A stretch of 64,000 nt of DNA, from NCBI RefSeq assembly GCF_001270745.1, contig NZ_LFXL01000031.1:62001-126000 (forward strand), in the 5' to 3' direction. A program made the translations under genes and the position numbers. This DNA is from Jiangella muralis (GTDB lineage Bacteria > Actinomycetota > Actinomycetes > Jiangellales > Jiangellaceae). Below, in pieces: positions 1 through 64,000 of this stretch (positions are counted from its first letter, which is position 1; every line of letters starts with the position of its first letter). The notes under the pieces are model-generated. The model worked only from the letters and a program-made list of their open reading frames with translations, was not told where the DNA came from and did not search any database.

Positions 1-145
1 TGGTGGACGGCGCGAGGTCGCCGACCGCGAGCCCGAGCACCACGACGGCGCAGCCGGCCGCCGCGACCAGGCCGAGGATCGGCCAGAGGACGCGGCGGCG
101 CTGCTGCCGGCTCCACGGCTGGTGCGGCGCGAGTGCGGTGGTCAC
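1..145 (-). CDS. Membrane protein, N-terminal fragment
   Basis: Only the first 48 codons of this minus-strand gene lie in the window; the rest runs off the left edge. It starts at GTG 145, which overlaps the stop of the HAD phosphatase gene by four bases (GTGA), so the two are probably co-transcribed and translationally coupled. The fragment has a basic N-terminus (SRQQRRR) followed by one hydrophobic segment of about 20 residues ending in [10 protein letters not shown]. That layout is compatible with the first helix of a FecCD-type iron-siderophore permease or another polytopic protein, but 48 residues cannot settle the family. Confidence 0.55.
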
Positions 146-786
146 TGAGCTACGACGTCGACGAGCAGCGGGCCGGTTCCGTCGATCCGCAGGTGAGCGG
201 GGCTGCCGGCGACGAGATCGGCCTCCAGCTGGCGCGCCTCGTGCGTGGACACGATCCCGACGACGGCCATGCCGGCCGCCCGGGCCGCGGCGATGCCGCT
301 GGGCGCGTCCTCGACGACGACACAGCGGCCGGGCTCGACGCCCAGCCGCTGCGCACCCAGCAGGTACGGCTCCGGATGCGGCTTGCCGCGCAGCACGTCG
401 TCGGCGGTGACGACCACGCCGGGCGGCGTCAGCCCGGCGGCGCGCATGCGGGCGGCTGCGATGACGGCGCTGCCGGACGTGACGACGGCGCGGCGATCGG
501 CCGGGATGGACGCCAGCAGCTCGGCCGCGCCGGGCATGGCCCGGACCGTGCCGGCGTCGGCGATCTCCAGCTCGTCGACGCGGGCCAGCGCGGCGCTGAC
601 CATCGGCCCGGGCAGCAGGTCGGCGACGATGTCGGCGGTGGTGCGGCCGTGCGCGTCGGCCAGCCGGGCCGGGTCGACGTCGTACTGACGGCACCAGCGC
701 AGCCAGCAGCGCGCGATGGAGTCGGTCGAGTCGACCAGGGTCCCGTCGAGGTCGAGCAGGATCGCATCGGCTTTCAGCACCACCAC
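142..786 (-). CDS. HAD-superfamily sugar phosphatase / beta-phosphoglucomutase-like hydrolase
   Basis: A 214-residue soluble haloacid dehalogenase-fold phosphatase. Motif I is DLDGTLVDS with nucleophile Asp12 and acid/base Asp14. Motif II is the VVTSGSA strand-Ser. Motif III is the Lys of GKPHPEP, and motif IV is [18 protein letters not shown]. The helical cap between motifs I and II and the EDAPSGI signature are typical of the small sugar-phosphatase and phosphoglucomutase subgroup. The substrate cannot be read from sequence. The start is one of three consecutive GTG codons (786, 783, 780). It is the upstream partner of the membrane protein gene that leaves the window, with a four-base overlap. 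Confidence 0.85.
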
Positions 787-813
787 GGCAGCGTACCGGG
801 CGCGCGGCCCGGG

Positions 814-1536
814 TCAGGCGTCCCGGCGGCGCTGCACGGCGGCCGCGACGGCCAGCAGCGCGACCGTCCAGGCGGCCATCACCAGCCCGCCGGGCAGCGG
901 GGCGAGCGCGTCGTCGATCGCGATCCGGTCGTCGCCGGCGAGCATCCGCATGCCGGCGAGGTCCGGCAGGTACCGGGCGAGCGGCGTCACCAGGTACAAC
1001 AGGAACGCCAGCGACACGACGGTCCCGTTCGCCACCAGCACGATCAGCGGGACGACGGTGCTGCGGGTCAGCGTGGTGATGCCGAGTGCGATGAGCGCGA
1101 TGAGCGCCGCGTAGACGGCGACGCCGAGCCAGCGCCCGGGCTCGGTCTCCCCCGGGCCGCCGCCGGCCGCCCGCGCGGCGAGGAGCGCTCCCGGCATCGC
1201 GACGGCGGAGCCCACCAGGACCAGCCCGGTCACGACCACTGCCTTCGCCACCAGCACGACGGCGCGGCGCGGCATGACGGCGAACGTGACGGCGACCGGC
1301 CGGCCGGCGCTGTACTCGCTGCCGGCGGTGACGACGCCGAGGACGATCGCGCCGATGGTGAGCAGCGGCGACGCGGCCAGAACGGCCTCGGCGGCGGAGT
1401 CGGTGGCGTTCTGGCTCGCGTTGAGGGCGGCCAGCGCGACCGGCCCGGCGACGGCGACGGCGAGCGCGATGAGCGTGGCGGGCAGCGTGAGCGCCTTGCG
1501 CCACTCCGCCGCGACGGCGTCGAGCGCCGCGCTCAT
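814..1536 (-). CDS. ABC-2-type exporter permease subunit
   Basis: A 240-residue, very hydrophobic protein with about six predicted membrane segments, starting MSAALDAVAAEWRKALTLPA. A short cytosolic N-terminus before the first helix is typical of ABC-2 permeases. Its ATG at 1536 overlaps the stop of the ATPase gene by four bases (ATGA), so the two subunits form one exporter operon. A longer in-frame extension to 1746 runs through the ATPase gene and is rejected. The substrate is unknown. The neighbouring divergent two-component system suggests induction by a membrane-acting compound or antibiotic, as in many actinobacterial exporter/two-component pairs. Confidence 0.82.
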   Translation of the reverse strand: MSAALDAVAAEWRKALTLPATLIALAVAVAGPVALAALNASQNATDSAAEAVLAASPLLTIGAIVLGVVTAGSEYSAGRPVAVTFAVMPRRAVVLVAKAVVVTGLVLVGSAVAMPGALLAARAAGGGPGETEPGRWLGVAVYAALIALIALGITTLTRSTVVPLIVLVANGTVVSLAFLLYLVTPLARYLPDLAGMRMLAGDDRIAIDDALAPLPGGLVMAAWTVALLAVAAAVQRRRDA

Positions 1537-2237
1537 CGCGCGCCGCCGCTCGTAAGCGCGAAGAAGGCGTCCTCCAGCGACGGGTACCCGGCGGTGACCC
1601 GGTCCAGCGGGCCCGTCGCCACGATCCGTCCGCCGGCGATCACCACGAGGTCGTCGGCCAGCGAGGCGACCTCCCCCATCAGGTGGCTGGACAGCAGCAC
1701 CGTCCCGCCGTCGTCGGCGAAGGAGCGCAGTAGCCCGCGGATCCACCGGATCCCCTCCGGGTCCAGCCCGTTGACCGGCTCGTCCAGCACCAGCGCCGAC
1801 GGCGTGCCGAGCAGCGCGGCGGCCAGCCCCAGCCGCTGGCCCATGCCGAGCGAGAGCCGCCCGGCCCGGACGCGCGCCGCGTCGGCCAGCCCGACCTGCT
1901 CCAGCACCTCGCCGACCCGCCGCCGCGGGATGCCGTTGCTGCGCGCCACCCAGGCCAGGTGCTGCCGCGCCGGCCGGGACCGGTGCGCCCCGGACCCGTC
2001 CAGCACCGAGCCCACCACCCGCAGCGGCCGCCGCAGCGACGCGTACGGCTGCCCGTCCACCAGCGCCGTCCCGGACGTCGGCCGGTCCAGGCCGAGCAGG
2101 ATCCGCAAGGTCGAGGACTTGCCCGCGCCGTTCGGGCCGAGGAAGGCTGTGACGCGGCCCGGCTCGGCCCGGAACGTCACGCCGGAGAGGATGTCGCGCG
2201 AGCCGCGGCGCTTCACCAGATCGTCGAAAGTGAGCAT
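1533..2237 (-). CDS. ABC exporter ATP-binding subunit
   Basis: A 234-residue ABC ATPase. The Walker A motif is GPNGAGKSS near residue 34. The signature helix is LSLGMGQRLGLAAAL, a variant of LSGGQ with Leu and Met in place of two Gly. Walker B is ALVLDEPVNGLDPEG and the H-loop is LLSSHLMGEVASLAD. The variant signature and the LDPEGIRWIR continuation match the drug/bacteriocin exporter class (CcmA/NatA-like) rather than importers. It is the first gene of a two-gene operon with the permease and diverges from the histidine kinase gene across a 99-base gap that holds a 35-base palindrome. Confidence 0.9.
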   Translation of the reverse strand: MLTFDDLVKRRGSRDILSGVTFRAEPGRVTAFLGPNGAGKSSTLRILLGLDRPTSGTALVDGQPYASLRRPLRVVGSVLDGSGAHRSRPARQHLAWVARSNGIPRRRVGEVLEQVGLADAARVRAGRLSLGMGQRLGLAAALLGTPSALVLDEPVNGLDPEGIRWIRGLLRSFADDGGTVLLSSHLMGEVASLADDLVVIAGGRIVATGPLDRVTAGYPSLEDAFFALTSGGAR

Positions 2238-2269
2238 GCGCCCATGTCAGCCCAGCGGGCGCGCGTTGT

Positions 2270-2304
2270 CATCGGACCACGGTCGCTCGGACCGTGGTCC
2301 GATG
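2270..2304. promoter_or_regulatory. Perfect 15-bp inverted repeat between divergent ABC and two-component operons
   Basis: Arms 2270-2284 and 2290-2304 are exact reverse complements (CATCGGACCACGGTC and its complement) separated by five bases. No T-run follows on either strand, so this looks like a protein-binding site rather than a terminator. It lies 33 bases from the ATPase start and 33 bases from the kinase start, an ideal place to control both promoters. The adjacent LuxR-type response regulator is the obvious candidate binder; that is inference. Confidence 0.7.
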
Positions 2305-2336
2305 CCCGGCGCCGACGACTTTCCTAGACTCGGGGC

Positions 2337-3185
2337 ATGGAGACCGGCCGCCCGACCTGGCGCTCCCGGGCCTGGCCGATCGCCTGGGCGGCGCTGTTCC
2401 TGCTGGTGTCGGGGCTCATGACGATCGGCAACCAGAACCCCGCGACGCAGTTGCTGCCGCTGGTCGTCGTCGGACTCGCGGTGCTGGTGTCGGTGTGGGC
2501 GGTGCTGCGTACCCGCCGCGACCGGCGCGCTCACGAGGACCGGCTGGCGGCCTGGGCCGGCGAGCGGTCCGCCCAGGCGGAGCGGCTGCGCATCGCCGGT
2601 GACCTGCACGACCTCGTCTCGCACGGGCTCGGCCTGATCACCGTCCGCGCCGCCGTCGCCGCCCGGCTGGACGACCCGTCCGAACGGGCGACCGCGCTGG
2701 TCGACATCGAGGAGGTCAGCCGCGAGACCACTACTGAGCTGCGCCGCATGCTCACCGTCCTGCGCACGCCGGACGCCGCGGCGACGCTGCGGCCGGCGGA
2801 GTCGCTGGCCGACCTCCCCGGCATCGTCGCGGCGGCCCGCGGCGCGGGATTGGACGCGACGCTCGAGGCGGCCGCCGGCGACGGCGTGTCGCCGGGCACG
2901 CAGCTCACCGTCTGCGCCGTCGTCCGCGAGGCGCTGAGCAACGCCGCCCGGCACGCCGGCCCGACCCGGGTCCGGGTCGGCGTGCGCCGCGACGGCGGGT
3001 CGGTCGTCGTCACGGTGGGCGACGACGGCCCGGCCCCGGGCTGGGAGCCGCGTCCCGGCGCCGGGCACGGGCTGGCGGGCCTGCGGGAGCGGGTGACGGC
3101 GCTCGGCGGCACGCTCGCGGCGGGCCCGGCCGGCGCCGGGTTCGGCGTGACCGCCGCCCTCCCCGACCGCGGGCCGTCGTCGTGA
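2337..3185 (+). CDS. NarL/DesK-type sensor histidine kinase
   Basis: A 282-residue sensor kinase. Two membrane helices (about residues 13-30 and 38-57) are followed by a HisKA_3 dimerisation domain with the motif RIAGDLHDLVSH, the phosphoacceptor being His91. The C-terminal HATPase has the N-box REALSNAARHA and the G-box GAGHGLAGLRERV. The short sensor part with almost no extracellular loop resembles intramembrane-sensing kinases that sit beside ABC exporters. A TAGACT hexamer at 2324-2329 ends seven bases before the ATG, the spacing expected for a leaderless actinobacterial transcript. The gene overlaps the response regulator by four bases. Confidence 0.9.
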   Translation: METGRPTWRSRAWPIAWAALFLLVSGLMTIGNQNPATQLLPLVVVGLAVLVSVWAVLRTRRDRRAHEDRLAAWAGERSAQAERLRIAGDLHDLVSHGLGLITVRAAVAARLDDPSERATALVDIEEVSRETTTELRRMLTVLRTPDAAATLRPAESLADLPGIVAAARGAGLDATLEAAAGDGVSPGTQLTVCAVVREALSNAARHAGPTRVRVGVRRDGGSVVVTVGDDGPAPGWEPRPGAGHGLAGLRERVTALGGTLAAGPAGAGFGVTAALPDRGPSS

Positions 3186-3847
3186 CCCCCGTCCGCGTGC
3201 TGATCGCCGACGACCAGCCGCTGCTGCGGCACAGCCTGGCGCTGCTGCTCGACGCCACGCCGGACCTCGCCGTCGCCGGGACGGCCGCGACCGGCGCCGA
3301 GGCGGCCGCCCTCGCCGCGGACCTGCGCCCTGACGTCGTCCTGATGGACATCCGGATGCCCGGCGGCGACGGCATCGAGGCGACCCGCCGCATCACCGCC
3401 GACCCCGAGCTGGCCGCCGTCCGCGTCCTCGTGCTGAGCATGTTCGAGCTGGACGAGTACGTGTACGCCGCGTTGCGGGCCGGGGCCAGCGGCTTCCTGC
3501 TCAAGGACGCCCGGCCGGAGCAGCTGCTGGACGCGGTCCGGCGCACGCACGCCGGCGAGTCGCTGTTCGCGCCGAGCATCCTGACCCGGCTGGTCGAGCA
3601 CTACCTCGGCCGGCCCGCCGCGGGCCCGGCCGGCGCCCGGCTGGACGTGCTGACCGAGCGCGAGACCGAGGTGCTGGCGCTGGTGGCGGCCGGGCTGTCC
3701 AACGACGAGATCGCGGCGGCGCTGACCATCTCGATCAAGACGGTGAAGACGCACATCGGTCACCTGCTGGCCAAGCTGGCCGCCCGCGACCGCGCGCAGC
3801 TGGTCATCGCCGCGTACGAGAACGGGTTGGTGGGTCAGGCGTCGTAG
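3182..3847 (+). CDS. LuxR/NarL-family response regulator
   Basis: A 221-residue two-domain regulator starting at GTG 3182. The receiver domain has the acidic pair in IADDQ, phosphoacceptor Asp56 in VVLMDIRMPGG, and the switch Lys in GFLLKDA. The C-terminal LuxR helix-turn-helix reads LTERETEVLALVAAGLSNDE followed by the recognition helix region SIKTVKTHI. It is the partner of the kinase just upstream, with which it overlaps by four bases. Its 3' end overlaps the end of paaE, on the opposite strand, by 13 bases. It probably acts on the divergent ABC exporter and on its own promoter through the palindrome at 2270-2304. Confidence 0.92.
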   Translation: MTPVRVLIADDQPLLRHSLALLLDATPDLAVAGTAATGAEAAALAADLRPDVVLMDIRMPGGDGIEATRRITADPELAAVRVLVLSMFELDEYVYAALRAGASGFLLKDARPEQLLDAVRRTHAGESLFAPSILTRLVEHYLGRPAAGPAGARLDVLTERETEVLALVAAGLSNDEIAAALTISIKTVKTHIGHLLAKLAARDRAQLVIAAYENGLVGQAS

Positions 3848-4935
3848 TCGACCTCGAGCGTCGGCGTCGTCGGGTGCGACTGGCAGGTGAGGACGTAGCC
3901 GGCCGCGATCTCGTCGTCCTCCAGCGCGTAGCGGCGCTCCATCGTGACGGCGCCGTCGAGGACCTTCGCCCGGCACGTGCCGCAGACGCCGCCCTTGCAG
4001 GCGAACGGCGCGTCGTTGCGGACCCGGAGCACGGCCTCGAGCACGGTCTCGTCCGGGTCGTCGACGGTGACCTCGGTGCGGCGGCCGTCCAGCGACGCGG
4101 TGACGGCGCAGGTGACGGCCTGCTGCCGGGCCTCCTCGCGGATCGCCGGCGGCGGGTCGCCGACGTGGTACAGCTCGGCGTGGACGTGCGCGCGGTCGAC
4201 GCCGCGGGCGGCCAGCACCCCGCGGGCGGTGGTGATCAGGTCGTACGGGCCGCACAGGTACCAGTCGTCGACGGTGTCCGGCGGCAGCAGGGTGTCGAGC
4301 ACCCGGCCGAGGCGGTCGCCGTCGAGCCGGCCGGACAGTAGCTGCGTCGACCCGGGCTCGCGGGACAGGACGTGCACCAGCTGCAGGCGGCCCGGGTGGC
4401 GGTCCTTGAGGTCGGCCAGCTCGTCCAGGAACATCACCGACGACGACGTCCGGTTGCCGTAGAGCAGCGTGACCCGGCTGCCCGGTTCGGTGTCCAGCGC
4501 CGTCGCGACGATCGACAGCACCGGCGTGATGCCGCTGCCGGCCGCGACCAGCGCGTAGTGCTTGGCCTGCCCCGGCTCGAACGGCGGCGTGAACCGCCCG
4601 GCCGGCGTCATGACGTCGACCTCGTCGCCGGCCGCCAGCGTCTCCAGGGCGTGCGACGAGAACGCGCCGCCGGGGATGCGCTTCACCGCGATGCGCAGCA
4701 CGCCGGACCCGGCCGGCGAGCAGATCGAGTAGCTGCGCCGCACGCCGTCGCCGCCGGGCAGGGCGACGTTGACGTGCTGGCCGGCGGCGAACTCGTAGTC
4801 GGCGGCCAGCTCGGCCGGCACGGCGAACGTGACCGCGACGGCGTCGTCGGTCAGCCGGTCGACGGCGGCGACGCGCAGCCGGTGGGTGACGGAGTGCCGT
4901 CGCCGTTCGCGCGGCGCCTCGGTGGTCGTCGTCAT
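3835..4935 (-). CDS. paaE: Phenylacetyl-CoA epoxidase reductase subunit PaaE
   Basis: A 366-residue oxidoreductase that passes electrons from NADPH through FAD and a [2Fe-2S] centre to the PaaA di-iron oxygenase. Domains in order: an FAD-binding barrel with RRSYS (residues 66-70), a NAD-binding domain with AAGSGITP and LCGP, and a C-terminal plant-type ferredoxin domain with CKGGVCGTCRAK and a final Cys in VLTCQSH. The start at ATG 4935 overlaps the paaD stop by four bases; a longer in-frame extension to 5043 lies inside paaD and is rejected. It is the last gene of the paaABCDE operon, and its stop overlaps the convergent response regulator. Confidence 0.93.
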   Translation of the reverse strand: MTTTTEAPRERRRHSVTHRLRVAAVDRLTDDAVAVTFAVPAELAADYEFAAGQHVNVALPGGDGVRRSYSICSPAGSGVLRIAVKRIPGGAFSSHALETLAAGDEVDVMTPAGRFTPPFEPGQAKHYALVAAGSGITPVLSIVATALDTEPGSRVTLLYGNRTSSSVMFLDELADLKDRHPGRLQLVHVLSREPGSTQLLSGRLDGDRLGRVLDTLLPPDTVDDWYLCGPYDLITTARGVLAARGVDRAHVHAELYHVGDPPPAIREEARQQAVTCAVTASLDGRRTEVTVDDPDETVLEAVLRVRNDAPFACKGGVCGTCRAKVLDGAVTMERRYALEDDEIAAGYVLTCQSHPTTPTLEVDYDA

Positions 4936-5393
4936 AGCGCCTTCACGTGGTCGAACGGTTCCTGGCAGGCCCGGCAGACCCAGAGCGCCTTGCACGCCGT
5001 CGAGCCGAACCGGGCCAGCTCGCGGGTGTCCGGCGAGCCGCACTGCGGGCAGCGGACGCTGAGCGTCAGCGCGACCGTCCCCGCCGGGTGCGGCGGGGCG
5101 ATGCCGTGCCGCTCCAGGGCGGCGCGGCCGTCCGGGGTGATCCAGTCGGTCGTCCAGGCCGGCGCCAGCACCGTCCGCACCTCGACGTCGCCGACCCCTT
5201 CCCCCGCCAGCGCCGCGACGATGTCGGCGCGGATCGCGTCCATCGCCGGGCAGCCGGAGTAGGTCGGCGTGATGTCGACGGTGACGGCGCCGGCGTCGTC
5301 GACGCGGACGGCGCGCAGGATGCCGAGCTGCTCGATCGTGACGACCGGCAGCTCCGGGTCCGCGACCGCGGCGACGATCTCCCGCACACTCAC
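4932..5393 (-). CDS. paaD: Phenylacetate degradation protein PaaD (DUF59/MIP18-type)
   Basis: A 153-residue protein combining an N-terminal DUF59/MIP18 domain (ADPELPVVTIEQLGILR, then ITPTYSGCPAMD) with a C-terminal four-cysteine zinc-ribbon-like segment (CPQCG and CRACQ). PaaD is needed for epoxidase activity and is thought to help assemble the metal or Fe-S centres; Cys in TYSGCPAM is the conserved residue of the family. It starts at GTG 5393 and overlaps both paaC and paaE by four bases, so translation of the operon is tightly coupled. Confidence 0.92.
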   Translation of the reverse strand: MSVREIVAAVADPELPVVTIEQLGILRAVRVDDAGAVTVDITPTYSGCPAMDAIRADIVAALAGEGVGDVEVRTVLAPAWTTDWITPDGRAALERHGIAPPHPAGTVALTLSVRCPQCGSPDTRELARFGSTACKALWVCRACQEPFDHVKAL

Positions 5394-6109
5394 CAGGTCA
5401 CCCCCGGGTGGGAACGGTGCAGGTGCTGCAGTTCGGCGAGCAGGTAACCGAGGTGCTCGGTGTGCAGGCCGGCCCGGCCACCGCGTCTCGCCGCCGTCGG
5501 CTCGGGCACGTCGAGGCCGGCTTCGGCCAGCACGCCGTGCACGTACGCCGTCCAGGGCTCCCGCAGCGTCGCGGGGTCGACGTCGGCACCGTCGAACGGC
5601 TCGAACAGCTCGCCGGCGTACGGCCAGACGGCGTCGAGGGCGGCGACCATGCGGCGGCGGCTCTCGTCCGTGCCGTCACCGAGGCGGAGCACCCACTGGG
5701 TCGCGTGGTCGCGGTGGTAGTGGACCTCCTTGACCGCCTTCCCCGCGATGGCGGCCAGCGTGTCGTCGGTGCCGGCGCGCAGGCGGTCGTACAGCTCGTA
5801 CTGGTAGGCGGCGAAAACCAGCTGGCGGGCCATGGTGGCCGCGAAGTCGCCGTTCGGCAGCTCGACCAGCAGCACGTTGCGGAACTCGCGGTCGTCGCGC
5901 CAGTACGCGAGCGCGTCCTCGTCGCGGCCCTCTCCTTCCTGCTCGCCCGCGTAGCTGAGCAGGGTGCGAGCCTGGCCCAGCAGGTCCAGCGCGATGTTCG
6001 CCAGCGCGATGTCCTCCTCCAGCTCCGGTGCGCGGGCCACCCACTCCCCCAGCCGCTGGGCCAGGACCAGGGCGTCGTCGCCGAGCGCCAGGGCGTACTG
6101 GCCCCTCAC
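5390..6109 (-). CDS. paaC: Phenylacetyl-CoA epoxidase structural subunit PaaC
   Basis: A 239-residue ferritin-like all-helical protein that forms the heterodimeric core of the epoxidase with PaaA. It starts at GTG 6109 ([20 protein letters not shown]), which overlaps the paaB stop by four bases; longer in-frame ORFs reaching 6379 run through paaB and are rejected. Visible family features are ELEEDIALANIALDLLGQAR, YWRDDREFRNVLLVELPNGD, and the KEVHYHRDHATQWVLRLGDG helix. PaaC keeps the fold but is structural rather than catalytic in known enzymes. Confidence 0.92.
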   Translation of the reverse strand: MRGQYALALGDDALVLAQRLGEWVARAPELEEDIALANIALDLLGQARTLLSYAGEQEGEGRDEDALAYWRDDREFRNVLLVELPNGDFAATMARQLVFAAYQYELYDRLRAGTDDTLAAIAGKAVKEVHYHRDHATQWVLRLGDGTDESRRRMVAALDAVWPYAGELFEPFDGADVDPATLREPWTAYVHGVLAEAGLDVPEPTAARRGGRAGLHTEHLGYLLAELQHLHRSHPGVTW

Positions 6110-6387
6110 AGGTGCTTCGCCTCCGCCGGCACCTCGTAGAACGTCGGGTGCCGGTAGACCTTGTCGGCGGCGGGGTCGAAGAACGCGTCCTTCTCGTCCG
6201 GGCTGCTCGCGGTGATCTGGCCGGACGGCACCACCCAGATCGAGACGCCCTCGCCGCGACGCGTGTAGACGTCGCGGGCGTTGCGGACCGCCATGGCGGC
6301 GTCGGGCGCGTGCAGGCTGCCGACGTGCTGGTGCGACAGGCCGCGCCTGGCCCGGATGAAGACCTCCCAGAGTGGCCACTCGCTCAT
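6106..6387 (-). CDS. paaB: Phenylacetyl-CoA epoxidase subunit PaaB
   Basis: A 93-residue small protein starting [20 protein letters not shown], with the family-typical [20 protein letters not shown] and [10 protein letters not shown] segments. PaaB bridges PaaAC heterodimers in the known complex. The start is ATG 6387, which overlaps the paaA stop by four bases. An in-frame extension to 6492 lies inside paaA and is rejected. Length and sequence match the normal PaaB family. Confidence 0.93.
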
Positions 6388-7346
6388 GCCGCCGCCTGCT
6401 TCCTCTTGCTCGCGTACGCCGCGGCCGCCTCGCGCACCCACGCGCCGTCCTCCTGCGCGGCGACCCGGTGCCGCAGCCGCTGCTCGTTGCACGGGCCGTC
6501 GCCCTTGATGACGCGGAACAGCTCGTCGTAGTCGGGCTGGGTGAAGTCGTAGTGGCCGCGTTCGTCGTTCCAGCGCAGGTCCGGGTCGGGGACGGTCAGC
6601 CCCAGCACCTCCGACTGCGGCACCGTCATGTCGACGAACCGCTGCCGCAGCTCGTCATTGCTGAACCGTTTGATGCCCCAGCGCATGGACTGCTCGGTGT
6701 GGCCGCCGGACACCTGCTCGCCGGTGTCGGGCGGGCCGAACATGGCCAGGCTCGGGTACCACCACCGGTCCAGCGCGTCCTGGGCCATCGCCTTCTGCGC
6801 GGGGGTGCCGCGGGTGAGCGTCAGCAGCGACTCGAACCCCTGCCGCTGGTGGAAGGACTCCTCCTTGCAGATGCGGACCATCGCCCGGGCGTACGGGCCG
6901 TACGAGCACCGCGTCAGCGGCACCTGGTTCGTGATCGCCGCGCCGTCGACCAGCCAACCGATCGCACCCACGTCCGCCCACGTCAACGTCGGATAGTTGA
7001 AGATCGACGAGTACTTCTGCTTCCGCGTGTGCAGCAGCTCCAGCAGTTCGTCGCGGGAGACGCCGAGCGTCTCGGCCGCGGCGTAGAGGTAGAGCCCGTG
7101 CCCGGCCTCGTCCTGCACCTTGGCCAGCAGGATCGCCTTGCGGCGCAGGCTCGGCGCGCGGCTGATCCAGTTGCCCTCCGGCTGCATGCCGATGATCTCG
7201 GAGTGCGCGTGCTGGGCGATCTGGCGGACGAGGGAGCGGCGGTACGCCTCCGGCATGTCGTCGCGCGGCTCGATGCGCCCGTCGGAGTCGACGATCGCGT
7301 AGAACGCCGCCTCGCGGTCGTCGGTTCGCTGGTCGGTTGGCGCCAT
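6384..7346 (-). CDS. paaA: Phenylacetyl-CoA 1,2-epoxidase catalytic subunit PaaA
   Basis: A 320-residue di-iron oxygenase that converts phenylacetyl-CoA to its ring-1,2-epoxide, the committing step of aerobic phenylacetate breakdown. The two carboxylate-histidine iron motifs are visible as KVQDEAGHG and [10 protein letters not shown], plus the first helix Glu region [13 protein letters not shown]. It is the first gene of paaABCDE. A promoter with TGGACA, a 17-base spacer and TAGCCT ends six bases before the ATG, so the transcript is probably leaderless. No paaF/G/H/J/K/Z genes and no obvious PaaR/PaaX regulator occur in the window, so the rest of the pathway must be elsewhere. Confidence 0.95.
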
Positions 7347-7352
7347 GGTCCC

Positions 7353-7393
7353 AGGCTAGGTCCGGATGTGACACCTGTCCAGCATTACTGCTG
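7353..7393 (-). promoter_or_regulatory. paaA promoter with overlapping palindrome
   Basis: Read on the minus strand: -35 TGGACA (7376-7381), spacer of 17, -10 TAGCCT (7353-7358), then six bases to the paaA ATG. A palindrome CAGCA-TTAC-TGCTG (7380-7393) overlaps the upstream edge of the -35 box, the position of a repressor site. An outer TGACA/TGTCA pair flanks this region with imperfect symmetry. The hexamers and spacing are seen directly; the repressor role is inference. Confidence 0.6.
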
Positions 7394-7417
7394 TCATTAT
7401 GTAACACCGTTGACGCG

Positions 7418-8386
7418 TCACCGGCGGGCCGCCGCCAGGCGGTCGATGCCGAGGCCGCTGATCAGCAGGCGTTCCTTCTGGTTGCTGAGCAGCTCCCGGC
7501 TCCAGCCGGTGAACCCGCCGTCGCCGACCTCGGCCCATTCGCCGTCGAGCCGGGCCATGACCTTGAAGCAGAGGCCCTCGTAGTAGCCGCGCCCGGTCGG
7601 CCGGCCCGGATCCGGCACCGCGGTGACGGGGACCTCGCCGGCGTCGCCGCTCGCCAGGTCAACGCGAGCCAGGTCACCGCGCGCCGCGTCGGCGACCGGC
7701 GCGAACCGTGGATCGAGGACGGTCAGCCGCACCTCGACCGCCTCCGCACCGAGCAGCGGCAGCGCCGACACGAGGACGGTCAGCTGCTCGACCAGCGCGG
7801 CCCGCTCGAACCCCAGCCCGCCGACATCGCGCCCCGCGGTGACCTGCGCGAACAGCGAGAAGTGCGCGAACATCGCCGGGCCGCTGACGTACTGGGCGCG
7901 CACGACCCGCTGGATCGCCGCCAGCCGCACCACCCCCGTCGACGGCGCATCGCCCTCCCGCCGCCGGACCGCCGCTTCGAGCGCCAGCCCGTTGGTCGGA
8001 TCGGCCGCGACGTCGGTCCCGCGGACCGTCGACACCACCTTGTTCTGGTCGACCGTCGCCAGCGCGGAGTGCGTCCCGAGCGGCGCCAGCGGGGCCAGCG
8101 TCACCACCTCGACCGGCTCCGGCCGGGCCGCGAGCGTCGCGAGCAGCACGTCCTCCACCCGGCGCAACGCGGCGAAGGGCAGCGGCGACGGCGTGGTGAA
8201 CCGGTCGCGCCGATACCGCTCCAGCACCGTCGCCGGCGACAGCCCGGCCGCCCGGCGCCGCGCCAGCTCGAGCTGCAGCGTCGTCAGGTCCGATCCCGGC
8301 AGCGCCGCCAGCGCCTCGAACACGCTGGTGCCGCCGGCCCGCCGTACGACCCGGTCGAGCGCCGCGCGCGACCCGCTCTCCGTCAT
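7418..8386 (-). CDS. Class II aminoacyl-tRNA synthetase-like protein of unknown function
   Basis: A 322-residue soluble protein that I do not recognise as a named family. Its C-terminal part resembles the catalytic core of HisRS/HisZ-type class II synthetases: GYYEGLCFKVMA looks like the histidine-site strand (normally a YYTGxxFE pattern), WAEVGDGGF like the GGGGRYD turn, and ISGLGIDRLAAARR like motif 3 (GxGxxR). An Arg-containing motif-2-like stretch RAQYVSGPAMFAHFSLFAQ lies mid-protein. No anticodon-binding domain is present. It lies 71 bases upstream of paaA on the same strand. The aaRS-like assignment is inference from short motifs and needs a profile search. Confidence 0.55.
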   Translation of the reverse strand: MTESGSRAALDRVVRRAGGTSVFEALAALPGSDLTTLQLELARRRAAGLSPATVLERYRRDRFTTPSPLPFAALRRVEDVLLATLAARPEPVEVVTLAPLAPLGTHSALATVDQNKVVSTVRGTDVAADPTNGLALEAAVRRREGDAPSTGVVRLAAIQRVVRAQYVSGPAMFAHFSLFAQVTAGRDVGGLGFERAALVEQLTVLVSALPLLGAEAVEVRLTVLDPRFAPVADAARGDLARVDLASGDAGEVPVTAVPDPGRPTGRGYYEGLCFKVMARLDGEWAEVGDGGFTGWSRELLSNQKERLLISGLGIDRLAAARR

Positions 8387-8447
8387 CCCCCATGACTAAC
8401 CGGCGCCGGCCGCGACGGTCCACCGGTTTTCGCCGCGACCGCGCGCA

Positions 8448-8634
8448 CCGTCACGCAGCGTGACGGCCGTCACGGTCCCGCCTGCGAACGGCCCCGGCCC
8501 TGGTCACCGCGCCGCGCGCAGCTCGTCACTCCAGTGACCTGCACCGATCGACGAACGCCCGTTTAGGCACGACTTCAGCGGATTCCGTGGAACACCCGAC
8601 GACGCCGTCCGCCTTCTGAGATCATTCGTGACGG
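8448..8634. promoter_or_regulatory. Four CCGTCACG/CGTGACGG half-sites upstream of the NOS gene
   Basis: A perfect palindrome CCGTCACG-CAG-CGTGACGG spans 8448-8466. It is followed directly by another CCGTCACGG (8467-8475), and a fourth copy CGTGACGG lies at 8627-8634. These sit in the 360-base gap between the aaRS-like gene (divergent) and the NOS gene. Clustered half-sites of one 8-mer suggest a dimeric regulator with cooperative binding. Apart from this and a ribosome binding site at 8732-8738, nothing else is visible in the gap. Confidence 0.5.
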
Positions 8635-8746
8635 TGCGTCATTTTCACGGCACGATGATCATGTTCGGGGCGATTTGCCGGAAATGTCTGCATCTGGAGA
8701 GCCGGTACCCGCCACCCGTGACCTCGACAGCGGAGGAGCTGACCCT

Positions 8747-9931
8747 GTGACGACCGATGGGACGCACCACCATCCAGGCCTTCCAGACGTTCCGATCCAC
8801 TCCGTCGACCTCTGCGAAGCCGAGACGTTCTTCCGGCAGCACGCCGCCGAGAACCCGCACGCCCCCGATCCCGACGAGCGGTTCAGCGAAGCGCTGGTCG
8901 AGTTCGGCCGGCGCGGCACGTTCAGTCACACCACCGCGGAACTGGAGTTCGGCGCCCAGCTGGCCTGGCGCAACGCCAACCGCTGCATCGGCCGGCTCTA
9001 CTGGCGCAGCCTGATCGTCCGCGACCGCCGCGACGTCCGCACCGCCGACGGCGTCGCCGCCGAGTGCGTCGAACACCTGCGCGTCGCCACGAACGGCGGG
9101 CGGATCAGGCCGGTCCTGACGCTGTTCGCCCCGGATCAGCCCGGCCGGCCGGCGCCGCGGCTGCGCAACGCGCAGCTGATCCGGTACGCCGGCTACCAGA
9201 GCCTGGACTCCGTCATCGGCGACCCCGCGCAGGCCGAGTTCACCCGCTGGGCCGAGAGCCTGGGCTGGTCGGGCAAGGGCACCGACTTCGACGTGCTCCC
9301 GCTGGCCATCGAGACCCCCGAGGACGGCGTCCGGCTGTTCGACATCCCCGGCGACGCCGTCCTCGAGGTACCTCTCACGCACCCGGAGTTCCCGTGGTTC
9401 GGCGAGCTCGATCTCCGGTGGCACGCGGTCCCGGCGATCTCGTCGATGCCGCTGCGCATCGGCGGCATCACCTACCCGACGGCGCCGTTCAACGGCTGGT
9501 ACATGGGGACGGAGATCGGCTCGCGCAACCTCGTCGACGCCGACCGGTACGACCGCATGACGCAGGTCGGCCGGCTGCTCGGGCTCGACGTCGACGACGT
9601 GCGGTCGCTGTGGAAGGACCGCGTCCTCGTCGAGATCAACCGCGCGGTGCTGCACTCGTTCGACGCCGCCGGGGTGAAGATCGCCGACCACCACCACGAG
9701 TCCGAGCTGTTCATGCGGTTCGTGGAGAAGGAGGAGCGGGCCGGACGCACCCCGCGCGCCGAGTGGTCGTGGGTCGTCCCGCCGCTGGCCAGCACGACGT
9801 CGCCCGTCTACCACCGCTACTTCGACAACGCCACGGCGCTGCCCGGATTCCTGCCCAGCCCCGGCTGGACGCCACCGCAGGACGACGACGCGCCGGCCGG
9901 GTGCCCCCACCACGCGCAGACCGGCGCGTAG
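8747..9931 (+). CDS. nos: Bacterial nitric oxide synthase oxygenase (haem enzyme)
   Basis: A 394-residue stand-alone NOS oxygenase domain that oxidises L-arginine to citrulline and NO with electrons from unrelated cellular reductases. The haem-ligand Cys80 is in AWRNANRCIGR. The arginine-binding region is NGWYMGTEIGSRN with the catalytic Glu. Further conserved pieces are RWHAVPAISSMPLRIGG and NRAVLHSF, DHHHESELFM. No reductase domain is fused and none lies next door. I choose GTG 8747 because GGAGGAG at 8732-8738 is eight bases upstream; earlier in-frame starts at 8675 (TTG) and 8684 lack such a site. Confidence 0.92.
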   Translation: MTTDGTHHHPGLPDVPIHSVDLCEAETFFRQHAAENPHAPDPDERFSEALVEFGRRGTFSHTTAELEFGAQLAWRNANRCIGRLYWRSLIVRDRRDVRTADGVAAECVEHLRVATNGGRIRPVLTLFAPDQPGRPAPRLRNAQLIRYAGYQSLDSVIGDPAQAEFTRWAESLGWSGKGTDFDVLPLAIETPEDGVRLFDIPGDAVLEVPLTHPEFPWFGELDLRWHAVPAISSMPLRIGGITYPTAPFNGWYMGTEIGSRNLVDADRYDRMTQVGRLLGLDVDDVRSLWKDRVLVEINRAVLHSFDAAGVKIADHHHESELFMRFVEKEERAGRTPRAEWSWVVPPLASTTSPVYHRYFDNATALPGFLPSPGWTPPQDDDAPAGCPHHAQTGA

Positions 9932-9952
9932 CCGCGTCGTATCGTAGGGCGG

Positions 9953-10525
9953 GTGTCCGAGCCGCCCCAGATCGTCGCCGATCGATCCGTCCGTCTTGCC
10001 TGGGCCGCCGACACCGACGCCATCGGCGCCGTGCAGGCCCGGGCATGGACGGCGTCCTACGCTCCGCTGTTGCCGCCAGCCCTGCTGGCCGACGTCGACG
10101 CCCCGACGTTCGCGGCCGCGTGGCGCGAGGCCGTCACTCGTCCGCCGTCCGCCCGCCACCGGGTGCTCGTCGCGCTCGAGGTGGGGCGGGTGGTCGGGTT
10201 CGCCGCCACGGCGCCGTCCGAGGACCCCGACACCCAGCCCGGCGACGGCGAGGTGGTCGCGTTCCACATCGACCCCGCCGCGCTCGGTGAGGGGCACGGC
10301 TCCCGGCTGCTGGCCGCCGTCGCCGACACCCTGCGCGCCGACGGCTTCACCCGCGCCCGCATCTGGCTGGTCGTCGGCGACGACGCCCTTCGCCGGTTCC
10401 TCGAGCCGGCCGGCTGGGCGCCCGACACCGCGCACCGCACGCTCGACCTCACCGGCGACGGGACGGCGACGCTGCGGCAGGTGCGGTTGCACACGTCGCT
10501 CGCGGACGAGGAGGCCGGGACGTGA
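9953..10525 (+). CDS. GNAT-family N-acetyltransferase
   Basis: A 190-residue single-domain acetyltransferase starting at GTG 9953. The N-terminal helices (DTDAIGAVQARAWTASYAPLL) match the usual GNAT opening. The strand FHIDPAALGEGHGSRLLAAV carries the acetyl-CoA pyrophosphate loop in the degenerate form GEGHGS (normally Q/RxxGxG/A), and ARIWLVVGDDALRRFLEPAGW is the C-terminal strand-helix. The substrate is unknown. It overlaps the next gene by four bases and lies 21 bases after the NOS gene, so it may be in the NOS transcript. Confidence 0.82.
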   Translation: MSEPPQIVADRSVRLAWAADTDAIGAVQARAWTASYAPLLPPALLADVDAPTFAAAWREAVTRPPSARHRVLVALEVGRVVGFAATAPSEDPDTQPGDGEVVAFHIDPAALGEGHGSRLLAAVADTLRADGFTRARIWLVVGDDALRRFLEPAGWAPDTAHRTLDLTGDGTATLRQVRLHTSLADEEAGT

Positions 10526-11157
10526 CGTTCGCCGGCATCCCGGTCGAGGCGCTCGACTTCTACGAGGACCTCGAGAACGACAACACCAAGTCGTTCTGGG
10601 CCGCCCACAAGCAGGTCTACGAGCAGTCCGTCCGCGACCCGATGCGCGCCCTCGCCGACGAGCTGTCCCCCGAGTTCGGCGACGTCCGGTTCTTCCGCCC
10701 CTACCGCGACGTCCGGTTCGCCGCCGACAAGTCGCCGTACAAGACGCACCAGGGCGTCGTGGTCGGTGGCCACTACGTGCACGTCGGGGCGGCCGGCCTG
10801 TTCATCGCCGCCGGCCACTACCAGATGGCGCCCGACCAGATCGCCCGCTACCGCGTCGCCGTCGACGACGCCCGGCGCGGTTCGGCGCTGGCCGAGATCG
10901 TCGAGTCCGTCCGCGACGCGGGGTTCGTCGTCGACGGCGAGGCCCTCAAGACCAGGCCGCGCGGCTACGACGCCGACCACCCGCGCATCGAGCTGCTGCG
11001 GCAGAAGGCGCTGGTCGGCTGGATCGACGCCGGCGCGCCCGACTGGCTGCACACGCCGTCGGCGGCGGTCCGGGTCGCGGCGGCGTGGCGGGAGCTGGCG
11101 CCGCTGAAGGGGTGGCTCGACGACCACGTCGGGCCGTCCGACCAGCCGCGCCGCTGA
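10522..11157 (+). CDS. DUF2461 family protein
   Basis: A 211-residue cytosolic protein of the DUF2461 family (TIGR02453-like). The family opening is clear: FYEDLENDNTKSFWAAHKQVYE, followed by RFFRPYRDVRFAADKSPYKTH and the glycine-rich strand HYVHVGAAGLFIAAGHYQMAP. The start GTG 10522 overlaps the GNAT stop (GTGA). The biochemical role of the family is not established. It ends 62 bases before the end of the convergent ASCH-like gene; that gap holds only CG-rich direct repeats with no clear terminator. Confidence 0.85.
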   Translation: MTFAGIPVEALDFYEDLENDNTKSFWAAHKQVYEQSVRDPMRALADELSPEFGDVRFFRPYRDVRFAADKSPYKTHQGVVVGGHYVHVGAAGLFIAAGHYQMAPDQIARYRVAVDDARRGSALAEIVESVRDAGFVVDGEALKTRPRGYDADHPRIELLRQKALVGWIDAGAPDWLHTPSAAVRVAAAWRELAPLKGWLDDHVGPSDQPRR

Positions 11158-11219
11158 GGCCGTCGCGCGCGCGTGCGCCGCGTCGGCGGTTCGCCGTCGT
11201 GCGTCCGCCGCGTCGGCCG

Positions 11220-11807
11220 TCAGTCGGCCGCCGTCGCGTCGAGGTAGGTGCGGCCGCGCGGCGAGATGCGGTAGCCGATCGGGAAGCTCTGCGTCAGCCC
11301 GAGGTTCTTCAGCTTGCGCACGTCCAGCTTGAACGGCGCGCGTTCGCGGCCGACCAGGTCGGCGAGGTCGCCGGCCCGGCGTTCGGGATGCTGCTCGATC
11401 AGCCGGAGCGTCTCGCGGGTCCAGGCGCCGTAGGACGAGGCGCGGTCGAGGCGGTCGAGGCGCTTGGTGATCTCCGCGATCTCGGCCGGCTCGAGGTCGC
11501 CGCCGGCGGCCAGCTCGGCCCGCGGGTCGGCGTCGGAGGCGGGCCTGAACTCGATGCGGTAGGTCGGGTTGGCGGGGTCGCCGGGGAGGTCGGCCAGCAG
11601 GCTGGCGGCGTCCGGATGACCGGCCGCGCGAGCGTCGTCGTCGCTGATGGCGGCGGGGTCGACGACGGTGACCGCGATGACGTCGATGCGGCCGGCCGGC
11701 GTTCGGTACGGGCGGCCGGGCAATACCTGCTGGCGGGCCCAGCGCCGGAACGCCAGCGTCACCGTCCCGTCGGCGATGCCCGCCCAGAAGCGCTTCTGGA
11801 ACAGCAC
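11220..11807 (-). CDS. ASCH/PUA-like domain protein with winged-helix-like tail
   Basis: A 195-residue protein. The N-terminus (LFQKRFWAGIADGTVTLAFR, then TPAGRIDVIAVTVV) resembles the ASCH/PUA-like beta-barrel thought to bind RNA or nucleotides. The C-terminal half (THRETLRLIEQHPERRAGDL-like helix, DVRKLKNLGLTQSF, then GYRISPRGRTYL) looks like a winged helix. The start is GTG 11807; no better upstream start exists before the frame runs out of support. Domain names are inferred from pattern, not from a search. Confidence 0.65.
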   Translation of the reverse strand: MLFQKRFWAGIADGTVTLAFRRWARQQVLPGRPYRTPAGRIDVIAVTVVDPAAISDDDARAAGHPDAASLLADLPGDPANPTYRIEFRPASDADPRAELAAGGDLEPAEIAEITKRLDRLDRASSYGAWTRETLRLIEQHPERRAGDLADLVGRERAPFKLDVRKLKNLGLTQSFPIGYRISPRGRTYLDATAAD

Positions 11808-11938
11808 CGGATCAGCGTAGCCGTCGCGCCGGCCGTGCGGCCCCAGGAAGCGGCGAGTCCGGCGTCAGAGGGAACCGGCGGTATCGCGATGCGGAATCGG
11901 TTCATCACTGTCGGCGCGGTTCAGTACTGTCTGCCCGC

Positions 11939-12631
11939 ATGAACGAGGAATCGCGCTCCGCGATCCGGCGCGACGCCGCCGGCATCGCCGCGTACGCCGC
12001 CGCGTTCGGCGCCTCCTTCGGCGCCGTCTCCGTCGCGTCCGGCCTGAGCGTGTGGCAGACGATGGTGCTGAGCCTGGTGATGTTCAGCGGCGCGTCGCAG
12101 TTCGCGCTGGTCGGCGTCATCGGCGCCGGCGGCGCGGGGCTGGCGGCCGTGCCCACGGCGCTGCTGCTCGGCGTGCGGAACGCGTTCTACGGGGTGCCGC
12201 TGACGCGGATTCTCGGCCGGCGCTCGCTGACCGGACCGCGCCGGCTGGCGACCGCGCACCTGGTCATCGACGAGACGACGGCGATGGCGGTCGGGCGGGA
12301 GGGCCGGGCGGCGCAGCGGTACGCGTTCTGGGCCACTGGCGTGCTGCTGTTCCTGCTGTGGAACGCGGGGACGCTGGCGGGCGCGCTGGGCGGCTCGGCG
12401 ATCGGTGAACCGGAGACGCTCGGACTGGACGCGATGATCCCGGCGGCGTTCCTGGCGCTGCTGTGGCCGCGGCTGCGGACGACCGAAGGCCGCTGGGTCG
12501 CGGCCGGTGGCGCGCTGGTGGCGACGGCCCTGATCCCGCTGGTCCCGGCGGGCGTGCCGGTGCTCGCGGCCGCGCCGATCGCCGTCGTCGCCGGTCTGCT
12601 CCCCCGTCGTGACCAGGAGGCAGCGCGATGA
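11939..12631 (+). CDS. azlC: AzlC-family branched-chain amino-acid exporter, large subunit
   Basis: A 230-residue membrane protein with about five to six helices. It opens with an AzlC-typical GIAAYAAAFGASFGAVSVASG segment of small residues, followed by VMFSGASQFALVGVIGAGG, the most conserved stretch of the family. It forms an exporter with the small AzlD subunit encoded directly downstream (four-base overlap). A TACTGT hexamer at 11925-11930 lies eight bases before the ATG and may be a -10 box for a short-leader transcript. The exported amino acid is not evident. Confidence 0.9.
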   Translation: MNEESRSAIRRDAAGIAAYAAAFGASFGAVSVASGLSVWQTMVLSLVMFSGASQFALVGVIGAGGAGLAAVPTALLLGVRNAFYGVPLTRILGRRSLTGPRRLATAHLVIDETTAMAVGREGRAAQRYAFWATGVLLFLLWNAGTLAGALGGSAIGEPETLGLDAMIPAAFLALLWPRLRTTEGRWVAAGGALVATALIPLVPAGVPVLAAAPIAVVAGLLPRRDQEAAR

Positions 12632-12939
12632 CCGGAGTCTGGATCGCCGTGATCGTCGCCTCCGTCGGCTGCTACGCGCTCAAACTGGCGGGAGTGTCGC
12701 TGCCCTCGTCGATCCTGGAGCGCGACGACGTGCAGCGGGTGGCGACGCTGCTGCCGGTCGCGATGCTGGCCGGCCTCGTCGCCGTCGAGCTGTTCGATTC
12801 CGGCGGTTCGCTCGGCCTCGACCTGCGCCTCCTCGCCGGCGTCGCGGCGGGGGTGGTGGCGCTGCTGCTGCGGCAGTCGTTCCTCGTCGTCATCGTCGTC
12901 GCCGCCGCGGTGACGGCGCTGCTGCGGGCGCTCACCTGA
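12628..12939 (+). CDS. azlD: AzlD-family branched-chain amino-acid exporter, small subunit
   Basis: A 103-residue protein with three to four hydrophobic segments, starting MTGVWIAVIVASVGCYALKL, the standard AzlD opening. It overlaps azlC by four bases (ATGA). Normal length for the family. Its 3' end faces the convergent gamma-glutamyltransferase gene; a long-arm palindrome immediately after the stop may terminate both transcripts. Confidence 0.9.
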   Translation: MTGVWIAVIVASVGCYALKLAGVSLPSSILERDDVQRVATLLPVAMLAGLVAVELFDSGGSLGLDLRLLAGVAAGVVALLLRQSFLVVIVVAAAVTALLRALT

Positions 12940-12949
12940 CCCGATTCCT

Positions 12950-13013
12950 TGATCATGTTCCCTGGCGGCGCCCATACGACAGGCGCCCATACGACCGTCA
13001 GGGAACATGATCA
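12950..13013. repeat. Long-arm palindrome between convergent azlD and ggt
   Basis: Exact 15-base arms (TGATCATGTTCCCTG at 12950-12964 and its complement at 12999-13013) flank a 34-base loop containing two tandem copies of GCGCCCATACGAC. It sits between convergent stops at 12939 and 13036. The TGATCATG ends recur in palindromes at 53115-53174 and 62635-62686. It may act as a bidirectional terminator or be a small dispersed repeat; no T-run is present. Confidence 0.7.
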
Positions 13014-13035
13014 GCGTGTCCGACGGCGTTCGCCG

Positions 13036-15060
13036 TCAGTCCCGTGGCCAGCGCATGGGCACGAGGACGCCGGCGCTGCCGCCGCCGCGGCGGACCGGCT
13101 CCGCGACCGCCTGCAGCCGATGCCGTCCGAGGAACTCGATCCCCGTCGCGGCGCCGATCTCCGCCGTCGCCGCGAGCGAGTGCCCGTACTCGTCACGCAG
13201 GAGGGCGCCGAGCGGGCCGGTCGCGATGGCGTTCTCGGCCGACGTGTTCACGGCGTTCGGCTGGAACAGGCGCGGGGCGGCGAGCGCGCCGGGCAGGTCC
13301 ATGCCGAGGTCGATGCGGTTGACCAGCGTCTGCAGCACCGTACCGATGATCGTCGCGCCGCCGGGGCTGCCGACCGCCAGCAGCGGTTCGCCGTCCTCGT
13401 CGAGCACGATCGTCGGCGCCATCGACGAGCGCGGCCGCTTGTCCGGGCCGGGCAGGTTCGGGTCCGGCGCGCTGCCCTGTGTCGGCGCGAAGTTGAAGTC
13501 GGTCAGCTCGTTGTTGAGCAGGAAGCCGCGGCCGGGGACGGCGATGCCGCTGCCGCCGGTCTGCTCGATCGTGAGCGTGTACGCGACGACGTTGCCCCAG
13601 CGGTCGGCCGTGGTCAGGTGCGTGGTGGAGCCCTCGTCGGCGACGGCGGCCGGGTCGGGGGCGGTCGCGCAGCCGTCGCCGTAGTCGCCGTCCGGCACGC
13701 CCGGCGCGACCGGTTTCGGCGCCGCCGCGTCGGGGTCGAGCAGGCAGGCCCGCTCGTCGGCGAACTCCTGCGACAGCAGCTCGTCCAACGGCACGTCGAT
13801 GACGTCGGGGTCGCCGACGTAGCGGTTGCGGTCGGCGAACGCGAGCGCCGTCGCCTCGAGGTAGTGGTGCAGCGCCTGCGCCTCGTCCATCGCGCCGAGG
13901 TCGAAGCTCTCGAGGATGTTCAGCGCCTCGCCGACGGTCGAACCGCCCGACGACGGCGGCGGCATCCCGTAGACCTGCAGGCCGCGGTAGTCGACGACGG
14001 TCGGCTCGCGCTCGATCACCTCGTAGCCGGCCAGCTCGTCCGCCGTCAGGTCGCCGGGGCGGACGATGCGCGTGGCGCCGTCGCGGACCGGTGGGTCCTG
14101 GACGGTCGCCGCGATCTCACCAGCGATCGGGCCCTCGTAGAAGACGTCGATGCCGTGGCGGGCGATCTGCCGGTAGGTGTCGGCGAGATCGGGGTTGGGC
14201 AGGACGGTGCCGACGGCGGGCGGCGCGCCGGCCGGCAGGTAGAGCTCGGCCGTCGCCGGGAAGTCGGCGAAGATCGCCTCGTTCGCCGCGACCTGCGACC
14301 GGAACGTCTCGTCGACCACGAACCCGTCCTCGGCCAGATCGATGGCGGGGCGTAGGTTGCGGGCGAGGTCGAAGCGGCCCCAGCGCTCCAGCGCCTCGGC
14401 CCACGTGGCCAGCGTGCCCGGCGTCCCGACCGACAGCCCGCTCACCCGCGCGTCGGCGAACGCCAGCGGCGTGCCCGTCGCGGGGTCGATGAACCGGTCC
14501 TCGGTGGCCGTCGCCGGCGCGCTCTCCCGCCCGTCGAGCGTGCTGACCTCGCCGGACCCGGCGTCGTAGTGGACGAAGAACCCGCCGCCGCCGATGCCCG
14601 CGGAGAACGGCTCGCTGACGCCCAGCGCCGCGGCCGCCGCCACCGCCGCGTCGACCGCCGTCCCGCCCCAGCGCAGCACTTGCAACCCAGCCGCCGTCGC
14701 GTCGGCGTCGACGGTCGCGACCGCACCGCCATACCCCGTCGCCGTCGGCCGCTTCTCCGGCTGCGACGGGCGCCGCTCGGACGACCCCGCCCGCTCGGAC
14801 ACCCCCGCCCGCTCGGACAGCCCGGCCCGCGCCGACGACCCGGACTGCGCGGACGACCCGGACCGCTCCGACCACCCCGCCCGCTCGAACGCCTCTGTCC
14901 GCTCGACCTGCCTGGCGCGTTCGGCCTGCCTTGCCGGTTCCGCCGGCCCGGAACGCTGGGTCTCGGTCGCCTGCGCGGGTGCGAGGAGCCCGGCTCCCGC
15001 CACCGCGATCGCCCCGGCCAGCACCGCGGCCGCTGTCCGTCTGCTCCGCTGCACACCCAT
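13036..15060 (-). CDS. ggt: Secreted gamma-glutamyltransferase with repetitive N-terminal linker
   Basis: A 674-residue Ntn-hydrolase that cleaves glutathione and other gamma-glutamyl compounds outside the membrane. Residues 1-32 are a Sec signal peptide (RRTAAAVLAGAIAVAGAGLL, cleavage near AQA). Residues about 33-105 are a low-complexity linker of repeated SERAG-like units. The enzyme follows: the large subunit has GGTAVDAAVAAA and GIGGGGFFV, and the autocatalytic nucleophile is Thr479 in STTHLTTAD, followed by NELTDF and PRSSMAPTIV. The start ATG 15060 is chosen because it begins the signal peptide; an in-frame extension to 15321 runs into repeat DNA. Confidence 0.9.
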   Translation of the reverse strand: MGVQRSRRTAAAVLAGAIAVAGAGLLAPAQATETQRSGPAEPARQAERARQVERTEAFERAGWSERSGSSAQSGSSARAGLSERAGVSERAGSSERRPSQPEKRPTATGYGGAVATVDADATAAGLQVLRWGGTAVDAAVAAAAALGVSEPFSAGIGGGGFFVHYDAGSGEVSTLDGRESAPATATEDRFIDPATGTPLAFADARVSGLSVGTPGTLATWAEALERWGRFDLARNLRPAIDLAEDGFVVDETFRSQVAANEAIFADFPATAELYLPAGAPPAVGTVLPNPDLADTYRQIARHGIDVFYEGPIAGEIAATVQDPPVRDGATRIVRPGDLTADELAGYEVIEREPTVVDYRGLQVYGMPPPSSGGSTVGEALNILESFDLGAMDEAQALHHYLEATALAFADRNRYVGDPDVIDVPLDELLSQEFADERACLLDPDAAAPKPVAPGVPDGDYGDGCATAPDPAAVADEGSTTHLTTADRWGNVVAYTLTIEQTGGSGIAVPGRGFLLNNELTDFNFAPTQGSAPDPNLPGPDKRPRSSMAPTIVLDEDGEPLLAVGSPGGATIIGTVLQTLVNRIDLGMDLPGALAAPRLFQPNAVNTSAENAIATGPLGALLRDEYGHSLAATAEIGAATGIEFLGRHRLQAVAEPVRRGGGSAGVLVPMRWPRD
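14771..14890. repeat. Minisatellite coding the Ser-Glu-Arg-Ala-Gly linker of GGT
   Basis: About eight imperfect copies of a 15-18 base unit (core CGCTCGGACNNCCCCGCC) encode the SERAG-type repeats between signal peptide and enzyme. Copy number in such tracts is prone to change by slippage. Comparison with other strains would show whether linker length varies. Confidence 0.7.
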
Positions 15061-15434
15061 CACCCGGCTCCCTCGGCTCACCCCCGTCCGCCTACCTTGC
15101 CCGGTTTCGATCACCGTGAGAAGAGGGTCGTCACCACCAGTCGTCCAGCTGGTCACACAACCCGTCGCGCATCCGGTCGTGCATCCGGTCGCGTCGTCCG
15201 GCCGACCCCGGCGGCATCCCCACCAGCCCCACACCAGCGAGCGGGTAGCGACCAGCAACCAGCAGGCAGCGACCAGCCGGCAGCACGCAGCACGCAGCGA
15301 CCAGCAGGTAGCCGGCAGCACGCAGCAGGCAGCGACCAGCAGGTAGCGGGCAGCTGGCAGCAGGTAGCTGGCAGCGGCAGGTCGCCGGCCTGCACGGCCT
15401 GCTCCTCGCGCGAGATGCTGGCAGCGAGCCGCCG
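15061..15434. repeat. Intergenic gap with AGC-rich tandem repeats (core 15236-15385)
   Basis: No gene is supported in this 374-base gap upstream of ggt. Its right half is a dense, imperfect array of short units such as GCAGCGACCAGCAGGTAGC, GGCAGCACGCAGCA and CAGGTAGC, several present two to three times. All sense and antisense readings give meaningless Cys/Pro/Leu or Gln/Ala-rich strings, so it is read as non-coding minisatellite DNA. The left part (15061-15130) presumably holds the ggt promoter, but no clear hexamers are visible. Confidence 0.65.
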
Positions 15435-16681
<1,247 letters not shown>

Positions 16682-17860
16682 TCATCGCACCGGCTGCGCA
16701 CTCGACCGCTCCACGCTCGCCGGTTCCGCGGCGGCGAGGGAGAGGAAGCGCTCCCGGTCGAGCCCGTTGCTCGCGTGGGCCAGCGCCCGCCACATCACCG
16801 CGTAGGTCGGGCCGACCAGCCGTCGCCGTACCTCGGCCTCGACCCCTGGGTGAGCGAGCGCGTCGGCCGCGCGGAAGGCATAGGCCGGAGTGGAGCCCTC
16901 GTCGACCGCGTACATCGCCACGAGCGACTGCACCTCCGCGAACTGCTCGGCCGCCAGCCGATCGAGCCCCTGCTCCATCAGCATCAGCACCCCGGCAGCC
17001 GGCTCACCGTCGTACTCCTGCGGCGTCTGCAGATACCTGAAGCCGGACCGGACCGCCGCGCCGAGCGCGATGCAACGATCGGAGAGGTGCAGCTCGGCCG
17101 CGGGCAGCTGTGCCAGTTGGTCGGCCGCGGCCGCGTCGATCACGACGGGTGGATCGGCGAAGACCGCCTCGGGCACGCCGGGAACCCGGAGGATGCGCCC
17201 GTAGAGGAGCGCATCGGACGGCAGGCCCACAGACTCGCCCAGATGCCGCACGACCTGCCACTCCCCCGTCTCGCGATCGCGGACACGTAGCTCGACCCCG
17301 GTGACGCTGCCCAGCTCGTACGCCCGCGCGGAGGTGCTGGCCCAATCCTGGCCGCCACCGCCGCGGCGATCGAGACCGGGCGCGACCCGGACCAGGAACA
17401 GCTCGAGCAAGAGTTCGTCGAACAGCAGCACGTTCGCGGCGGTGCGAGCGACGGCGCCGTGCTCAGCCACCGCCTGCCAGGAATGTTCGGCGGCGTCGGG
17501 CACGAGTGCGATCTGCGCGCCGGCGCAGACGTCGCGTTCGACCTTGGCGGCGACCGGGCTCGGGATGACGCCGGCCCACCGCTGCGCCGCGGCCACGGCG
17601 AACCTGGCCCACTGCCAGACCTCGACCCGGTCGCCCAGCGTCACCATTTCGGCGAGCTGATTCGTCCACGAACTGCCGAGCCGATGAGGTGTTCGCACCA
17701 GGCAGCCAAGGGCGTGGTCGATGTCGCCGTCCTGTTCGGCAAGCATGGCCTCCACGACCAGTTCGCGGTCGCGTGGCTTGAATCGGATCTCGCCGCCGGC
17801 TTCGGGCCGGCGGGTGGTTCGCCGCTTGTTGCGGCGCTTGTGTGCGCGTGTCTTCGTCAT
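16682..17860 (-). CDS. Conserved-looking hypothetical protein with very basic N-terminus
   Basis: A 392-residue protein of no family I recognise. It begins MTKTRAHKRRNKRRTTRRP, a strongly basic stretch that could bind nucleic acid, followed by an acidic, Ala/Leu-rich helical body with no membrane segment. Conserved-looking pieces are HRLGSSWTNQLAEMVTLGD, WQWARFAVAAAQRWAG and VLMLMEQGLDRLAAEQFAEV. ATG 17860 is chosen over an in-frame extension to 17974 because the extension runs into the divergent promoter region. It diverges from the sigma-like gene. Confidence 0.65.
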   Translation of the reverse strand: MTKTRAHKRRNKRRTTRRPEAGGEIRFKPRDRELVVEAMLAEQDGDIDHALGCLVRTPHRLGSSWTNQLAEMVTLGDRVEVWQWARFAVAAAQRWAGVIPSPVAAKVERDVCAGAQIALVPDAAEHSWQAVAEHGAVARTAANVLLFDELLLELFLVRVAPGLDRRGGGGQDWASTSARAYELGSVTGVELRVRDRETGEWQVVRHLGESVGLPSDALLYGRILRVPGVPEAVFADPPVVIDAAAADQLAQLPAAELHLSDRCIALGAAVRSGFRYLQTPQEYDGEPAAGVLMLMEQGLDRLAAEQFAEVQSLVAMYAVDEGSTPAYAFRAADALAHPGVEAEVRRRLVGPTYAVMWRALAHASNGLDRERFLSLAAAEPASVERSSAQPVR

Positions 17861-18086
17861 GCCTCGACCCTGCTCCGCTGGGCTGACCGGCTCAACGGCG
17901 ATCCGCCGGAATGTGGACAACTCCGCGGATCCGACGAGCCTGTGGACAAACGTGGCCAGCGGACCGCCGGGCAATCGGCCGGATCACTCGGGCAACCGTT
18001 CTGATCTGCGTACACCCCGTTCGGGCAAGTTTCCGGGCAAGTGCCATTCGCGAGCGTGGAGGCGTCCCACCCCGGAGGGAGCCACC

Positions 18087-19142
18087 GTGTCCGCAGCCAC
18101 CACTGCCCCAGCGCCCGCGAGGGGCGGCCATGGGGTTGCCACCGATGCCATCGATGCAGTCGGCAAGGCGCCGCCGGTCGAGGTCGGCGACGGCCTCCAC
18201 ACCGAGACAGAGGCCGGGCCAGACCACGTCCCGACCGGGGCCGGGGGCGACCACGTCCGGACCGGGCCCGGGCCCGACCACCTCTCGACCGGGGCCGGGC
18301 CTGGCCACATCCAGACCGCGACCGGTGCGCCGAACCAGTTCGGCCGAGACAGGCTGGATGCCGACGTAGAAGGCGTACGCCAGAGCGCTGGCTACCGGCG
18401 TCCGAACGGTCCGGCGCGGCGCAACGACGACAGCCTGATCGGGCAGCTGAACGCCGAATGGCTCCGGCTGTGCTCCGACCCGGCCTCCCGTTCGGCGGCC
18501 GGGCGTTGGCGGCTGGCCGGAGTCCGTTCGCTGGACGACCTCGAGGCGGCTGTTCGGCGCGACGCCGACGGGGTGTTGCTGCCGATGCTGCGAGCCGGTC
18601 AGAGCGGCGACGGGCTGGCACTGCGGTCGGTGTTCCAGCTCATGCTGGGGAAGGCGGTCCGCATCGCCGGCACGCACGCCGGGCGCGACTCGCGGGCCAG
18701 CCTCGAGCAGGCCGCTGTGACGGCGCTGTGGACGGTGATCGCGAGGTATCCGGTCGAGCGGCGGCCGGTGAAGGTCGCGGCGAACATCGCGATGGACACG
18801 CTGCGGCTGACGGTGAACGAGCTCGCGCACCAGCGGCACGAGACGCCGTCGAGCCCCGAGCAGCTGCACCCGGCCGATGACGACGGGACGCCGCCTGATC
18901 GAGCCCGTGCGGGCGGCCCGCCTGACTTGGAGCTGCTCGACCTGCTCGCCTGGGCGGTCGGCAACGGAACGGTCAGCCGAGAGGATGCGGCGTTGCTGAT
19001 CGACATCTACGCGCCCGCTCCCGGCCACGCGGGCGGCAGCGCGGCAGCCGACCGACACGGCATCAGGTGGGCCGCCGCTCGTCAACGCGCCAGCCGGGCG
19101 ACACGACGCATCGCCGAGGCCGTGCGCGCGGACGGCTTCTAG
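18087..19142 (+). CDS. Degenerate sigma-factor-like protein with tandem-repeat N-terminus
   Basis: A 351-residue protein starting at GTG 18087, six bases after GGAGGGA. Residues about 44-79 are four tandem nine-residue repeats of the form GPDHVxTGA. The C-terminal two-thirds resembles a worn ECF-type sigma factor: a region-2-like helix set (LRSVFQLMLGKAVRIAGTHA) and a region-4-like helix-turn-helix (VSREDAALLIDIYAP, then AADRHGIRWAAARQRASRAT). The HTH with the R-x-R-x-SRA ending is the best evidence. The sigma role is inference; it could also be a sigma-derived DNA-binding protein. Confidence 0.6.
   Translation: MSAATTAPAPARGGHGVATDAIDAVGKAPPVEVGDGLHTETEAGPDHVPTGAGGDHVRTGPGPDHLSTGAGPGHIQTATGAPNQFGRDRLDADVEGVRQSAGYRRPNGPARRNDDSLIGQLNAEWLRLCSDPASRSAAGRWRLAGVRSLDDLEAAVRRDADGVLLPMLRAGQSGDGLALRSVFQLMLGKAVRIAGTHAGRDSRASLEQAAVTALWTVIARYPVERRPVKVAANIAMDTLRLTVNELAHQRHETPSSPEQLHPADDDGTPPDRARAGGPPDLELLDLLAWAVGNGTVSREDAALLIDIYAPAPGHAGGSAAADRHGIRWAAARQRASRATRRIAEAVRADGF
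18216..18323 (+). repeat. Four 27-bp tandem repeats in the sigma-like gene
   Basis: Four in-frame units encode GPDHVPTGA, GGDHVRTGP, GPDHLSTGA and GPGHIQTAT. The period is 27 bases, so copy-number change keeps the frame. The His-Asp rich unit could bind metal or simply act as a linker. Confidence 0.75.
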
Positions 19143-19198
19143 GACGGAGTCGGGGGAACGCGGGGTCAGGCGCTCGCAGGGTCAGGCGCTCGCGGGAG

Positions 19199-20659
19199 TC
19201 AGGCACGCTCGGGGACGGGCGGACGTGGGGCGCGACGTCGGATGGCGAGGGCCATCGCGGCGGCCATGGCGCAGAGGGCGCCGGCGCCGATCCAGGCCAG
19301 GTCGTAGCTGCCGTAGGCGTCACGCGTCAGGCCGGCGCCGAACGCGACCAGCGCGGCGCCGATCTGGTGCGATGCCAGGACCCAGCCGAAGACGATCGGG
19401 CCGGAAGCGCCGAAGTGCTCGCGGCACAGCGCGATCGTCGGCGGGACGGTGGCGACCCAGTCGAGGCCGTAGAAGACGATGAAGAACAGCATCGGCGGGT
19501 GCACCTCCCCGGCCAGCAGCAACGGCAGCACCATCAGCGACACCCCGCGCAGCGCGTAGTACACGCCGAGCAGCAGCCGCGGATCGAACCGGTCCGTCAG
19601 CCAGCCGGAGGCGACGGTGCCGATGAGGTCGAAGATGCCGATCACCGCGAGCAGTCCCGCGGCCGTCGTGACCGGCATGCCGTGGTCGTGGGCGGCGGGG
19701 ACGAAGTGGGTGCCGACGAGGCCGTTGGTCGACGCGCCGCAGATGGCGAAGGTGCCCGCCAGCAGCCAGAACGCCTTGGTGCGGGCGGCCGTCGTCAGGG
19801 CGGTGATCGCCCGGCGGCCCGCGCCCGGCGCCGACGAGGCCGAGCGCGGGACGGCCGAGGGCGGCGCGGCGGACGATCCGGACGAGGATGAGGTGGGCAG
19901 CGAGGCAGGGCTTGCGACCGCCGCGGATGCGACGGGCGCAGCAGTCATAGCGGGCCCAGCAGGCCCAGCGGGTCCAGCAGGCGCAGCGGACGCGGGAGTA
20001 GCGCCAGAACCCGGCGCGGAGGCGCCGTACGGGAGCAGCCCGACGTCGGCGGGGTGGTCGCGGAGGAGGAACCAGATCAGCGGCACAGCGGCCAGCGCCA
20101 CCCCGCTGACCAGCAGCGAAGCGGGCCGCCAGCCGTGGTCGGACACCAGGACGGCCAGCAGCGGCAGGAACACCAGCTGGCCGGTCGCCGTGCCGGCGGT
20201 GAGGATGCCGGAGACGAGGCCGCGCCGGGCGACGAACCAGCGGTCGGTGACGGTGGCGACGAAGGCGAGGGCCATCGAGCCGGTCCCGATGCCGACGAGC
20301 AGGCCCCAGCAGAGCACCAGCTGCCAGCTCGCCGTCATGAAGACGGTCAGCCCGCTCCCCACCGCGACCAGCGACAGCGCGGCGGCGACCACCCGGCGCA
20401 TGCCGAACCGCTCCATCAGCGCGGCCGCGAACGGTGACATCAGGCCGTACAGCATGATGTTGACGGAGATCGCGAACGAGATGGTGCCGTGCGACCAGCC
20501 GAACTCGTCACGGAACGGCTCGATCATCACGCTCGGCGTCGCCCGGAACGCCGCCGCCCCGACCAGCGCGACGAATGCGACGAGCGCCACCCACCAGGCG
20601 CGGTGCACGCGGCCGGGGGAACGCTGGGAGGTCGGGCGGGCGGCCACGGTCTGCGTCAC
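19199..20659 (-). CDS. MFS transporter, oxalate/formate-antiporter-like (OFA/MCT type)
   Basis: A 486-residue transporter with 12 predicted helices in two halves, separated by a long Ala/Ser/Pro-rich cytosolic loop (roughly residues 195-260). The first half has PFRDEFGWSHGTISFAISVN, the OFA/monocarboxylate signature after helix 1. The second half repeats a similar pattern (LLAVIGIFDLIGTVASGWLTDR). GTG 20659 is chosen because the protein then begins VVVTQTVAARPTS just before helix 1; the in-frame extension to 20914 runs into the divergent AraC gene. A carboxylate substrate is likely but unproven, and the AraC-type gene next door is its probable regulator. Confidence 0.8.
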   Translation of the reverse strand: MTQTVAARPTSQRSPGRVHRAWWVALVAFVALVGAAAFRATPSVMIEPFRDEFGWSHGTISFAISVNIMLYGLMSPFAAALMERFGMRRVVAAALSLVAVGSGLTVFMTASWQLVLCWGLLVGIGTGSMALAFVATVTDRWFVARRGLVSGILTAGTATGQLVFLPLLAVLVSDHGWRPASLLVSGVALAAVPLIWFLLRDHPADVGLLPYGASAPGSGATPASAAPAGPAGPAGPAMTAAPVASAAVASPASLPTSSSSGSSAAPPSAVPRSASSAPGAGRRAITALTTAARTKAFWLLAGTFAICGASTNGLVGTHFVPAAHDHGMPVTTAAGLLAVIGIFDLIGTVASGWLTDRFDPRLLLGVYYALRGVSLMVLPLLLAGEVHPPMLFFIVFYGLDWVATVPPTIALCREHFGASGPIVFGWVLASHQIGAALVAFGAGLTRDAYGSYDLAWIGAGALCAMAAAMALAIRRRAPRPPVPERA

Positions 20660-20731
20660 GACGACGATCGTGCGGCATGACCACCGAAGCGCACCAGTGG
20701 CCCGGCAGCCACTCTGTGAAAGGATCCAGCC

Positions 20732-21691
20732 ATGACGCATCGCGTGGTCGTGCTGGCGCGGCACGGCGTGATCCCGTTCGAGTTGTCCATCCCCGCGCGC
20801 ATCTTCGGCGCGGCCCGGACGGCGGACGGCCGGGCGCTGTACGACGTGCGCACCTGCGGCCTCGCGACGGGGACGGTGCGCACCGAGGCCGACTTCGACG
20901 TGGTCGTCAGGCACGGCGCCGAGGCACTCGAGGCGGCCGACACCGTCGTCGTCCCCGCGTCGTACGAGACGACGAGCATCTCACGCGAGGGCACCCTCCC
21001 GGACGACCTCGCGGCGGCCTTCGCGGCGATGCCGCCGGGAACCCGCCTCGTCTCCATCTGCACCGGCGCGTTCGCGCTGGCCGCCGCCGGCCTGCTCGAC
21101 GGGCGCCCGGCGACGACGCACTGGCGCGGCGCCGCGCGCTTCGCGGAGCTGTTCCCGCAGGTCAAGCTCGACCCCGACGTCCTGTTCGTGGACGACGGCG
21201 ACATCCTGACGTCCGCGGGGGTCGCCGCCGGCATCGACCTGTGCCTGCACATCGTCCGCCGCGACTTCGGCACCGCCGTCGCCAATCGCGCCGCCCGCCG
21301 CTGCCTCGTCCCGCCGTGGCGCGACGGCGGCCAGGCGCAGTACGTCGACCAGCCGGTCCCGGAGCCGGCCGCGACCACCACCGCCGACGCCCGCGCCTGG
21401 GCGCTCGCGCATCTCGACCAGCCGCTCACCCTCGACGACCTCGCCGGACGGCAGGCGATGAGCGTCCGCACGTTCACCCGCCGGTTCCGCCAGGAGGTGG
21501 GCGTCAGCCCCGGCCAGTGGCTGATCCAGCAGCGCGTCGACCGCGCCCGCCACCTGCTCGAGGACAGCGACCTCGCCGTCGACGAGGTGGCCCGCCGCTG
21601 CGGCTTCGGCACGGCCGCCTCCATGCGCCAGCACCTGCGCGCCAGCCTGGGCGTGTCGCCGTCCGGCTACCGCCGAACGTTCCGGTCGTGA
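20732..21691 (+). CDS. AraC-family regulator with GATase1/DJ-1-like sensor domain
   Basis: A 319-residue regulator of the FtrA/GlxA type. The N-terminal DJ-1/PfpI-like domain has the elbow VSICTGAFALAAAGLLDGRP with the conserved Cys and the following ATTHW. The C-terminal AraC double helix-turn-helix reads LDQPLTLDDLAGRQAMSVRT, then RRCGFGTAASMRQHLRASLG. AAAGGA lies seven bases before the ATG. It is divergent from the MFS gene across 72 bases and so probably controls it in response to a small molecule bound in the N-terminal domain. Confidence 0.9.
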   Translation: MTHRVVVLARHGVIPFELSIPARIFGAARTADGRALYDVRTCGLATGTVRTEADFDVVVRHGAEALEAADTVVVPASYETTSISREGTLPDDLAAAFAAMPPGTRLVSICTGAFALAAAGLLDGRPATTHWRGAARFAELFPQVKLDPDVLFVDDGDILTSAGVAAGIDLCLHIVRRDFGTAVANRAARRCLVPPWRDGGQAQYVDQPVPEPAATTTADARAWALAHLDQPLTLDDLAGRQAMSVRTFTRRFRQEVGVSPGQWLIQQRVDRARHLLEDSDLAVDEVARRCGFGTAASMRQHLRASLGVSPSGYRRTFRS

Positions 21692-21703
21692 GATCGTCCC
21701 GTC

Positions 21704-22192
21704 GTGTTCCACGTCGTCTTCTACGAACCGCGCATCCCGCCGAACACCGGCAACGCGATCCGCTTGGTCGCGGCCACCGGCGCGCACCTGCACCTGATCC
21801 GTCCGCTCGGCTTCGACCTCGATGACGCCAAGCTGCGCCGGGCCGGCCTCGACTACCACGACCTCGCCGACGTGACGGTGCACGACGATCTCGCCGCGGC
21901 CTGGGCGGCGCTGACGCCGGACCGCGTCTACGCGTTCGCCACCACGGGCAGCACCAGGCACAGCGACATCGCCTACCAGGCCGGCGACGTGCTGCTGTTC
22001 GGCCCGGAGCCGACCGGCCTGCCGCCCGAGGTGCTCGCCGACCAGAAGATCACCGACCGCGTCCGCATCCCGATGCTGGCCGGACGGCGCTCGCTCAACC
22101 TGTCGAACTCGGCCGCCGTCGCCGTCTACGAGGCGTGGCGCCAGCACGACTACGCCGGCGCCCAGGGTGTGCCTCCCGGGTCTCGGCCGTAG
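21704..22192 (+). CDS. trmL: tRNA (cytidine(34)-2'-O)-methyltransferase TrmL
   Basis: A 162-residue SPOUT-class methyltransferase that methylates the wobble base of certain tRNAs. It starts at GTG 21704 (FHVVFYEPRIPPNTGNAIRL, the family opening). The knotted SAM site is formed by LLFGPEPTGLP and RSLNLSNSAAVAVYEAWRQ. The last eight or so residues (VPPGSRP and the stop) are encoded by the left arm of an inverted-repeat element, so the native C-terminus may have been replaced. It lies 12 bases after the AraC gene. Confidence 0.92.
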   Translation: MFHVVFYEPRIPPNTGNAIRLVAATGAHLHLIRPLGFDLDDAKLRRAGLDYHDLADVTVHDDLAAAWAALTPDRVYAFATTGSTRHSDIAYQAGDVLLFGPEPTGLPPEVLADQKITDRVRIPMLAGRRSLNLSNSAAVAVYEAWRQHDYAGAQGVPPGSRP

Positions 22193-22326
22193 CGAGCGGC
22201 GTCCAGGTGGATGCCTCGCAAGGCCGAGGAAGGAGTCATAGCGGGGTTCTATGGCGACCGACGAGAACGCAGCGAGGCGCCGCCTGGGCGCCGCGCAGTA
22301 GGCCACGGACCTGGGAGGCACACCCT
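22164..22326. repeat. 163-bp structured element with 18-bp terminal inverted repeats
   Basis: The ends 22164-22181 and 22309-22326 are reverse complements at 17 of 18 positions. Inside are three hairpins. The first closes with CTCGGCC/GGCCGAG (22182-22188 and 22222-22228) over GCGAG/CTCGC and GCGTCC/GGATGC with an AGGT loop at 22205-22208. The second is CATAG/CTATG (22237-22253). The third is GGCGC/GCGCC (22276-22292). The left arm overlaps the last codons of trmL and supplies its stop. This could be a miniature transposable element or a structured RNA in the leader of the decarboxylase gene. Confidence 0.7.
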
Positions 22327-22370
22327 TGGTCACCCGGTCCGTCACACGCCCCCGGGAGTACGGTCGGCCC

Positions 22371-23843
22371 ATGGAACGTCCCGAGCCCCTCCCCGACCTG
22401 GACTGGACCCCGGACCGCGCCGCCGAGTTCGGCCAGAGCGCGCTGGAGTTGTGGACGGAATACCTGCGGCGGCTGCCCGCGATGCCGGTCACGCACCCGC
22501 ACACGCCGGCGCAGACCCGGGCCGCCGTCCTCGCCGGGCGCGACGTGCCGGACAAGCCGCTCGGCGACGACGAACTCCTCGACCACCTGCGCACCGTCGT
22601 GTTCGAGCACGGCGCGCAGACGGGCCACGGCGGCTTCATGGCGTTCATCACCGGCGCCGGCACGGTGCCGGGCGCGCCGGCCGCGCTGCTGGCGGCCGGC
22701 ATCAACCAGAACCTCGGCGGCTGGCCGCTCGGTCCCGCCGCGACCGAGATCGAGAACCACGTCCTGGCCTGGTTCGCGGCCAGGCTCGGCCTGCCCGCGC
22801 AGTCGTCCGGCGCGTTCGTCACCGGCGGCGCGACCGCGAACCTCATGGCGCTGGCGGTCGCCCGCGACGCGCTGGCCGGCTGGGACGTGCGGCGCGACGG
22901 CGTCTCGGCCGGGCCGCCGCTGGCGATCTACGCCTCCGACGACGTGCACGAGACCGTCGACCGCGCCGCCGACCTGCTCGGGCTCGGCACCGCGGCGGTC
23001 CGGCGCATCGCGACGGACGACCGGTTCCGGCTCCGCCCGGACGCGGTCGCGGCGGCGATCGAGCGCGACCTCGCCGACGGCGTCCGCCCGCTGGCCGTCG
23101 TCGCCACGGCCGGGACGACCGAGCTGGGCGCGATCGACCCGCTGGAGGCACTGGCCGACGTCGCGCGAGAGCACGGCTGCTGGTTCCATGTCGACGCCGC
23201 GTACGGCGGGCCGGCGGCGATGGTGGACGAGCTACGCCCGGCGTTCGCCGGCATCGAGCGGGCCGACTCCATCACCTGCGACCCGCACAAGTGGCTGAAC
23301 ATGCCGATCTCGGCCAGCCTCGTGCTGTTCCGCGACCCGTCCCGGCACGTCGCCGCGTTCACGCTGCAGCCCGACTACACCAAGCTCGACGCCGAGGTCG
23401 AGAGCGACATGATGCTGCGCTACCAGTGGACGCCGCAGTTCACCCGTCCGTTCGACGCGCTGCCGGTCTGGGTGTCGCTGCTCGCGCAGGGCTGGGACGC
23501 GAGCGCGCGGCGCATCCGCCACGACGTCGAGCTGGCCGGCTGGCTGCACCACCTGGTCGGCGAGCACGACGAGCTGGAGGCGCTGGCCGACCCCGAGCTG
23601 TCCATCGTCTGCTTCCGCTACGTCCCGCCGGGCCCGCACGACGCCGCCTACCTCGACGACCTCAACGAACGCATCCTGTACGCCGTCCAGCGGGCCGGCC
23701 GGGTCTACCCGTCGAACGCCGTGGTCGCGGGCCGGTACGCGATCCGCGCCTGCCTGATCAGCTACCGCACCGAGGCCGAACACGTCGAGGCCCTGGTGGA
23801 CGACGTCGTCGCCCACGGCCGGCGGCTGCACGCCGAAGGCTAG
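22371..23843 (+). CDS. PLP-dependent group II amino-acid decarboxylase (aromatic-L-amino-acid type)
   Basis: A 490-residue PLP decarboxylase. The cofactor Lys307 is in CDPHKWLNMP. The cofactor-stacking and Asp segment is WFHVDAAYGGPAAM, and the phosphate-binding Gly/Thr region is FVTGGATANLMALAVARDA. The C-terminal part ends in IRACLISYRTEAEHV, typical of the pyridoxal_deC family. Substrate choice among tyrosine, tryptophan, DOPA and similar amino acids is not readable. ATG 22371 is preferred; 15 further upstream codons are open but overlap the inverted-repeat element. Its stop shares a CTAG tetranucleotide with the convergent prenyl transferase stop. Confidence 0.9.
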   Translation: MERPEPLPDLDWTPDRAAEFGQSALELWTEYLRRLPAMPVTHPHTPAQTRAAVLAGRDVPDKPLGDDELLDHLRTVVFEHGAQTGHGGFMAFITGAGTVPGAPAALLAAGINQNLGGWPLGPAATEIENHVLAWFAARLGLPAQSSGAFVTGGATANLMALAVARDALAGWDVRRDGVSAGPPLAIYASDDVHETVDRAADLLGLGTAAVRRIATDDRFRLRPDAVAAAIERDLADGVRPLAVVATAGTTELGAIDPLEALADVAREHGCWFHVDAAYGGPAAMVDELRPAFAGIERADSITCDPHKWLNMPISASLVLFRDPSRHVAAFTLQPDYTKLDAEVESDMMLRYQWTPQFTRPFDALPVWVSLLAQGWDASARRIRHDVELAGWLHHLVGEHDELEALADPELSIVCFRYVPPGPHDAAYLDDLNERILYAVQRAGRVYPSNAVVAGRYAIRACLISYRTEAEHVEALVDDVVAHGRRLHAEG

Positions 23844-24589
23844 GAGGGGCGGGCTCGCCGCGCGTACGTGCGCAGCGCCCGCAGGAAGTCGACCTGGCGG
23901 AAGCCGGGCCAGTAGGCGTCGCAGAAATACAGCTCGGCCTGGGTGGACTGCCACAGCAGGAAGCCGGACAGCCGCTGCTCGCCGCTGGTCCGGATGACGA
24001 GGTCGGGATCCGGCTGACCGTGCGTGTACAGGTGCCGGGCGATGTCGTCGGGCGTGAGCCGGTCGGGGTCGCCGCCGTCGTCGAGGTACGAGCGGACGGC
24101 GTCGACGATCTCCTCGCGGCCGTCGTAGCCGATCGCGACCGTCAGCGCCGGCCCGGTCCGCCCGGCCGTCTCCCCGACGGCCCACTTCAGCGCCAGCCGG
24201 GTGGAGTCGGGCAGCAGGTCGAGCCGGCCGGCGACGTGCAGCCGCCACTCGTGCGCGGGATCGGCCAGCCGTAGCGCGACGACCTCCTCGACCATCCGCA
24301 TGAGGTGATCGACCTCGTCCGACCCGCGTTTGCGCAGGTTGTCGGCCGACGCCACGTACACCGTCACGTGCCCGACGCCGACGGCCGAACACCAGCCGAG
24401 CAGGTCGTCGACGTGCTCGGCGCCGAACCGGTGCCCGATCGACGGGTCCGCGTAGCCGGCCGCACGGGCCCAGCGCCGATTGCCGTCCATGACGACGGCG
24501 ACGTGCCGCGGCAGCCGGCCCGCGGCGAGCGACGCCGTCAGCCGCCGCGCGTACCACCGATACAGCAGCTCGCGCGGCGACAGCGCCAT
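23840..24589 (-). CDS. uppS: Isoprenyl transferase (cis-prenyl diphosphate synthase, UppS family)
   Basis: A 249-residue cis-prenyltransferase. The diphosphate-binding Asp35 is in AVVMDGNRRWAR. Later conserved parts are RTSGEQRLSGFLLWQSTQAE and the YFCDAYWPGFRQVDFLRAL C-terminus. It probably makes a Z-polyprenyl diphosphate for lipid-carrier synthesis; actinobacteria often have two, so this may be the shorter-chain or the decaprenyl/undecaprenyl enzyme. ATG 24589 shares one base with the stop of the M16 peptidase gene upstream (TGATG), so translation is coupled. Longer in-frame extensions into that gene are rejected. Confidence 0.9.
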   Translation of the reverse strand: MALSPRELLYRWYARRLTASLAAGRLPRHVAVVMDGNRRWARAAGYADPSIGHRFGAEHVDDLLGWCSAVGVGHVTVYVASADNLRKRGSDEVDHLMRMVEEVVALRLADPAHEWRLHVAGRLDLLPDSTRLALKWAVGETAGRTGPALTVAIGYDGREEIVDAVRSYLDDGGDPDRLTPDDIARHLYTHGQPDPDLVIRTSGEQRLSGFLLWQSTQAELYFCDAYWPGFRQVDFLRALRTYARRARPS

Positions 24590-25908
24590 CAACCCAGCAC
24601 GGCCTCGAACCGGCCGGCCGAGTCGAACGGCCCGACGACCGCCAGTGTCGGCGAGGCCGGCAGCAGCGCCCGGGCGAGGTCGGTGACCTGGTCGATCGTG
24701 ACGGCGTCGACCCGGGCAAGCAGTTGGTCGACGCTGGGCAGCTCGTCGTAGACCAGCTCGGCCTTGGCCAGCCGGCTCATCCGCGCGCTGGTGTCCTCGA
24801 GGCCGAGAACCAGCCCGCCGCGGGCCTGGCCCTTGCCGCGCTCCAGCTCCTCGGTCGTGACGCCGCCGCTGACGACCTCGGCCAGCACGGCGCGGCACAG
24901 CTCCAGCACCTGGTCGATCTTCTTCGGCTGGCAGCCGACGTAGACGCCGAGCAGCCCGGCCGCCGCATGCTGCGCCGCGTACGAGTAGACCGAGTACGCC
25001 AGCCCGCGCCGCTCGCGGACCTCCTGGAACAGCCGCGACGACATGCCGCCGCCGAGCGCCGCGTTCAGCACGCCGAGCGCGAACCGGCGCTCGTCGTTGC
25101 GGGCCAGCCCGGGAACCGCCAGCACGACGTTGGCCTGCTCGGTCGGCCGGTGCAGCAGCGTGACGCCCTGACCGGACGGCGGCGCGACCCCGCCGGTGCG
25201 CGGCGCCGCCGGCTCGTCGTCGCTGTCGAGGAAGCCGGCCGCTCCGAACGCCTTCTCGACCAGCGCAACGACGTCGTCGTGGCGGACGTTCCCGGCCACC
25301 GCGACGACCATGTTCCGGGCCAGGTAATGCTGCCGGTAGTAGTCGTCGACGGTGTCGCGGGCCATGCCGGTGATGCTGTCGACCGTGCCCAGGATGGACC
25401 GGCCCAGCGGGCTGTCGCCCCACATGTGCCCGGCCAGCAGATCGTGCACGGCGTCGGACGGGTCGTCGTCGCGCATGGCGATCTCTTCGAGGACGACCTC
25501 ACGCTCGCTCTCGACGTCGGCCGGCGTGATCAGCGACGACGTGACCATGTCGGCCACGACGTCGACCGCCAGCGGCAGGTCGGCGTCGAGCACCCGCGCG
25601 TAGTAGCAGGTGAACTCCTTGGCGGTGAACGCGTTGATCTCACCGCCGACGGACTCGATGGCCGCGGAGATGTCCAGGGCGGTGCGCTTCGGCGTCCCCT
25701 TGAACAGCAGGTGTTCGAGGTAGTGCGTGGCGCCGGCCTGGGTGGGCAGCTCGTCGACCGAGCCGACGCCCACCCAGATGCCGAAAGCGACCGACCGGAC
25801 CGTCGGCACGGCCTCGGTGACGATGCGCAGCCCGCCGGGGAGGACGGTACGGCGGACCAGTCCGCCCTCGTCCTCGCCCAGCAGCGTCCGCGTCGACGTG
25901 GTTGTCAC
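24589..25908 (-). CDS. M16-family zinc metallopeptidase (processing-peptidase-like)
   Basis: A 439-residue peptidase with the inverted zinc motif HYLEH (His62, Glu65, His66) in GATHYLEHLLFKGT, followed by the second metal Glu region SVGGEINAFTAKEFTCYYAR. The C-terminal half is a second, inactive M16 domain. It starts at GTG 25908, eight bases after the pnp stop, in the conserved pnp-M16 arrangement known from mycobacteria (Rv2783c/Rv2782c). It likely degrades or processes cytosolic peptides; the physiological substrate is not known. Confidence 0.92.
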   Translation of the reverse strand: MTTTSTRTLLGEDEGGLVRRTVLPGGLRIVTEAVPTVRSVAFGIWVGVGSVDELPTQAGATHYLEHLLFKGTPKRTALDISAAIESVGGEINAFTAKEFTCYYARVLDADLPLAVDVVADMVTSSLITPADVESEREVVLEEIAMRDDDPSDAVHDLLAGHMWGDSPLGRSILGTVDSITGMARDTVDDYYRQHYLARNMVVAVAGNVRHDDVVALVEKAFGAAGFLDSDDEPAAPRTGGVAPPSGQGVTLLHRPTEQANVVLAVPGLARNDERRFALGVLNAALGGGMSSRLFQEVRERRGLAYSVYSYAAQHAAAGLLGVYVGCQPKKIDQVLELCRAVLAEVVSGGVTTEELERGKGQARGGLVLGLEDTSARMSRLAKAELVYDELPSVDQLLARVDAVTIDQVTDLARALLPASPTLAVVGPFDSAGRFEAVLG

Positions 25909-25915
25909 GCGATCG

Positions 25916-28135
25916 TCAGGACTCGCTCGCCTCGCCGGCCGCGGCAGGAGCCTCGTCCTCGACGATCGGCGTCAGGGCGAGCTTGCCGCGGTCGTCGATC
26001 TCGGTGATCTCGACCTGGATCTTCTGCCCGACCGAGACGACGTCGTCGACGTTCTCGACCCGCTTGCCGCCCGCGAGGGTCCGCAGCTTGGAGATGTGCA
26101 CCAGGCCGTCCTTGCCCGGCAGCAGTGAGACGAACGCGCCGAAGCTCGTCGTCTTGACGACGGTGCCGAGGTAGCGCTCGCCGACCTCGGGCATCGTCGG
26201 GTTGGCGATGGCGTTGATCTGCGTCCGGGCCGCCTCGGCGGACGGGCCGTCGACCGCGCCGATGAAGATGGTGCCGTCGTCCTCGATGGCGATCTCGGCG
26301 CCGGTGTCGTCCTGGATCTGGTTGATCACCTTGCCCTTGGGGCCGATGACCGCGCCGATCTGGTCGACCGGGATCTTGATGGAGATGATCCGCGGCGCGT
26401 AGGGGCTCATCTCGTCGGGCTCGGAGATGGCCTCGGCCATGACGTCGAGGATGGTCAGCCGGGCGTCGTGGGCCTGCTGCAGCGCGGCGGCCAGCACCGA
26501 GGCCGGGATGCCGTCGAGCTTGGTGTCGAGCTGCAGCGCGGTGACGAACTCGCGGGTGCCGGCGACCTTGAAGTCCATGTCGCCGAAAGCGTCTTCGGCG
26601 CCGAGGATGTCGGTCAGCGTCACGTACCGCGTCTCGCCGTCGATCTCACCGGAGATCAGGCCCATCGCGATGCCCGCGACCGGCGCGCGCAGCGGCACGC
26701 CCGCGTTCAGCAGCGACATCGTCGAGGCGCAGACCGAGCCCATGGACGTCGAGCCGTTGGAGCTCAGCGCCTCGGAGACCTGCCGGATGGCGTACGGGAA
26801 CTCCTCGCGCGCCGGCAGCACCGGCAGCAGCGCCCGCTCGGCGAGCGCGCCGTGGCCGATCTCGCGCCGCTTGGGCGAGCCGACCCGGCCCGTCTCACCG
26901 GTCGAGTAGGGCGGGAAGTTGTAGTTGTGCATGTAGCGCTTGGACTTCTCGGCCGCGAGCGTGTCGAGCTTCTGCTCCATGCTGAGCATGTTCAGCGTGC
27001 TGACGCCGAGGATCTGCGTCTCGCCGCGCTCGAACAGCGCCGAGCCGTGCGCCCGCGGAATGGGGCCGACCTCGGCGGACAGCGTGCGGATGTCGGTGAG
27101 GCCGCGGCCGTCGATGCGGACCTGGTCGCGCAGCACGCGCTCGCGGACGACCGCCTTGGTGACGGACCGGAACGCGGCGCTGATGTCCTTCTCGGCGCCT
27201 TCGAACTGCTCGGCCAGCCGCTCCTTGACCTCGGACTTGAGCTCGTCGAGGCGCTCTTCGCGCTCCTGCTTGGCGGCGATCGTCAGCGCCTTGGCCAGCT
27301 CGTCGCGGGCGGCGTTCTCGACGGCGGCGTAGATCTCGTCGGTGTAGTCGAGGAAGACGGGGAACTCCGCCGTCTCCTTCGCCGCGGCATCGGCGAGCTG
27401 CTTCTGCGCGGTGGCCAGCGCGGTGATGAACGGCTTGGAGGCCTCGAGCCCGGCGGCGACGACGTCCTCGGTGGGCGCCGTGCGGCCGGCCTGGACCAGG
27501 CCCCACGTCTCGGCGGTCGACTCGGCCTCGACCATCATGATGGCGACGTCGCCGTCGGGCAGCACCCGGCCGGCCACGACCATGTCGAAGACCGCCTCGG
27601 CCAGCTGCGAGTGGTTCGGGAAGCCGACCCACTGGTCGTCGATCAGCGCGACCCGGACGGCGCCGATGGGGCCGGAGAACGGCAGCCCGGCGAGCTGGGT
27701 CGACGCGGACGCCGCGTTGATGGCGACGACGTCGTACAGGTGGTCGGGGTGCAGCGACATGACCGTCATGACGACCTGGACCTCGTTGCGCAGGCCCTTG
27801 GCGAACGTCGGGCGCAGCGGCCGGTCGGTGAGCCGGCAGGTGAGGATGGCCTCTTCGCTGGGCCGGCCCTCGCGGCGGAAGAACGAGCCGGGGATGCGGC
27901 CCGCGGCGTACATGCGCTCCTCGACGTCGACCGTCAGCGGGAAGAAGTCGAGGTGTTCCTTCGGGTTCTTCGACACCGTGGTGGCGGAGAGCAGCATGGT
28001 CTCGTCGTCGAGGTAGACGACGGCGGAGCCGGCCGCCTGCTGGGCGAGCTGACCGGTCTCGAAACGAATGGTGTGGGTGCCGAACTTGCCGTTGTCGATG
28101 ACGGCTTCGGCGCTGTGAATCTGGGGACCCGTCAT
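25916..28135 (-). CDS. pnp: Polyribonucleotide nucleotidyltransferase (PNPase)
   Basis: A 739-residue exoribonuclease that degrades RNA 3' to 5' with phosphate. Two RNase PH cores are visible (the first with [20 protein letters not shown], the second with [14 protein letters not shown]-type segments and [19 protein letters not shown]). They are followed by a KH domain ([18 protein letters not shown]) and an S1 domain ([27 protein letters not shown]). ATG 28135 follows AGGAGG with seven bases spacing; an in-frame extension to 28342 reaches the rpsO terminator and is rejected. Confidence 0.96.
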
Positions 28136-28309
28136 GGGTCGTCCTCCTGGAGCTGGCGGGAGGCCGCTCGAATGAGATCTCGTACGCGCCGGTCTTCGAT
28201 GGAAGCCCGCGGGTCTGTTCCCGAGGGCCACAACCGAGGACCGGCCTGCCGCGTTCAAGTCGGCCGCCCTGATCGGTTGGGCGTTGTTCAATTGTCGCTG
28301 AAATGCCGA

Positions 28310-28340
28310 GGGAGCGGATCCGGTCTCGGAGTCCGCTCCC
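28310..28340 (-). terminator. Hairpin between rpsO and pnp
   Basis: A perfect 9-base stem (GGGAGCGGA at 28310-28318 with its complement at 28332-28340) and a 13-base loop begin 11 bases after the rpsO stop. No T-run follows, as is common in actinobacterial terminators. It may terminate or attenuate rpsO transcripts, or serve as an RNase III-type processing site in the pnp leader. Confidence 0.55.
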
Positions 28341-28351
28341 ACGGCGTCAGC

Positions 28352-28621
28352 TCATCGGCGCAGGCCGAGCTTCTCGATCAGCGCACGGTAGCGCGCGATG
28401 TCGACCCGCTGCAGGTACTTGAGCAGCCGACGGCGCTGGCCGACCAGCAACAGCAGCCCGCGGCGGCTGTGGTGGTCGTGCTTGTGCACCTTCAGGTGCT
28501 CGGTGAGGTGGTTGATGCGGTGCGTGAGCAGCCCAACCTGAACCTCGGGCGAGCCCGTGTCGCCGTCACCACGAGCGTGGTCGGCGATGATGGCCTGCTT
28601 GGTCTTCGTGTCGGTCGGCAC
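28352..28621 (-). CDS. rpsO: 30S ribosomal protein S15
   Basis: An 89-residue ribosomal protein with the diagnostic [39 protein letters not shown] and [20 protein letters not shown] segments. The start is GTG 28621 ([12 protein letters not shown]), five bases after AAGGAG; longer in-frame readings to 28990 would fuse it to unrelated sequence. It lies just upstream of pnp, the standard bacterial order. Confidence 0.97.
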
Positions 28622-28759
28622 GGAACTCCTTGTCGAATCGTTGCGCGGCGCATCCGGGCATGTCCACCGGTGCACTATGAAACCGCGGCCGTTCTGACGG
28701 CGGCGCCAAGGATACCAGCGCGGCCCAGCCAGGACCCAATCGACCCTAGGCTGACCTCC

Positions 28760-29143
28760 GTGACCCCGCGACCGTTCTCGGGTACGGCACCCAGCTGCCG
28801 CAGAGCATCGAGACGCGGACGGCGGGGTACGAGGCGCAGGCGCGCGACGGCGGAGTTCGTGATGCTGCTGGCGCCGGAGGCGCGTGGGCAGGGGTACACC
28901 GCCGACGCCGCCATGCTGACGCTGGACTGGGGCTTCCACCTGGCGGCGGTGCGGATGGTGTGGCTCAAGGTGCTGGAGCCGAACGCCCACGCGATCCGCG
29001 CCTACGAGCGGGCCGGGTTCCGGCCGGCCGGACGGCTGCGGCAGGCCGGCTGGTGGTACGGCGAATCCTGCGACGAGCTGCTGATGGACGCGGTGCGGGC
29101 GGACTTCCCCGGCCCGAGCCGAGTCCCGGGCCGGGACGCCTAG
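28760..29143 (+). pseudogene. Remnant of a GNAT acetyltransferase (frameshifted and shortened)
   Basis: The C-terminal part is a clear GNAT domain ([20 protein letters not shown], then [20 protein letters not shown] and the [16 protein letters not shown] end) in the frame closing at 29143. The N-terminal part ([20 protein letters not shown], then [10 protein letters not shown]) reads only in another frame from 28762. About 50 residues normally present between the two parts are missing. Both a frameshift and an internal deletion are therefore needed to explain it. A short product from an internal ATG near 28861 is possible but would lack half the fold. Element A begins nine bases after the stop. 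Confidence 0.65.
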
Positions 29144-29151
29144 CCTTCGCT

Positions 29152-29897
29152 TGGCCTCCGAAACTCCGACTCGAACCGAGTTTGAGTGGGCGTCGGGTGG
29201 CTGGTCCCGCTGCGCAGGTGTAGACGCAGCATCTGACCAGCCACGTTCGGTCGCCGGGCCGGCGCAGCGGTGTGGGACTACTACTGCGTGATCGATGTGG
29301 GAACACTGTCGTGTCCGCGACAGTGATGCCGCGTCGCTTCCGCAGCGATCTCACATCGATCTCGGCCGCGACCACTTGTGCGCCCCCGGCACGTCACTGG
29401 GTGGGATCACTGTGCGTGTTGGGTGGCATTGCTGTTGCCAGGGGAACAGTGATCTACCCCACCCGACGCAGCGGATCCACACAGTGGCGTTGGGGATCGT
29501 GTAACGGTTCGCCGTTGTCCCGCAGTTCGCCGCTTTGCGGCTCGTGGGCCGTCCCCGTTCGCCTGGCTGGCTGCCGTTCGTCGTTCGTGCCGGTGCGCCG
29601 TTGGGTCGTCCTCGACTCCCGGAGCCGTCTTCGATGGCGGGAGTCGTGTTCGAGGCGCGTTTCGGACGTTTCTCGCCATCGAAGACGACTCCGGGCATCG
29701 AGGTGTGCCCAGACTGCCCCCGTCCCCCTGATAGCTGCCCGTTCTTGGCCGCGGGACCGCGGGTCAAGCGGACACCCAACGCGCGAAGCGCCGATCGGGT
29801 CCGCTTGAGGCGCGGTCACGCGGCTAAGAAAATGGGCAGCAGGGGGACGGCCAACGCGGCAGACCCGGGCGCACGGTCGGCCACCCAGGCCGCGTAG
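29152..29897. mobile_element. Element A: 0.75-kb hairpin-rich repeat, truncated copy
   Basis: This fills the gap between the GNAT remnant and the convergent ribF and contains no credible gene. Its left end (29152-29200) matches the ends of element B at 41.3-42.1 kb. From about 29391 to 29882 it matches the reverse complement of element B in blocks: the CACTGGGTGGGATC block, GTAACGGTTCGCCGTTGTCC, a central palindrome around TCTTCGATGGCGGGAGT, the long-hairpin module, and GACCCGGGCGCACGGTCGGC. The right terminal repeat is missing and one hairpin module is absent compared with B. A private 29265-29385 section has its own nested palindromes (GATCGATGTG/CACATCGATC and CACTGTCG/CGACAGTG). Confidence 0.75.
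29722..29848. repeat. Long-hairpin module, copy 1 (in element A)
   Basis: A 127-base module that begins GTCCCCCTGATAGCTGCCC and ends GGGCAGCAGGGGGAC. The two halves pair almost throughout: GTCCCCCT/AGGGGGAC, GCTGCCC/GGGCAGC, CTTGGCCGCG/CGCGGCTAAG and TCAAGCGGAC/GTCCGCTTGA, with an apical loop of about 25 bases. By eye about 94% identical to the copy at 41437-41562 in reverse orientation. Confidence 0.75.
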
Positions 29898-29917
29898 CCA
29901 AGATCAAGAGGACTCGC

Positions 29918-30859
29918 CTAGGCGCCAAGCACGACGCGAGCTTTGGCGGCGTCGTCGTGCATGGTGGCGACGAGGTCGTCGACCGAGTCGAACTTGAGCG
30001 TGGGGCGCAGCCGCTCGACGAACTCGAGCAGGATCTCGTCGCCGTAGAGGTCGAGGTCGGTGCGGCCGAGCACGTACGCCTCCACCCGCCGGGACACGCC
30101 GTCGAACGTCGGGTTGGTCCCGATCGAGATCGCCGCGGCGAGCCGCTCCCGGTCCGAGACCCGCGACAACCAGCCCGCGTACACGCCGTCCGCCGGCACC
30201 ATCCCGTCGGCGTCCGCGGCCAGGTTGGCCGTCGGGAAGCCGAGCTCGCGGCCCCGTTTGTCGCCCTCGACGACGAGGCCGCGCAGGCGGTGCGGGCGGC
30301 CGAGGATCTCCCCCGCGCCCGACACGTCCCCGACGGCGAGCAGCTCGCGCACCCACGTCGACGACCACCGGCGCCCGCCGTCGGGGGTGGTGACCTCGGG
30401 GATCACCTCGACGGTGAAGCCGTACCGCGACCCCAGCGCCAGCATCGTCGACAGGTCCCCCGCGTTCTGCCAGCCGAACCGGACGTCGTGGCCGACGACG
30501 ACGGTGACGGCGCGCAGGCCGTCGACCAGGAAGCGGCGGACGAACTCCTCCGGAGACTGGCGGGCGAACTCCCACGTGTACGGCTGGACGAGCACGGCGT
30601 CGAGGCCTGTGGACGCGAGCAGTTCGAGCTTGTCGCGCACGCCGGTGATCAGCGGCGGCGCGTCCTCGGGCCGGTGCAGCTGGCGCGGGTGCGGGTCGAA
30701 GGTGACGGCGACGGACTGCGCGCCGGCGGCCGCGGCGTCGGCGACCATGCGGGTCAGGACCTGCCGGTGGCCGAGGTGGACGCCGTCGAAGTTGCCGATG
30801 GTGACGACCGACGGGCCGAACCCGGGAGGGACCTGGTCGAGATCGGTCCAGCGGTGCAC
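29918..30859 (-). CDS. ribF: Bifunctional riboflavin kinase / FAD synthetase
   Basis: A 313-residue enzyme that makes FMN and then FAD. The N-terminal nucleotidyltransferase domain has VVTIGNFDGVHLGHRQVL and the later VVVGHDVRFGWQNAGD and SSTWVRELLAVGDV. The C-terminal riboflavin kinase domain has RGRELGFPTANLAADAD and the DEILLEFVERLRPTLKFDSV end. Normal family length. It lies between element A (convergent side) and the MFS efflux gene, in the rpsO-ribF-truB neighbourhood conserved in actinobacteria. Confidence 0.95.
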   Translation of the reverse strand: MHRWTDLDQVPPGFGPSVVTIGNFDGVHLGHRQVLTRMVADAAAAGAQSVAVTFDPHPRQLHRPEDAPPLITGVRDKLELLASTGLDAVLVQPYTWEFARQSPEEFVRRFLVDGLRAVTVVVGHDVRFGWQNAGDLSTMLALGSRYGFTVEVIPEVTTPDGGRRWSSTWVRELLAVGDVSGAGEILGRPHRLRGLVVEGDKRGRELGFPTANLAADADGMVPADGVYAGWLSRVSDRERLAAAISIGTNPTFDGVSRRVEAYVLGRTDLDLYGDEILLEFVERLRPTLKFDSVDDLVATMHDDAAKARVVLGA

Positions 30860-30896
30860 GCGTGTTCTCCCGGGCTCGATGTCGATTGCCTACACA

Positions 30897-32462
30897 TTAT
30901 GCCCGCGCGCTGGCCTCCTCCAGCTCCGCCAGCTCGGCGTCGCCCACCGTGGTGCGCAGCGACGTCTCGCGCATGAACAGCACGGCGACGAACGCCACCA
31001 GTGCGATCGCCCCGGAGATGAGGAACACCAGCGCCGTCGCGTCGCCGTAGGCGTGCTCGACGATGGTCCGCACCGGGCCGGGCAGCTGGCTCAGGTCCAG
31101 CGACGTCGACCCGCCGTTCTGGGTGGCGGCGCCCGCGCCCGGGATGCCGGCCAGCCCGTCCGAGATGAGGTTCGTGACGTGCGTCGCCAGGATCGCGCCG
31201 AGGACGGAGACGCCGGCCGCGCCGCCGAGCGAGCGGAAGAACGTCACCGTGGACGTGCCGGCGCCGAGGTCGCGGTAGTCGAGGCCGTTCTGCACGGCCA
31301 GCACGAGGTTCTGCATGCTCGACCCGACGCCGACGCCCAGGATGGCCATGTAGACGCCGATCAGGACCAGCGACGTCGCATGGTCGATGGTGCCCAGCAG
31401 CCCGAGCCCGACGACGATCAGCCCGGTCCCCATGACGAGGAACCTCTTCCACCGCCCGAACCGGGTGACCAGCTGGCCGGTGATGGTCGACGCGAGCAGC
31501 AGGCCGACGATCATCGGCAGCGTCAGCAGCCCGGCCGCCGTCGGCGAGTAGCCGCGGGAGATCTGGAAGTACTGGCCGAAGAAGACCGACGAGCCGAACA
31601 TCGCGATGCCGATGGCGACGCTGGCGATGATCGCCAGGATCATGGTGCGCTGGCGCAGCAGCCGCGGCGGCACGACGGGGTCGGCGACCCGCCGCTCGAC
31701 CAGCACGGCCAGCGCGATCAGCAGCACACCGCCGGTGACGAACGCGGCCGACACCCACGACAGCCAGGCGAAGTTCGACCCGGCCAGCGTGACCCAGATC
31801 AGCAGCACGCTGATGCCGCCGGGGATCAGCATGGCGCCCAGCCAGTCGATCTTGGTGTCGGACGACAGCACCGGCAGCTTCAGCGTCCGCTGCAGCAGCA
31901 CCAGTGCGGCGATGCCGAACGGGACGCCGACCCAGAAGCACCAGCGCCAGCCGAGGCTGGAGTCGACGAGGAAGCCGCCCAGCAGCGGGCCGCCCACCGT
32001 CGCCACCGCCATGACGGCGCCGAAGTACCCCATGTACCGGCCGCGCTCGCGCGGGCTGACGATCGACGCCATGACGATCTGTACGAGCGCCTGCAAGCCG
32101 CCGAGGCCGAGGCCCTGCAGGACGCGGAAGCCGATCAGCTGCTCGGTGCTCTGCGAGAACCCGGCGAGGACGGAGCCGAACACGAAGACGGTGATCGACA
32201 GCTGCACGAGCAGCTTCTTGTTCATGCGGTCGGCCAGCTTGCCCCAGATCGGGGTGGTGGCCGTCGCCGCGAGCAGGGTCGCCGTCACGACCCACGTGTA
32301 CTGGTCCTGGTTGCCGCCGAGGTCGCCGATGATCCGTGGCAGCGCGTTGGCGACGATCGTCCCGGACAGCATCGCCACGAACATGGCGAGCAGCAGCCCG
32401 GACATCGCCTCCAGCACCTGTCGATGGTTCATCGTCGTAGGCGCAGCAGCCTCTGTCGTCAT
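30897..32462 (-). CDS. MFS multidrug efflux transporter, DHA2 (EmrB/QacA) family
   Basis: A 521-residue proton-coupled exporter with 14 predicted membrane helices. Motif A between helices 2 and 3 reads GKLADRMNKKLL, and antiporter motif C is GPLLGGFLVDSSLGWRWCFW. Helix 1 carries the family's LSGTIVANALPRI segment (normally LDxTIVNVALP). Typical substrates are hydrophobic cations and antibiotics. Its start overlaps the stop of the MarR gene by four bases, so the regulator and pump form one operon, which points to drug-induced expression through MarR. Confidence 0.92.
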   Translation of the reverse strand: MTTEAAAPTTMNHRQVLEAMSGLLLAMFVAMLSGTIVANALPRIIGDLGGNQDQYTWVVTATLLAATATTPIWGKLADRMNKKLLVQLSITVFVFGSVLAGFSQSTEQLIGFRVLQGLGLGGLQALVQIVMASIVSPRERGRYMGYFGAVMAVATVGGPLLGGFLVDSSLGWRWCFWVGVPFGIAALVLLQRTLKLPVLSSDTKIDWLGAMLIPGGISVLLIWVTLAGSNFAWLSWVSAAFVTGGVLLIALAVLVERRVADPVVPPRLLRQRTMILAIIASVAIGIAMFGSSVFFGQYFQISRGYSPTAAGLLTLPMIVGLLLASTITGQLVTRFGRWKRFLVMGTGLIVVGLGLLGTIDHATSLVLIGVYMAILGVGVGSSMQNLVLAVQNGLDYRDLGAGTSTVTFFRSLGGAAGVSVLGAILATHVTNLISDGLAGIPGAGAATQNGGSTSLDLSQLPGPVRTIVEHAYGDATALVFLISGAIALVAFVAVLFMRETSLRTTVGDAELAELEEASARA

Positions 32463-32920
32463 CGGACGCGTTCCCTTCCCCCGCAGAGCTCCTCGCGGAG
32501 ATCGCCGTTCAGCTTGGTGAGCAGGTCAACCAGCTGCCGGGCCTCGGCCTCGCTCCAGTCCTCGAGCGCGGCGGCGACGATCTCGCCGCTGCGCTCGCGG
32601 GCACGCTGGAGGACCGCGTGACCGTCGGCGGTGAGGGCGAGGATGCCGGCGCGCGCGTCGTCCGGGTCCGGACGGCGCTCCACCAGCCCCCGCTCCACCA
32701 GCTCGGCCGCCTGCCGACTGGCGACGGACGTGTCCACCTGCAGCTGGTCGGCGAGTGCCGTCAGCCGCATGGGGCCGCCCTTGCTCAGCGCGGCGAGCAT
32801 GCCGCCCAGGGTCGGACCCACGCCCTCGTAGATCTCGACGTGGCGGTGGGTGAGGAGCTTCCCCAGCCGGACCAGGAGACGTCCCTGGTCGACCAGCTCG
32901 CTCCAGACATCGCTGCGCAT
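32459..32920 (-). CDS. MarR-family regulator of the adjacent efflux pump
   Basis: A 153-residue winged-helix regulator. The recognition part is MRLTALADQLQVDTSVASRQ with the wing LVERRPDPDDARAGILALTA, including the family-typical D-x-R. ATG 32920 is chosen because upstream in-frame codons (to 32986) run through a near-perfect palindrome that looks like its own operator. It heads the MarR-MFS operon and probably represses it until a ligand binds. Confidence 0.88.
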   Translation of the reverse strand: MRSDVWSELVDQGRLLVRLGKLLTHRHVEIYEGVGPTLGGMLAALSKGGPMRLTALADQLQVDTSVASRQAAELVERGLVERRPDPDDARAGILALTADGHAVLQRARERSGEIVAAALEDWSEAEARQLVDLLTKLNGDLREELCGGRERVR

Positions 32921-32938
32921 GGCGCGCGTCACCGCCTC

Positions 32939-32988
32939 AGTTGGTTGGTCGCTGCAACTATAGGGGTTAATGGTTGCAGCAACCAACT
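32939..32988. promoter_or_regulatory. MarR operator: large palindrome upstream of the MarR-MFS operon
   Basis: The right arm GTTGCAGCAACCAACT (32973-32988) is matched on the left by AGTTGGTT-GGTC-GCTGCAAC (32939-32958), identical as a reverse complement apart from a four-base insertion. The centre is AT-rich (TATAGGGGTTAAT). It lies just before the chosen MarR start and 13 bases from the end of the second MarR gene, so it most likely is the autoregulatory operator. Confidence 0.7.
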
Positions 32989-33001
32989 TATTCCTGAGAG
33001 G

Positions 33002-33445
33002 TTACTCCTGCGCGAGCGACTCGTTCAGCCGTTCGAGCAGAACGGCAAGGGTGTCGACGTCGGCGTCGGGCCAGTCCTCCAGCGCCGCGCCGAACCAGCG
33101 CCCCCGGGCGCCGCGCAGCTGCTGGACCCGGGCGCGGCCCGCGTCGGTGATGTGCAGCAGCCGGGCCCGGCCGTCCTGCGGGTCGGGCACCCGCTGGATC
33201 AGGCCCATCGACTCCATCTGCGTGACCTGTCGGCTGATGGTGGACTTGTCCAGCCCCAGCCGCTCGACCAGATCGGCGGCGCGGATGTCGCCGCCGTCGG
33301 CGAGCAACCCGAGCAGCCCGTACGCGGCCGCCTCGAGGCCTTCGTCGACCTGCCGGGCGAGGTCGATGGACAGCCGGCGCACCCGGCGCCAGAGGAACGC
33401 GAGCTCGGCCTCGAGCTGCTCGTTGACCTGCTGTCGATCGCTCAT
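33002..33445 (-). CDS. MarR-family regulator (second)
   Basis: A 147-residue winged-helix protein with IRAADLVERLGLDKSTISRQ as the recognition region and LIQRVPDPQDGRARLLHITD as the wing. It overlaps the truB stop by four bases (ATGA) on the same strand, so it is transcribed with truB. It is only distantly similar to the MarR gene downstream of it. Its target is not evident; it may also act on the palindrome 13 bases beyond its stop. Confidence 0.88.
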   Translation of the reverse strand: MSDRQQVNEQLEAELAFLWRRVRRLSIDLARQVDEGLEAAAYGLLGLLADGGDIRAADLVERLGLDKSTISRQVTQMESMGLIQRVPDPQDGRARLLHITDAGRARVQQLRGARGRWFGAALEDWPDADVDTLAVLLERLNESLAQE

Positions 33446-34314
33446 ACGAACACCGCCAGGTGCTTCGCGCGGGAACCCCGGTCCTCGACCAGGGACAGCA
33501 GCGTACCGTCTGGCCCGAACACCCCGACCGGCCCGGGCCCGAGCCCGGTGGCCGGCAGTGGCATGCCGTGCGCGACCCGCCCGGCGGTCTCGGCGTCGAC
33601 GTCCAGCCGCGGGAACGCGGCGGCCGCGGCGTCGGCCAGCGACAGCAGGGTGAACTCGGCGCCGAGCTGGTCCAGCGTGCGGGCGACGTCGAGGCGGTAC
33701 GGGCCGACGGCGGTGCGGCGCAACGCCGTCAGGTGGCCGCCGACGCCCAGCGACGCGCCGAGGTCGCGGGCCAGCGCCCGGACGTAGGTGCCGGACGAGC
33801 AGGCCACCGACACGTCGAGGTCGGTGTGCTCCCCCTCGCGGCGGGTGGCCAGCACCTCGAACCGGCTGACGACGACGGCGCGCGGCGGCAGCTCGACGTC
33901 CTCGCCGGAGCGGACCCGGTGGTACGAGCGCACACCGTCGATCTTCACCGCGGACACCGCGCTCGGCACCTGCTGGATCGGCCCGGTCAGCGCGGCGACG
34001 CCGGCCGCGATGGCGTCATCGGTCACCGCGGACGCGTCGGCCGTCGCCGTCACCTCGCCCTCGGCGTCGTCGGTGACCGTGGCGGCGCCGAGCCGGATGG
34101 TGGCGTCGTACTCCTTCGCCGTCAGCGCCAGGTGCCCGAGCAGCTTGGTGGCCTTGCCGACGCCGACCACCAGCACGCCGGTGGCCATCGGGTCGAGCGT
34201 GCCGGCGTGGCCGACGCGGCGGGTGCCGGCCAGCCGCCGGATGCGGGCGACGACGTCGTGCGACGTCCAGCCGCCGGGCTTGTCGACGACGACGAGGCCG
34301 TCGGGGTCAGCCAC
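33442..34314 (-). CDS. truB: tRNA pseudouridine(55) synthase
   Basis: A 290-residue synthase that converts U55 of tRNAs to pseudouridine. The catalytic Asp41 lies in [20 protein letters not shown]. Other family parts are [31 protein letters not shown] and [16 protein letters not shown]-terminal PUA-like segment ends the protein. GTG 34314 overlaps rbfA by eight bases; in-frame extension through rbfA to 34674 is rejected. Part of the rimP-to-truB operon. Confidence 0.95.
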
Positions 34315-34801
34315 GGTGGTCGTCGTCCTCGTCCCCGGAGTCCGCCGCGGAGTCCTCGGCGTCGTCCACGTCGTCGTCCTCGTCGGCCGGCTTGCGGTAC
34401 GGGTCGGGGTCGCCGGCGTACTGCGCCTCGGCCGCCGTCCGGGCCACCCGCTCGTCCGACTCGCGCGCCGTGCGCAGCAGGTCGTCGATGTTCGCGGCGT
34501 TCTCCGGGATGGCGTCGGCCACGAACTCCAGCGTCGGCGTGAACCGGACGCCGGTGCGCCGGCCCACCTCGGAGCGGACCAGGCCCTTGACGCTCTCGAG
34601 TGCCGCGGCCGTGGCCGTGCGCTCCTCCTCGTCGCCGTACACGGTGTAGAAGACGGTGGCGTCGCGCAGGTCACCGGTGATGCGGGCGTCGGTGACCGTG
34701 ACGAACCCCAGCCGGGGGTCCTTGACCCGGCGCTCCAGCGTCTCGGCCGCGATCTCGCGGATGCGGTCGGCCAGTTTGCGCGCCCGCGCTGGATCGGCCA
34801 T
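34307..34801 (-). CDS. rbfA: 30S ribosome-binding factor A
   Basis: A 164-residue ribosome maturation factor with the KH-like fold opening [20 protein letters not shown] and [20 protein letters not shown]. The C-terminal 40 residues are a highly acidic tail ([20 protein letters not shown]) not needed in the core family. It lies two bases from DUF503 and overlaps truB, in the standard infB-DUF503-rbfA-truB order. Confidence 0.94.
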
Positions 34802-34803
34802 GA

Positions 34804-35103
34804 CTACTCCTCGTCTTCGTCGTTGTGGATCCGTCGCCGGGTGGAGAGCAACTCGATCTCCGGCCGGTACGCGACGTGCCGCTCAACGGCGTCGAGCACG
34901 TCGATGCACTGCCGGGAGTCGCCGGCGACGACGGCGACCCCCACCTCCGCGCGGCGGTGCAGGTCCTGGTGACCCACCTCGGCGACGGCGACGTCGAAGC
35001 GGCGCCGCAGCTCGGCCACGATGGGCCGAACCACGGCGCGCTTCTGCTTCAACGAGCGCACGTCGCCGAGCAGCAGGTCGAACACGATGGTCCCGACGAA
35101 CAC
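34804..35103 (-). CDS. DUF503 family protein
   Basis: A 99-residue protein of the DUF503 family, regularly encoded between infB and rbfA in Gram-positive bacteria. It opens [20 protein letters not shown], then [20 protein letters not shown] and [20 protein letters not shown]. The C-terminus is acidic (HNDEDEE). The function is not established; its place in the operon suggests a role near the ribosome. Confidence 0.9.
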
Positions 35104-35124
35104 ATCAGTCCCCGCGGGCGGCCG

Positions 35125-38202
<3,078 letters not shown>

Positions 38203-38292
38203 TGCTCTCCTTCTCGGCCCGGGCGTGTCGGCTCGGACCGGCTAGGTGGTGCGCGTGCTCATCGCTGCTTGCTCATCGAGCGCTCGTGAGCG

Positions 38293-38631
38293 TCACGTCG
38301 TGTCTCCTTCATCCATTCCGTCCGGCCGTCGCGGCCGATCGGGTCGATCCTCGTGCTCTGCGAGCCACCGACGCAGCCCAGTATCGTCGAGCGGCCCCTC
38401 GGCGCGTAATGCGCGCGAGAACGCCCGACGACGCTCGGCTTGGTCGAGACAGCCCTGACGCGGGTGCAGGTACGCACCTCGGCCCGGGAGCCGGCCGTCG
38501 CGGTCGGGAACCAGCGCCATATCGGCGCCGGCACCGCCCACGACGACGCGGAGCAGTTCGGACTTCACCACACGAGACCGGCATCCTACGCAGGTGCGCA
38601 CAGGTGACCGGCCGGGCGCGCGGTCATTCAC
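38293..38631 (-). CDS. ylxR: YlxR family (DUF448) protein
   Basis: A 112-residue small basic protein with the family signature RTCVGCRSRVVKSELLRVVV and GRGAYLHPRQGCLDQAERRR. It lies between nusA and infB as in most Gram-positive genomes. In known cases it binds RNase P RNA or acts as a nucleoid-associated regulator; here only the family is evident. There are 90 bases to infB with no clear regulatory signal. Confidence 0.93.
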   Translation of the reverse strand: MNDRAPGRSPVRTCVGCRSRVVKSELLRVVVGGAGADMALVPDRDGRLPGRGAYLHPRQGCLDQAERRRAFSRALRAEGPLDDTGLRRWLAEHEDRPDRPRRPDGMDEGDTT

Positions 38632-38664
38632 TCGAACAGTTTAGCGTCTCTCGGGCCTGAACGG

Positions 38665-39666
38665 TCACGCGGGCGTGTCGGCGCCCGGATCGGGGGTCTC
38701 GGGCTCGGTGTCGGGGCGGATGTCGATGCGCCATCCGGTGAGCCTCGCGGCCAGCCGCGCGTTCTGTCCCTCCCGGCCGATGGCCAGCGAGAGCTGGAAG
38801 TCCGGCACCGTCACGCGGGCCGACCGGGCGGCCAGATCGACGATCTCGACGCGCTGCACCCGGGCCGGCGAAAGTGCGTTGGCCACCAGCTCCGAGGGGT
38901 CCTCGGACCAGTCGACGATGTCGACCTTCTCACCGTGCAGCTCGGTCATGACCGCCCGCACCCGCGAGCCCATGGGCCCGATGCAGGCGCCCTTGGCGTT
39001 GACCCCCGGCACCGTCGAGTAGACGGCGATCTTGGTGCGGTGGCCGGCCTCGCGGGCGATGCCGGCGATCTGCACCGTGCCGTCGGCGATCTCGGGCACC
39101 TCGAGCCCGAACAGCTTCTTCACCAGGTTGGGGTGCGTGCGCGAGACGGTGATGACGGGGCCGTGCTGGCCCTTGCGCACCTGCACGACGTAGCAGCGGA
39201 TGCGGCTGCCGTGCTCGTAGCGCTCCCCCGGCACCTGCTCGGCCGGCGGCAGCACCGCCTCGACCTTGCCGAGGTTGACCATGACGGTGCGGGGGTCGCG
39301 GCCCTGCTGGATGGTGCCGGAGACGATCTCGCCCTCGCGGTCGAGGAAGTCGCCGAACGTGTTCTGGTCCTCGGCGTCGCGCAGCCGCTGCAGGATCTCC
39401 TGCTTCGCGGTGGTGGCGGCGATGCGGCCGAAGCCGTCGGGGGTGTCGTCCCACTCGCGCGTGACAGCGCCGTCCTCGTCGACCTCCTGGGCCCAGACGG
39501 TGACGTGGCCGCTCTTGCGGTCCAGCTCGACGCGGGCGCGCGGCTGGTGGGTCTCGGAGCGCTGGTAGGCGAGCAGCAGAGCGCGCTCCGTCGCCTCGAC
39601 GACCAGGTCGAAGGAGATGTCCTTCTCTCGCTCCAGTGCTCGCAGGAGCGAAAGGTCGATGTCCAC
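38665..39666 (-). CDS. nusA: Transcription termination/antitermination factor NusA
   Basis: A 333-residue factor that binds RNA polymerase and modulates pausing. The N-terminal domain ([20 protein letters not shown]) is followed by an S1 domain ([20 protein letters not shown]) and two KH domains ([19 protein letters not shown], then [18 protein letters not shown]). There are no C-terminal acidic repeats, the normal short form for actinobacteria. The stop of rimP lies five bases before its start, so they are co-transcribed. Confidence 0.96.
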
Positions 39667-39670
39667 GCTC

Positions 39671-40165
39671 TCAGTCCTCTTCCTCGAAATCGTCGAGATC
39701 GGTGTCGTCGGTCTTGCGGAACTCGACCTGCACCTTCGCCTTGCGGACGTCGGCGTAGGCGAGTTCGCGGGTGGCGCCGTCGACGTCGAGCACCACGGAG
39801 GTGTCGCCGGCCGACACGACGCGCCCGGTGACGTCGTCGCCGTCGTGCAGGACGGCGCGCACCAGCCGGCCGGTGGCGCGCGACCAGTGCCGCGGCAGGG
39901 TCAGCGGCCGGGAGACGCCCGGCGAGCTGACCTCGAGGGTGTACGGGCGGTCGCCCATGACGTCGCTCTCGTCGAGCGCCTTGGAGATGTGCCGGGACAC
40001 CTCGGCGCAGCGGTCGAGGTCGACCCCGCCGTCGGCGTCGACCATGATGCGCAGCCGGCTGCGGCGTCCCGCCTGGGTCATGTCCAACTGCTCGAGGTCG
40101 AGCCCCTCCGACACCACCACGGGCTCGATGACCTGGTGCAGAAGGTCATGGGAGGCCGATGTCAT
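39671..40165 (-). CDS. rimP: Ribosome maturation factor RimP
   Basis: A 164-residue factor for 30S assembly. Family parts are [40 protein letters not shown] and [20 protein letters not shown]. The C-terminus is acidic ([12 protein letters not shown]). It is the first gene of the rimP-nusA-ylxR-infB-DUF503-rbfA-truB-marR run. The 125-base gap to the divergent lipoprotein gene must hold both promoters, but no confident hexamers are seen. Confidence 0.95.
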
Positions 40166-40290
40166 CGGATGCCCCTTCCTCGATGTCGAGTTGTCTCACG
40201 CAATGACCGTGTTCTTGACGTCCTGCCGTCAAGAGTAGCCAAGACTACAGCCCGGACCGGCGATCCAACGGCACGTTCGCACCGGTTACG

Positions 40291-40812
40291 GTGTGCTCCG
40301 TGAAGCAGAGGGTGGACGAGGGCCGGCGGCGGCTGCTCATGCTGGTCGCCGGGGCTCCGGCGCTCGGCGTGGCACTGGCCGCGTGCGGCGCCGAACCGCG
40401 TCCGAAGGCGGCGCCCGGGCCGCGCGCGACCCTCGACGCCGACGTGAAGCTGCGCTGGCGCGCGGTGCACGGCGAGCAGACGTTGCTGGCGCTGCACGCG
40501 GCCACCGTCGCGGCGCATCCGGGCCTCGCCGAGCGGCTGCAGTCCCTGACCGCGCACCACGACGAGCACCTGGCCGCGTTGCGGGCCGACGGGCCGCTGC
40601 CGTACGGCCCCGGCCCCGGCGCCGGCACGCCGGCCGCCGCCCCGTCCGTCGCCGCCGATGCGGATGCCGCACTGGCCGCCGTCGCCGACGCCGAGCGGGC
40701 CGCCGCCGACGCGTGCGTCGTGGCCGCGCTGGGCGCCGCCGGGCCGCGGCTGGCCGCCGTGCTGGCGTCCATCGCCGCGTCCGAGGCCGGTCACGGGGTG
40801 GTGCTGGCGTGA
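40291..40812 (+). CDS. Ferritin-like lipoprotein of the DUF4439 neighbourhood
   Basis: A 173-residue Ala-rich helical protein with a twin-Arg-like N-terminus (RRRLLMLVAGAPALG) and a lipobox LAAC near residue 32, so it is likely lipid-anchored on the outer face of the membrane. The body is predicted to be a helical bundle (WRAVHGEQTLLALHAATVAA, then LTAHHDEHLAALRAD), with several Glu/His that could form a ferritin-like site. GTG 40300 is an equally good start. It overlaps the next gene by four bases; the pair beside rimP is also seen in mycobacteria (Rv2843/Rv2844 position). Confidence 0.75.
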   Translation: MCSVKQRVDEGRRRLLMLVAGAPALGVALAACGAEPRPKAAPGPRATLDADVKLRWRAVHGEQTLLALHAATVAAHPGLAERLQSLTAHHDEHLAALRADGPLPYGPGPGAGTPAAAPSVAADADAALAAVADAERAAADACVVAALGAAGPRLAAVLASIAASEAGHGVVLA

Positions 40813-41273
40813 CGACCACCCCGGCGCCGACGCCGCCGCCGTCCGCCGCCTCCGCCGAGCCCGCGATCGAGGCCGCACAGGCGGCGCTGGCCGGCGAGCA
40901 TGCCTGCGTCTACGGCTACGGCGTGGCCGGCGCGCACCTGCCCGACGACGCCTCGGCCGCGCTGGCGGCGCTGACGTCGCACCGGGCCCGCCGCGACGCA
41001 CTGACCGCGCTGATCGCGGCCGCGGGCGCCGAGCCGGTCGCGGCCGAGCCCGGCTACGCGCTGCCCTCCCCCGTCACCGACGAGGCGTCCGCCCTGGCCC
41101 TCGGGGTGCTGCTGGAGGAGCGGCTCGGCGCGCTGTACGCCGACCTCGTCGGCGCCGCCACCTCGCCCGAGCTGCGCGAGCTCGCCGTCCGCGGCGTCGT
41201 CGCGGCCACCGTCCAGGCCGTGGCCTGGGGTGGCGCGCCGACCGCGTTCCCCGGCCTCGACGGCCGCATCTAA
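40809..41273 (+). CDS. DUF4439 ferritin-like protein
   Basis: A 154-residue four-helix-bundle-type protein. The family features are AAQAALAGEHACVYGYGVAG at the first helix and ALALGVLLEERLGALYADLV at the third. No signal peptide is present, so it is probably cytosolic, unlike its lipoprotein partner. The start GTG 40809 overlaps the upstream stop (GTGA). The stop at 41273 is eight bases from the left end of element B. Function unknown. Confidence 0.8.
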   Translation: MTTTPAPTPPPSAASAEPAIEAAQAALAGEHACVYGYGVAGAHLPDDASAALAALTSHRARRDALTALIAAAGAEPVAAEPGYALPSPVTDEASALALGVLLEERLGALYADLVGAATSPELRELAVRGVVAATVQAVAWGGAPTAFPGLDGRI

Positions 41274-41436
41274 CGTCGCTGGGTCTCCGAAGCTCCGACA
41301 CTCGAACCGAGTTTGAACGGGCGTCGCGTGGCGGCGCGCCCCGTGTGGCCGGTCGACTCGGTCGGGCCGGGCTTCTCGTTGGCTGGCCGACCGTGCGCCC
41401 GGGTCTACCACGTTCGCCGCTTTGCGGCAGTTGGCC

Positions 41437-41562
41437 GTCCCCTGCTGCCCATTCTCTCAGCCGCGTGACCGCGCCTCAAGCGGACCCGGATGGCGCTTCG
41501 CGCGCTGGGTGTCCGCTTGACCCGCGGTCCCGCGGCCAAGAACGGGCACCTATCAGGGGGAC
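41437..41562. repeat. Long-hairpin module, copy 2 (in element B, reversed)
   Basis: Reverse-complement orientation relative to copy 1 (29722-29848) and nearly identical to it by eye. It begins GTCCCCTGCTGCCCATTCTC and ends CCTATCAGGGGGAC. The two halves pair along almost the whole length. Confidence 0.75.
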
Positions 41563-41762
41563 GGGGAAAGACTGGGCACACCTCGATGCCGGCCGACGTC
41601 TTCGATGGTGAGAACCGTCCGAACGACGCCTCGAACACCACTCCCGCCATCGAAGACGACTCCGGGAGTCGAGGACACCAAACCATGCACCGGCACGAAC
41701 GACGAACGCCAGCCAGCCAGGCGAACGGTGCATCCGGGCGGGCCTGTGCCTGCACTTCCCCC

Positions 41763-41890
41763 GTCCCCCTGATAGCTGCCCGTACTTGGCCGCGCGCGTG
41801 CGGGTCAAGCGGACCTTCGCCGGCGCGAAGCGCCCCACAAGTCCGCTTGAGGCGCACGTGCGCGGCTAAGAAAATGGGCAGCAGGGGGAC
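41763..41890. repeat. Long-hairpin module, copy 3 (in element B, forward)
   Basis: Same orientation as copy 1. The outer parts (GTCCCCCTGATAGCTGCCC and GGGCAGCAGGGGGAC) are identical to copy 1. The middle differs, but in a compensatory way: GGCCGCGCGCGTGCGGG on one side faces GCGCACGTGCGCGGCT on the other, so the stem is kept. That pattern argues for selection on the fold. Confidence 0.75.
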
Positions 41891-42110
41891 GGCCCACTAC
41901 CGCAAGGCGGCGAACTGCGGGACAACGGCGAACCGTTACATGAACCCACCTCACCGTGTGAGATCGCTGCGCCGGCTGGGGTGGATCACTGTTCCTCTGG
42001 CAACAGCAACGCCACCCACCAAACACAGCGATCCCACCCAGTGACGCGCCGCCACCCGACGCCCGTTCAAAACTCGGTTCGAGTGCCGGAGTCTCGGAGA
42101 CCAAACGGAG

Positions 42111-43523
42111 CTAGAGATCGAAGCGGTCCAGCGCGCGCAGCTTGTTGGTGACGTCGAGCGCGGCGACCTTGTACGCCTCGGACAGCGTCGGGTAGTTGAA
42201 CACGGTGTCGACGAGGTAGTCGACGGTGCCGCCGCAGCCCATGACCGCCTGCCCGATGTGCACCAGGTCCGCCGCGCCCGTCCCGAACACGTGGACACCG
42301 AGGATGTGCCGGGTCGCCGGGCTGACCAGCAGTTTCAGCATGCCGTAGGAGTCGCCGACGATCTGCCCGCGGGCCAACTCGCGGTAGCGGGAGATGCCCA
42401 CCTCGTACGGGACGGCGTCCTGCGTCAGCTCGACCTCGGTGCGGCCGCAGTAGGAGATCTCGGGGATGGTGTAGATGCCGATCGGCTGGATCTCGCGCAG
42501 CTCGTTGGCCGGCTCGCCGAACGCGTGCAGCGACGCCAGCCGGCCCTGGTCCATGCTGGTGGCGGCCAGCGCCGGGAAGCCGATGACGTCGCCGACGGCG
42601 AAGATGTGCGGCACCGTCGTCCGGTACTGGCCGTCGACGGTGATGCGGCCGCGGTCGTCCGCGGAGAGGCCGGCGTTCTCGAGCCCCAGTTCGCCGGTGA
42701 CGCCCTGCCGGCCGGCGGAGTACATGACGGTCTCGGCCGGGATGCGCTTGCCGCTGGCCAGCGTCGTGACGGTGCCGTGCGACCCGATCTCGACCTTCTC
42801 GACCTCCTCGCCGAACCGGAACGTCACCGAGAGGTCGCGCAGGTGGAACTTGAGCGACTCGACCACCTCGGGGTCGCAGAACTCCAGCATCTGCGCCCGC
42901 TTCTCGACGACGGTGACGCGGGTGCCGAGCGCGGCGAACATCGACGCGTACTCGATGCCGATGACCCCCGCGCCGACGACGACCATGGAGTCGGGGATGC
43001 GCTCCAGCGTGAGGATGCCGTCGGAGTCGACCACCCGGCCCTCGTCGAACTCGACGTGGGCCGGGCGGGCCGGTGTCGTGCCGGTGGCGACGACGACGTT
43101 CGCGGCGGTGATCTGCCGGTGCTCCCCCGGCCCGTCGACGGCGACGGTGTGCGGGTCGACGAAGCGGGCGGTGCCGACCACGAGATCGACGTGGTTGCGG
43201 AACAGCTGCGCCCGCACCACCTCGATCTCGCGGCCGATGACGTGCTGCGTGCGGGCCAGCAGGTCCTGCACGGTGATCTCGTGCTTCACGCGGTACGACT
43301 GGCCGTACAGCTCACGCATGGACAGGCCGGTGAGGTACAGCACGGCCTCGCGCAGCGTCTTGGACGGGATGGTCCCGGTGTTGACGCACACGCCGCCGAT
43401 CATGTTCCGGCGCTCGACGACGCAGGCTCGTTTGCCGAGCTTGGCGGCGCCGATGGCGGCCTTCTGCCCGCCCGGGCCGGAGCCGATGACGAGGAGGTCG
43501 TAGTCGTACTCGGGTTCGTCCAT
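42111..43523 (-). CDS. sthA: Si-specific NAD(P)+ transhydrogenase (soluble)
   Basis: A 470-residue flavoprotein that transfers hydride between NADPH and NAD+. The FAD loop is [20 protein letters not shown]. The usual redox pair of this superfamily is replaced by [14 protein letters not shown], with a single Cys, the mark of SthA as opposed to lipoamide dehydrogenase. The NAD loop is [15 protein letters not shown] and the C-terminal interface has [19 protein letters not shown] 43523 is preferred over GTG 43529 because GGAG is seven bases from the ATG but too close to the GTG. Confidence 0.93.
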
Positions 43524-43554
43524 GCACACGCTCCAGCTCGCCGGTACCTCAACG

Positions 43555-44463
43555 CTATCGAGGGCGACCCCTCACCGTCATCAGCACCGCCGTGCCGATG
43601 AGCACCGCGCCGGCCAGTCCGGTCGCGCCGAGCCGTTCGTCCAGCACGACGGCGCCCAGCGCGGCCGCCGTCAGCGGCTCGAGCAGCGAGAACAGCGCCG
43701 CCGAGCCGGTCGCGACGGTGCGCAGGCCGGTGAAGTACAGCCCGTAGGCCAGCGCCGTCGGGGCCAGCCCCAGGTACACCAGCAGGCCGAGCGTCCCGGC
43801 GTCGAGGTCGACGGAGACGCCGCCGGCCAGCGCCGCGAGCGGGAGCAGCAGCAGCCCGCCGGCGCAGAACGACAGCCCGGCTGTCGGCAGCGCCCCGAGG
43901 TGGTCGACCGGCCGGGCGCCGAGCATCGTGATGGCGGCGAACCCGGACGCCGAGGCCAGCGCGCACGCCGTCCCGGCCAGCACCTGCGCCGGGTCACCCG
44001 CCGACGGCGTGCCGAGCAGCAGCGCCAGCCCGGCGAGCGCCGTCACGATGGCCGCCAGGACGCGCCCGTCCGGCCGCCGCCGCCCGACCACGCTCTCGGC
44101 GGCGACGACAAGGATGGGCGCCGCGCCCAGCGTCACCAGCGTGGCCAGGCTGACCGACGTCAGCGAGACGGCGGCGAAGTAGCAGCTCTGGTACAGCGCG
44201 GCCAGCGCGCCGAGCAGCAGCAGCCGGCGGACGCCGCGGGCGGACGTCCGCAGCCGGTGCAGGCGGCCGCTGGCCAGCAGCCAGAGGACGACCAGCCCGC
44301 CGCCCACCAGCAGCCTGAACGCGGCCACGGCGAGCACGCCGAGGCCGGTGCGGTCGATGAGCAGCACCCCCGTGAGGCCGCCGGTGCCCCAGAGGACCCC
44401 GGCGCCCATGACGGACATCAGGTCGGCCCGCGACGACGGGGCCAGAGTTCGAGTGTGTTCCAC
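43555..44463 (-). CDS. EamA/DMT-superfamily exporter
   Basis: A 302-residue protein with ten predicted membrane helices in two homologous EamA halves (first beginning [20 protein letters not shown], second near [20 protein letters not shown]). Family members export amino acids and other metabolites. The gene is preceded by a leader region with a tiny proline-rich ORF and two hairpins (44530-44630), suggesting attenuation control. It is the last gene of a likely operon proS-AraC-EamA on this strand. Confidence 0.88.
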
Positions 44464-44529
44464 GGATCAGCTCCTGCGACGAGGGGAAGACGGCGCGCGG
44501 GAGCGGGACACGCAGGAGTGCGCGAAGAA

Positions 44530-44558
44530 GCCGGCCGCCCGTCAGAGGGGCAGCCGGC
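44530..44558 (-). promoter_or_regulatory. Putative attenuator hairpin in the EamA leader
   Basis: On the minus strand GCCGGC-T-GCCC, a seven-base loop, GGGC-G-GCCGGC (44558 to 44530) forms a stem of ten pairs with one mismatch, followed by a pyrimidine stretch CTTCTTCG. It lies 66 bases before the EamA start and about 20 bases after the leader ORF stop. A second hairpin (CCCCGCT/AGCGGGG, 44572-44589) overlaps the leader stop. The AGCGGGGC arm of that second hairpin can instead pair with GCCCC of this one, giving two mutually exclusive folds. Confidence 0.6.
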
Positions 44559-44576
44559 GCGCTGGAACGCGCCCCG

Positions 44577-44630
44577 CTAGAGAGCGGGGGGCGGGGTGAT
44601 CGGGTGAGTCCGATGCATGAACGGGATCAT
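44577..44630 (-). CDS. Leader peptide with Pro-Pro-Pro motif
   Basis: A 17-codon ORF reading MIPFMHRTHPITPPPAL, too short for normal gene finding. Its ATG overlaps the AraC stop by four bases (ATGA), so ribosomes leaving the AraC gene could start it. The PPP codons fall on the 5' arm of the first hairpin, so a ribosome slowed there would melt that hairpin. Inference: a stalling leader for the EamA gene. It could also be a chance ORF. Confidence 0.45.
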   Translation of the reverse strand: MIPFMHRTHPITPPPAL

Positions 44631-45439
44631 ACGGGAACGACGGACGTACCGCGCCGCTCGGCCGCCAGCTGCGACGGGGTGCAGCCGGCCAGTGCATGGA
44701 ACTCGCGCACGAGGTGGCTGTGGTCGGCGTAGCCGGTGTCGGCGGCGAGGTCGCTGAGCGACGGCGCGGTGTCGAGGCGCCGTACGGCGCGAGCGAACCG
44801 CAGCACGCGGGCCGCCTCCTTCGGGCCGAGGCCGACCTGCCGCCGGAACCGTCCGGCCAGGTGCCGCCGGCTCCACCCGACCTCCGCGGCCAGCGTGCCG
44901 ACGCGCACCCGCCCGCCCGAGCGCCACAGCCGCTCCCACACCCACCCCACCTCGGCGTCGACGGGGTCGGCCCGGCCGGACGACGCGACGGATCGGCGCA
45001 GCAGGAACGCGTCGGCCAGCGCGAACCGGGCCGCCCAGTCCGGCGCCTCGACCAGTCGCGACACCAGTTCGTCGCCGGAGCGCCCGAACACGTCCCCGAG
45101 CCGCAGGGCGCCGTCGCGCAGGTCGTCGCCGGCCAGGCCGAGCAGGCGGTGCGCGCCCAGCGGCGTGAGGTCGACCTGCAGCCCGCACTGGGCGCCGACG
45201 AACTCGGTGACGGCGAAGGTGTCGTGGAACCCGGCGACGAACGAGGTCAGCTCGCCGCTGACGCCAGGCGACCGCACCGACAGCGGGTCGCCGAAGCTGA
45301 TGATGACCGGCACGCGTGGGCCGGGCAGCTCGCGCCGCCGCACGGGCGTCGCCGAGTGCTCGGCGTACCCGCAGTACCCGACGACGTCCCCGGCCAGCGC
45401 GGGGTGCGCCGCGCCGGCCGGGTACTCGCCCAGGTTCAT
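44627..45439 (-). CDS. AraC-family transcriptional regulator
   Basis: A 270-residue regulator. The N-terminal part (PVIISFGDPLSV, then LTSFVAGFHDTF and QCGLQVDLTPLGAHRLLGL) is the DUF6597-like sensor half common in actinobacterial AraC proteins. The C-terminal double helix-turn-helix reads RVGTLAAEVGWSRRHLAGRF and LAADTGYADHSHLVREFHAL. It lies four bases after proS on the same strand and is followed by the leader ORF and the EamA exporter, which it may regulate. Confidence 0.9.
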   Translation of the reverse strand: MNLGEYPAGAAHPALAGDVVGYCGYAEHSATPVRRRELPGPRVPVIISFGDPLSVRSPGVSGELTSFVAGFHDTFAVTEFVGAQCGLQVDLTPLGAHRLLGLAGDDLRDGALRLGDVFGRSGDELVSRLVEAPDWAARFALADAFLLRRSVASSGRADPVDAEVGWVWERLWRSGGRVRVGTLAAEVGWSRRHLAGRFRRQVGLGPKEAARVLRFARAVRRLDTAPSLSDLAADTGYADHSHLVREFHALAGCTPSQLAAERRGTSVVPV

Positions 45440-45443
45440 GCCC

Positions 45444-47204
45444 CTATTCTGCGACGATCTCCCGCAGCCGGTCGACGGCCTCGGCGACGGGGACCTCCTG
45501 ACGCTCGCCGCTGGCGCGGTCCTTGATCTCGATGACGCCGTCGGCCAGGCCGCGGCCCACCACGACGATCGTCGGCACGCCGATCAGCTCGGAGTCCTTG
45601 AATTTCACGCCCGGGCTCACCCCGCGCCGGTCATCGTAGAGCACCCGCACGCCCGCGGCGTCCAGCTCCGTGGCCAGCGAGGACGCGGCCTCGAACACCG
45701 CGTCGTCCTTGCCGGTCGCGATCAGGTGGACGTCGGCCGGCGAGACCTCGCGCGGCCAGATGATGCCGGCGTCGTCGTGGGAGTTCTCGACGATGGCGGC
45801 GACGGCGCGCGACACGCCGACGCCGTAGGAGCCCATCGTGACGGTGACCAGCTTGCCGTTCTCGTCCAGCACCTGCAGGCCGAGCGCCTCGGCGTACTTG
45901 CGGCCGAGCTGGAAGATGTGCCCCATCTCGATGCCGCGGGCGGTCTCGAGCGGGCCGGAGCCGTCCGGCGCGGGGTCGCCGGCCCGCACCTCGGCCGCCT
46001 CGATGGTGCCGTCAGGCGTGAAGTCGCGCCCGGCGACGAGGTCGACGACGTGCCGGCCGGGGGCGTCGGCGCCGGTGACCCAGCGGGTGCCCTCGACGAC
46101 GCGCGGATCGACCAGGTAGCGGATGCCGGACGCGTTCTTCTCCCCCAGCACGCCCGGCCCGATGTACCCGCGCGCCAGCGCCGGGTGCTTCGCGAAGTCG
46201 GCCTCGGTGAACGGCTCCAGTTCGGCCGGCTCGATCTGCGCCTGCAGCCGCTTCTCGTCCACCTCGCGGTCGCCGGGGACGCCGACGGCGAGCGGCTCGC
46301 GGGTGCCGTCGGGGTGATGCACGACCACCAGCACGTTCTTCAGCGTGTCCGATGCCTGCCAGGGCCGGTCGGCGCGCGGGAACCGCTCGTTGAGGTGGTC
46401 GACCAGCGTCTGGATGGTCGGCGTGTCCGGGGTGTCCTCGACGTGCGCCGCGGGGACGTCGTCGTACGGCAGCGGGTCCGGGACCGGGGTGGTGACGGCC
46501 TCGACGTTGGCCGCGTACCCGCCGGGCGAGCGGACGTAGGTGTCCTCGCCGTTCTCGGCGGTGGCCAGGAACTCTTCGCTGGCCGAGCCGCCCATGGCGC
46601 CGGACGTCGCCTTGACGATGACGTAGTCGAGCCCGAGGCGGTCGAACAGCTTGATGTACGCCCCGCGGTGCGCGAGGTACGACGTCATGAACGCCTCGTC
46701 GGAGACGTCGAAGGTGTAGGAGTCCTTCATGACGAACTCGCGGCCGCGCAGGATGCCGGCCCGCGGACGGGCCTCGTCGCGGTACTTGGTCTGGATCTGG
46801 TACAGGTACAGCGGGAGGTCCTTGTACGACGAGTACAGGTCCTTCACCAGCAGCGTGAACATCTCTTCGTGCGTGGGACCGAGCAGGTAATCGCCGCCCT
46901 TGCGGTCCTTCACCCGGAAGAGGTTGTCGCCGTACTCCTCCCACCGGCCGGTCGCCTCGTAGGGCTCGCGCGGCAGCAGCGCCGGGAAGTGCACCTCCTG
47001 CGCGCCGATGGCGTTCATCTCCTCGCGGACGATCGCCTCGATGTTGCGCAGCACCTGGTAACCCAGCGGCAGCCACGAGTAGATGCCCGGCGCGGCGCGG
47101 CGGACGTAGCCGGCGCGGACGAGCAGTTTGTGGCTCGGCACCTCGGCGTCGACCGGGTCCTCGCGCAGGGTTCGCAGGAACAACGTCGACATGCGCAGGA
47201 TCAC
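45444..47204 (-). CDS. proS: Prolyl-tRNA synthetase (bacterial type)
   Basis: A 586-residue class II synthetase charging tRNA-Pro. Motif 1 lies around [20 protein letters not shown]. Motif 2 is [20 protein letters not shown], and motif 3 contains [16 protein letters not shown]. The long insertion between motifs 2 and 3 (about residues 220-400) is the INS editing domain that removes mischarged alanine. The anticodon domain is at the C-terminus. GTG 47204 or the nearby ATG 47192 could be the start. It is followed closely by the AraC, leader and EamA genes. Confidence 0.95.
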
Positions 47205-47262
47205 GGGACTCTCCAGGCTTCCACGGACGGAACGGGCAACGAAGGACGAGGATACCGGCCGG

Positions 47263-48471
47263 TCACGTCGGATTCAGCAAGGTCAGCCCGGCGGCCGCGC
47301 CGCCCCGGCCGAGCACGATCTCGGTCGTGCGGTCGCGCGCCTGCCGCAGCCGGGCCGCCGTCGCCGTGCCGGTGTCGCCGCTGGCCAGCGCCGCGGGCAC
47401 GTCGAGCACCTCGACCGGCGGCTGGTAGGTCTGGTACAGCGGCAGGTACTCGGCCGCCGTGACGGCGAACTCTCCCGCGCCGCCCGCGGACTCGGTGAAG
47501 GTGAACCGGGTGAGCAGGCCCTCGGCCTTCGGGCCCTCCGGCTCGGCGTGGTTGGCCATCAGGTTGCCCATGCCGTAGACGACCCACTCGCCGCCGATGT
47601 TCTCGATCGGCTGGACGACGTGCGCGTGGTGGCCGAGCAGCAGGTCGATGTCCGGCGACGCGATCAGCTCCGGCGCCAGCGATGCCTGCAGGTCGTTCGG
47701 CTCGTGCACGTACTCGTCGCCCCAGTGCAGCGCGGTGACGACGACGTCGGCGCCCTCGGCCCGGGCGGTGGCGGCGTCGGCGAGGATGCGGCCCGGGTCG
47801 ATCTCGTTGCCGCGCCACGTCTCGCCGTCCGGCGCCGGGATGCCGTTGAAGCCGAACGTGTACGAGAGCAGCGCGACGTCGACGGGGTCGCCGTCGGTGC
47901 CGGCCTCGACGTGCGTGATGGTCTGCGACTCCTCGGGCGTGCGGGCCGAGCCGGCGTGCGCCAGCCCGGCGGCGTCGAGGGTGTCGAGGGTGCGGTCGAC
48001 CCCGCCGGCGCCCTGGTCGAAGGTGTGGTTGGACGCGGTGGTGCAGGCGTCGTAGCCGGTCTCCGCCAGCGCGGTGACGACCTGCGGCGGGCCGGAGAAC
48101 GTAGGGTAGCCCTCGTACGGACCGCCGGCCGGCGCCAGCGGCGTCTCCAGATGACAGACGGCGAGGTCCGCGCCCTGGACGATCGGCGCGATGTTCGCCA
48201 GTTGCGGCGCGAAGTCCATCTCCTCGCCCGGCCCGGCGTCGTTGCGTGCCTGCGTCCACAACCGCTCGTGCAGCAGCACGTCACCGGTCGCGACCAGCGT
48301 GAACGTGCGCGGGTCGGGTGTCGGCGACGGGGTGGGGCTCGGCTGCTCGGACGGCGACGTCGTGGCGTCGGCCGGGGTGCTGGGCGGGGCGGCGCCCGGG
48401 TCGTCATCGCCGCAGCCGACGACGACGAGCAGGACGGCGGCAGCGGCAATGGTGGCGAGGCGGCGGTTCAT
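47263..48471 (-). CDS. CapA-family (poly-gamma-glutamate synthesis protein-like) lipoprotein
   Basis: A 402-residue exported protein with a lipobox VVVGC at Cys20 after a short hydrophobic signal, then a Pro/Ser/Thr-rich spacer (about residues 25-50). The CapA metallophosphatase-like domain follows: [76 protein letters not shown] and [20 protein letters not shown]. It sits outside the membrane and probably acts on a cell-envelope or gamma-glutamyl polymer; the substrate is not known. Confidence 0.88.
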
Positions 48472-48492
48472 CGCGGTCCAGTGTGCCCGCGG

Positions 48493-49338
48493 TCAGAACA
48501 TGATGGTGGCGAAACGACCGACCTCGGTGAAGCCGACCCGGCGATACGCGCCCCGGGCCGCGGCGTTGAAGTCGTTGACGTAGAGCGTGACGGCCGGCGC
48601 GATCTCGCGCTGCGCGTACTCGACGACCGCCGCCATGCCGCCGACGGACAGCCGCTCACCCCGCCGGTCCGGCCGCACCCAGACGCCCTGCACCTGGCAG
48701 GCGTGCGGGGTGACGGCGCCGATCTCGGCCTTGAACACGATCTCGCCGTCCTCGAACCGGGCGAACGCGCGACCGGCCCGGACCAGCTCGGTGAGCCGCG
48801 CCCGGTAGTAGGCGCCGCCGTCGGTGCCGGCCGGCGAGACGCCGACCTCCTCGGTGAACATCGCGACGGCCGCGGGCAGCAGCACGTCGACCTCGTCCGG
48901 CCGGACGGGGCGCACCAGCGGGTCGGCCGGGACGGCCGGCGCCGTGTCGATGGCCATGACCGGCTGGCAGGAACGCACCTCGCGGGCCGGGCCCCACTCG
49001 GGGCGGATGAGGTCCCACATCGACAGCACGGCGTCGGCCGGCCCGACGATGGACGAGCAGCGGCGGCCGCGGCGGACGGCGAGGTCGGCGAACGTGCGGG
49101 CGGCCCGGGCCGACGCGGCCACCGGGACGAGGTTGGCGCCGGAGTAGCACAGCGACCGCAGCCGGCTCTCCTCGTAGTAGCCCCACAGCTCACCGGCCAG
49201 CCTCGACGGCGCCAGGCCGGACGCGTGCACGCGGGCACCGACGAAGACGTCCACGTAGGGGTCGCGGCCGAGCAGCGCGACGGTGTCGTCCAGGTCGGCC
49301 TGGCTCAGCGGCCGCACCGCCGTCGACGTACCGAGCAC
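48493..49338 (-). CDS. DUF4081 / GNAT acetyltransferase
   Basis: A 281-residue two-part protein. The N-terminal DUF4081 domain (LLGRDPYVDVFVGARVHASG, ELWGYYEESRLRSLCYSGAN) precedes a GNAT domain with QVQGVWVRPDRRGERLSVGG as the acetyl-CoA loop and LYVNDFNAAARGAYRRVGFT at the end. The same gene lies beside ispG in mycobacteria (Rv2867c). The substrate is unknown. Its start is 28 bases downstream of the ispG stop. Confidence 0.9.
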   Translation of the reverse strand: MLGTSTAVRPLSQADLDDTVALLGRDPYVDVFVGARVHASGLAPSRLAGELWGYYEESRLRSLCYSGANLVPVAASARAARTFADLAVRRGRRCSSIVGPADAVLSMWDLIRPEWGPAREVRSCQPVMAIDTAPAVPADPLVRPVRPDEVDVLLPAAVAMFTEEVGVSPAGTDGGAYYRARLTELVRAGRAFARFEDGEIVFKAEIGAVTPHACQVQGVWVRPDRRGERLSVGGMAAVVEYAQREIAPAVTLYVNDFNAAARGAYRRVGFTEVGRFATIMF

Positions 49339-49366
49339 GTCACCCCCTTTCCCCCGGTCGCCGCCC

Positions 49367-50521
49367 TCAGGCGACGGTGACCACCGGCCCGCCGTCGCCG
49401 GCGTCCATCGACTCGGCGATGCGCATGGCCTCCTCGATCAGCGTCTCGACGATCTCCGACTCCGGAACCGTCTTGACGACCTCACCCTTCACGAAGATCT
49501 GGCCCTTGCCGTTGCCGGATGCTACGCCGAGATCGGCCTCGCGCGCCTCCCCCGGCCCGTTCACGACGCAGCCCATGACCGCCACGCGCAGCGGCACCTC
49601 CATGCCCTCGAGCCCGGCGGTGACGCGGTCGGCCAGCGTGTAGACGTCGACCTGGGCGCGGCCGCAGGACGGGCAGGACACGATCTCGAGCTTGCGCGGG
49701 CGCAGGTTCAGCGACTGCAGGATCTGGTTGCCGACCTTCACCTCCTCGACCGGCGGCGCGGACAGCGACACCCGGATGGTGTCGCCGATGCCCTTGCTCA
49801 GCAGCGCGCCGAACGCCGTCGCCGACTTGATGGTGCCCTGGAACGCCGGGCCGGCCTCCGTCACCCCGAGGTGCAGCGGCCAGTCGCCGCGCTCGGCCAG
49901 CAGCTCGTACGCGCGGACCATGACGACCGGGTCGTTGTGCTTCACCGAGATCTTGAAGTCGTGGAAGTCGTGCTCCTCGAACAGCGACGCCTCCCAGACG
50001 GCGGACTCGACCAGCGCCTCCGGGGTGGCCTTGCCGTACTTCTGCAGCAGCCGCGGGTCCAGCGAGCCGGCGTTGACGCCGATGCGCAGCGAGATGCCGG
50101 CGTCCTTGGCCGCCTTCGCGATCTCGCCGACCTTGTCGTCGAACTTCTTGATGTTGCCCGGGTTGACGCGGACGGCCGCGCAGCCGGCGTCGATGGCGGC
50201 GAACACGTACTTGGGCTGGAAGTGGATGTCGGCGATGACCGGGATCTGCGACTTCTTCGCGATGATCGGCAGCGCCTCGGCGTCGTCGGCGCTGGGCACG
50301 GCGACGCGGACGATGTCGCAGCCGGCCGCGGTGAGCTCGGCGATCTGCTGCAGCGTCGCGTTGATGTCGGTGGTCGGCGTGGTCGTCATGGACTGCACGC
50401 TGACGGGTGCGTCGCCGCCGACCTCGACCTTGCCGACGCGGATCTTGCGCGACGGCCGGCGCGGCGCGAGCACCGGCGGCGGCAGCGGCGGCATCCCCAG
50501 GGCGACGTTCATGCGGTTCAC
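49367..50521 (-). CDS. ispG: (E)-4-hydroxy-3-methylbut-2-enyl-diphosphate synthase
   Basis: A 384-residue [4Fe-4S] enzyme of the MEP isoprenoid pathway. The N-terminal TIM barrel ([45 protein letters not shown]) is followed by the cluster domain with Cys283, Cys286 (CPSCGR) and Cys318 ([10 protein letters not shown]). Start GTG 50521 or ATG 50512; the GGAG lies three and twelve bases away respectively, so neither is ideal. It belongs to the dxr-site-2 protease-ispG cluster typical of actinobacteria. Confidence 0.95.
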
Positions 50522-50527
50522 TCTCTC

Positions 50528-51844
50528 CTAGCCCAGTAGCCGGACGGGGTTGACGAGGTCGGCGTAGATCAGCAGCGCGCTCATGCCGATCAGCACGACG
50601 GCGACGCCGTAGGCCAGCGGCAGCGCCTTGGCGACGTCGACCGGCTGCGGCTCGGGCCGGCGGAACACCTTGGCGAAGGCCCGCTTGATGGCCTCCCAGA
50701 TGGCGCCGGCCGCGTGGCCGCCGTCCAGCGGCAGCAGCGGCACCAGGTTGAAGATGGCGATGGCCATGTTGAACGAGGCCAGCATCATGATGAACGTGGC
50801 CACCCGCTGCGCCGCGGTGAGCCCGTCGGCCGACGCGATCTCGCCGCCAATGCGGCCCGCGCCGACGATGCTGACCGGCGTCTCGGGGTTGCGCTCGCCG
50901 CCCCCGAACGCCGCGTCCCACACGTCGACCATGCGCTGCGGGATGCGCGACATGGCCTCGGCGGTGTTGCTGATGAAGCCGCCGGTCCACGCGAGCGTGC
51001 CGCCGACGTCCTCCTGCTCGAAGTGGTCGAGCGTGGGGGCGATGCCGAGGAAACTGGTGTCGACGGTGGCGCCCTCGGCGCCGTCGGGGTCGGGCCGCTC
51101 GGCCATGATGAGGTCCGGCGCGAGCTCCATGCGCTGTCCGTCGCGCTCGATGACCATGGGCATCGGGCCGGCGCCGGCGTCCTGGATGGCGGCGGAGACC
51201 TCGGTCCAGCTGGTGACGGCGTTGCCCTCGATCTCGAGGACGCGGTCGCCGGGCAGCAGGCCGGCCGCGGCGGCGGGCGCCGCGGGGTCGGTGTCGCCGC
51301 ACTCGGTGCGGTTCTCCGACGCCGGGATGACGCACTCGTTGACGACGCTGACCACCGGGGCGAACACCGGCTTGTCGGGGTTGCCGAACGTCATCAGCAC
51401 GCCGCCGGCCAGCACGATCGCCAGCACGACGTTCATGGCCGGGCCGCCGAGCATGATGATGAGCTTCTTCCACCACGCCTTGCGGTAGAAGACGCGGTTC
51501 TCGTCGCCGGGGCCGATCTCCTCGCGCGACGCGGTGCGGGCGTCGCGGGCCATCGTCTGGAACAGGCCGGTGCTGGACTGCCGCAGCGTGCTGCCGTCGC
51601 CGCCGGGTTCGGGCGGGAACATGCCGATCATGCGGATGAAGCCGCCCAGCGGGATGGCCTTGACGCCGTACTCCGTCTCGCCCCGCTTGCGCGACCACAC
51701 CGTGCGGCCGAAGCCGATCATGTACTGGCTGACCTTGACGCCGAACAGCTTGGCCGGCACGAGGTGGCCGATCTCGTGCAGTGCGATCGAGACGACGAGC
51801 CCGACCGCGAACAGCAGGATGCCGACGACGGCGAGCAGGTCCAT
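50528..51844 (-). CDS. rseP: Site-2 intramembrane zinc protease (RseP/Rip1-type)
   Basis: A 438-residue M50 protease that cuts membrane-bound anti-sigma factors. The zinc motif ALHEIGH (His23, Glu24, His27) is in the first membrane helix. One PDZ domain follows in the middle (LPGDRVLEIEGNAVTSWTEV). The third zinc ligand is in the LVPLLPLDGGHAAGA helix. The start shares one base with the dxr stop (TGATG). In mycobacteria this gene (Rip1) lies in the same dxr-ispG cluster. Confidence 0.94.
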   Translation of the reverse strand: MDLLAVVGILLFAVGLVVSIALHEIGHLVPAKLFGVKVSQYMIGFGRTVWSRKRGETEYGVKAIPLGGFIRMIGMFPPEPGGDGSTLRQSSTGLFQTMARDARTASREEIGPGDENRVFYRKAWWKKLIIMLGGPAMNVVLAIVLAGGVLMTFGNPDKPVFAPVVSVVNECVIPASENRTECGDTDPAAPAAAAGLLPGDRVLEIEGNAVTSWTEVSAAIQDAGAGPMPMVIERDGQRMELAPDLIMAERPDPDGAEGATVDTSFLGIAPTLDHFEQEDVGGTLAWTGGFISNTAEAMSRIPQRMVDVWDAAFGGGERNPETPVSIVGAGRIGGEIASADGLTAAQRVATFIMMLASFNMAIAIFNLVPLLPLDGGHAAGAIWEAIKRAFAKVFRRPEPQPVDVAKALPLAYGVAVVLIGMSALLIYADLVNPVRLLG

Positions 51845-53049
51845 CAGTGTTCCTCTTCCGATCCGGCGAGCTCGCGCGCCCGGGCCCTGGCCCAGTGCTC
51901 CGCGGCCGCCACGTCGTCGACGCTGCGTGCGTCACCACCACCGTACTCGTCAAGGATACGGTCGATGGTGTCGACGATGCCCACGAACGGCAGCCGGCCG
52001 GCGACGAACGCGGCCAGGCATTCCTCGTTCGCGGCGTTGTAGACGGCGGGCGCCAGGCCGCCTCGCTGCCCCGCCGCCCTGGCCAGCTCGACCGCCGGGA
52101 ACGCCTCGTTGTCGAGCGGCTCGAACTCCCACGTCGAGGCTGTCGTCCAGTCGCACGCGGGCGCGGCGTCGGTGACGCGATCGGGCCAGGACAGCGCGAG
52201 GGCGATGGGGATGCGCATGTCGGGCGGGCTCGCCTGCGCGATCGTCGACCCGTCGATGAACTCGACCATCGAGTGCACGATCGACTGCGGGTGCACCACC
52301 ACCTCGATCGCCTCGAACGGGACGTCGAAGAGCAGGTGCGCCTCGATCAGCTCCAGCCCCTTGTTGACCAGGTTCGCCGAGTTGATGGTGACGACCGGCC
52401 CCATGTTCCAGGTGGGGTGCGCGAGCGCCTGCTCCGGCGTCACGTCCTGCTGTTGTGTGCGGGTGCGGCCGCGGAACGGGCCGCCGCTCGCCGTCAGGAC
52501 CAGCTTCCGCACCTCCTGCGGGCTTCCGGAGCGCAGGCACTGGGCGAGCGCGCTGTGCTCGCTGTCGACCGGGACGATCTGGCCGGGCTTGGCCCTGGCT
52601 TTCACCAGCGGCCCGCCCGCGATGAGCGACTCCTTGTTGGCCAGCGCCAGCATCCGCCCCGCGTCCAGGGCCGCCAGCGTCGGAGCCAGGCCGATCGACC
52701 CCGTGACGGCGTTCAACACGACGTCGGCCTCCTGCGTGGCCGCCAGCTCCGCCGCCGCGTCGGGGCCGGCGAGGACCTTAGGGACGCGGTACTGGCCCGA
52801 CTCGTAACCGCTGTTCCTGGCCTCCTGATAGAAGGCGAGCAGCAGGTCCTCAGCGGCGCCCGCCTTCGCCACGGCCACGGTCTCGGCGCCCAGCTCCAGC
52901 GCCTGCCTGGCCAGCTGCGCCGGGTCGGACCCGCCCGCGGCCAGCCCGGTGACCCGCAACCGGTCCGGATTCCGCCTGATCACGTCGATGGCCTGCGTGC
53001 CCACCGACCCGGTCGAACCCAGGATGACGACGTCGCGGACGCTAGGCAT
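51844..53049 (-). CDS. dxr: 1-deoxy-D-xylulose-5-phosphate reductoisomerase
   Basis: A 401-residue NADPH-dependent enzyme of the MEP pathway. The nucleotide loop is [18 protein letters not shown]. The metal and substrate segments are [35 protein letters not shown] and [23 protein letters not shown] 53049 puts the Rossmann loop at the N-terminus; 33 further open upstream codons reach into the palindrome region and are rejected. First gene of the dxr-site-2 protease-ispG-GNAT operon. Confidence 0.95.
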
Positions 53050-53114
53050 GGCCCCATTCTCCACGGCGAACCTGAGAGAAGGGTGATCGTGCCGCCCCGG
53101 CCGGTCGCCGCCTT

Positions 53115-53174
53115 CTTCATGATCATCAACCTTTTTGGTCGCTATCACACCCCGAAACGTGGATGATCATGAAG
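53115..53174. repeat. Long-arm palindrome upstream of dxr
   Basis: Exact 13-base arms (CTTCATGATCATC at 53115-53127 and its complement at 53162-53174) with a 34-base centre. The left side shares ATGATCATCAACCTTTT with the palindrome at 62635-62686. It lies in the 402-base divergent gap between dxr and the ABC importer genes. Apart from this and the sites at 53351-53417, the gap shows no gene. Confidence 0.7.
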
Positions 53175-53350
53175 AGGGCGGGTCCCATCGCCCTCGCAGG
53201 GCGGCGCATTTCCGGGCAACGCACGCAAACGCGTCCGTTTCCAGTCGTTTCCGCGCCACACAGTCGAATGTCCTGAATGTTTCCGGAGTCACGGGAAGAT
53301 CTGCCGTTCGGTTTCGATCCCGCAAAGGCCGCTGGACATTCACCCGCGCC

Positions 53351-53417
53351 AGAGGTCCAGACCATTGACGCCACATCCGGGCCAGTGGTAGACCAACCGG
53401 CCAATAGGTCTACTGGC
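53351..53417. promoter_or_regulatory. GntR/HutC (DasR-like) operator sites upstream of the ABC importer
   Basis: AGAGGTCCAGACCATT (53351-53366) agrees with the published DasR consensus ACTGGTCTAGACCACT at 12 of 16 positions. Two further partial sites follow: AGTGGTAGACCA (53384-53395) and TAGGTCTACTGGC (53405-53417), which are imperfect inverted copies of each other. They lie 35-100 bases before the substrate-binding protein start, where a repressor would act. The match is seen; the regulator is inferred. Confidence 0.5.
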
Positions 53418-53451
53418 GCGACTCTCTGCGTGTCGAATGCGAGGTACCCCC

Positions 53452-55383
53452 ATGGCGACATCCGTTCCCCGCGTCCGAACGCACCGGACGCAGCACCCCG
53501 AGCGGGCATCCGGCGGCCACCGGACCCGTCGAGGAAGGGCCGCAAGGTTCGCCGCCGGCATCGCGGCCGCCGGGCTGGCCGTGTCCGGGCTGGCGGCCGC
53601 GGGGCTGCCCGCGAACGCCGCCACGGACGACGCGACCGACGACGCGGAGCCGACGTCGTTGACGATCGCGGTGTCGCAGGAGGTCGACTCGCTCAGCCCG
53701 TTCATCGCGGTGCGGCTGCTGACGACCAACATCGGCCGCTGGATGTACGACTTCCTCACCAACTATGACCCGAAGACCGGTGAGACGATCCCGGCGCTGG
53801 CGGAGTCCTGGGAAACGTCCGAGGACGGACTCACCTGGACCTACAACCTCCGCGAGGACGCCACCTGGACCGACGGCGAGCCGGTCACCGCCGACGACGT
53901 CGCGTGGACGTTCAACACGATGATGACGGACCCGGCCGCCGCCGAGGCGAACGGCAACTTCGTCGAGAACTTCGCCTCCGTCACCGCCACCGATGAGCAG
54001 ACCGTCGAGATCGTCCTCAACGAGCCGCAGGTCACCATGCTCGCGCTGGACGTGCCGATCCTGCCGGAACACATCTGGTCGCAGGTCGACGACTTCGGGG
54101 CGTTCAACAATGACACCGAGTTCCCGATCGTGGGCAGCGGCCCGTTCATCCTCACCGCCTACGAGCCGAACGTGTCGGTCACGCTGGAGGCCAACCCGGA
54201 CTACTGGCGCGGCGAGCCGAAGTTCGACCAGCTGATCCTGCGCTACATCGACGACCCGGACGCACAGGTCGAGGCGCTGCGCAGCGGCGAGGTCGACTTC
54301 GTGTTCAACCTGACGCCGGCGCAGTACCAGTCGCTGCAGAGCGAGGAGAACATCACCGTCAGCGCCGCCAAGGGCAAGCGGTTCCAGGCCATCACGCTGA
54401 ACCCCGGCGCCCGGCTGCAGGACGGCACCCCGTTCGGCGACGGGCACCCGGCGCTGCAGGACCCCGTCGTCCGAGAGGCGCTGGTGCACACCATCGACCG
54501 CGACGCCATCTACGAGGTCGCGTACGGCGGCCTCGGCGAGGCCAACGGCGGCTACATCCCGTCGCGCTACGACACCTTCCACTGGGAGCCGTCGGAGGAC
54601 GAGCAGACCGCGTTCGACATCGACGAGGCGAACCGGCTGCTCGACGAGGCCGGGTACGCGCCCGGCGGCGACGGCATCCGCGTCGGCCCCGACGGGCGGC
54701 CGTTGTCGTTCCGCTTCAACGTGCACGGCGACAACCCGCAGTACATCCAGGCGGCCGAGATGATGGCCGAGTGGGCCCGCGAGGCCGGCATGGAACTGCG
54801 GGTCGAGCCGGTGTCCGAGGTCGGCTCGCTGCTCGACGAGGGCACCTACGACATCCTGACCACCGGCTGGAACGTCAACCCGGACCCGAACTACGTCCTG
54901 TCGATCAACCTGTGCAGCGGGCTCCCGACGGAGCTCGGCGGGCCGTACCTGTCCGACGCCTACTACTGCAACGACGCCTACGACCAGCTCTACGCCGAGC
55001 AGCTGTCCGAGCTCGACGTCGACGCCCGCGCGGAGATCGTCAAGGAGATGCAGCAGACGCTGTACGACGACAACGTCTTCGTGGTCTGGGGCTACGCCGA
55101 CGCGCTCGAGGCCTACCGCAGCGACGTCATCGCGTCGATGACCCCGCAGCCGGACCCGGGCGGCAACTACTACGGCCAGGACGGCTACTGGAGCTGGTGG
55201 TCCGCGGTCCCCGTCGGCGAGGAGGACGACGCCGCCGGCGGCTCCGATGACGGCGGCAGCGACGACGACGGCGGCTCGAACACCGGGCTGATCATCGGCA
55301 TCGTCGCAGCCGCGGTCGTCGTGCTGCTGCTGGTCGTACTGCTGCTCCGCCGGCGGACGACCACCGCCGACGACCGCGAATAG
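53452..55383 (+). CDS. ABC importer substrate-binding protein (family 5) with C-terminal membrane anchor
   Basis: A 643-residue extracellular binding protein of the oligopeptide/nickel class (SBP_bac_5). An N-terminal Sec signal ends near PANA, without a lipobox Cys. The body has LAESWETSEDGLTWTYNLRE, FILTAYEPNVSVTLEANPDY and VREALVHTIDRDAIYEVAYG. Unusually, a Ser/Asp/Gly linker is followed by one membrane helix (LIIGIVAAAVVVLLLVVLLL) and a basic RRR tail, so the protein is anchored at its C-terminus. ATG 53452 is preferred to ATG 53437 because GAGG lies eight bases upstream. Ligand could be peptide or oligosaccharide. Confidence 0.9.
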   Translation: MATSVPRVRTHRTQHPERASGGHRTRRGRAARFAAGIAAAGLAVSGLAAAGLPANAATDDATDDAEPTSLTIAVSQEVDSLSPFIAVRLLTTNIGRWMYDFLTNYDPKTGETIPALAESWETSEDGLTWTYNLREDATWTDGEPVTADDVAWTFNTMMTDPAAAEANGNFVENFASVTATDEQTVEIVLNEPQVTMLALDVPILPEHIWSQVDDFGAFNNDTEFPIVGSGPFILTAYEPNVSVTLEANPDYWRGEPKFDQLILRYIDDPDAQVEALRSGEVDFVFNLTPAQYQSLQSEENITVSAAKGKRFQAITLNPGARLQDGTPFGDGHPALQDPVVREALVHTIDRDAIYEVAYGGLGEANGGYIPSRYDTFHWEPSEDEQTAFDIDEANRLLDEAGYAPGGDGIRVGPDGRPLSFRFNVHGDNPQYIQAAEMMAEWAREAGMELRVEPVSEVGSLLDEGTYDILTTGWNVNPDPNYVLSINLCSGLPTELGGPYLSDAYYCNDAYDQLYAEQLSELDVDARAEIVKEMQQTLYDDNVFVVWGYADALEAYRSDVIASMTPQPDPGGNYYGQDGYWSWWSAVPVGEEDDAAGGSDDGGSDDDGGSNTGLIIGIVAAAVVVLLLVVLLLRRRTTTADDRE

Positions 55384-55390
55384 CGGCCGG

Positions 55391-56425
55391 ATGGCTGATT
55401 CGGCACTGCCGACCGCACCGGTCCCGCAACTCACCCCGAGCGTGCGGGACCGGTCCGGCGTCCGGCGCAGGCTCCGGTACTACGGCGAGAAGCTCGGCGG
55501 GTCGCTGATCTCGCTCTTCGCCGTCATCCTGACCAGCTTCTTCCTGTTCCGCGTCATCCCGGGCGACCCCGTGCGGACGATGACGCACGGCCGTCCGGTG
55601 AGCATCGAGCAGCAGGAGCAACTGCGCCGCGACTTCGGCCTGGACAAGTCGCTGGCCGAGCAGTTCTGGTCGTACCTGACCGGCGCGCTGCGGCTGGACT
55701 TCGGCGAGTCGTTCCAGTTCAACCGGCCGGTCACCGATCTCATCAGCGACCGGATCTGGCCGACGGTGCTGTTGGTCGGCACCAGCGTGGTGATCTCTGC
55801 GGCGCTCGGGCTGTGGCTCGGCGTCCGCGGCGCCTGGAACCACGGCAGCCTCAGCGACCGCGTCAACACCGGCGTCGCGCTGACGCTGTGGTCGGTGCCG
55901 AGCTTCTGGCTGGGGCTCATCCTCATCGTGATCTTCGCCTCCGGCCTCGGCTGGTTCCCCACCAGCGGCATGGAGAGCACCGGCGTCGAGGGCTGGGAAC
56001 GCATCCCGGACGTCGCGCACCACATGGTGCTGCCGCTGGCCACGCTGGTGGCGGTGGTCTACGCGCAGTACCTGATGATCATGCGGTCGTCGCTGCTGGA
56101 CGAGATGGGCAGCGACTACATCGTGACGGCGCGCGCGAAGGGGTTGCGCGACATCGTCGTGCGCCGCCGGCACGCCGTCCCGAACGCGCTGCTGCCGACC
56201 GTGACGCTGATCTTCGTCAACCTCGGCTTCGTCGTGTTCGGCGCGGTGCTGGTCGAGACGATCTTCAGCTGGCCGGGCCTGGGCCAGCTGTTCTACTCCG
56301 GGCTGAGCGTGCCGGACCTGCCGCTGGTGCAGGGGCTGTTCATCCTGTTCTCCGCGGCGGTGATCCTGATGAACCTGGTGGCCGACCTGCTCTACCCCGT
56401 CCTCGACCCGCGAGTGCGGCCGTGA
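55391..56425 (+). CDS. ABC importer permease, DppB/OppB type
   Basis: A 344-residue permease with six predicted helices. The N-terminal part carries VRTMTHGRPVSIEQQEQLRR, typical of the DppB extracellular segment. The EAA loop near the C-terminus reads YIVTARAKGLRDIVVRRRHA, and it ends with VLVETIFSWPGLGQLFYSGL. It follows the binding-protein gene by seven bases and overlaps the next permease by four (GTGA), so all five importer genes form one operon. Confidence 0.92.
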   Translation: MADSALPTAPVPQLTPSVRDRSGVRRRLRYYGEKLGGSLISLFAVILTSFFLFRVIPGDPVRTMTHGRPVSIEQQEQLRRDFGLDKSLAEQFWSYLTGALRLDFGESFQFNRPVTDLISDRIWPTVLLVGTSVVISAALGLWLGVRGAWNHGSLSDRVNTGVALTLWSVPSFWLGLILIVIFASGLGWFPTSGMESTGVEGWERIPDVAHHMVLPLATLVAVVYAQYLMIMRSSLLDEMGSDYIVTARAKGLRDIVVRRRHAVPNALLPTVTLIFVNLGFVVFGAVLVETIFSWPGLGQLFYSGLSVPDLPLVQGLFILFSAAVILMNLVADLLYPVLDPRVRP

Positions 56426-57306
56426 ACGCCCTCGTGTGGGCGCGGCGCCGGCGCACCGTCGCGCGGTTCTGGTCGCAGTTCCGGCAGAACAAGGCCGGCG
56501 TGTTCGGGCTGGTCGTGCTGGCGTTGTTCGTGCTGACGGCGCTGCTGGCGCCGGTCATCACGGCCGACAACGCGCTGAGCGTCACCCGTCCGCCGGGGTC
56601 GCCGCTGGAGGGGCCGAGCGCGGACTTCCCGCTGGGCACGGACCGCTCCGGCCGCTCGATGATCGACATGATCATCTGGGGGTCGCGGGTCTCGCTGACG
56701 GTCGGGTTCTGGGCGACGTTCATCTCGATCACGTTCGGCACCCTGTTCGGGATCCTGGCGGGGCACTTCGGCGGCTGGCCGTCGATGGTGCTGATGCGGG
56801 TGACCGACTGGTTCCTCGTCATGCCGTCGCTGGTGCTGGGCGTCGTGCTGGCCGCGGTCATGGGCCGCAGCCTCACGACGATCATCGTGGCGATCGGGGT
56901 GACGTCCTGGCCGACGACGGCCCGCTTGGTGCGGGCCCAGACGCTCGCCGTCGAGGCGCGTCCGTACATCGAGCGGGCCAAGGCGCTGGGCGGCGGGCAC
57001 CTGCACGTCATGTCGAACCACGTGATGCCGAACGTGATGCCGATCGTGCTGGCGCAGACGACGCTGATGGTGGGGACGGCGATCCTGGTCGAGTCGACGT
57101 TCGCGTTCCTGGGGCTGGGCGACCCGACGACGGCGTCGTGGGGCGCGACCATCCAGGCGGCGCGCGACGTCGGCGCCGTCAGCTCCCGCATGTGGTGGTA
57201 CATCCTGCCGCCGGGCATCGCGATCGTGCTGGTCGTGCTCGCCTTCACGCTGGTCGGCCGGGCCATCGAGGGCGTACTGAACCCGAAGCTGAGGGAGCGC
57301 CGCTGA
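56422..57306 (+). CDS. ABC importer permease, DppC/OppC type
   Basis: A 294-residue permease. The start GTG 56422 overlaps the previous stop. It has the DppC opening (WSQFRQNKAGVFGLVVLALF), the FPLGTDRSGRSMIDMIIWGS motif after helix 1, the EAA loop AKALGGGHLHVMSNHVMPNV, and the C-terminal LGDPTTASWGATIQAA. Its stop shares one base with the ATG of the first ATPase gene. It pairs with the DppB-type subunit to form the membrane channel. Confidence 0.92.
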   Translation: MNALVWARRRRTVARFWSQFRQNKAGVFGLVVLALFVLTALLAPVITADNALSVTRPPGSPLEGPSADFPLGTDRSGRSMIDMIIWGSRVSLTVGFWATFISITFGTLFGILAGHFGGWPSMVLMRVTDWFLVMPSLVLGVVLAAVMGRSLTTIIVAIGVTSWPTTARLVRAQTLAVEARPYIERAKALGGGHLHVMSNHVMPNVMPIVLAQTTLMVGTAILVESTFAFLGLGDPTTASWGATIQAARDVGAVSSRMWWYILPPGIAIVLVVLAFTLVGRAIEGVLNPKLRERR

Positions 57307-58304
57307 TGGCCCTGCTCGAGGTCGAGGACCTGACCGTGACCTACCGGACCGCCGGCGGCGACGTGCCGGCCGTCCGCGGCGTGTCCTTCGCGCTGGAGGC
57401 CAGCCAGAAGCTCGGGCTGGCCGGCGAGTCCGGCTGCGGCAAGTCGACGATGGCGCTCGCGCTGCTGCGGCTGCTGCCGGGGACCGCCCGCTTCACCGGT
57501 GAAATCCGTTTCAATGGTGAGGATATCCTGACGATGCCGTGGGGGCGGCTGCGAGCGGTCCGCTGGGCCGGCGCGTCGATCGTCTTCCAGGGCGCCATGC
57601 ACTCGCTGAACGCCGTCCAGCGGATCGGCGCGCAGATCGCCGAGCCGATCCGGCTGCACTCGAAGGCCACCGACGCCGAGGTCCGGCGGAAGACCGGCGA
57701 ACTGCTGGAGCAGGTCGGCCTGCCGGCCCGGCGCGCCGACGCCTACCCGCACGAGCTGTCCGGCGGGCAGCGGCAGCGGGTGATGATCGCGATGGCGCTG
57801 GCCTGCGACCCGCAGCTGATCGTCGCCGACGAGCCGACGACGGCGCTGGACGTCATGATCCAGGCGCAGATCCTGACCCTGATCGAGTCGCTGGTCGCCG
57901 AGCAGGGCATCAGCCTGCTGATGATCAGCCACGACCTGTCCGTCCTCGCCGACACCTGCGACCGGCTGGCCGTCATGTACGCCGGGCGGATCGTCGAGGA
58001 GGGGCCGGCCGCGGCGGTGTTCGGCGCGGCCCGGCACCCGTACGGCGAGGCGCTGGCGGCGGCGTTCCCGCGCATCGGCGACCCGGCGTCGCGACGGCGG
58101 CCGCAGGGGCTGGCGGGCGACCCACCCGACCCGGCCGACCTGCCGTCCGGCTGCGCGTTCCATCCGCGCTGCGCCGTGCGGCTGGAGCACTGCGACGCCG
58201 TCGACCCGTCGCTGTGGCCGGCCGGCGCCGGCGAGCGGCGGGGCGCCCGCGTCCGCGTCCTCCCCGACGAAGGGCTGTCCCTGGTGGCGAAGGAGTCCGC
58301 GTGA
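57306..58304 (+). CDS. ABC importer ATP-binding subunit, DppD/OppD type
   Basis: A 332-residue ATPase. Walker A is [10 protein letters not shown], the signature is [20 protein letters not shown], Walker B is [14 protein letters not shown], and the C-terminal oligopeptide-transporter domain has [16 protein letters not shown], whose Cys residues are the usual Fe-S-like set of the family. ATG 57306 overlaps the previous stop by one base. Inserted between Walker A and the signature is [20 protein letters not shown], the Q-loop region. Confidence 0.93.
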
Positions 58305-59317
58305 GCGAGCCGACACGGAGTGCACCGATTCTGGCCGCCGAGGACGTCCACGTCGAGTTCGAGGCCCGCCGGGGCGGCGGCCGTGCCCGCGCCGTCGACG
58401 GCGTCAACCTCGACATCGCGCCGGGCGAGATCGTCGCGCTCGTCGGCGAGTCCGGCTGCGGGAAGACGACGCTGGCGCGGACGCTGCTCGGACTGGAGAA
58501 GCCGACCTCGGGCCGGGTGCTGCACCGCGGCACTCCCCTGGCCTACACCTCGAAGGCGCTCAAGGCGTTCCGCCGCGACGTCCAGCTCGTCCTGCAGGAC
58601 CCGAGCGGCTCGCTGAACCCGCGGCACACCGTCTACGACGCCGTCGCCGAAGGGCTTCGCATCCACGGCGACGTGCCGAACGAGCGGGAGCGGGTCGCGG
58701 ACGCGCTGTCGCGGGCCGGGCTGCGTCCGCCGGAACGGTTCTTCCTGCGCTTCCCGCACGAGCTGTCGGGCGGGCAGCGGCAGCGCGTCGTCATCGCCGG
58801 CGCGCTGGTACTGGACCCGAACGTGATCGTCGCCGACGAGCCGGTCGCCTCCCTCGACGCGTCGGTGCGCGGCGAGATCCTGGCGCTCATGCTGCGGCTG
58901 CGGGACGAACTCGGGCTGGCCGCGCTCGTCGTCACGCACGACCTCGGGCTGGCGTGGAACATCGCCGACCGGGTCGCCGTCATGTACCTGGGCCGGATCG
59001 TCGAGACCGGGCCGGTGGAGAAGATCCTGACCGCGCCTGAGCACCCGTACACGCAGGCGCTGCTGTCGGTGCTGCCGGACGCGCCCGGCTCACCCGTCGT
59101 GCTGCAGGGCGAGCCGCCCGACCCGACCCGGATCCCGTCCGGCTGCCGGTTCCACCTGCGCTGCCCGGTGCTCGCGTCCGGCGCCGCGGCCGCCGCCGGT
59201 GTCGACGGCGCCTGCCGCGGCGCCGACCTCGGCGTGCTGGCCGGTGGGACGGCCACCCAGGTGGCCTGCCACTACGCTCTGGCGGTCACCGACCCGGCTG
59301 CGGCAGCCCGGCCCTGA
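58301..59317 (+). CDS. ABC importer ATP-binding subunit, DppF/OppF type
   Basis: A 338-residue ATPase and the last gene of the importer operon. Walker A is [10 protein letters not shown], the Q-loop is [15 protein letters not shown], the signature is [20 protein letters not shown], Walker B is [15 protein letters not shown], and the C-terminal domain has [10 protein letters not shown]. The start GTG 58301 overlaps the previous stop by four bases. Its 3' end overlaps the convergent TetR gene by 32 bases. Confidence 0.93.
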
Positions 59318-59891
59318 TCTGCGCGAACCCGTCGGCCACCAGCTCGTGCAGCGAGCGCTCGGGCGGCCCGGACGCCCAGATGTCGACGGCCGTCTTGAAC
59401 GCCAGCCCGGCGGCGCCCGCGATGAGGTGCGGGTAGAGGTCGCGGGCGGTGTCGGTGCCGGTGCGGACGGCGATGGCCTCGGCGAACCGGCGGCGCATGG
59501 TGTCGAGCGCGGCCAATTGGTTCGCGATGACCGACGGATGGGCCAGCACCATCTCGATCTGTGCCATCATGCGGGCGTGCGCCGCGGCGCCGTCCTCGAC
59601 CGACTCCATGAACACCGCCAGCAGGCTGTCCCAGATCGGCTCGTCGGCCGGCCGCGCCTCGATGTCGTCGGTGAGTCGCTCGGCCCAGTCGATGATCGAG
59701 GCCACAATGGCCTCCTCGCGACTGGAGAAGTAGTTGTGGAACGTCCGCGGCGACACGTCGGCGGCCGCGGCGATGGCCTCGACGGTGACGTGCTCGACCC
59801 CCAGCTCGACGGCGAGCCGGTTGGCGGCGCCGGCGAGGGCGGCACGGGTGGCCGCCTTCTTGCGCTCACGCAGACCCACTTCGGCTGTCAT
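59286..59891 (-). CDS. TetR-family repressor
   Basis: A 201-residue regulator with an N-terminal helix-turn-helix (VEHVTVEAIAAAADVSPRTF, HNYFSSREEAI) and an all-helical ligand domain. ATG 59891 is used; 12 further upstream codons are open but cross a TTGC-N7-GCAA site that is most likely its own operator. It lies downstream of the MMPL transporter gene on the same strand, and the same operator motif stands upstream of the MMPL gene. The likely job is ligand-relieved repression of the efflux pump. Confidence 0.9.
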   Translation of the reverse strand: MTAEVGLRERKKAATRAALAGAANRLAVELGVEHVTVEAIAAAADVSPRTFHNYFSSREEAIVASIIDWAERLTDDIEARPADEPIWDSLLAVFMESVEDGAAAHARMMAQIEMVLAHPSVIANQLAALDTMRRRFAEAIAVRTGTDTARDLYPHLIAGAAGLAFKTAVDIWASGPPERSLHELVADGFAQIRAGLPQPGR

Positions 59892-59912
59892 GTCAAATAG
59901 TTTAACGAAAAA

Positions 59913-59927
59913 TTGCAGATACCGCAA
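59913..59927. promoter_or_regulatory. TTGC-N7-GCAA operator upstream of tetR
   Basis: TTGCAGATACCGCAA is a 15-base site with four-base inverted ends and a seven-base spacer in an AT-rich stretch (59892-59940) that is unusual for this genome and probably the tetR promoter. The same architecture recurs at 62472-62486 upstream of the MMPL gene. The rest of the gap to 60103 shows only an inverted repeat (GGGCGGCCGG-type arms near 60050-60085), a possible MMPL terminator. Confidence 0.6.
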
Positions 59928-60103
59928 AAGTTCTGAGTAAGAAAAGTTGCGCGCCGGCCAGGTGGGTGCCCGGTCGTGATCAGGGGTGTTGACGGCCTCG
60001 CCAACAGTTGGCGTCTACGTCACCGCGCCGGCAGCGACGCCGGACAGGCGGACGGGCGGCCGGGACCTCTCCGTCCGGCCGCCCGTCCTCTTTCACCGGG
60101 GGT

Positions 60104-62323
60104 CTAGCGTTGCGCCGGCTCCGGCTCCGGTTCCGGCGCGGGTGCCGACTCGTCCCGGAGGTGGCGGGCCAGCTTCTCACCCTCGACGTCGACGTTCGGG
60201 AGCAGGCGGTCCAGCCAGCGCGGCAGGAACCAGGCCCGGCTGCCCAGCAGCGTCATGACCGCCGGCACGATGGTCATGCGGACGACGAACGCGTCGAAGG
60301 CGACCGCGGCGGCCAGCGCGAGGCCGATCTGCATGATGACGTCCTCGCCGCCGAAGATGAAGGCGGCGAACACGCTGATCATGATCATGGCCGCGGCGCT
60401 CACCACTCGCGCGCCGTGCTGGAAGCCGATGACCACGGAGTCGGTCGGCGACGCGCCGTGGACGTGTTCCTCGCGCATCCGTGTGACCAGGAACACCTGG
60501 TAGTCCATGGCGAGACCGAACACGACGCCGATGAGGAAGATCGGCAGCATGCTGATGATCGGCCCGGTCTGCTCGATGCCCAGCACTCCGTTGAACCAGC
60601 CCCACTGGAACACCGCCACGATGGCGCCGAACGTCGCGCCCATCGTCAGCAGGAAGCCCAGCGCGGCCTTCAGCGGCACCAGGAGCGACCGGAACACCAG
60701 CATCAGCAGCACGAACGACAACCCGACCACGAGCGCCAGGTACGGCAGCAGCGCCTCGGCCATGCGCTCGGAGAAGTCGATGTTGATGGCCGTGGTGCCG
60801 GTGACCGACACGGCCGCGCCGGCATCGTCGCCGACGGCGCCGACCTGGTCGCGGATGTCGGCGACGAGATCCTCCGTCTCGGCGCTGCCCGGGCCGAACT
60901 CGGGCACCACGTTGATGATCGCGGTGTCGCCGGCCTCGTTCGGCACGGGCTCCGTGACGCTCACGACGCCGTCCAGGTCCTGAAGCGACGCCGCGACGGC
61001 GTCGGCGGCAGCCTGCGGGTCGGGGCTGTCGGCACCGTCGACGACCACCATGAGCGGGCCGTTGAAGCCGGCGCCGAAGCCCTCGACGGTGAGGTCGTAG
61101 GCCTGACGCTGCGTGCTGGCTGGCGGCGAGCTGCCTTCGTCGGGCAGGCCGAGCCGCAGATCGAGCAGCGGCGCGGCGAGCGCCAGCATGCCGACGACGG
61201 CGACGGTGAGCACGGCGACCGGCCGCCGGGTCACCAGGTTCGCCCAGCGCCGGCCCAAGGTGGGCTTACCGTCGTCGTCCGCCCGCTCGCGGATCCGGCG
61301 CAGGCCCGGGATCTTGCCGCCCAGCACCCGGTGCTTGGCGAAGCCGAGCAGCGCCGGCAGCAGGCTGAGCGCGATGATGACGGCGATGCCCACGGTGAGC
61401 GCGGCGGCCAGGCCCATCTCCGTCAGCATCGGGATGTTGACGACGAACAGGCCGGCCAGCGCGATCATGACGGTGAGGCCGGCGAACACGACCGCGGACC
61501 CGGCGGTGCCGACGGCGCGGCCGGCCGCCTCCTCACCGTCGCGGCCGACGGCCAGCTCGTGCCGGAACCGCGACACGATGAACAGCGCGTAGTCGATGCC
61601 GACGGCCAGGCCGAGCATCAGCGCCAGGGTCGGTGTGCTGGAGCCGATGTCCATGAAGCCGCTGGCCGCGGTGATGGCGGACATGCCGATGACGATGCCG
61701 AGGATGGCGGTGAGCAGCGGCAGTCCGGCGGCGATCAGCGAGCCGAACGTGAGGATCAGCACCACGGCGGCGACGCCGATGCCGATGATCTCGGTGCCGG
61801 CCGGCTCCTCGTCGCTCATGGCCGCCTCGCCGCCGAGCTCGACCGTCAGGCCGGCGTCGCGGCCGACATCGGCGGCCTCGGTGAGCGCCTCGCGCGCCTC
61901 GTCGGTGAGGTCGAAGAACGGGACGGCGTAGGTGACCTGCGAGAACGCGATGGTGCCGTCCTCGGACACGGTGCCCGCCTCGAACGGGTCGGGCACGTCG
62001 GCGACCTGCGGCGCCGTCGAGAGATCGGTGAGGACGTCCTCGACCGCGGCCTGGTTGGCCGGGTCGGTCAGCGTCTGGCCGTCGGGGGCGGCGAACACCA
62101 CACGCGCCGTGGCGCCGTCGGTGTTGCCGCCCGGGAACCGCTCCTCGAGGAGGTCGAACGCCTCCTGGGACTCGGTGCCGGGGATGGAGAACGTGTCGGA
62201 CGTGGGCCCGGACAGCGTCGAGGCGCCCACCCCGAAGAGCGCGACGAGGCCGAGCCAGATGGCCAGCACCACCCCGCGGCGCCGATAGGAGAACCGGCCG
62301 AGCCGGTAGAGGAATGTCGCCAC
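60104..62323 (-). CDS. MMPL-family (RND-type) transporter
   Basis: A 739-residue membrane protein with 12 predicted helices in two repeats. The first begins VATFLYRLGRFSYRRRGVVL, and large extracytoplasmic loops follow helices 1 and 7. The proton-relay helix pattern is visible in LMLGLAVGIDYALFIVSRFR and again in VFGLAMDYQVFLVTRMREE, with Asp in GIDYA and AMDYQ as in MmpL3/YdfJ. GTG 62323 follows GGAG by six bases; longer in-frame readings to 62503 are rejected. Substrates in this family are lipids or drugs; which one is not evident. The TetR gene downstream probably controls it. Confidence 0.92.
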   Translation of the reverse strand: MATFLYRLGRFSYRRRGVVLAIWLGLVALFGVGASTLSGPTSDTFSIPGTESQEAFDLLEERFPGGNTDGATARVVFAAPDGQTLTDPANQAAVEDVLTDLSTAPQVADVPDPFEAGTVSEDGTIAFSQVTYAVPFFDLTDEAREALTEAADVGRDAGLTVELGGEAAMSDEEPAGTEIIGIGVAAVVLILTFGSLIAAGLPLLTAILGIVIGMSAITAASGFMDIGSSTPTLALMLGLAVGIDYALFIVSRFRHELAVGRDGEEAAGRAVGTAGSAVVFAGLTVMIALAGLFVVNIPMLTEMGLAAALTVGIAVIIALSLLPALLGFAKHRVLGGKIPGLRRIRERADDDGKPTLGRRWANLVTRRPVAVLTVAVVGMLALAAPLLDLRLGLPDEGSSPPASTQRQAYDLTVEGFGAGFNGPLMVVVDGADSPDPQAAADAVAASLQDLDGVVSVTEPVPNEAGDTAIINVVPEFGPGSAETEDLVADIRDQVGAVGDDAGAAVSVTGTTAINIDFSERMAEALLPYLALVVGLSFVLLMLVFRSLLVPLKAALGFLLTMGATFGAIVAVFQWGWFNGVLGIEQTGPIISMLPIFLIGVVFGLAMDYQVFLVTRMREEHVHGASPTDSVVIGFQHGARVVSAAAMIMISVFAAFIFGGEDVIMQIGLALAAAVAFDAFVVRMTIVPAVMTLLGSRAWFLPRWLDRLLPNVDVEGEKLARHLRDESAPAPEPEPEPAQR

Positions 62324-62471
62324 CAAAGACTCCAAGCGTGTGAGAAGAGCGACGTCAGAACACCACGGCAAACCTGTGAACAGCCTGAGAGCGACGTGTG
62401 CCGCGGCCCACTCCGATGTGAGACTGCAACTACCAGCCTGCCCCGTCCGCAAGATGACACTAACTGACTTC

Positions 62472-62486
62472 TTGCACATCACGCAA
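62472..62486. promoter_or_regulatory. TTGC-N7-GCAA operator upstream of the MMPL gene
   Basis: TTGCACATCACGCAA has the same inverted ends and spacing as the site before tetR (59913-59927). It lies about 150 bases upstream of the MMPL start, in an AT-richer zone with additional GCAAGA/TCTTGC halves. The remaining 62324-62699 gap holds a long-arm palindrome and no gene. Confidence 0.6.
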
Positions 62487-62634
62487 ATCTTCTTATCGGG
62501 CAAGTTTTCCCGACCGGCAGGACGGCCGCTGGTATCGCTGCTATGACGGGGCCGCCCGGACGGTGGTGTCCGGCCGCCGTCGACGAGATCCTGGCCGACC
62601 GCGAGCCCCGCGACGACTGAGCCCGCCGCGCCTC

Positions 62635-62686
62635 ATGATCATCAACCTTTTGAGCTGCCAGGACGACACAAAAGGTTGGTGATCAT
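62635..62686. repeat. Long-arm palindrome downstream of zip
   Basis: Arms ATGATCATCAACCTTTT (62635-62651) and AAAAGGTTGGTGATCAT (62670-62686) pair at 16 of 17 positions with an 18-base loop. The A/T runs next to GC pairs resemble a terminator reading out of the ZIP gene (stop at 62700). It shares its left arm with the palindrome at 53115. Confidence 0.7.
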
Positions 62687-62699
62687 GGAAGGGGGCAGG

Positions 62700-63425
62700 T
62701 CAGGCGAGCGTGCTCAACCCGAACGCCACGCTGAAGCCGAGCACCGTCACCAGGCCGGTCGACGGGCCACCGAATTCGTAGGCTTCGGGGACCATCGTGT
62801 CGGTGAGCATGGTCAGCAGCGCGCCCGCCGCGAACGCCTGCACCAGCGCCACCGTGGCGCCGCCCGACGAGCCGACGAAGTACCAGCCGGCCCACGAGGC
62901 GACGCCGGCGACGGCGGTGGTGCCCAGCCACAGCAGGAGGACGGAGCGGCGGGACGTGCCGGACTTCAGCAGGCCGGCCGAAGCGGACATCGCCTCGGGC
63001 AGGTTCGACAGGAACACCGCGGCCAGCATCGCCACGCTGACGCCGCCACCACCGGCCAGCGTCGTGCCGAGCACCACGGACTCCGGGATGCCGTCGAGCA
63101 CGGTGCCGAACGCGATCGCCGTGCCCGCGCCACCGGCCTGGACGCCGGTCGAGCGCTTCCGGTCCGCACCGCCGAGACGGTCGATCAGCAGGTCACCGGC
63201 GTAGAACGTGACGGCGCCGGCGGTCAGGCCGGCGAGCAGCACCCGGCCGTTGCTCTGCTCGAACGCGTCCTGGACGAGGTCGTACGCGACGGCGCTGATG
63301 AGGACGCCGGCGCCGAACGCCATGACCAGCGCCACCACCCGCTGCGGCAGCGGCCGCGCCATGACGATCAGCGCTCCGATGATCAGCGACGAGCTGGCCA
63401 GCAGGCCCCAGAGCAACGCGCTCAC
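62700..63425 (-). CDS. ZIP-family divalent metal transporter
   Basis: A 241-residue protein with about eight hydrophobic segments, starting at GTG 63425. The metal-binding helix 4 motif is TVLDGIPESVVLG, and helix 5 has FLSNLPEAMSAS. Both match the bacterial ZIP (ZupT-like/GufA) pattern in which Asn/Glu/His residues line the pore, although the helix-4 His is replaced by Asp here. It likely moves zinc or another divalent ion. Nothing in the flanks shows metal-dependent control. Confidence 0.88.
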   Translation of the reverse strand: MSALLWGLLASSSLIIGALIVMARPLPQRVVALVMAFGAGVLISAVAYDLVQDAFEQSNGRVLLAGLTAGAVTFYAGDLLIDRLGGADRKRSTGVQAGGAGTAIAFGTVLDGIPESVVLGTTLAGGGGVSVAMLAAVFLSNLPEAMSASAGLLKSGTSRRSVLLLWLGTTAVAGVASWAGWYFVGSSGGATVALVQAFAAGALLTMLTDTMVPEAYEFGGPSTGLVTVLGFSVAFGLSTLA

Positions 63426-63461
63426 AGCACCGGACGATAGCCCGTCCGGCCGCCGCCCACC

Positions 63462-63773
63462 TCAGATTTCGATCACCTCGACGAGGCGGACGACGTCGGC
63501 GAAGTCGGCCGGGTTGCGCGTCAGCAGGGGCAGGCCATGGATTCCCGCGGTCGCGGCGATCTGCAGATCGAGGCGCCGGGGACGAGGATCGCGTCCGTTG
63601 TGCCGCACGAGCGACGCCAGGGTTCCGTGGAGCCGGGCAGCCTCGACGCCGAACGACAAGATCTCGAACGCGGTGAGCGCCCGCTCCAGCCGCCGTGTTC
63701 GGGCCAGTCGCTCGACCGGGTCGTCGACGTCGACGCCGTAGGACAGCTCGGCGATGGTCACGGCGCTCAGCAC
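63462..63773 (-). CDS. PIN-domain (VapC-like) toxin, probably decayed
   Basis: A 103-residue PIN RNase-like product. Conserved parts are TIAELSYGV (first Glu), a RRLDLQIAATA helix (usually DALIAAT) and LLTRNPADF. The first catalytic Asp would be in LLDTSV, which lies just upstream in frame, but the codon before that is a TAG stop and the only standard start available (GTG 63773) follows the Asp. So either a CTG at 63788 is used or the gene has lost its start. No VapB-like antitoxin is adjacent. Confidence 0.5.
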   Translation of the reverse strand: MLSAVTIAELSYGVDVDDPVERLARTRRLERALTAFEILSFGVEAARLHGTLASLVRHNGRDPRPRRLDLQIAATAGIHGLPLLTRNPADFADVVRLVEVIEI

Positions 63774-63791
63774 GGAGGTGTCGAGCAGGTG

Positions 63792-64000
63792 CTACGGCTC
63801 GACCAGTGCGTCGGCGTCCAGGGTCAGGGTCCCGGCCTCGGCGTCCAGCGTCGCCGGCACGCCCAGCGGGACGGTGATGCTGGCCGGGCCGTGGCCGAAG
63901 CCCAGGTCGGTCAGCACGGGCACGCCCAGCCCACCCAGCCGATCCAGCAGCAGCTCCTCCACCGGCTCGCAGTCGTGCCACGATCCCAGCGCGATGCCGG
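63792..64000 (-). CDS. S66-family LD-carboxypeptidase (MccF-like), C-terminal part
   Basis: The last 69 codons of a gene that enters from the right edge. GVPVLTDLGFGHGPASITVP carries the family's catalytic His (Ser-Glu-His triad), followed by LGVPATLDAEAGTLTL at the end. Such enzymes trim L,D-peptide bonds in cell-wall peptides or detoxify peptidyl-nucleotide antibiotics. Its TAG (63792-63794) directly precedes the PIN frame on the same strand. Confidence 0.85.
   Translation of the reverse strand, partial: GIALGSWHDCEPVEELLLDRLGGLGVPVLTDLGFGHGPASITVPLGVPATLDAEAGTLTLDADALVEP

Follow-up and report, generated by a model that had tools for sequence, protein, structure and literature searches.

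A hairpin-rich, gene-less and probably mobile element family of Jiangella associated with CTAG between convergent genes

The convergent gap between a DUF4439 gene and sthA in Jiangella muralis is occupied by an element without genes, designated B, which belongs to a family that is probably one of non-coding, non-autonomous mobile elements aimed at CTAG, or more broadly YTAR, and parting convergent genes without harming them. As far as tested the family is confined to Jiangella. The genome holds many copies, relatives have empty sites, the junctions carry CTAG, TAG stops and convergent gaps are enriched at the elements, and the arms of the constituent hairpin covary.

Element B and its modules

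The window analysed here is a stretch of 64,000 nucleotides, part of the 7.27-Mb genome G000 (76 contigs). B lies inside a convergent gap in which the stop codon of the left gene ends at 41273 and that of the right gene begins at 42111. The original prediction placed the element from eight bases after one stop to nine bases before the other; the gap is wholly filled as claimed, the spacing is eight on both sides, and because the end motif continues through these eight bases per side the extent is set flush with both stops. The E1 ends located by nhmmer at 41274(+) and 42110(-) are each 0 bases from a stop codon. Features of B, its neighbours, and A, the second copy in the window, are as follows.

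41274..42110, no strand: element B, full, bounded by stop codons (TAA of the left gene, TAG of the right gene), with nhmmer E1 ends
41274..41345, + strand: end E1, left copy of B; CTAA precedes (41270-41273)
41346..41410, + strand: module armL, elsewhere mostly on the E2 side, in B joined to E1 (chimera)
41411..41585, + strand: hairpin module H, left copy of B
41586..41721, + strand: module mid of B, with the weak central hairpin 41581-41613/41642-41674
41745..41915, - strand: hairpin module H, right copy of B, inverted, 81% to the left copy
41934..42050, + strand: module armR of B, next inward of E1 in 29/35 E1 ends of this genome
42045..42110, - strand: end E1, right copy of B, then CTAG (42111-42114), holding the stop of the right gene
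40809..41273, + strand: left neighbour of B, DUF4439 protein (PF14530)
42111..43529, - strand: right neighbour of B, Si-specific NAD(P)(+) transhydrogenase, called sthA (NF003585)
29144..29917, no strand: element A, second window copy, E1 left and E2 right, flanked on either side by CTAG (29140-29143, 29918-29921)

The long terminal inverted repeats proposed for the element are present in B as an outer pair of arms (41269-41314/42070-42115, 46 nt, 83%) and an inner pair (41312-41338/42045-42071, 27 nt, 96%), although they are not a property of the family, in which most copies have unlike ends. The two oppositely oriented long-hairpin modules are likewise borne out by the inverted H copies, while the central palindrome is recovered as a weaker hairpin (76%). 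The 821 nt first delimited (41282-42102) fold as one long hairpin of -321.7 kcal/mol against a shuffle mean of -187.1 (20 dinucleotide shuffles, 0 as low), and the observation as a whole, in ends, hairpin modules, gap filling and fold, is confirmed. A coding reading is dropped, in agreement with the earlier judgement that B has no open reading frame with sensible codon usage: neither of two frames inside it (184 and 150 codons) matches a Pfam family, H loop lengths are even modulo 3 (22/20/20 among 62 aligned H copies), and every one of the six H frames is interrupted by stop codons, in 17 to 38 of 42 anchorable copies per frame.

Compared with its own genome B yields at least 183 aligned pieces (40 of 196 first-look candidates scored); it is thus no single-copy oddity, the outcome that would have told against the original prediction. 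Within the fetched loci (L028-L085 minus L065, plus two window stretches) G000 contains 59 module clusters spanning 172 to 1210 nt and totalling 33.5 kb, some of them single modules. The copies are mosaics of the same modules, with two end types: E1, CTTCGCTTGGTCTCCGAAACTCCGACACTCGAACCGAGTTT..., found 35 times in this genome, and E2, ATGAGTGAGTCCGATTGATC..., found 27 times at a lax E-value of 0.5. The first module inward of E1 is armR in 29/35 ends and armL in 3/35, one of the latter being the left end of B; inward of E2, armL or H stands in the same sense in 21/27. These adjacencies give a canonical order of E1-armR-H-mid-H(inverted)-armL-E2, with unlike ends, and canonical copies in this genome measure about 0.4-1.3 kb. 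Inspection by eye shows no clear inverted-repeat relationship between E1 and E2, and E1 was found at both ends only in B, L062 and L059. The H unit is ~150 nt and is paired mainly in inverted fashion, with 98 of 143 neighbouring H pairs being +-, self-overlaps included.

Several other repeats adjoin these elements. Three E1 ends (L060:85-107, L062:1-23 and the end of L075) have a common outer flank, GAAGGACTACCGACCTATATCAG, lying at most about 110 bases from a contig end and probably stemming from a repeat, for instance an IS, that has been collapsed. In some cases E2 abuts a further repeat (AACCTCGCTGG / GGCCTCGGACC), and the junction reads CTGG (L070 30-200, L063 about 3709, L064 about 3237, L054 about 2675). 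A second palindromic repeat family of about 60-80 nt, GTTGATC[T/A]TGGAG...CTCCA[A/T]GATCAAC and variants, also inhabits Jiangella convergent gaps (L196 about 17445-17515, L204 about 3415-3490, L207, L208, L211, L038 2930-2990) and sometimes lies within an H element, as in L026.

H is present in 10 of 12 genus genomes and in 0/10 other genomes of the order. It is not found in G004 and G007, and the whole element has one weak match to G004 (E = 6e-5). Across the class, with two candidates scored per genome, 10 of 393 genomes have H, all in one genus of 137. The H core occurs in at least 99 stretches of named records, the matches listed being all from Jiangella (J. rhizosphaerae, J. anatolica, J. 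ureilytica, J. aurantiaca and J. endophytica), while the E1 pattern returns 0 stretches in a genome contig collection that may omit the window's own genome. Carriage by phages or plasmids is rejected, there being no match to the element in viral contigs (exact pattern) or in plasmids and phages (blastn). The earlier statement that no described actinobacterial element is known to have this architecture is in keeping with open-licence PMC papers, where no title among the matches listed concerns such an element.

The H hairpin as a folded strand

The outer stems of H are nearly invariant, with both-side changes in 2 of 22 predicted pairs (62 aligned copies). The middle stem changes wholesale together with its partner, a feature that the 62-copy alignment does not resolve, and the mismatches stay at fixed places while the middle stem varies. 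Arm pairs were compared after parsing 223 of 295 full-length H hits and dropping 72 (some of them antisense self-hits), leaving 120 distinct pairs. The cognate duplexes average -15.2 kcal/mol and the swapped ones -10.7 kcal/mol, the cognate being better in 98/120 with kinship ignored. Covariance analysis had been suggested with the original prediction; the H stems do covary, and the matched changes in the arms favour constraint on a folded strand, either RNA or single-stranded DNA. Among 1364 predicted-pair cells, 1334 are Watson-Crick, 11 G-U, 5 A-C and 14 others, and the non-Watson-Crick cells are too few to choose between the two.

Covariation of this kind is also what a structured RNA would display, and the element may be a putative RNA of that sort, or a two-way terminator or mRNA 3' end of convergent genes, kept for that role with its spread being secondary. 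We regard this as doubtful. It accounts for the strong convergent bias and the placement directly after stop codons described below, for the better cognate pairing in 98 of the 120 arm pairs, and for the excess of G-U (11) over A-C (5) where bases pair, counts that, next to 14 other mismatches, are too small to decide. An Rfam scan of 40800-42600, however, gives two matches up to E = 1, both far below gathering score; at sites A and B the stops overlap in several relatives, leaving no room for a terminator; H-bearing gaps are also tandem (16/46 in this genome and 36/80 in other Jiangella) and sometimes divergent (3 and 6); and related species differ by gains, rearrangements and losses of copies. 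In favour of the original structured-RNA proposal, H is constrained as a folded strand, but the evidence is the same for RNA and for single-stranded DNA.

CTAG junctions and turnover between species

Comparison of empty and filled sites, as the original prediction had proposed, is informative for A, which is absent in 5 of the 7 relatives fetched at its site. In four of these (G001, G002, G003 and G008) the facing GNAT gene and ribF overlap by CTAG, and in G010 the overlap is CTAA/TTAG. In the window CTAG stands on both sides of A, and the GNAT gene and ribF both keep TAG stops; CTAG twice around A versus a single CTAG in the four empty sites constitutes a target site duplication, at one clean locus only. 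The search of this site in G011 did not recover the GNAT gene, and in G006 (L199) a 281-nt insert, with no H detected and CTAG at its right end, lies between the GNAT gene and ribF.

The same tetranucleotide recurs at the junctions of other copies. Immediately before E1, CTAG is the tetranucleotide at 13/35 ends (19/35 when offsets of one or two bases are tolerated), CTAA at 2 and TTAG at 1; E2 junctions, with E2 taken at the lax E-value of 0.5, have CTAG in 11/27 and CTGG in 9/27. E1 starts no more than one base from a neighbour's stop codon in 18/35 cases (TAG 15, TAA 3, TGA 0), while 10/35 have no called stop close by; E2 starts within one base of a stop in 8/27, TAG being the stop in 7. 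Stops of the 249 other genes of at least 100 codons are TGA in 199, TAG in 45 and TAA in 5, so that TAG is enriched at E1 stops relative to this background of 45/249 (Fisher p = 2e-8). Genes were called with our own simple codon-usage script, by which some short or odd genes are missed.

About 159 CTAG would be expected in the window from its base composition. Outside the elements and their junctions there are 10, with 4 at stops, 5 intergenic and 1 within a gene, 86% of the window being called coding. The 262 kb examined in relatives contain 53 (27 at stops, 22 intergenic, 4 within genes), in which the same orthologous sites are repeated. Because CTAG is rare within genes but present at gene ends and in gaps, a CTAG-seeking inserter would be led there without recognising genes. 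Exact four-base overlaps at CTAG or TTAG are seen in 12/40 convergent pairs, but 10 of these 12 are sites A and B themselves as they occur in the relatives. Gaps bearing H are convergent in 27, tandem in 16 and divergent in 3 cases in this genome (n=46), and in 38, 36 and 6 cases in other Jiangella (n=80); among H-free gaps the convergent ones number 30/273 and 80/775 respectively.

These features suggest a simple model, in which the element would enter a four-base site, mostly CTAG (YTAR type), that then stands at both of its ends. CTAG can be the shared stop of convergent genes with a four-base overlap, and insertion there would push the genes apart and leave each with a TAG stop. A transposase acting in trans would recognise the ends, the folded H pair, or both.

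The CTAG rule applies to the E1/E2 copies of this genome. Many copies in J. rhizosphaerae start near stop codons, mostly TGA, and the rule is not visible; one occupies what is a 3-nt gap between stops in G006, with no evident duplication. Either target choice varies from one species to another, or the pattern owes something to selection against damaged genes.

Some sites are filled in one species and without H in others, and other sites are shared between species with a rearranged interior; given the copies common to several species, not all are recent hops. At one site G000 has two H, G001 has one and G010 only an H scar (by eye), with flanking genes 95-96% alike. Among 11 shared pairs, H is better conserved than the rest by at least 0.04 in 7 and by 0.02 in two, and lower in two. 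No H is present at L028a/L028b in relatives with both flanks found, and since the gap sizes vary greatly there is no clean empty site except in G007 for L028b. The L029 site in G010 is a 2149-nt gap, and gene order led to no counterpart of L073 at the expected places in G010 or G001. A putative chromosome-architecture or protein-binding site, for which the original suggestion has gained no positive evidence, would fit the conservation of the hairpin in 10/12 genus genomes; that H was not found in the other two, and that number and structure at the same orthologous site vary even from one close species to another, makes such a role very improbable. The copy number, the empty sites and the defined ends with their target sequence all support the interpretation as a non-autonomous mobile element, which the original prediction had listed first, and the original interpretation is in this sense partly supported.

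At site B, nine relatives (G001, G002, G003, G005, G006, G008, G009, G010 and G011) carry an additional gene between DUF4439 and sthA. In G009 (taken as J. rhizosphaerae) it encodes an alpha/beta hydrolase (PF00561), and the end of this G009 gene aligns with the other eight at about 91%. The J. rhizosphaerae genome has its own H element in the gap between the DUF4439 and hydrolase genes, with no H counterpart in 8 relatives. The two genus genomes without H, G004 and G007, have no sthA match at E <= 1e-100 either.

The hydrolase gene is missing at site B in G000. A sensitive search with the G001 gene (short words and protein) gave nothing at the protein level in B or the window, and DNA matches of 19-39 nt only, the best in B being 21 nt with E = 6e-4 in a tiny search; these short matches are taken as chance. 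With E1 at either end B has the look of a chimera, and this E1...E1 structure, together with the exact stop-to-stop filling, suggests that two copies flanking the hydrolase gene recombined. Such an event would have deleted the gene and left the E1...E1 chimera now observed.

Candidate movers and related systems

Two classes of mover are rejected, neither profile being found in the 12 genus genomes: Y1_Tnp (PF01797) is present in 0/12, with the positive control found in 5/14, and DDE_5 (PF13546, IS701) in 0/12, with the positive control found in 2/14. DDE_Tnp_1 (PF01609) occurs in 7/12 (6 above cut-off) and is absent in the element-rich G005, G009 and G011. This genome has three DDE_Tnp_1 matches, the longest in L038, where an IS at 3322-4197 (G000:C4 about 310 kb) encodes a split DDE_Tnp_1 transposase and has its own inverted-repeat ends, GTTTCAGAATG/CATTCTGAAAC. 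It sits within the right H hairpin of an element, whose H inner stem is missing; having its own ends and interrupting an H, it is rejected as the autonomous version. No autonomous IS with element ends was found among the fetched loci and 53 E1 candidates (40 scored), and each of the 35 E1 ends is followed by element modules within 400 nt.

One more specific form of the mobile-element reading is a MITE of an IS5-type DDE transposase, with a 4-bp PyTAPu target and a preference for CTAG. The targets listed for IS5 in the relevant passages of PMC5493358 are CTAG in 15/24, CTAA in 3 and TTAG in 3, and a CTGG site is also named. The E1 junctions (CTAG, CTAA, TTAG) and E2 junctions (CTAG, CTGG) resemble these, as far as those passages describe target choice, and this likeness of the junction spectrum makes an IS5-type enzyme the best known candidate, although shared ends or a transposase are not demonstrated for the Jiangella element. 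We consider this form less likely than not: E1 and E2 are not evident mutual inverted repeats by eye, the L038 IS with the longest of the three DDE_Tnp_1 matches has other ends and is itself inserted within an element, and three element-rich genomes do without DDE_Tnp_1.

A second form is REPIN-like, with the inverted hairpin pair copied as folded single-stranded DNA by an HUH or other strand-specific enzyme. REPINs and REPs with RAYT, as characterised in parts of PMC3116915 and PMC3733652, are likewise gene-less, intergenic pairs of inverted imperfect hairpins with complementary stem variation, mostly between convergent or same-direction genes. H too is mainly an inverted pair (98/143 neighbouring pairs +-, self-overlaps included), with mismatches at fixed places and a changing middle stem, and its intergenic location with convergent bias is that given for REPs in sections of PMC3733652. 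In contrast, H is about 150 nt, whereas REPIN hairpin units are 20-40 bp; Y1_Tnp (PF01797) is lacking from 12/12 genus genomes; the Jiangella element has extra modules and, in this genome, CTAG ends; and CTAG at both ends of A better fits a staggered-cut transposase. We judge REPIN-like copying unlikely.

The preferred reading of a non-autonomous mobile family can also be taken further, to a gene-less unit whose paired ~150-nt bulged hairpins would be recognised as a folded strand by a putative host or trans-acting enzyme of neither Y1 nor IS701 type, with the near-absence of coding CTAG acting as a safe harbour, entry at the four bases shared by overlapping convergent stops, and a stop codon handed back to each gene. 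As a complete scheme this is speculative and, in our estimate, rather improbable.

The BOX elements of pneumococcus are modular hairpin-rich intergenic repeats of combinable sub-units and are much smaller. The Jiangella element shares the modular, hairpin-rich and intergenic character, but is larger and resides in an unrelated host. It resembles MITEs (RUP, Correia and ERIC, in the portions of PMC2229807 that treat them) in being non-coding, multi-copy and without a transposase, with a target duplication at one site, but it exceeds the <200 bp given there, most copies are without terminal inverted repeats, and no partner IS with the same ends was found. The element is thus MITE/REPIN-like, with an unusual size, an unusual module set and, in this species, a neat target rule.

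The family represents a hairpin with strong intrastrand covariation and no known mover, and the hydrolase loss at site B would be a gene loss marked by such an element. It offers a concrete and testable answer to how a repeat may multiply in a gene-dense, high-GC genome without gene breakage, namely by aiming at a tetranucleotide that coding sequence avoids and stop codons supply.
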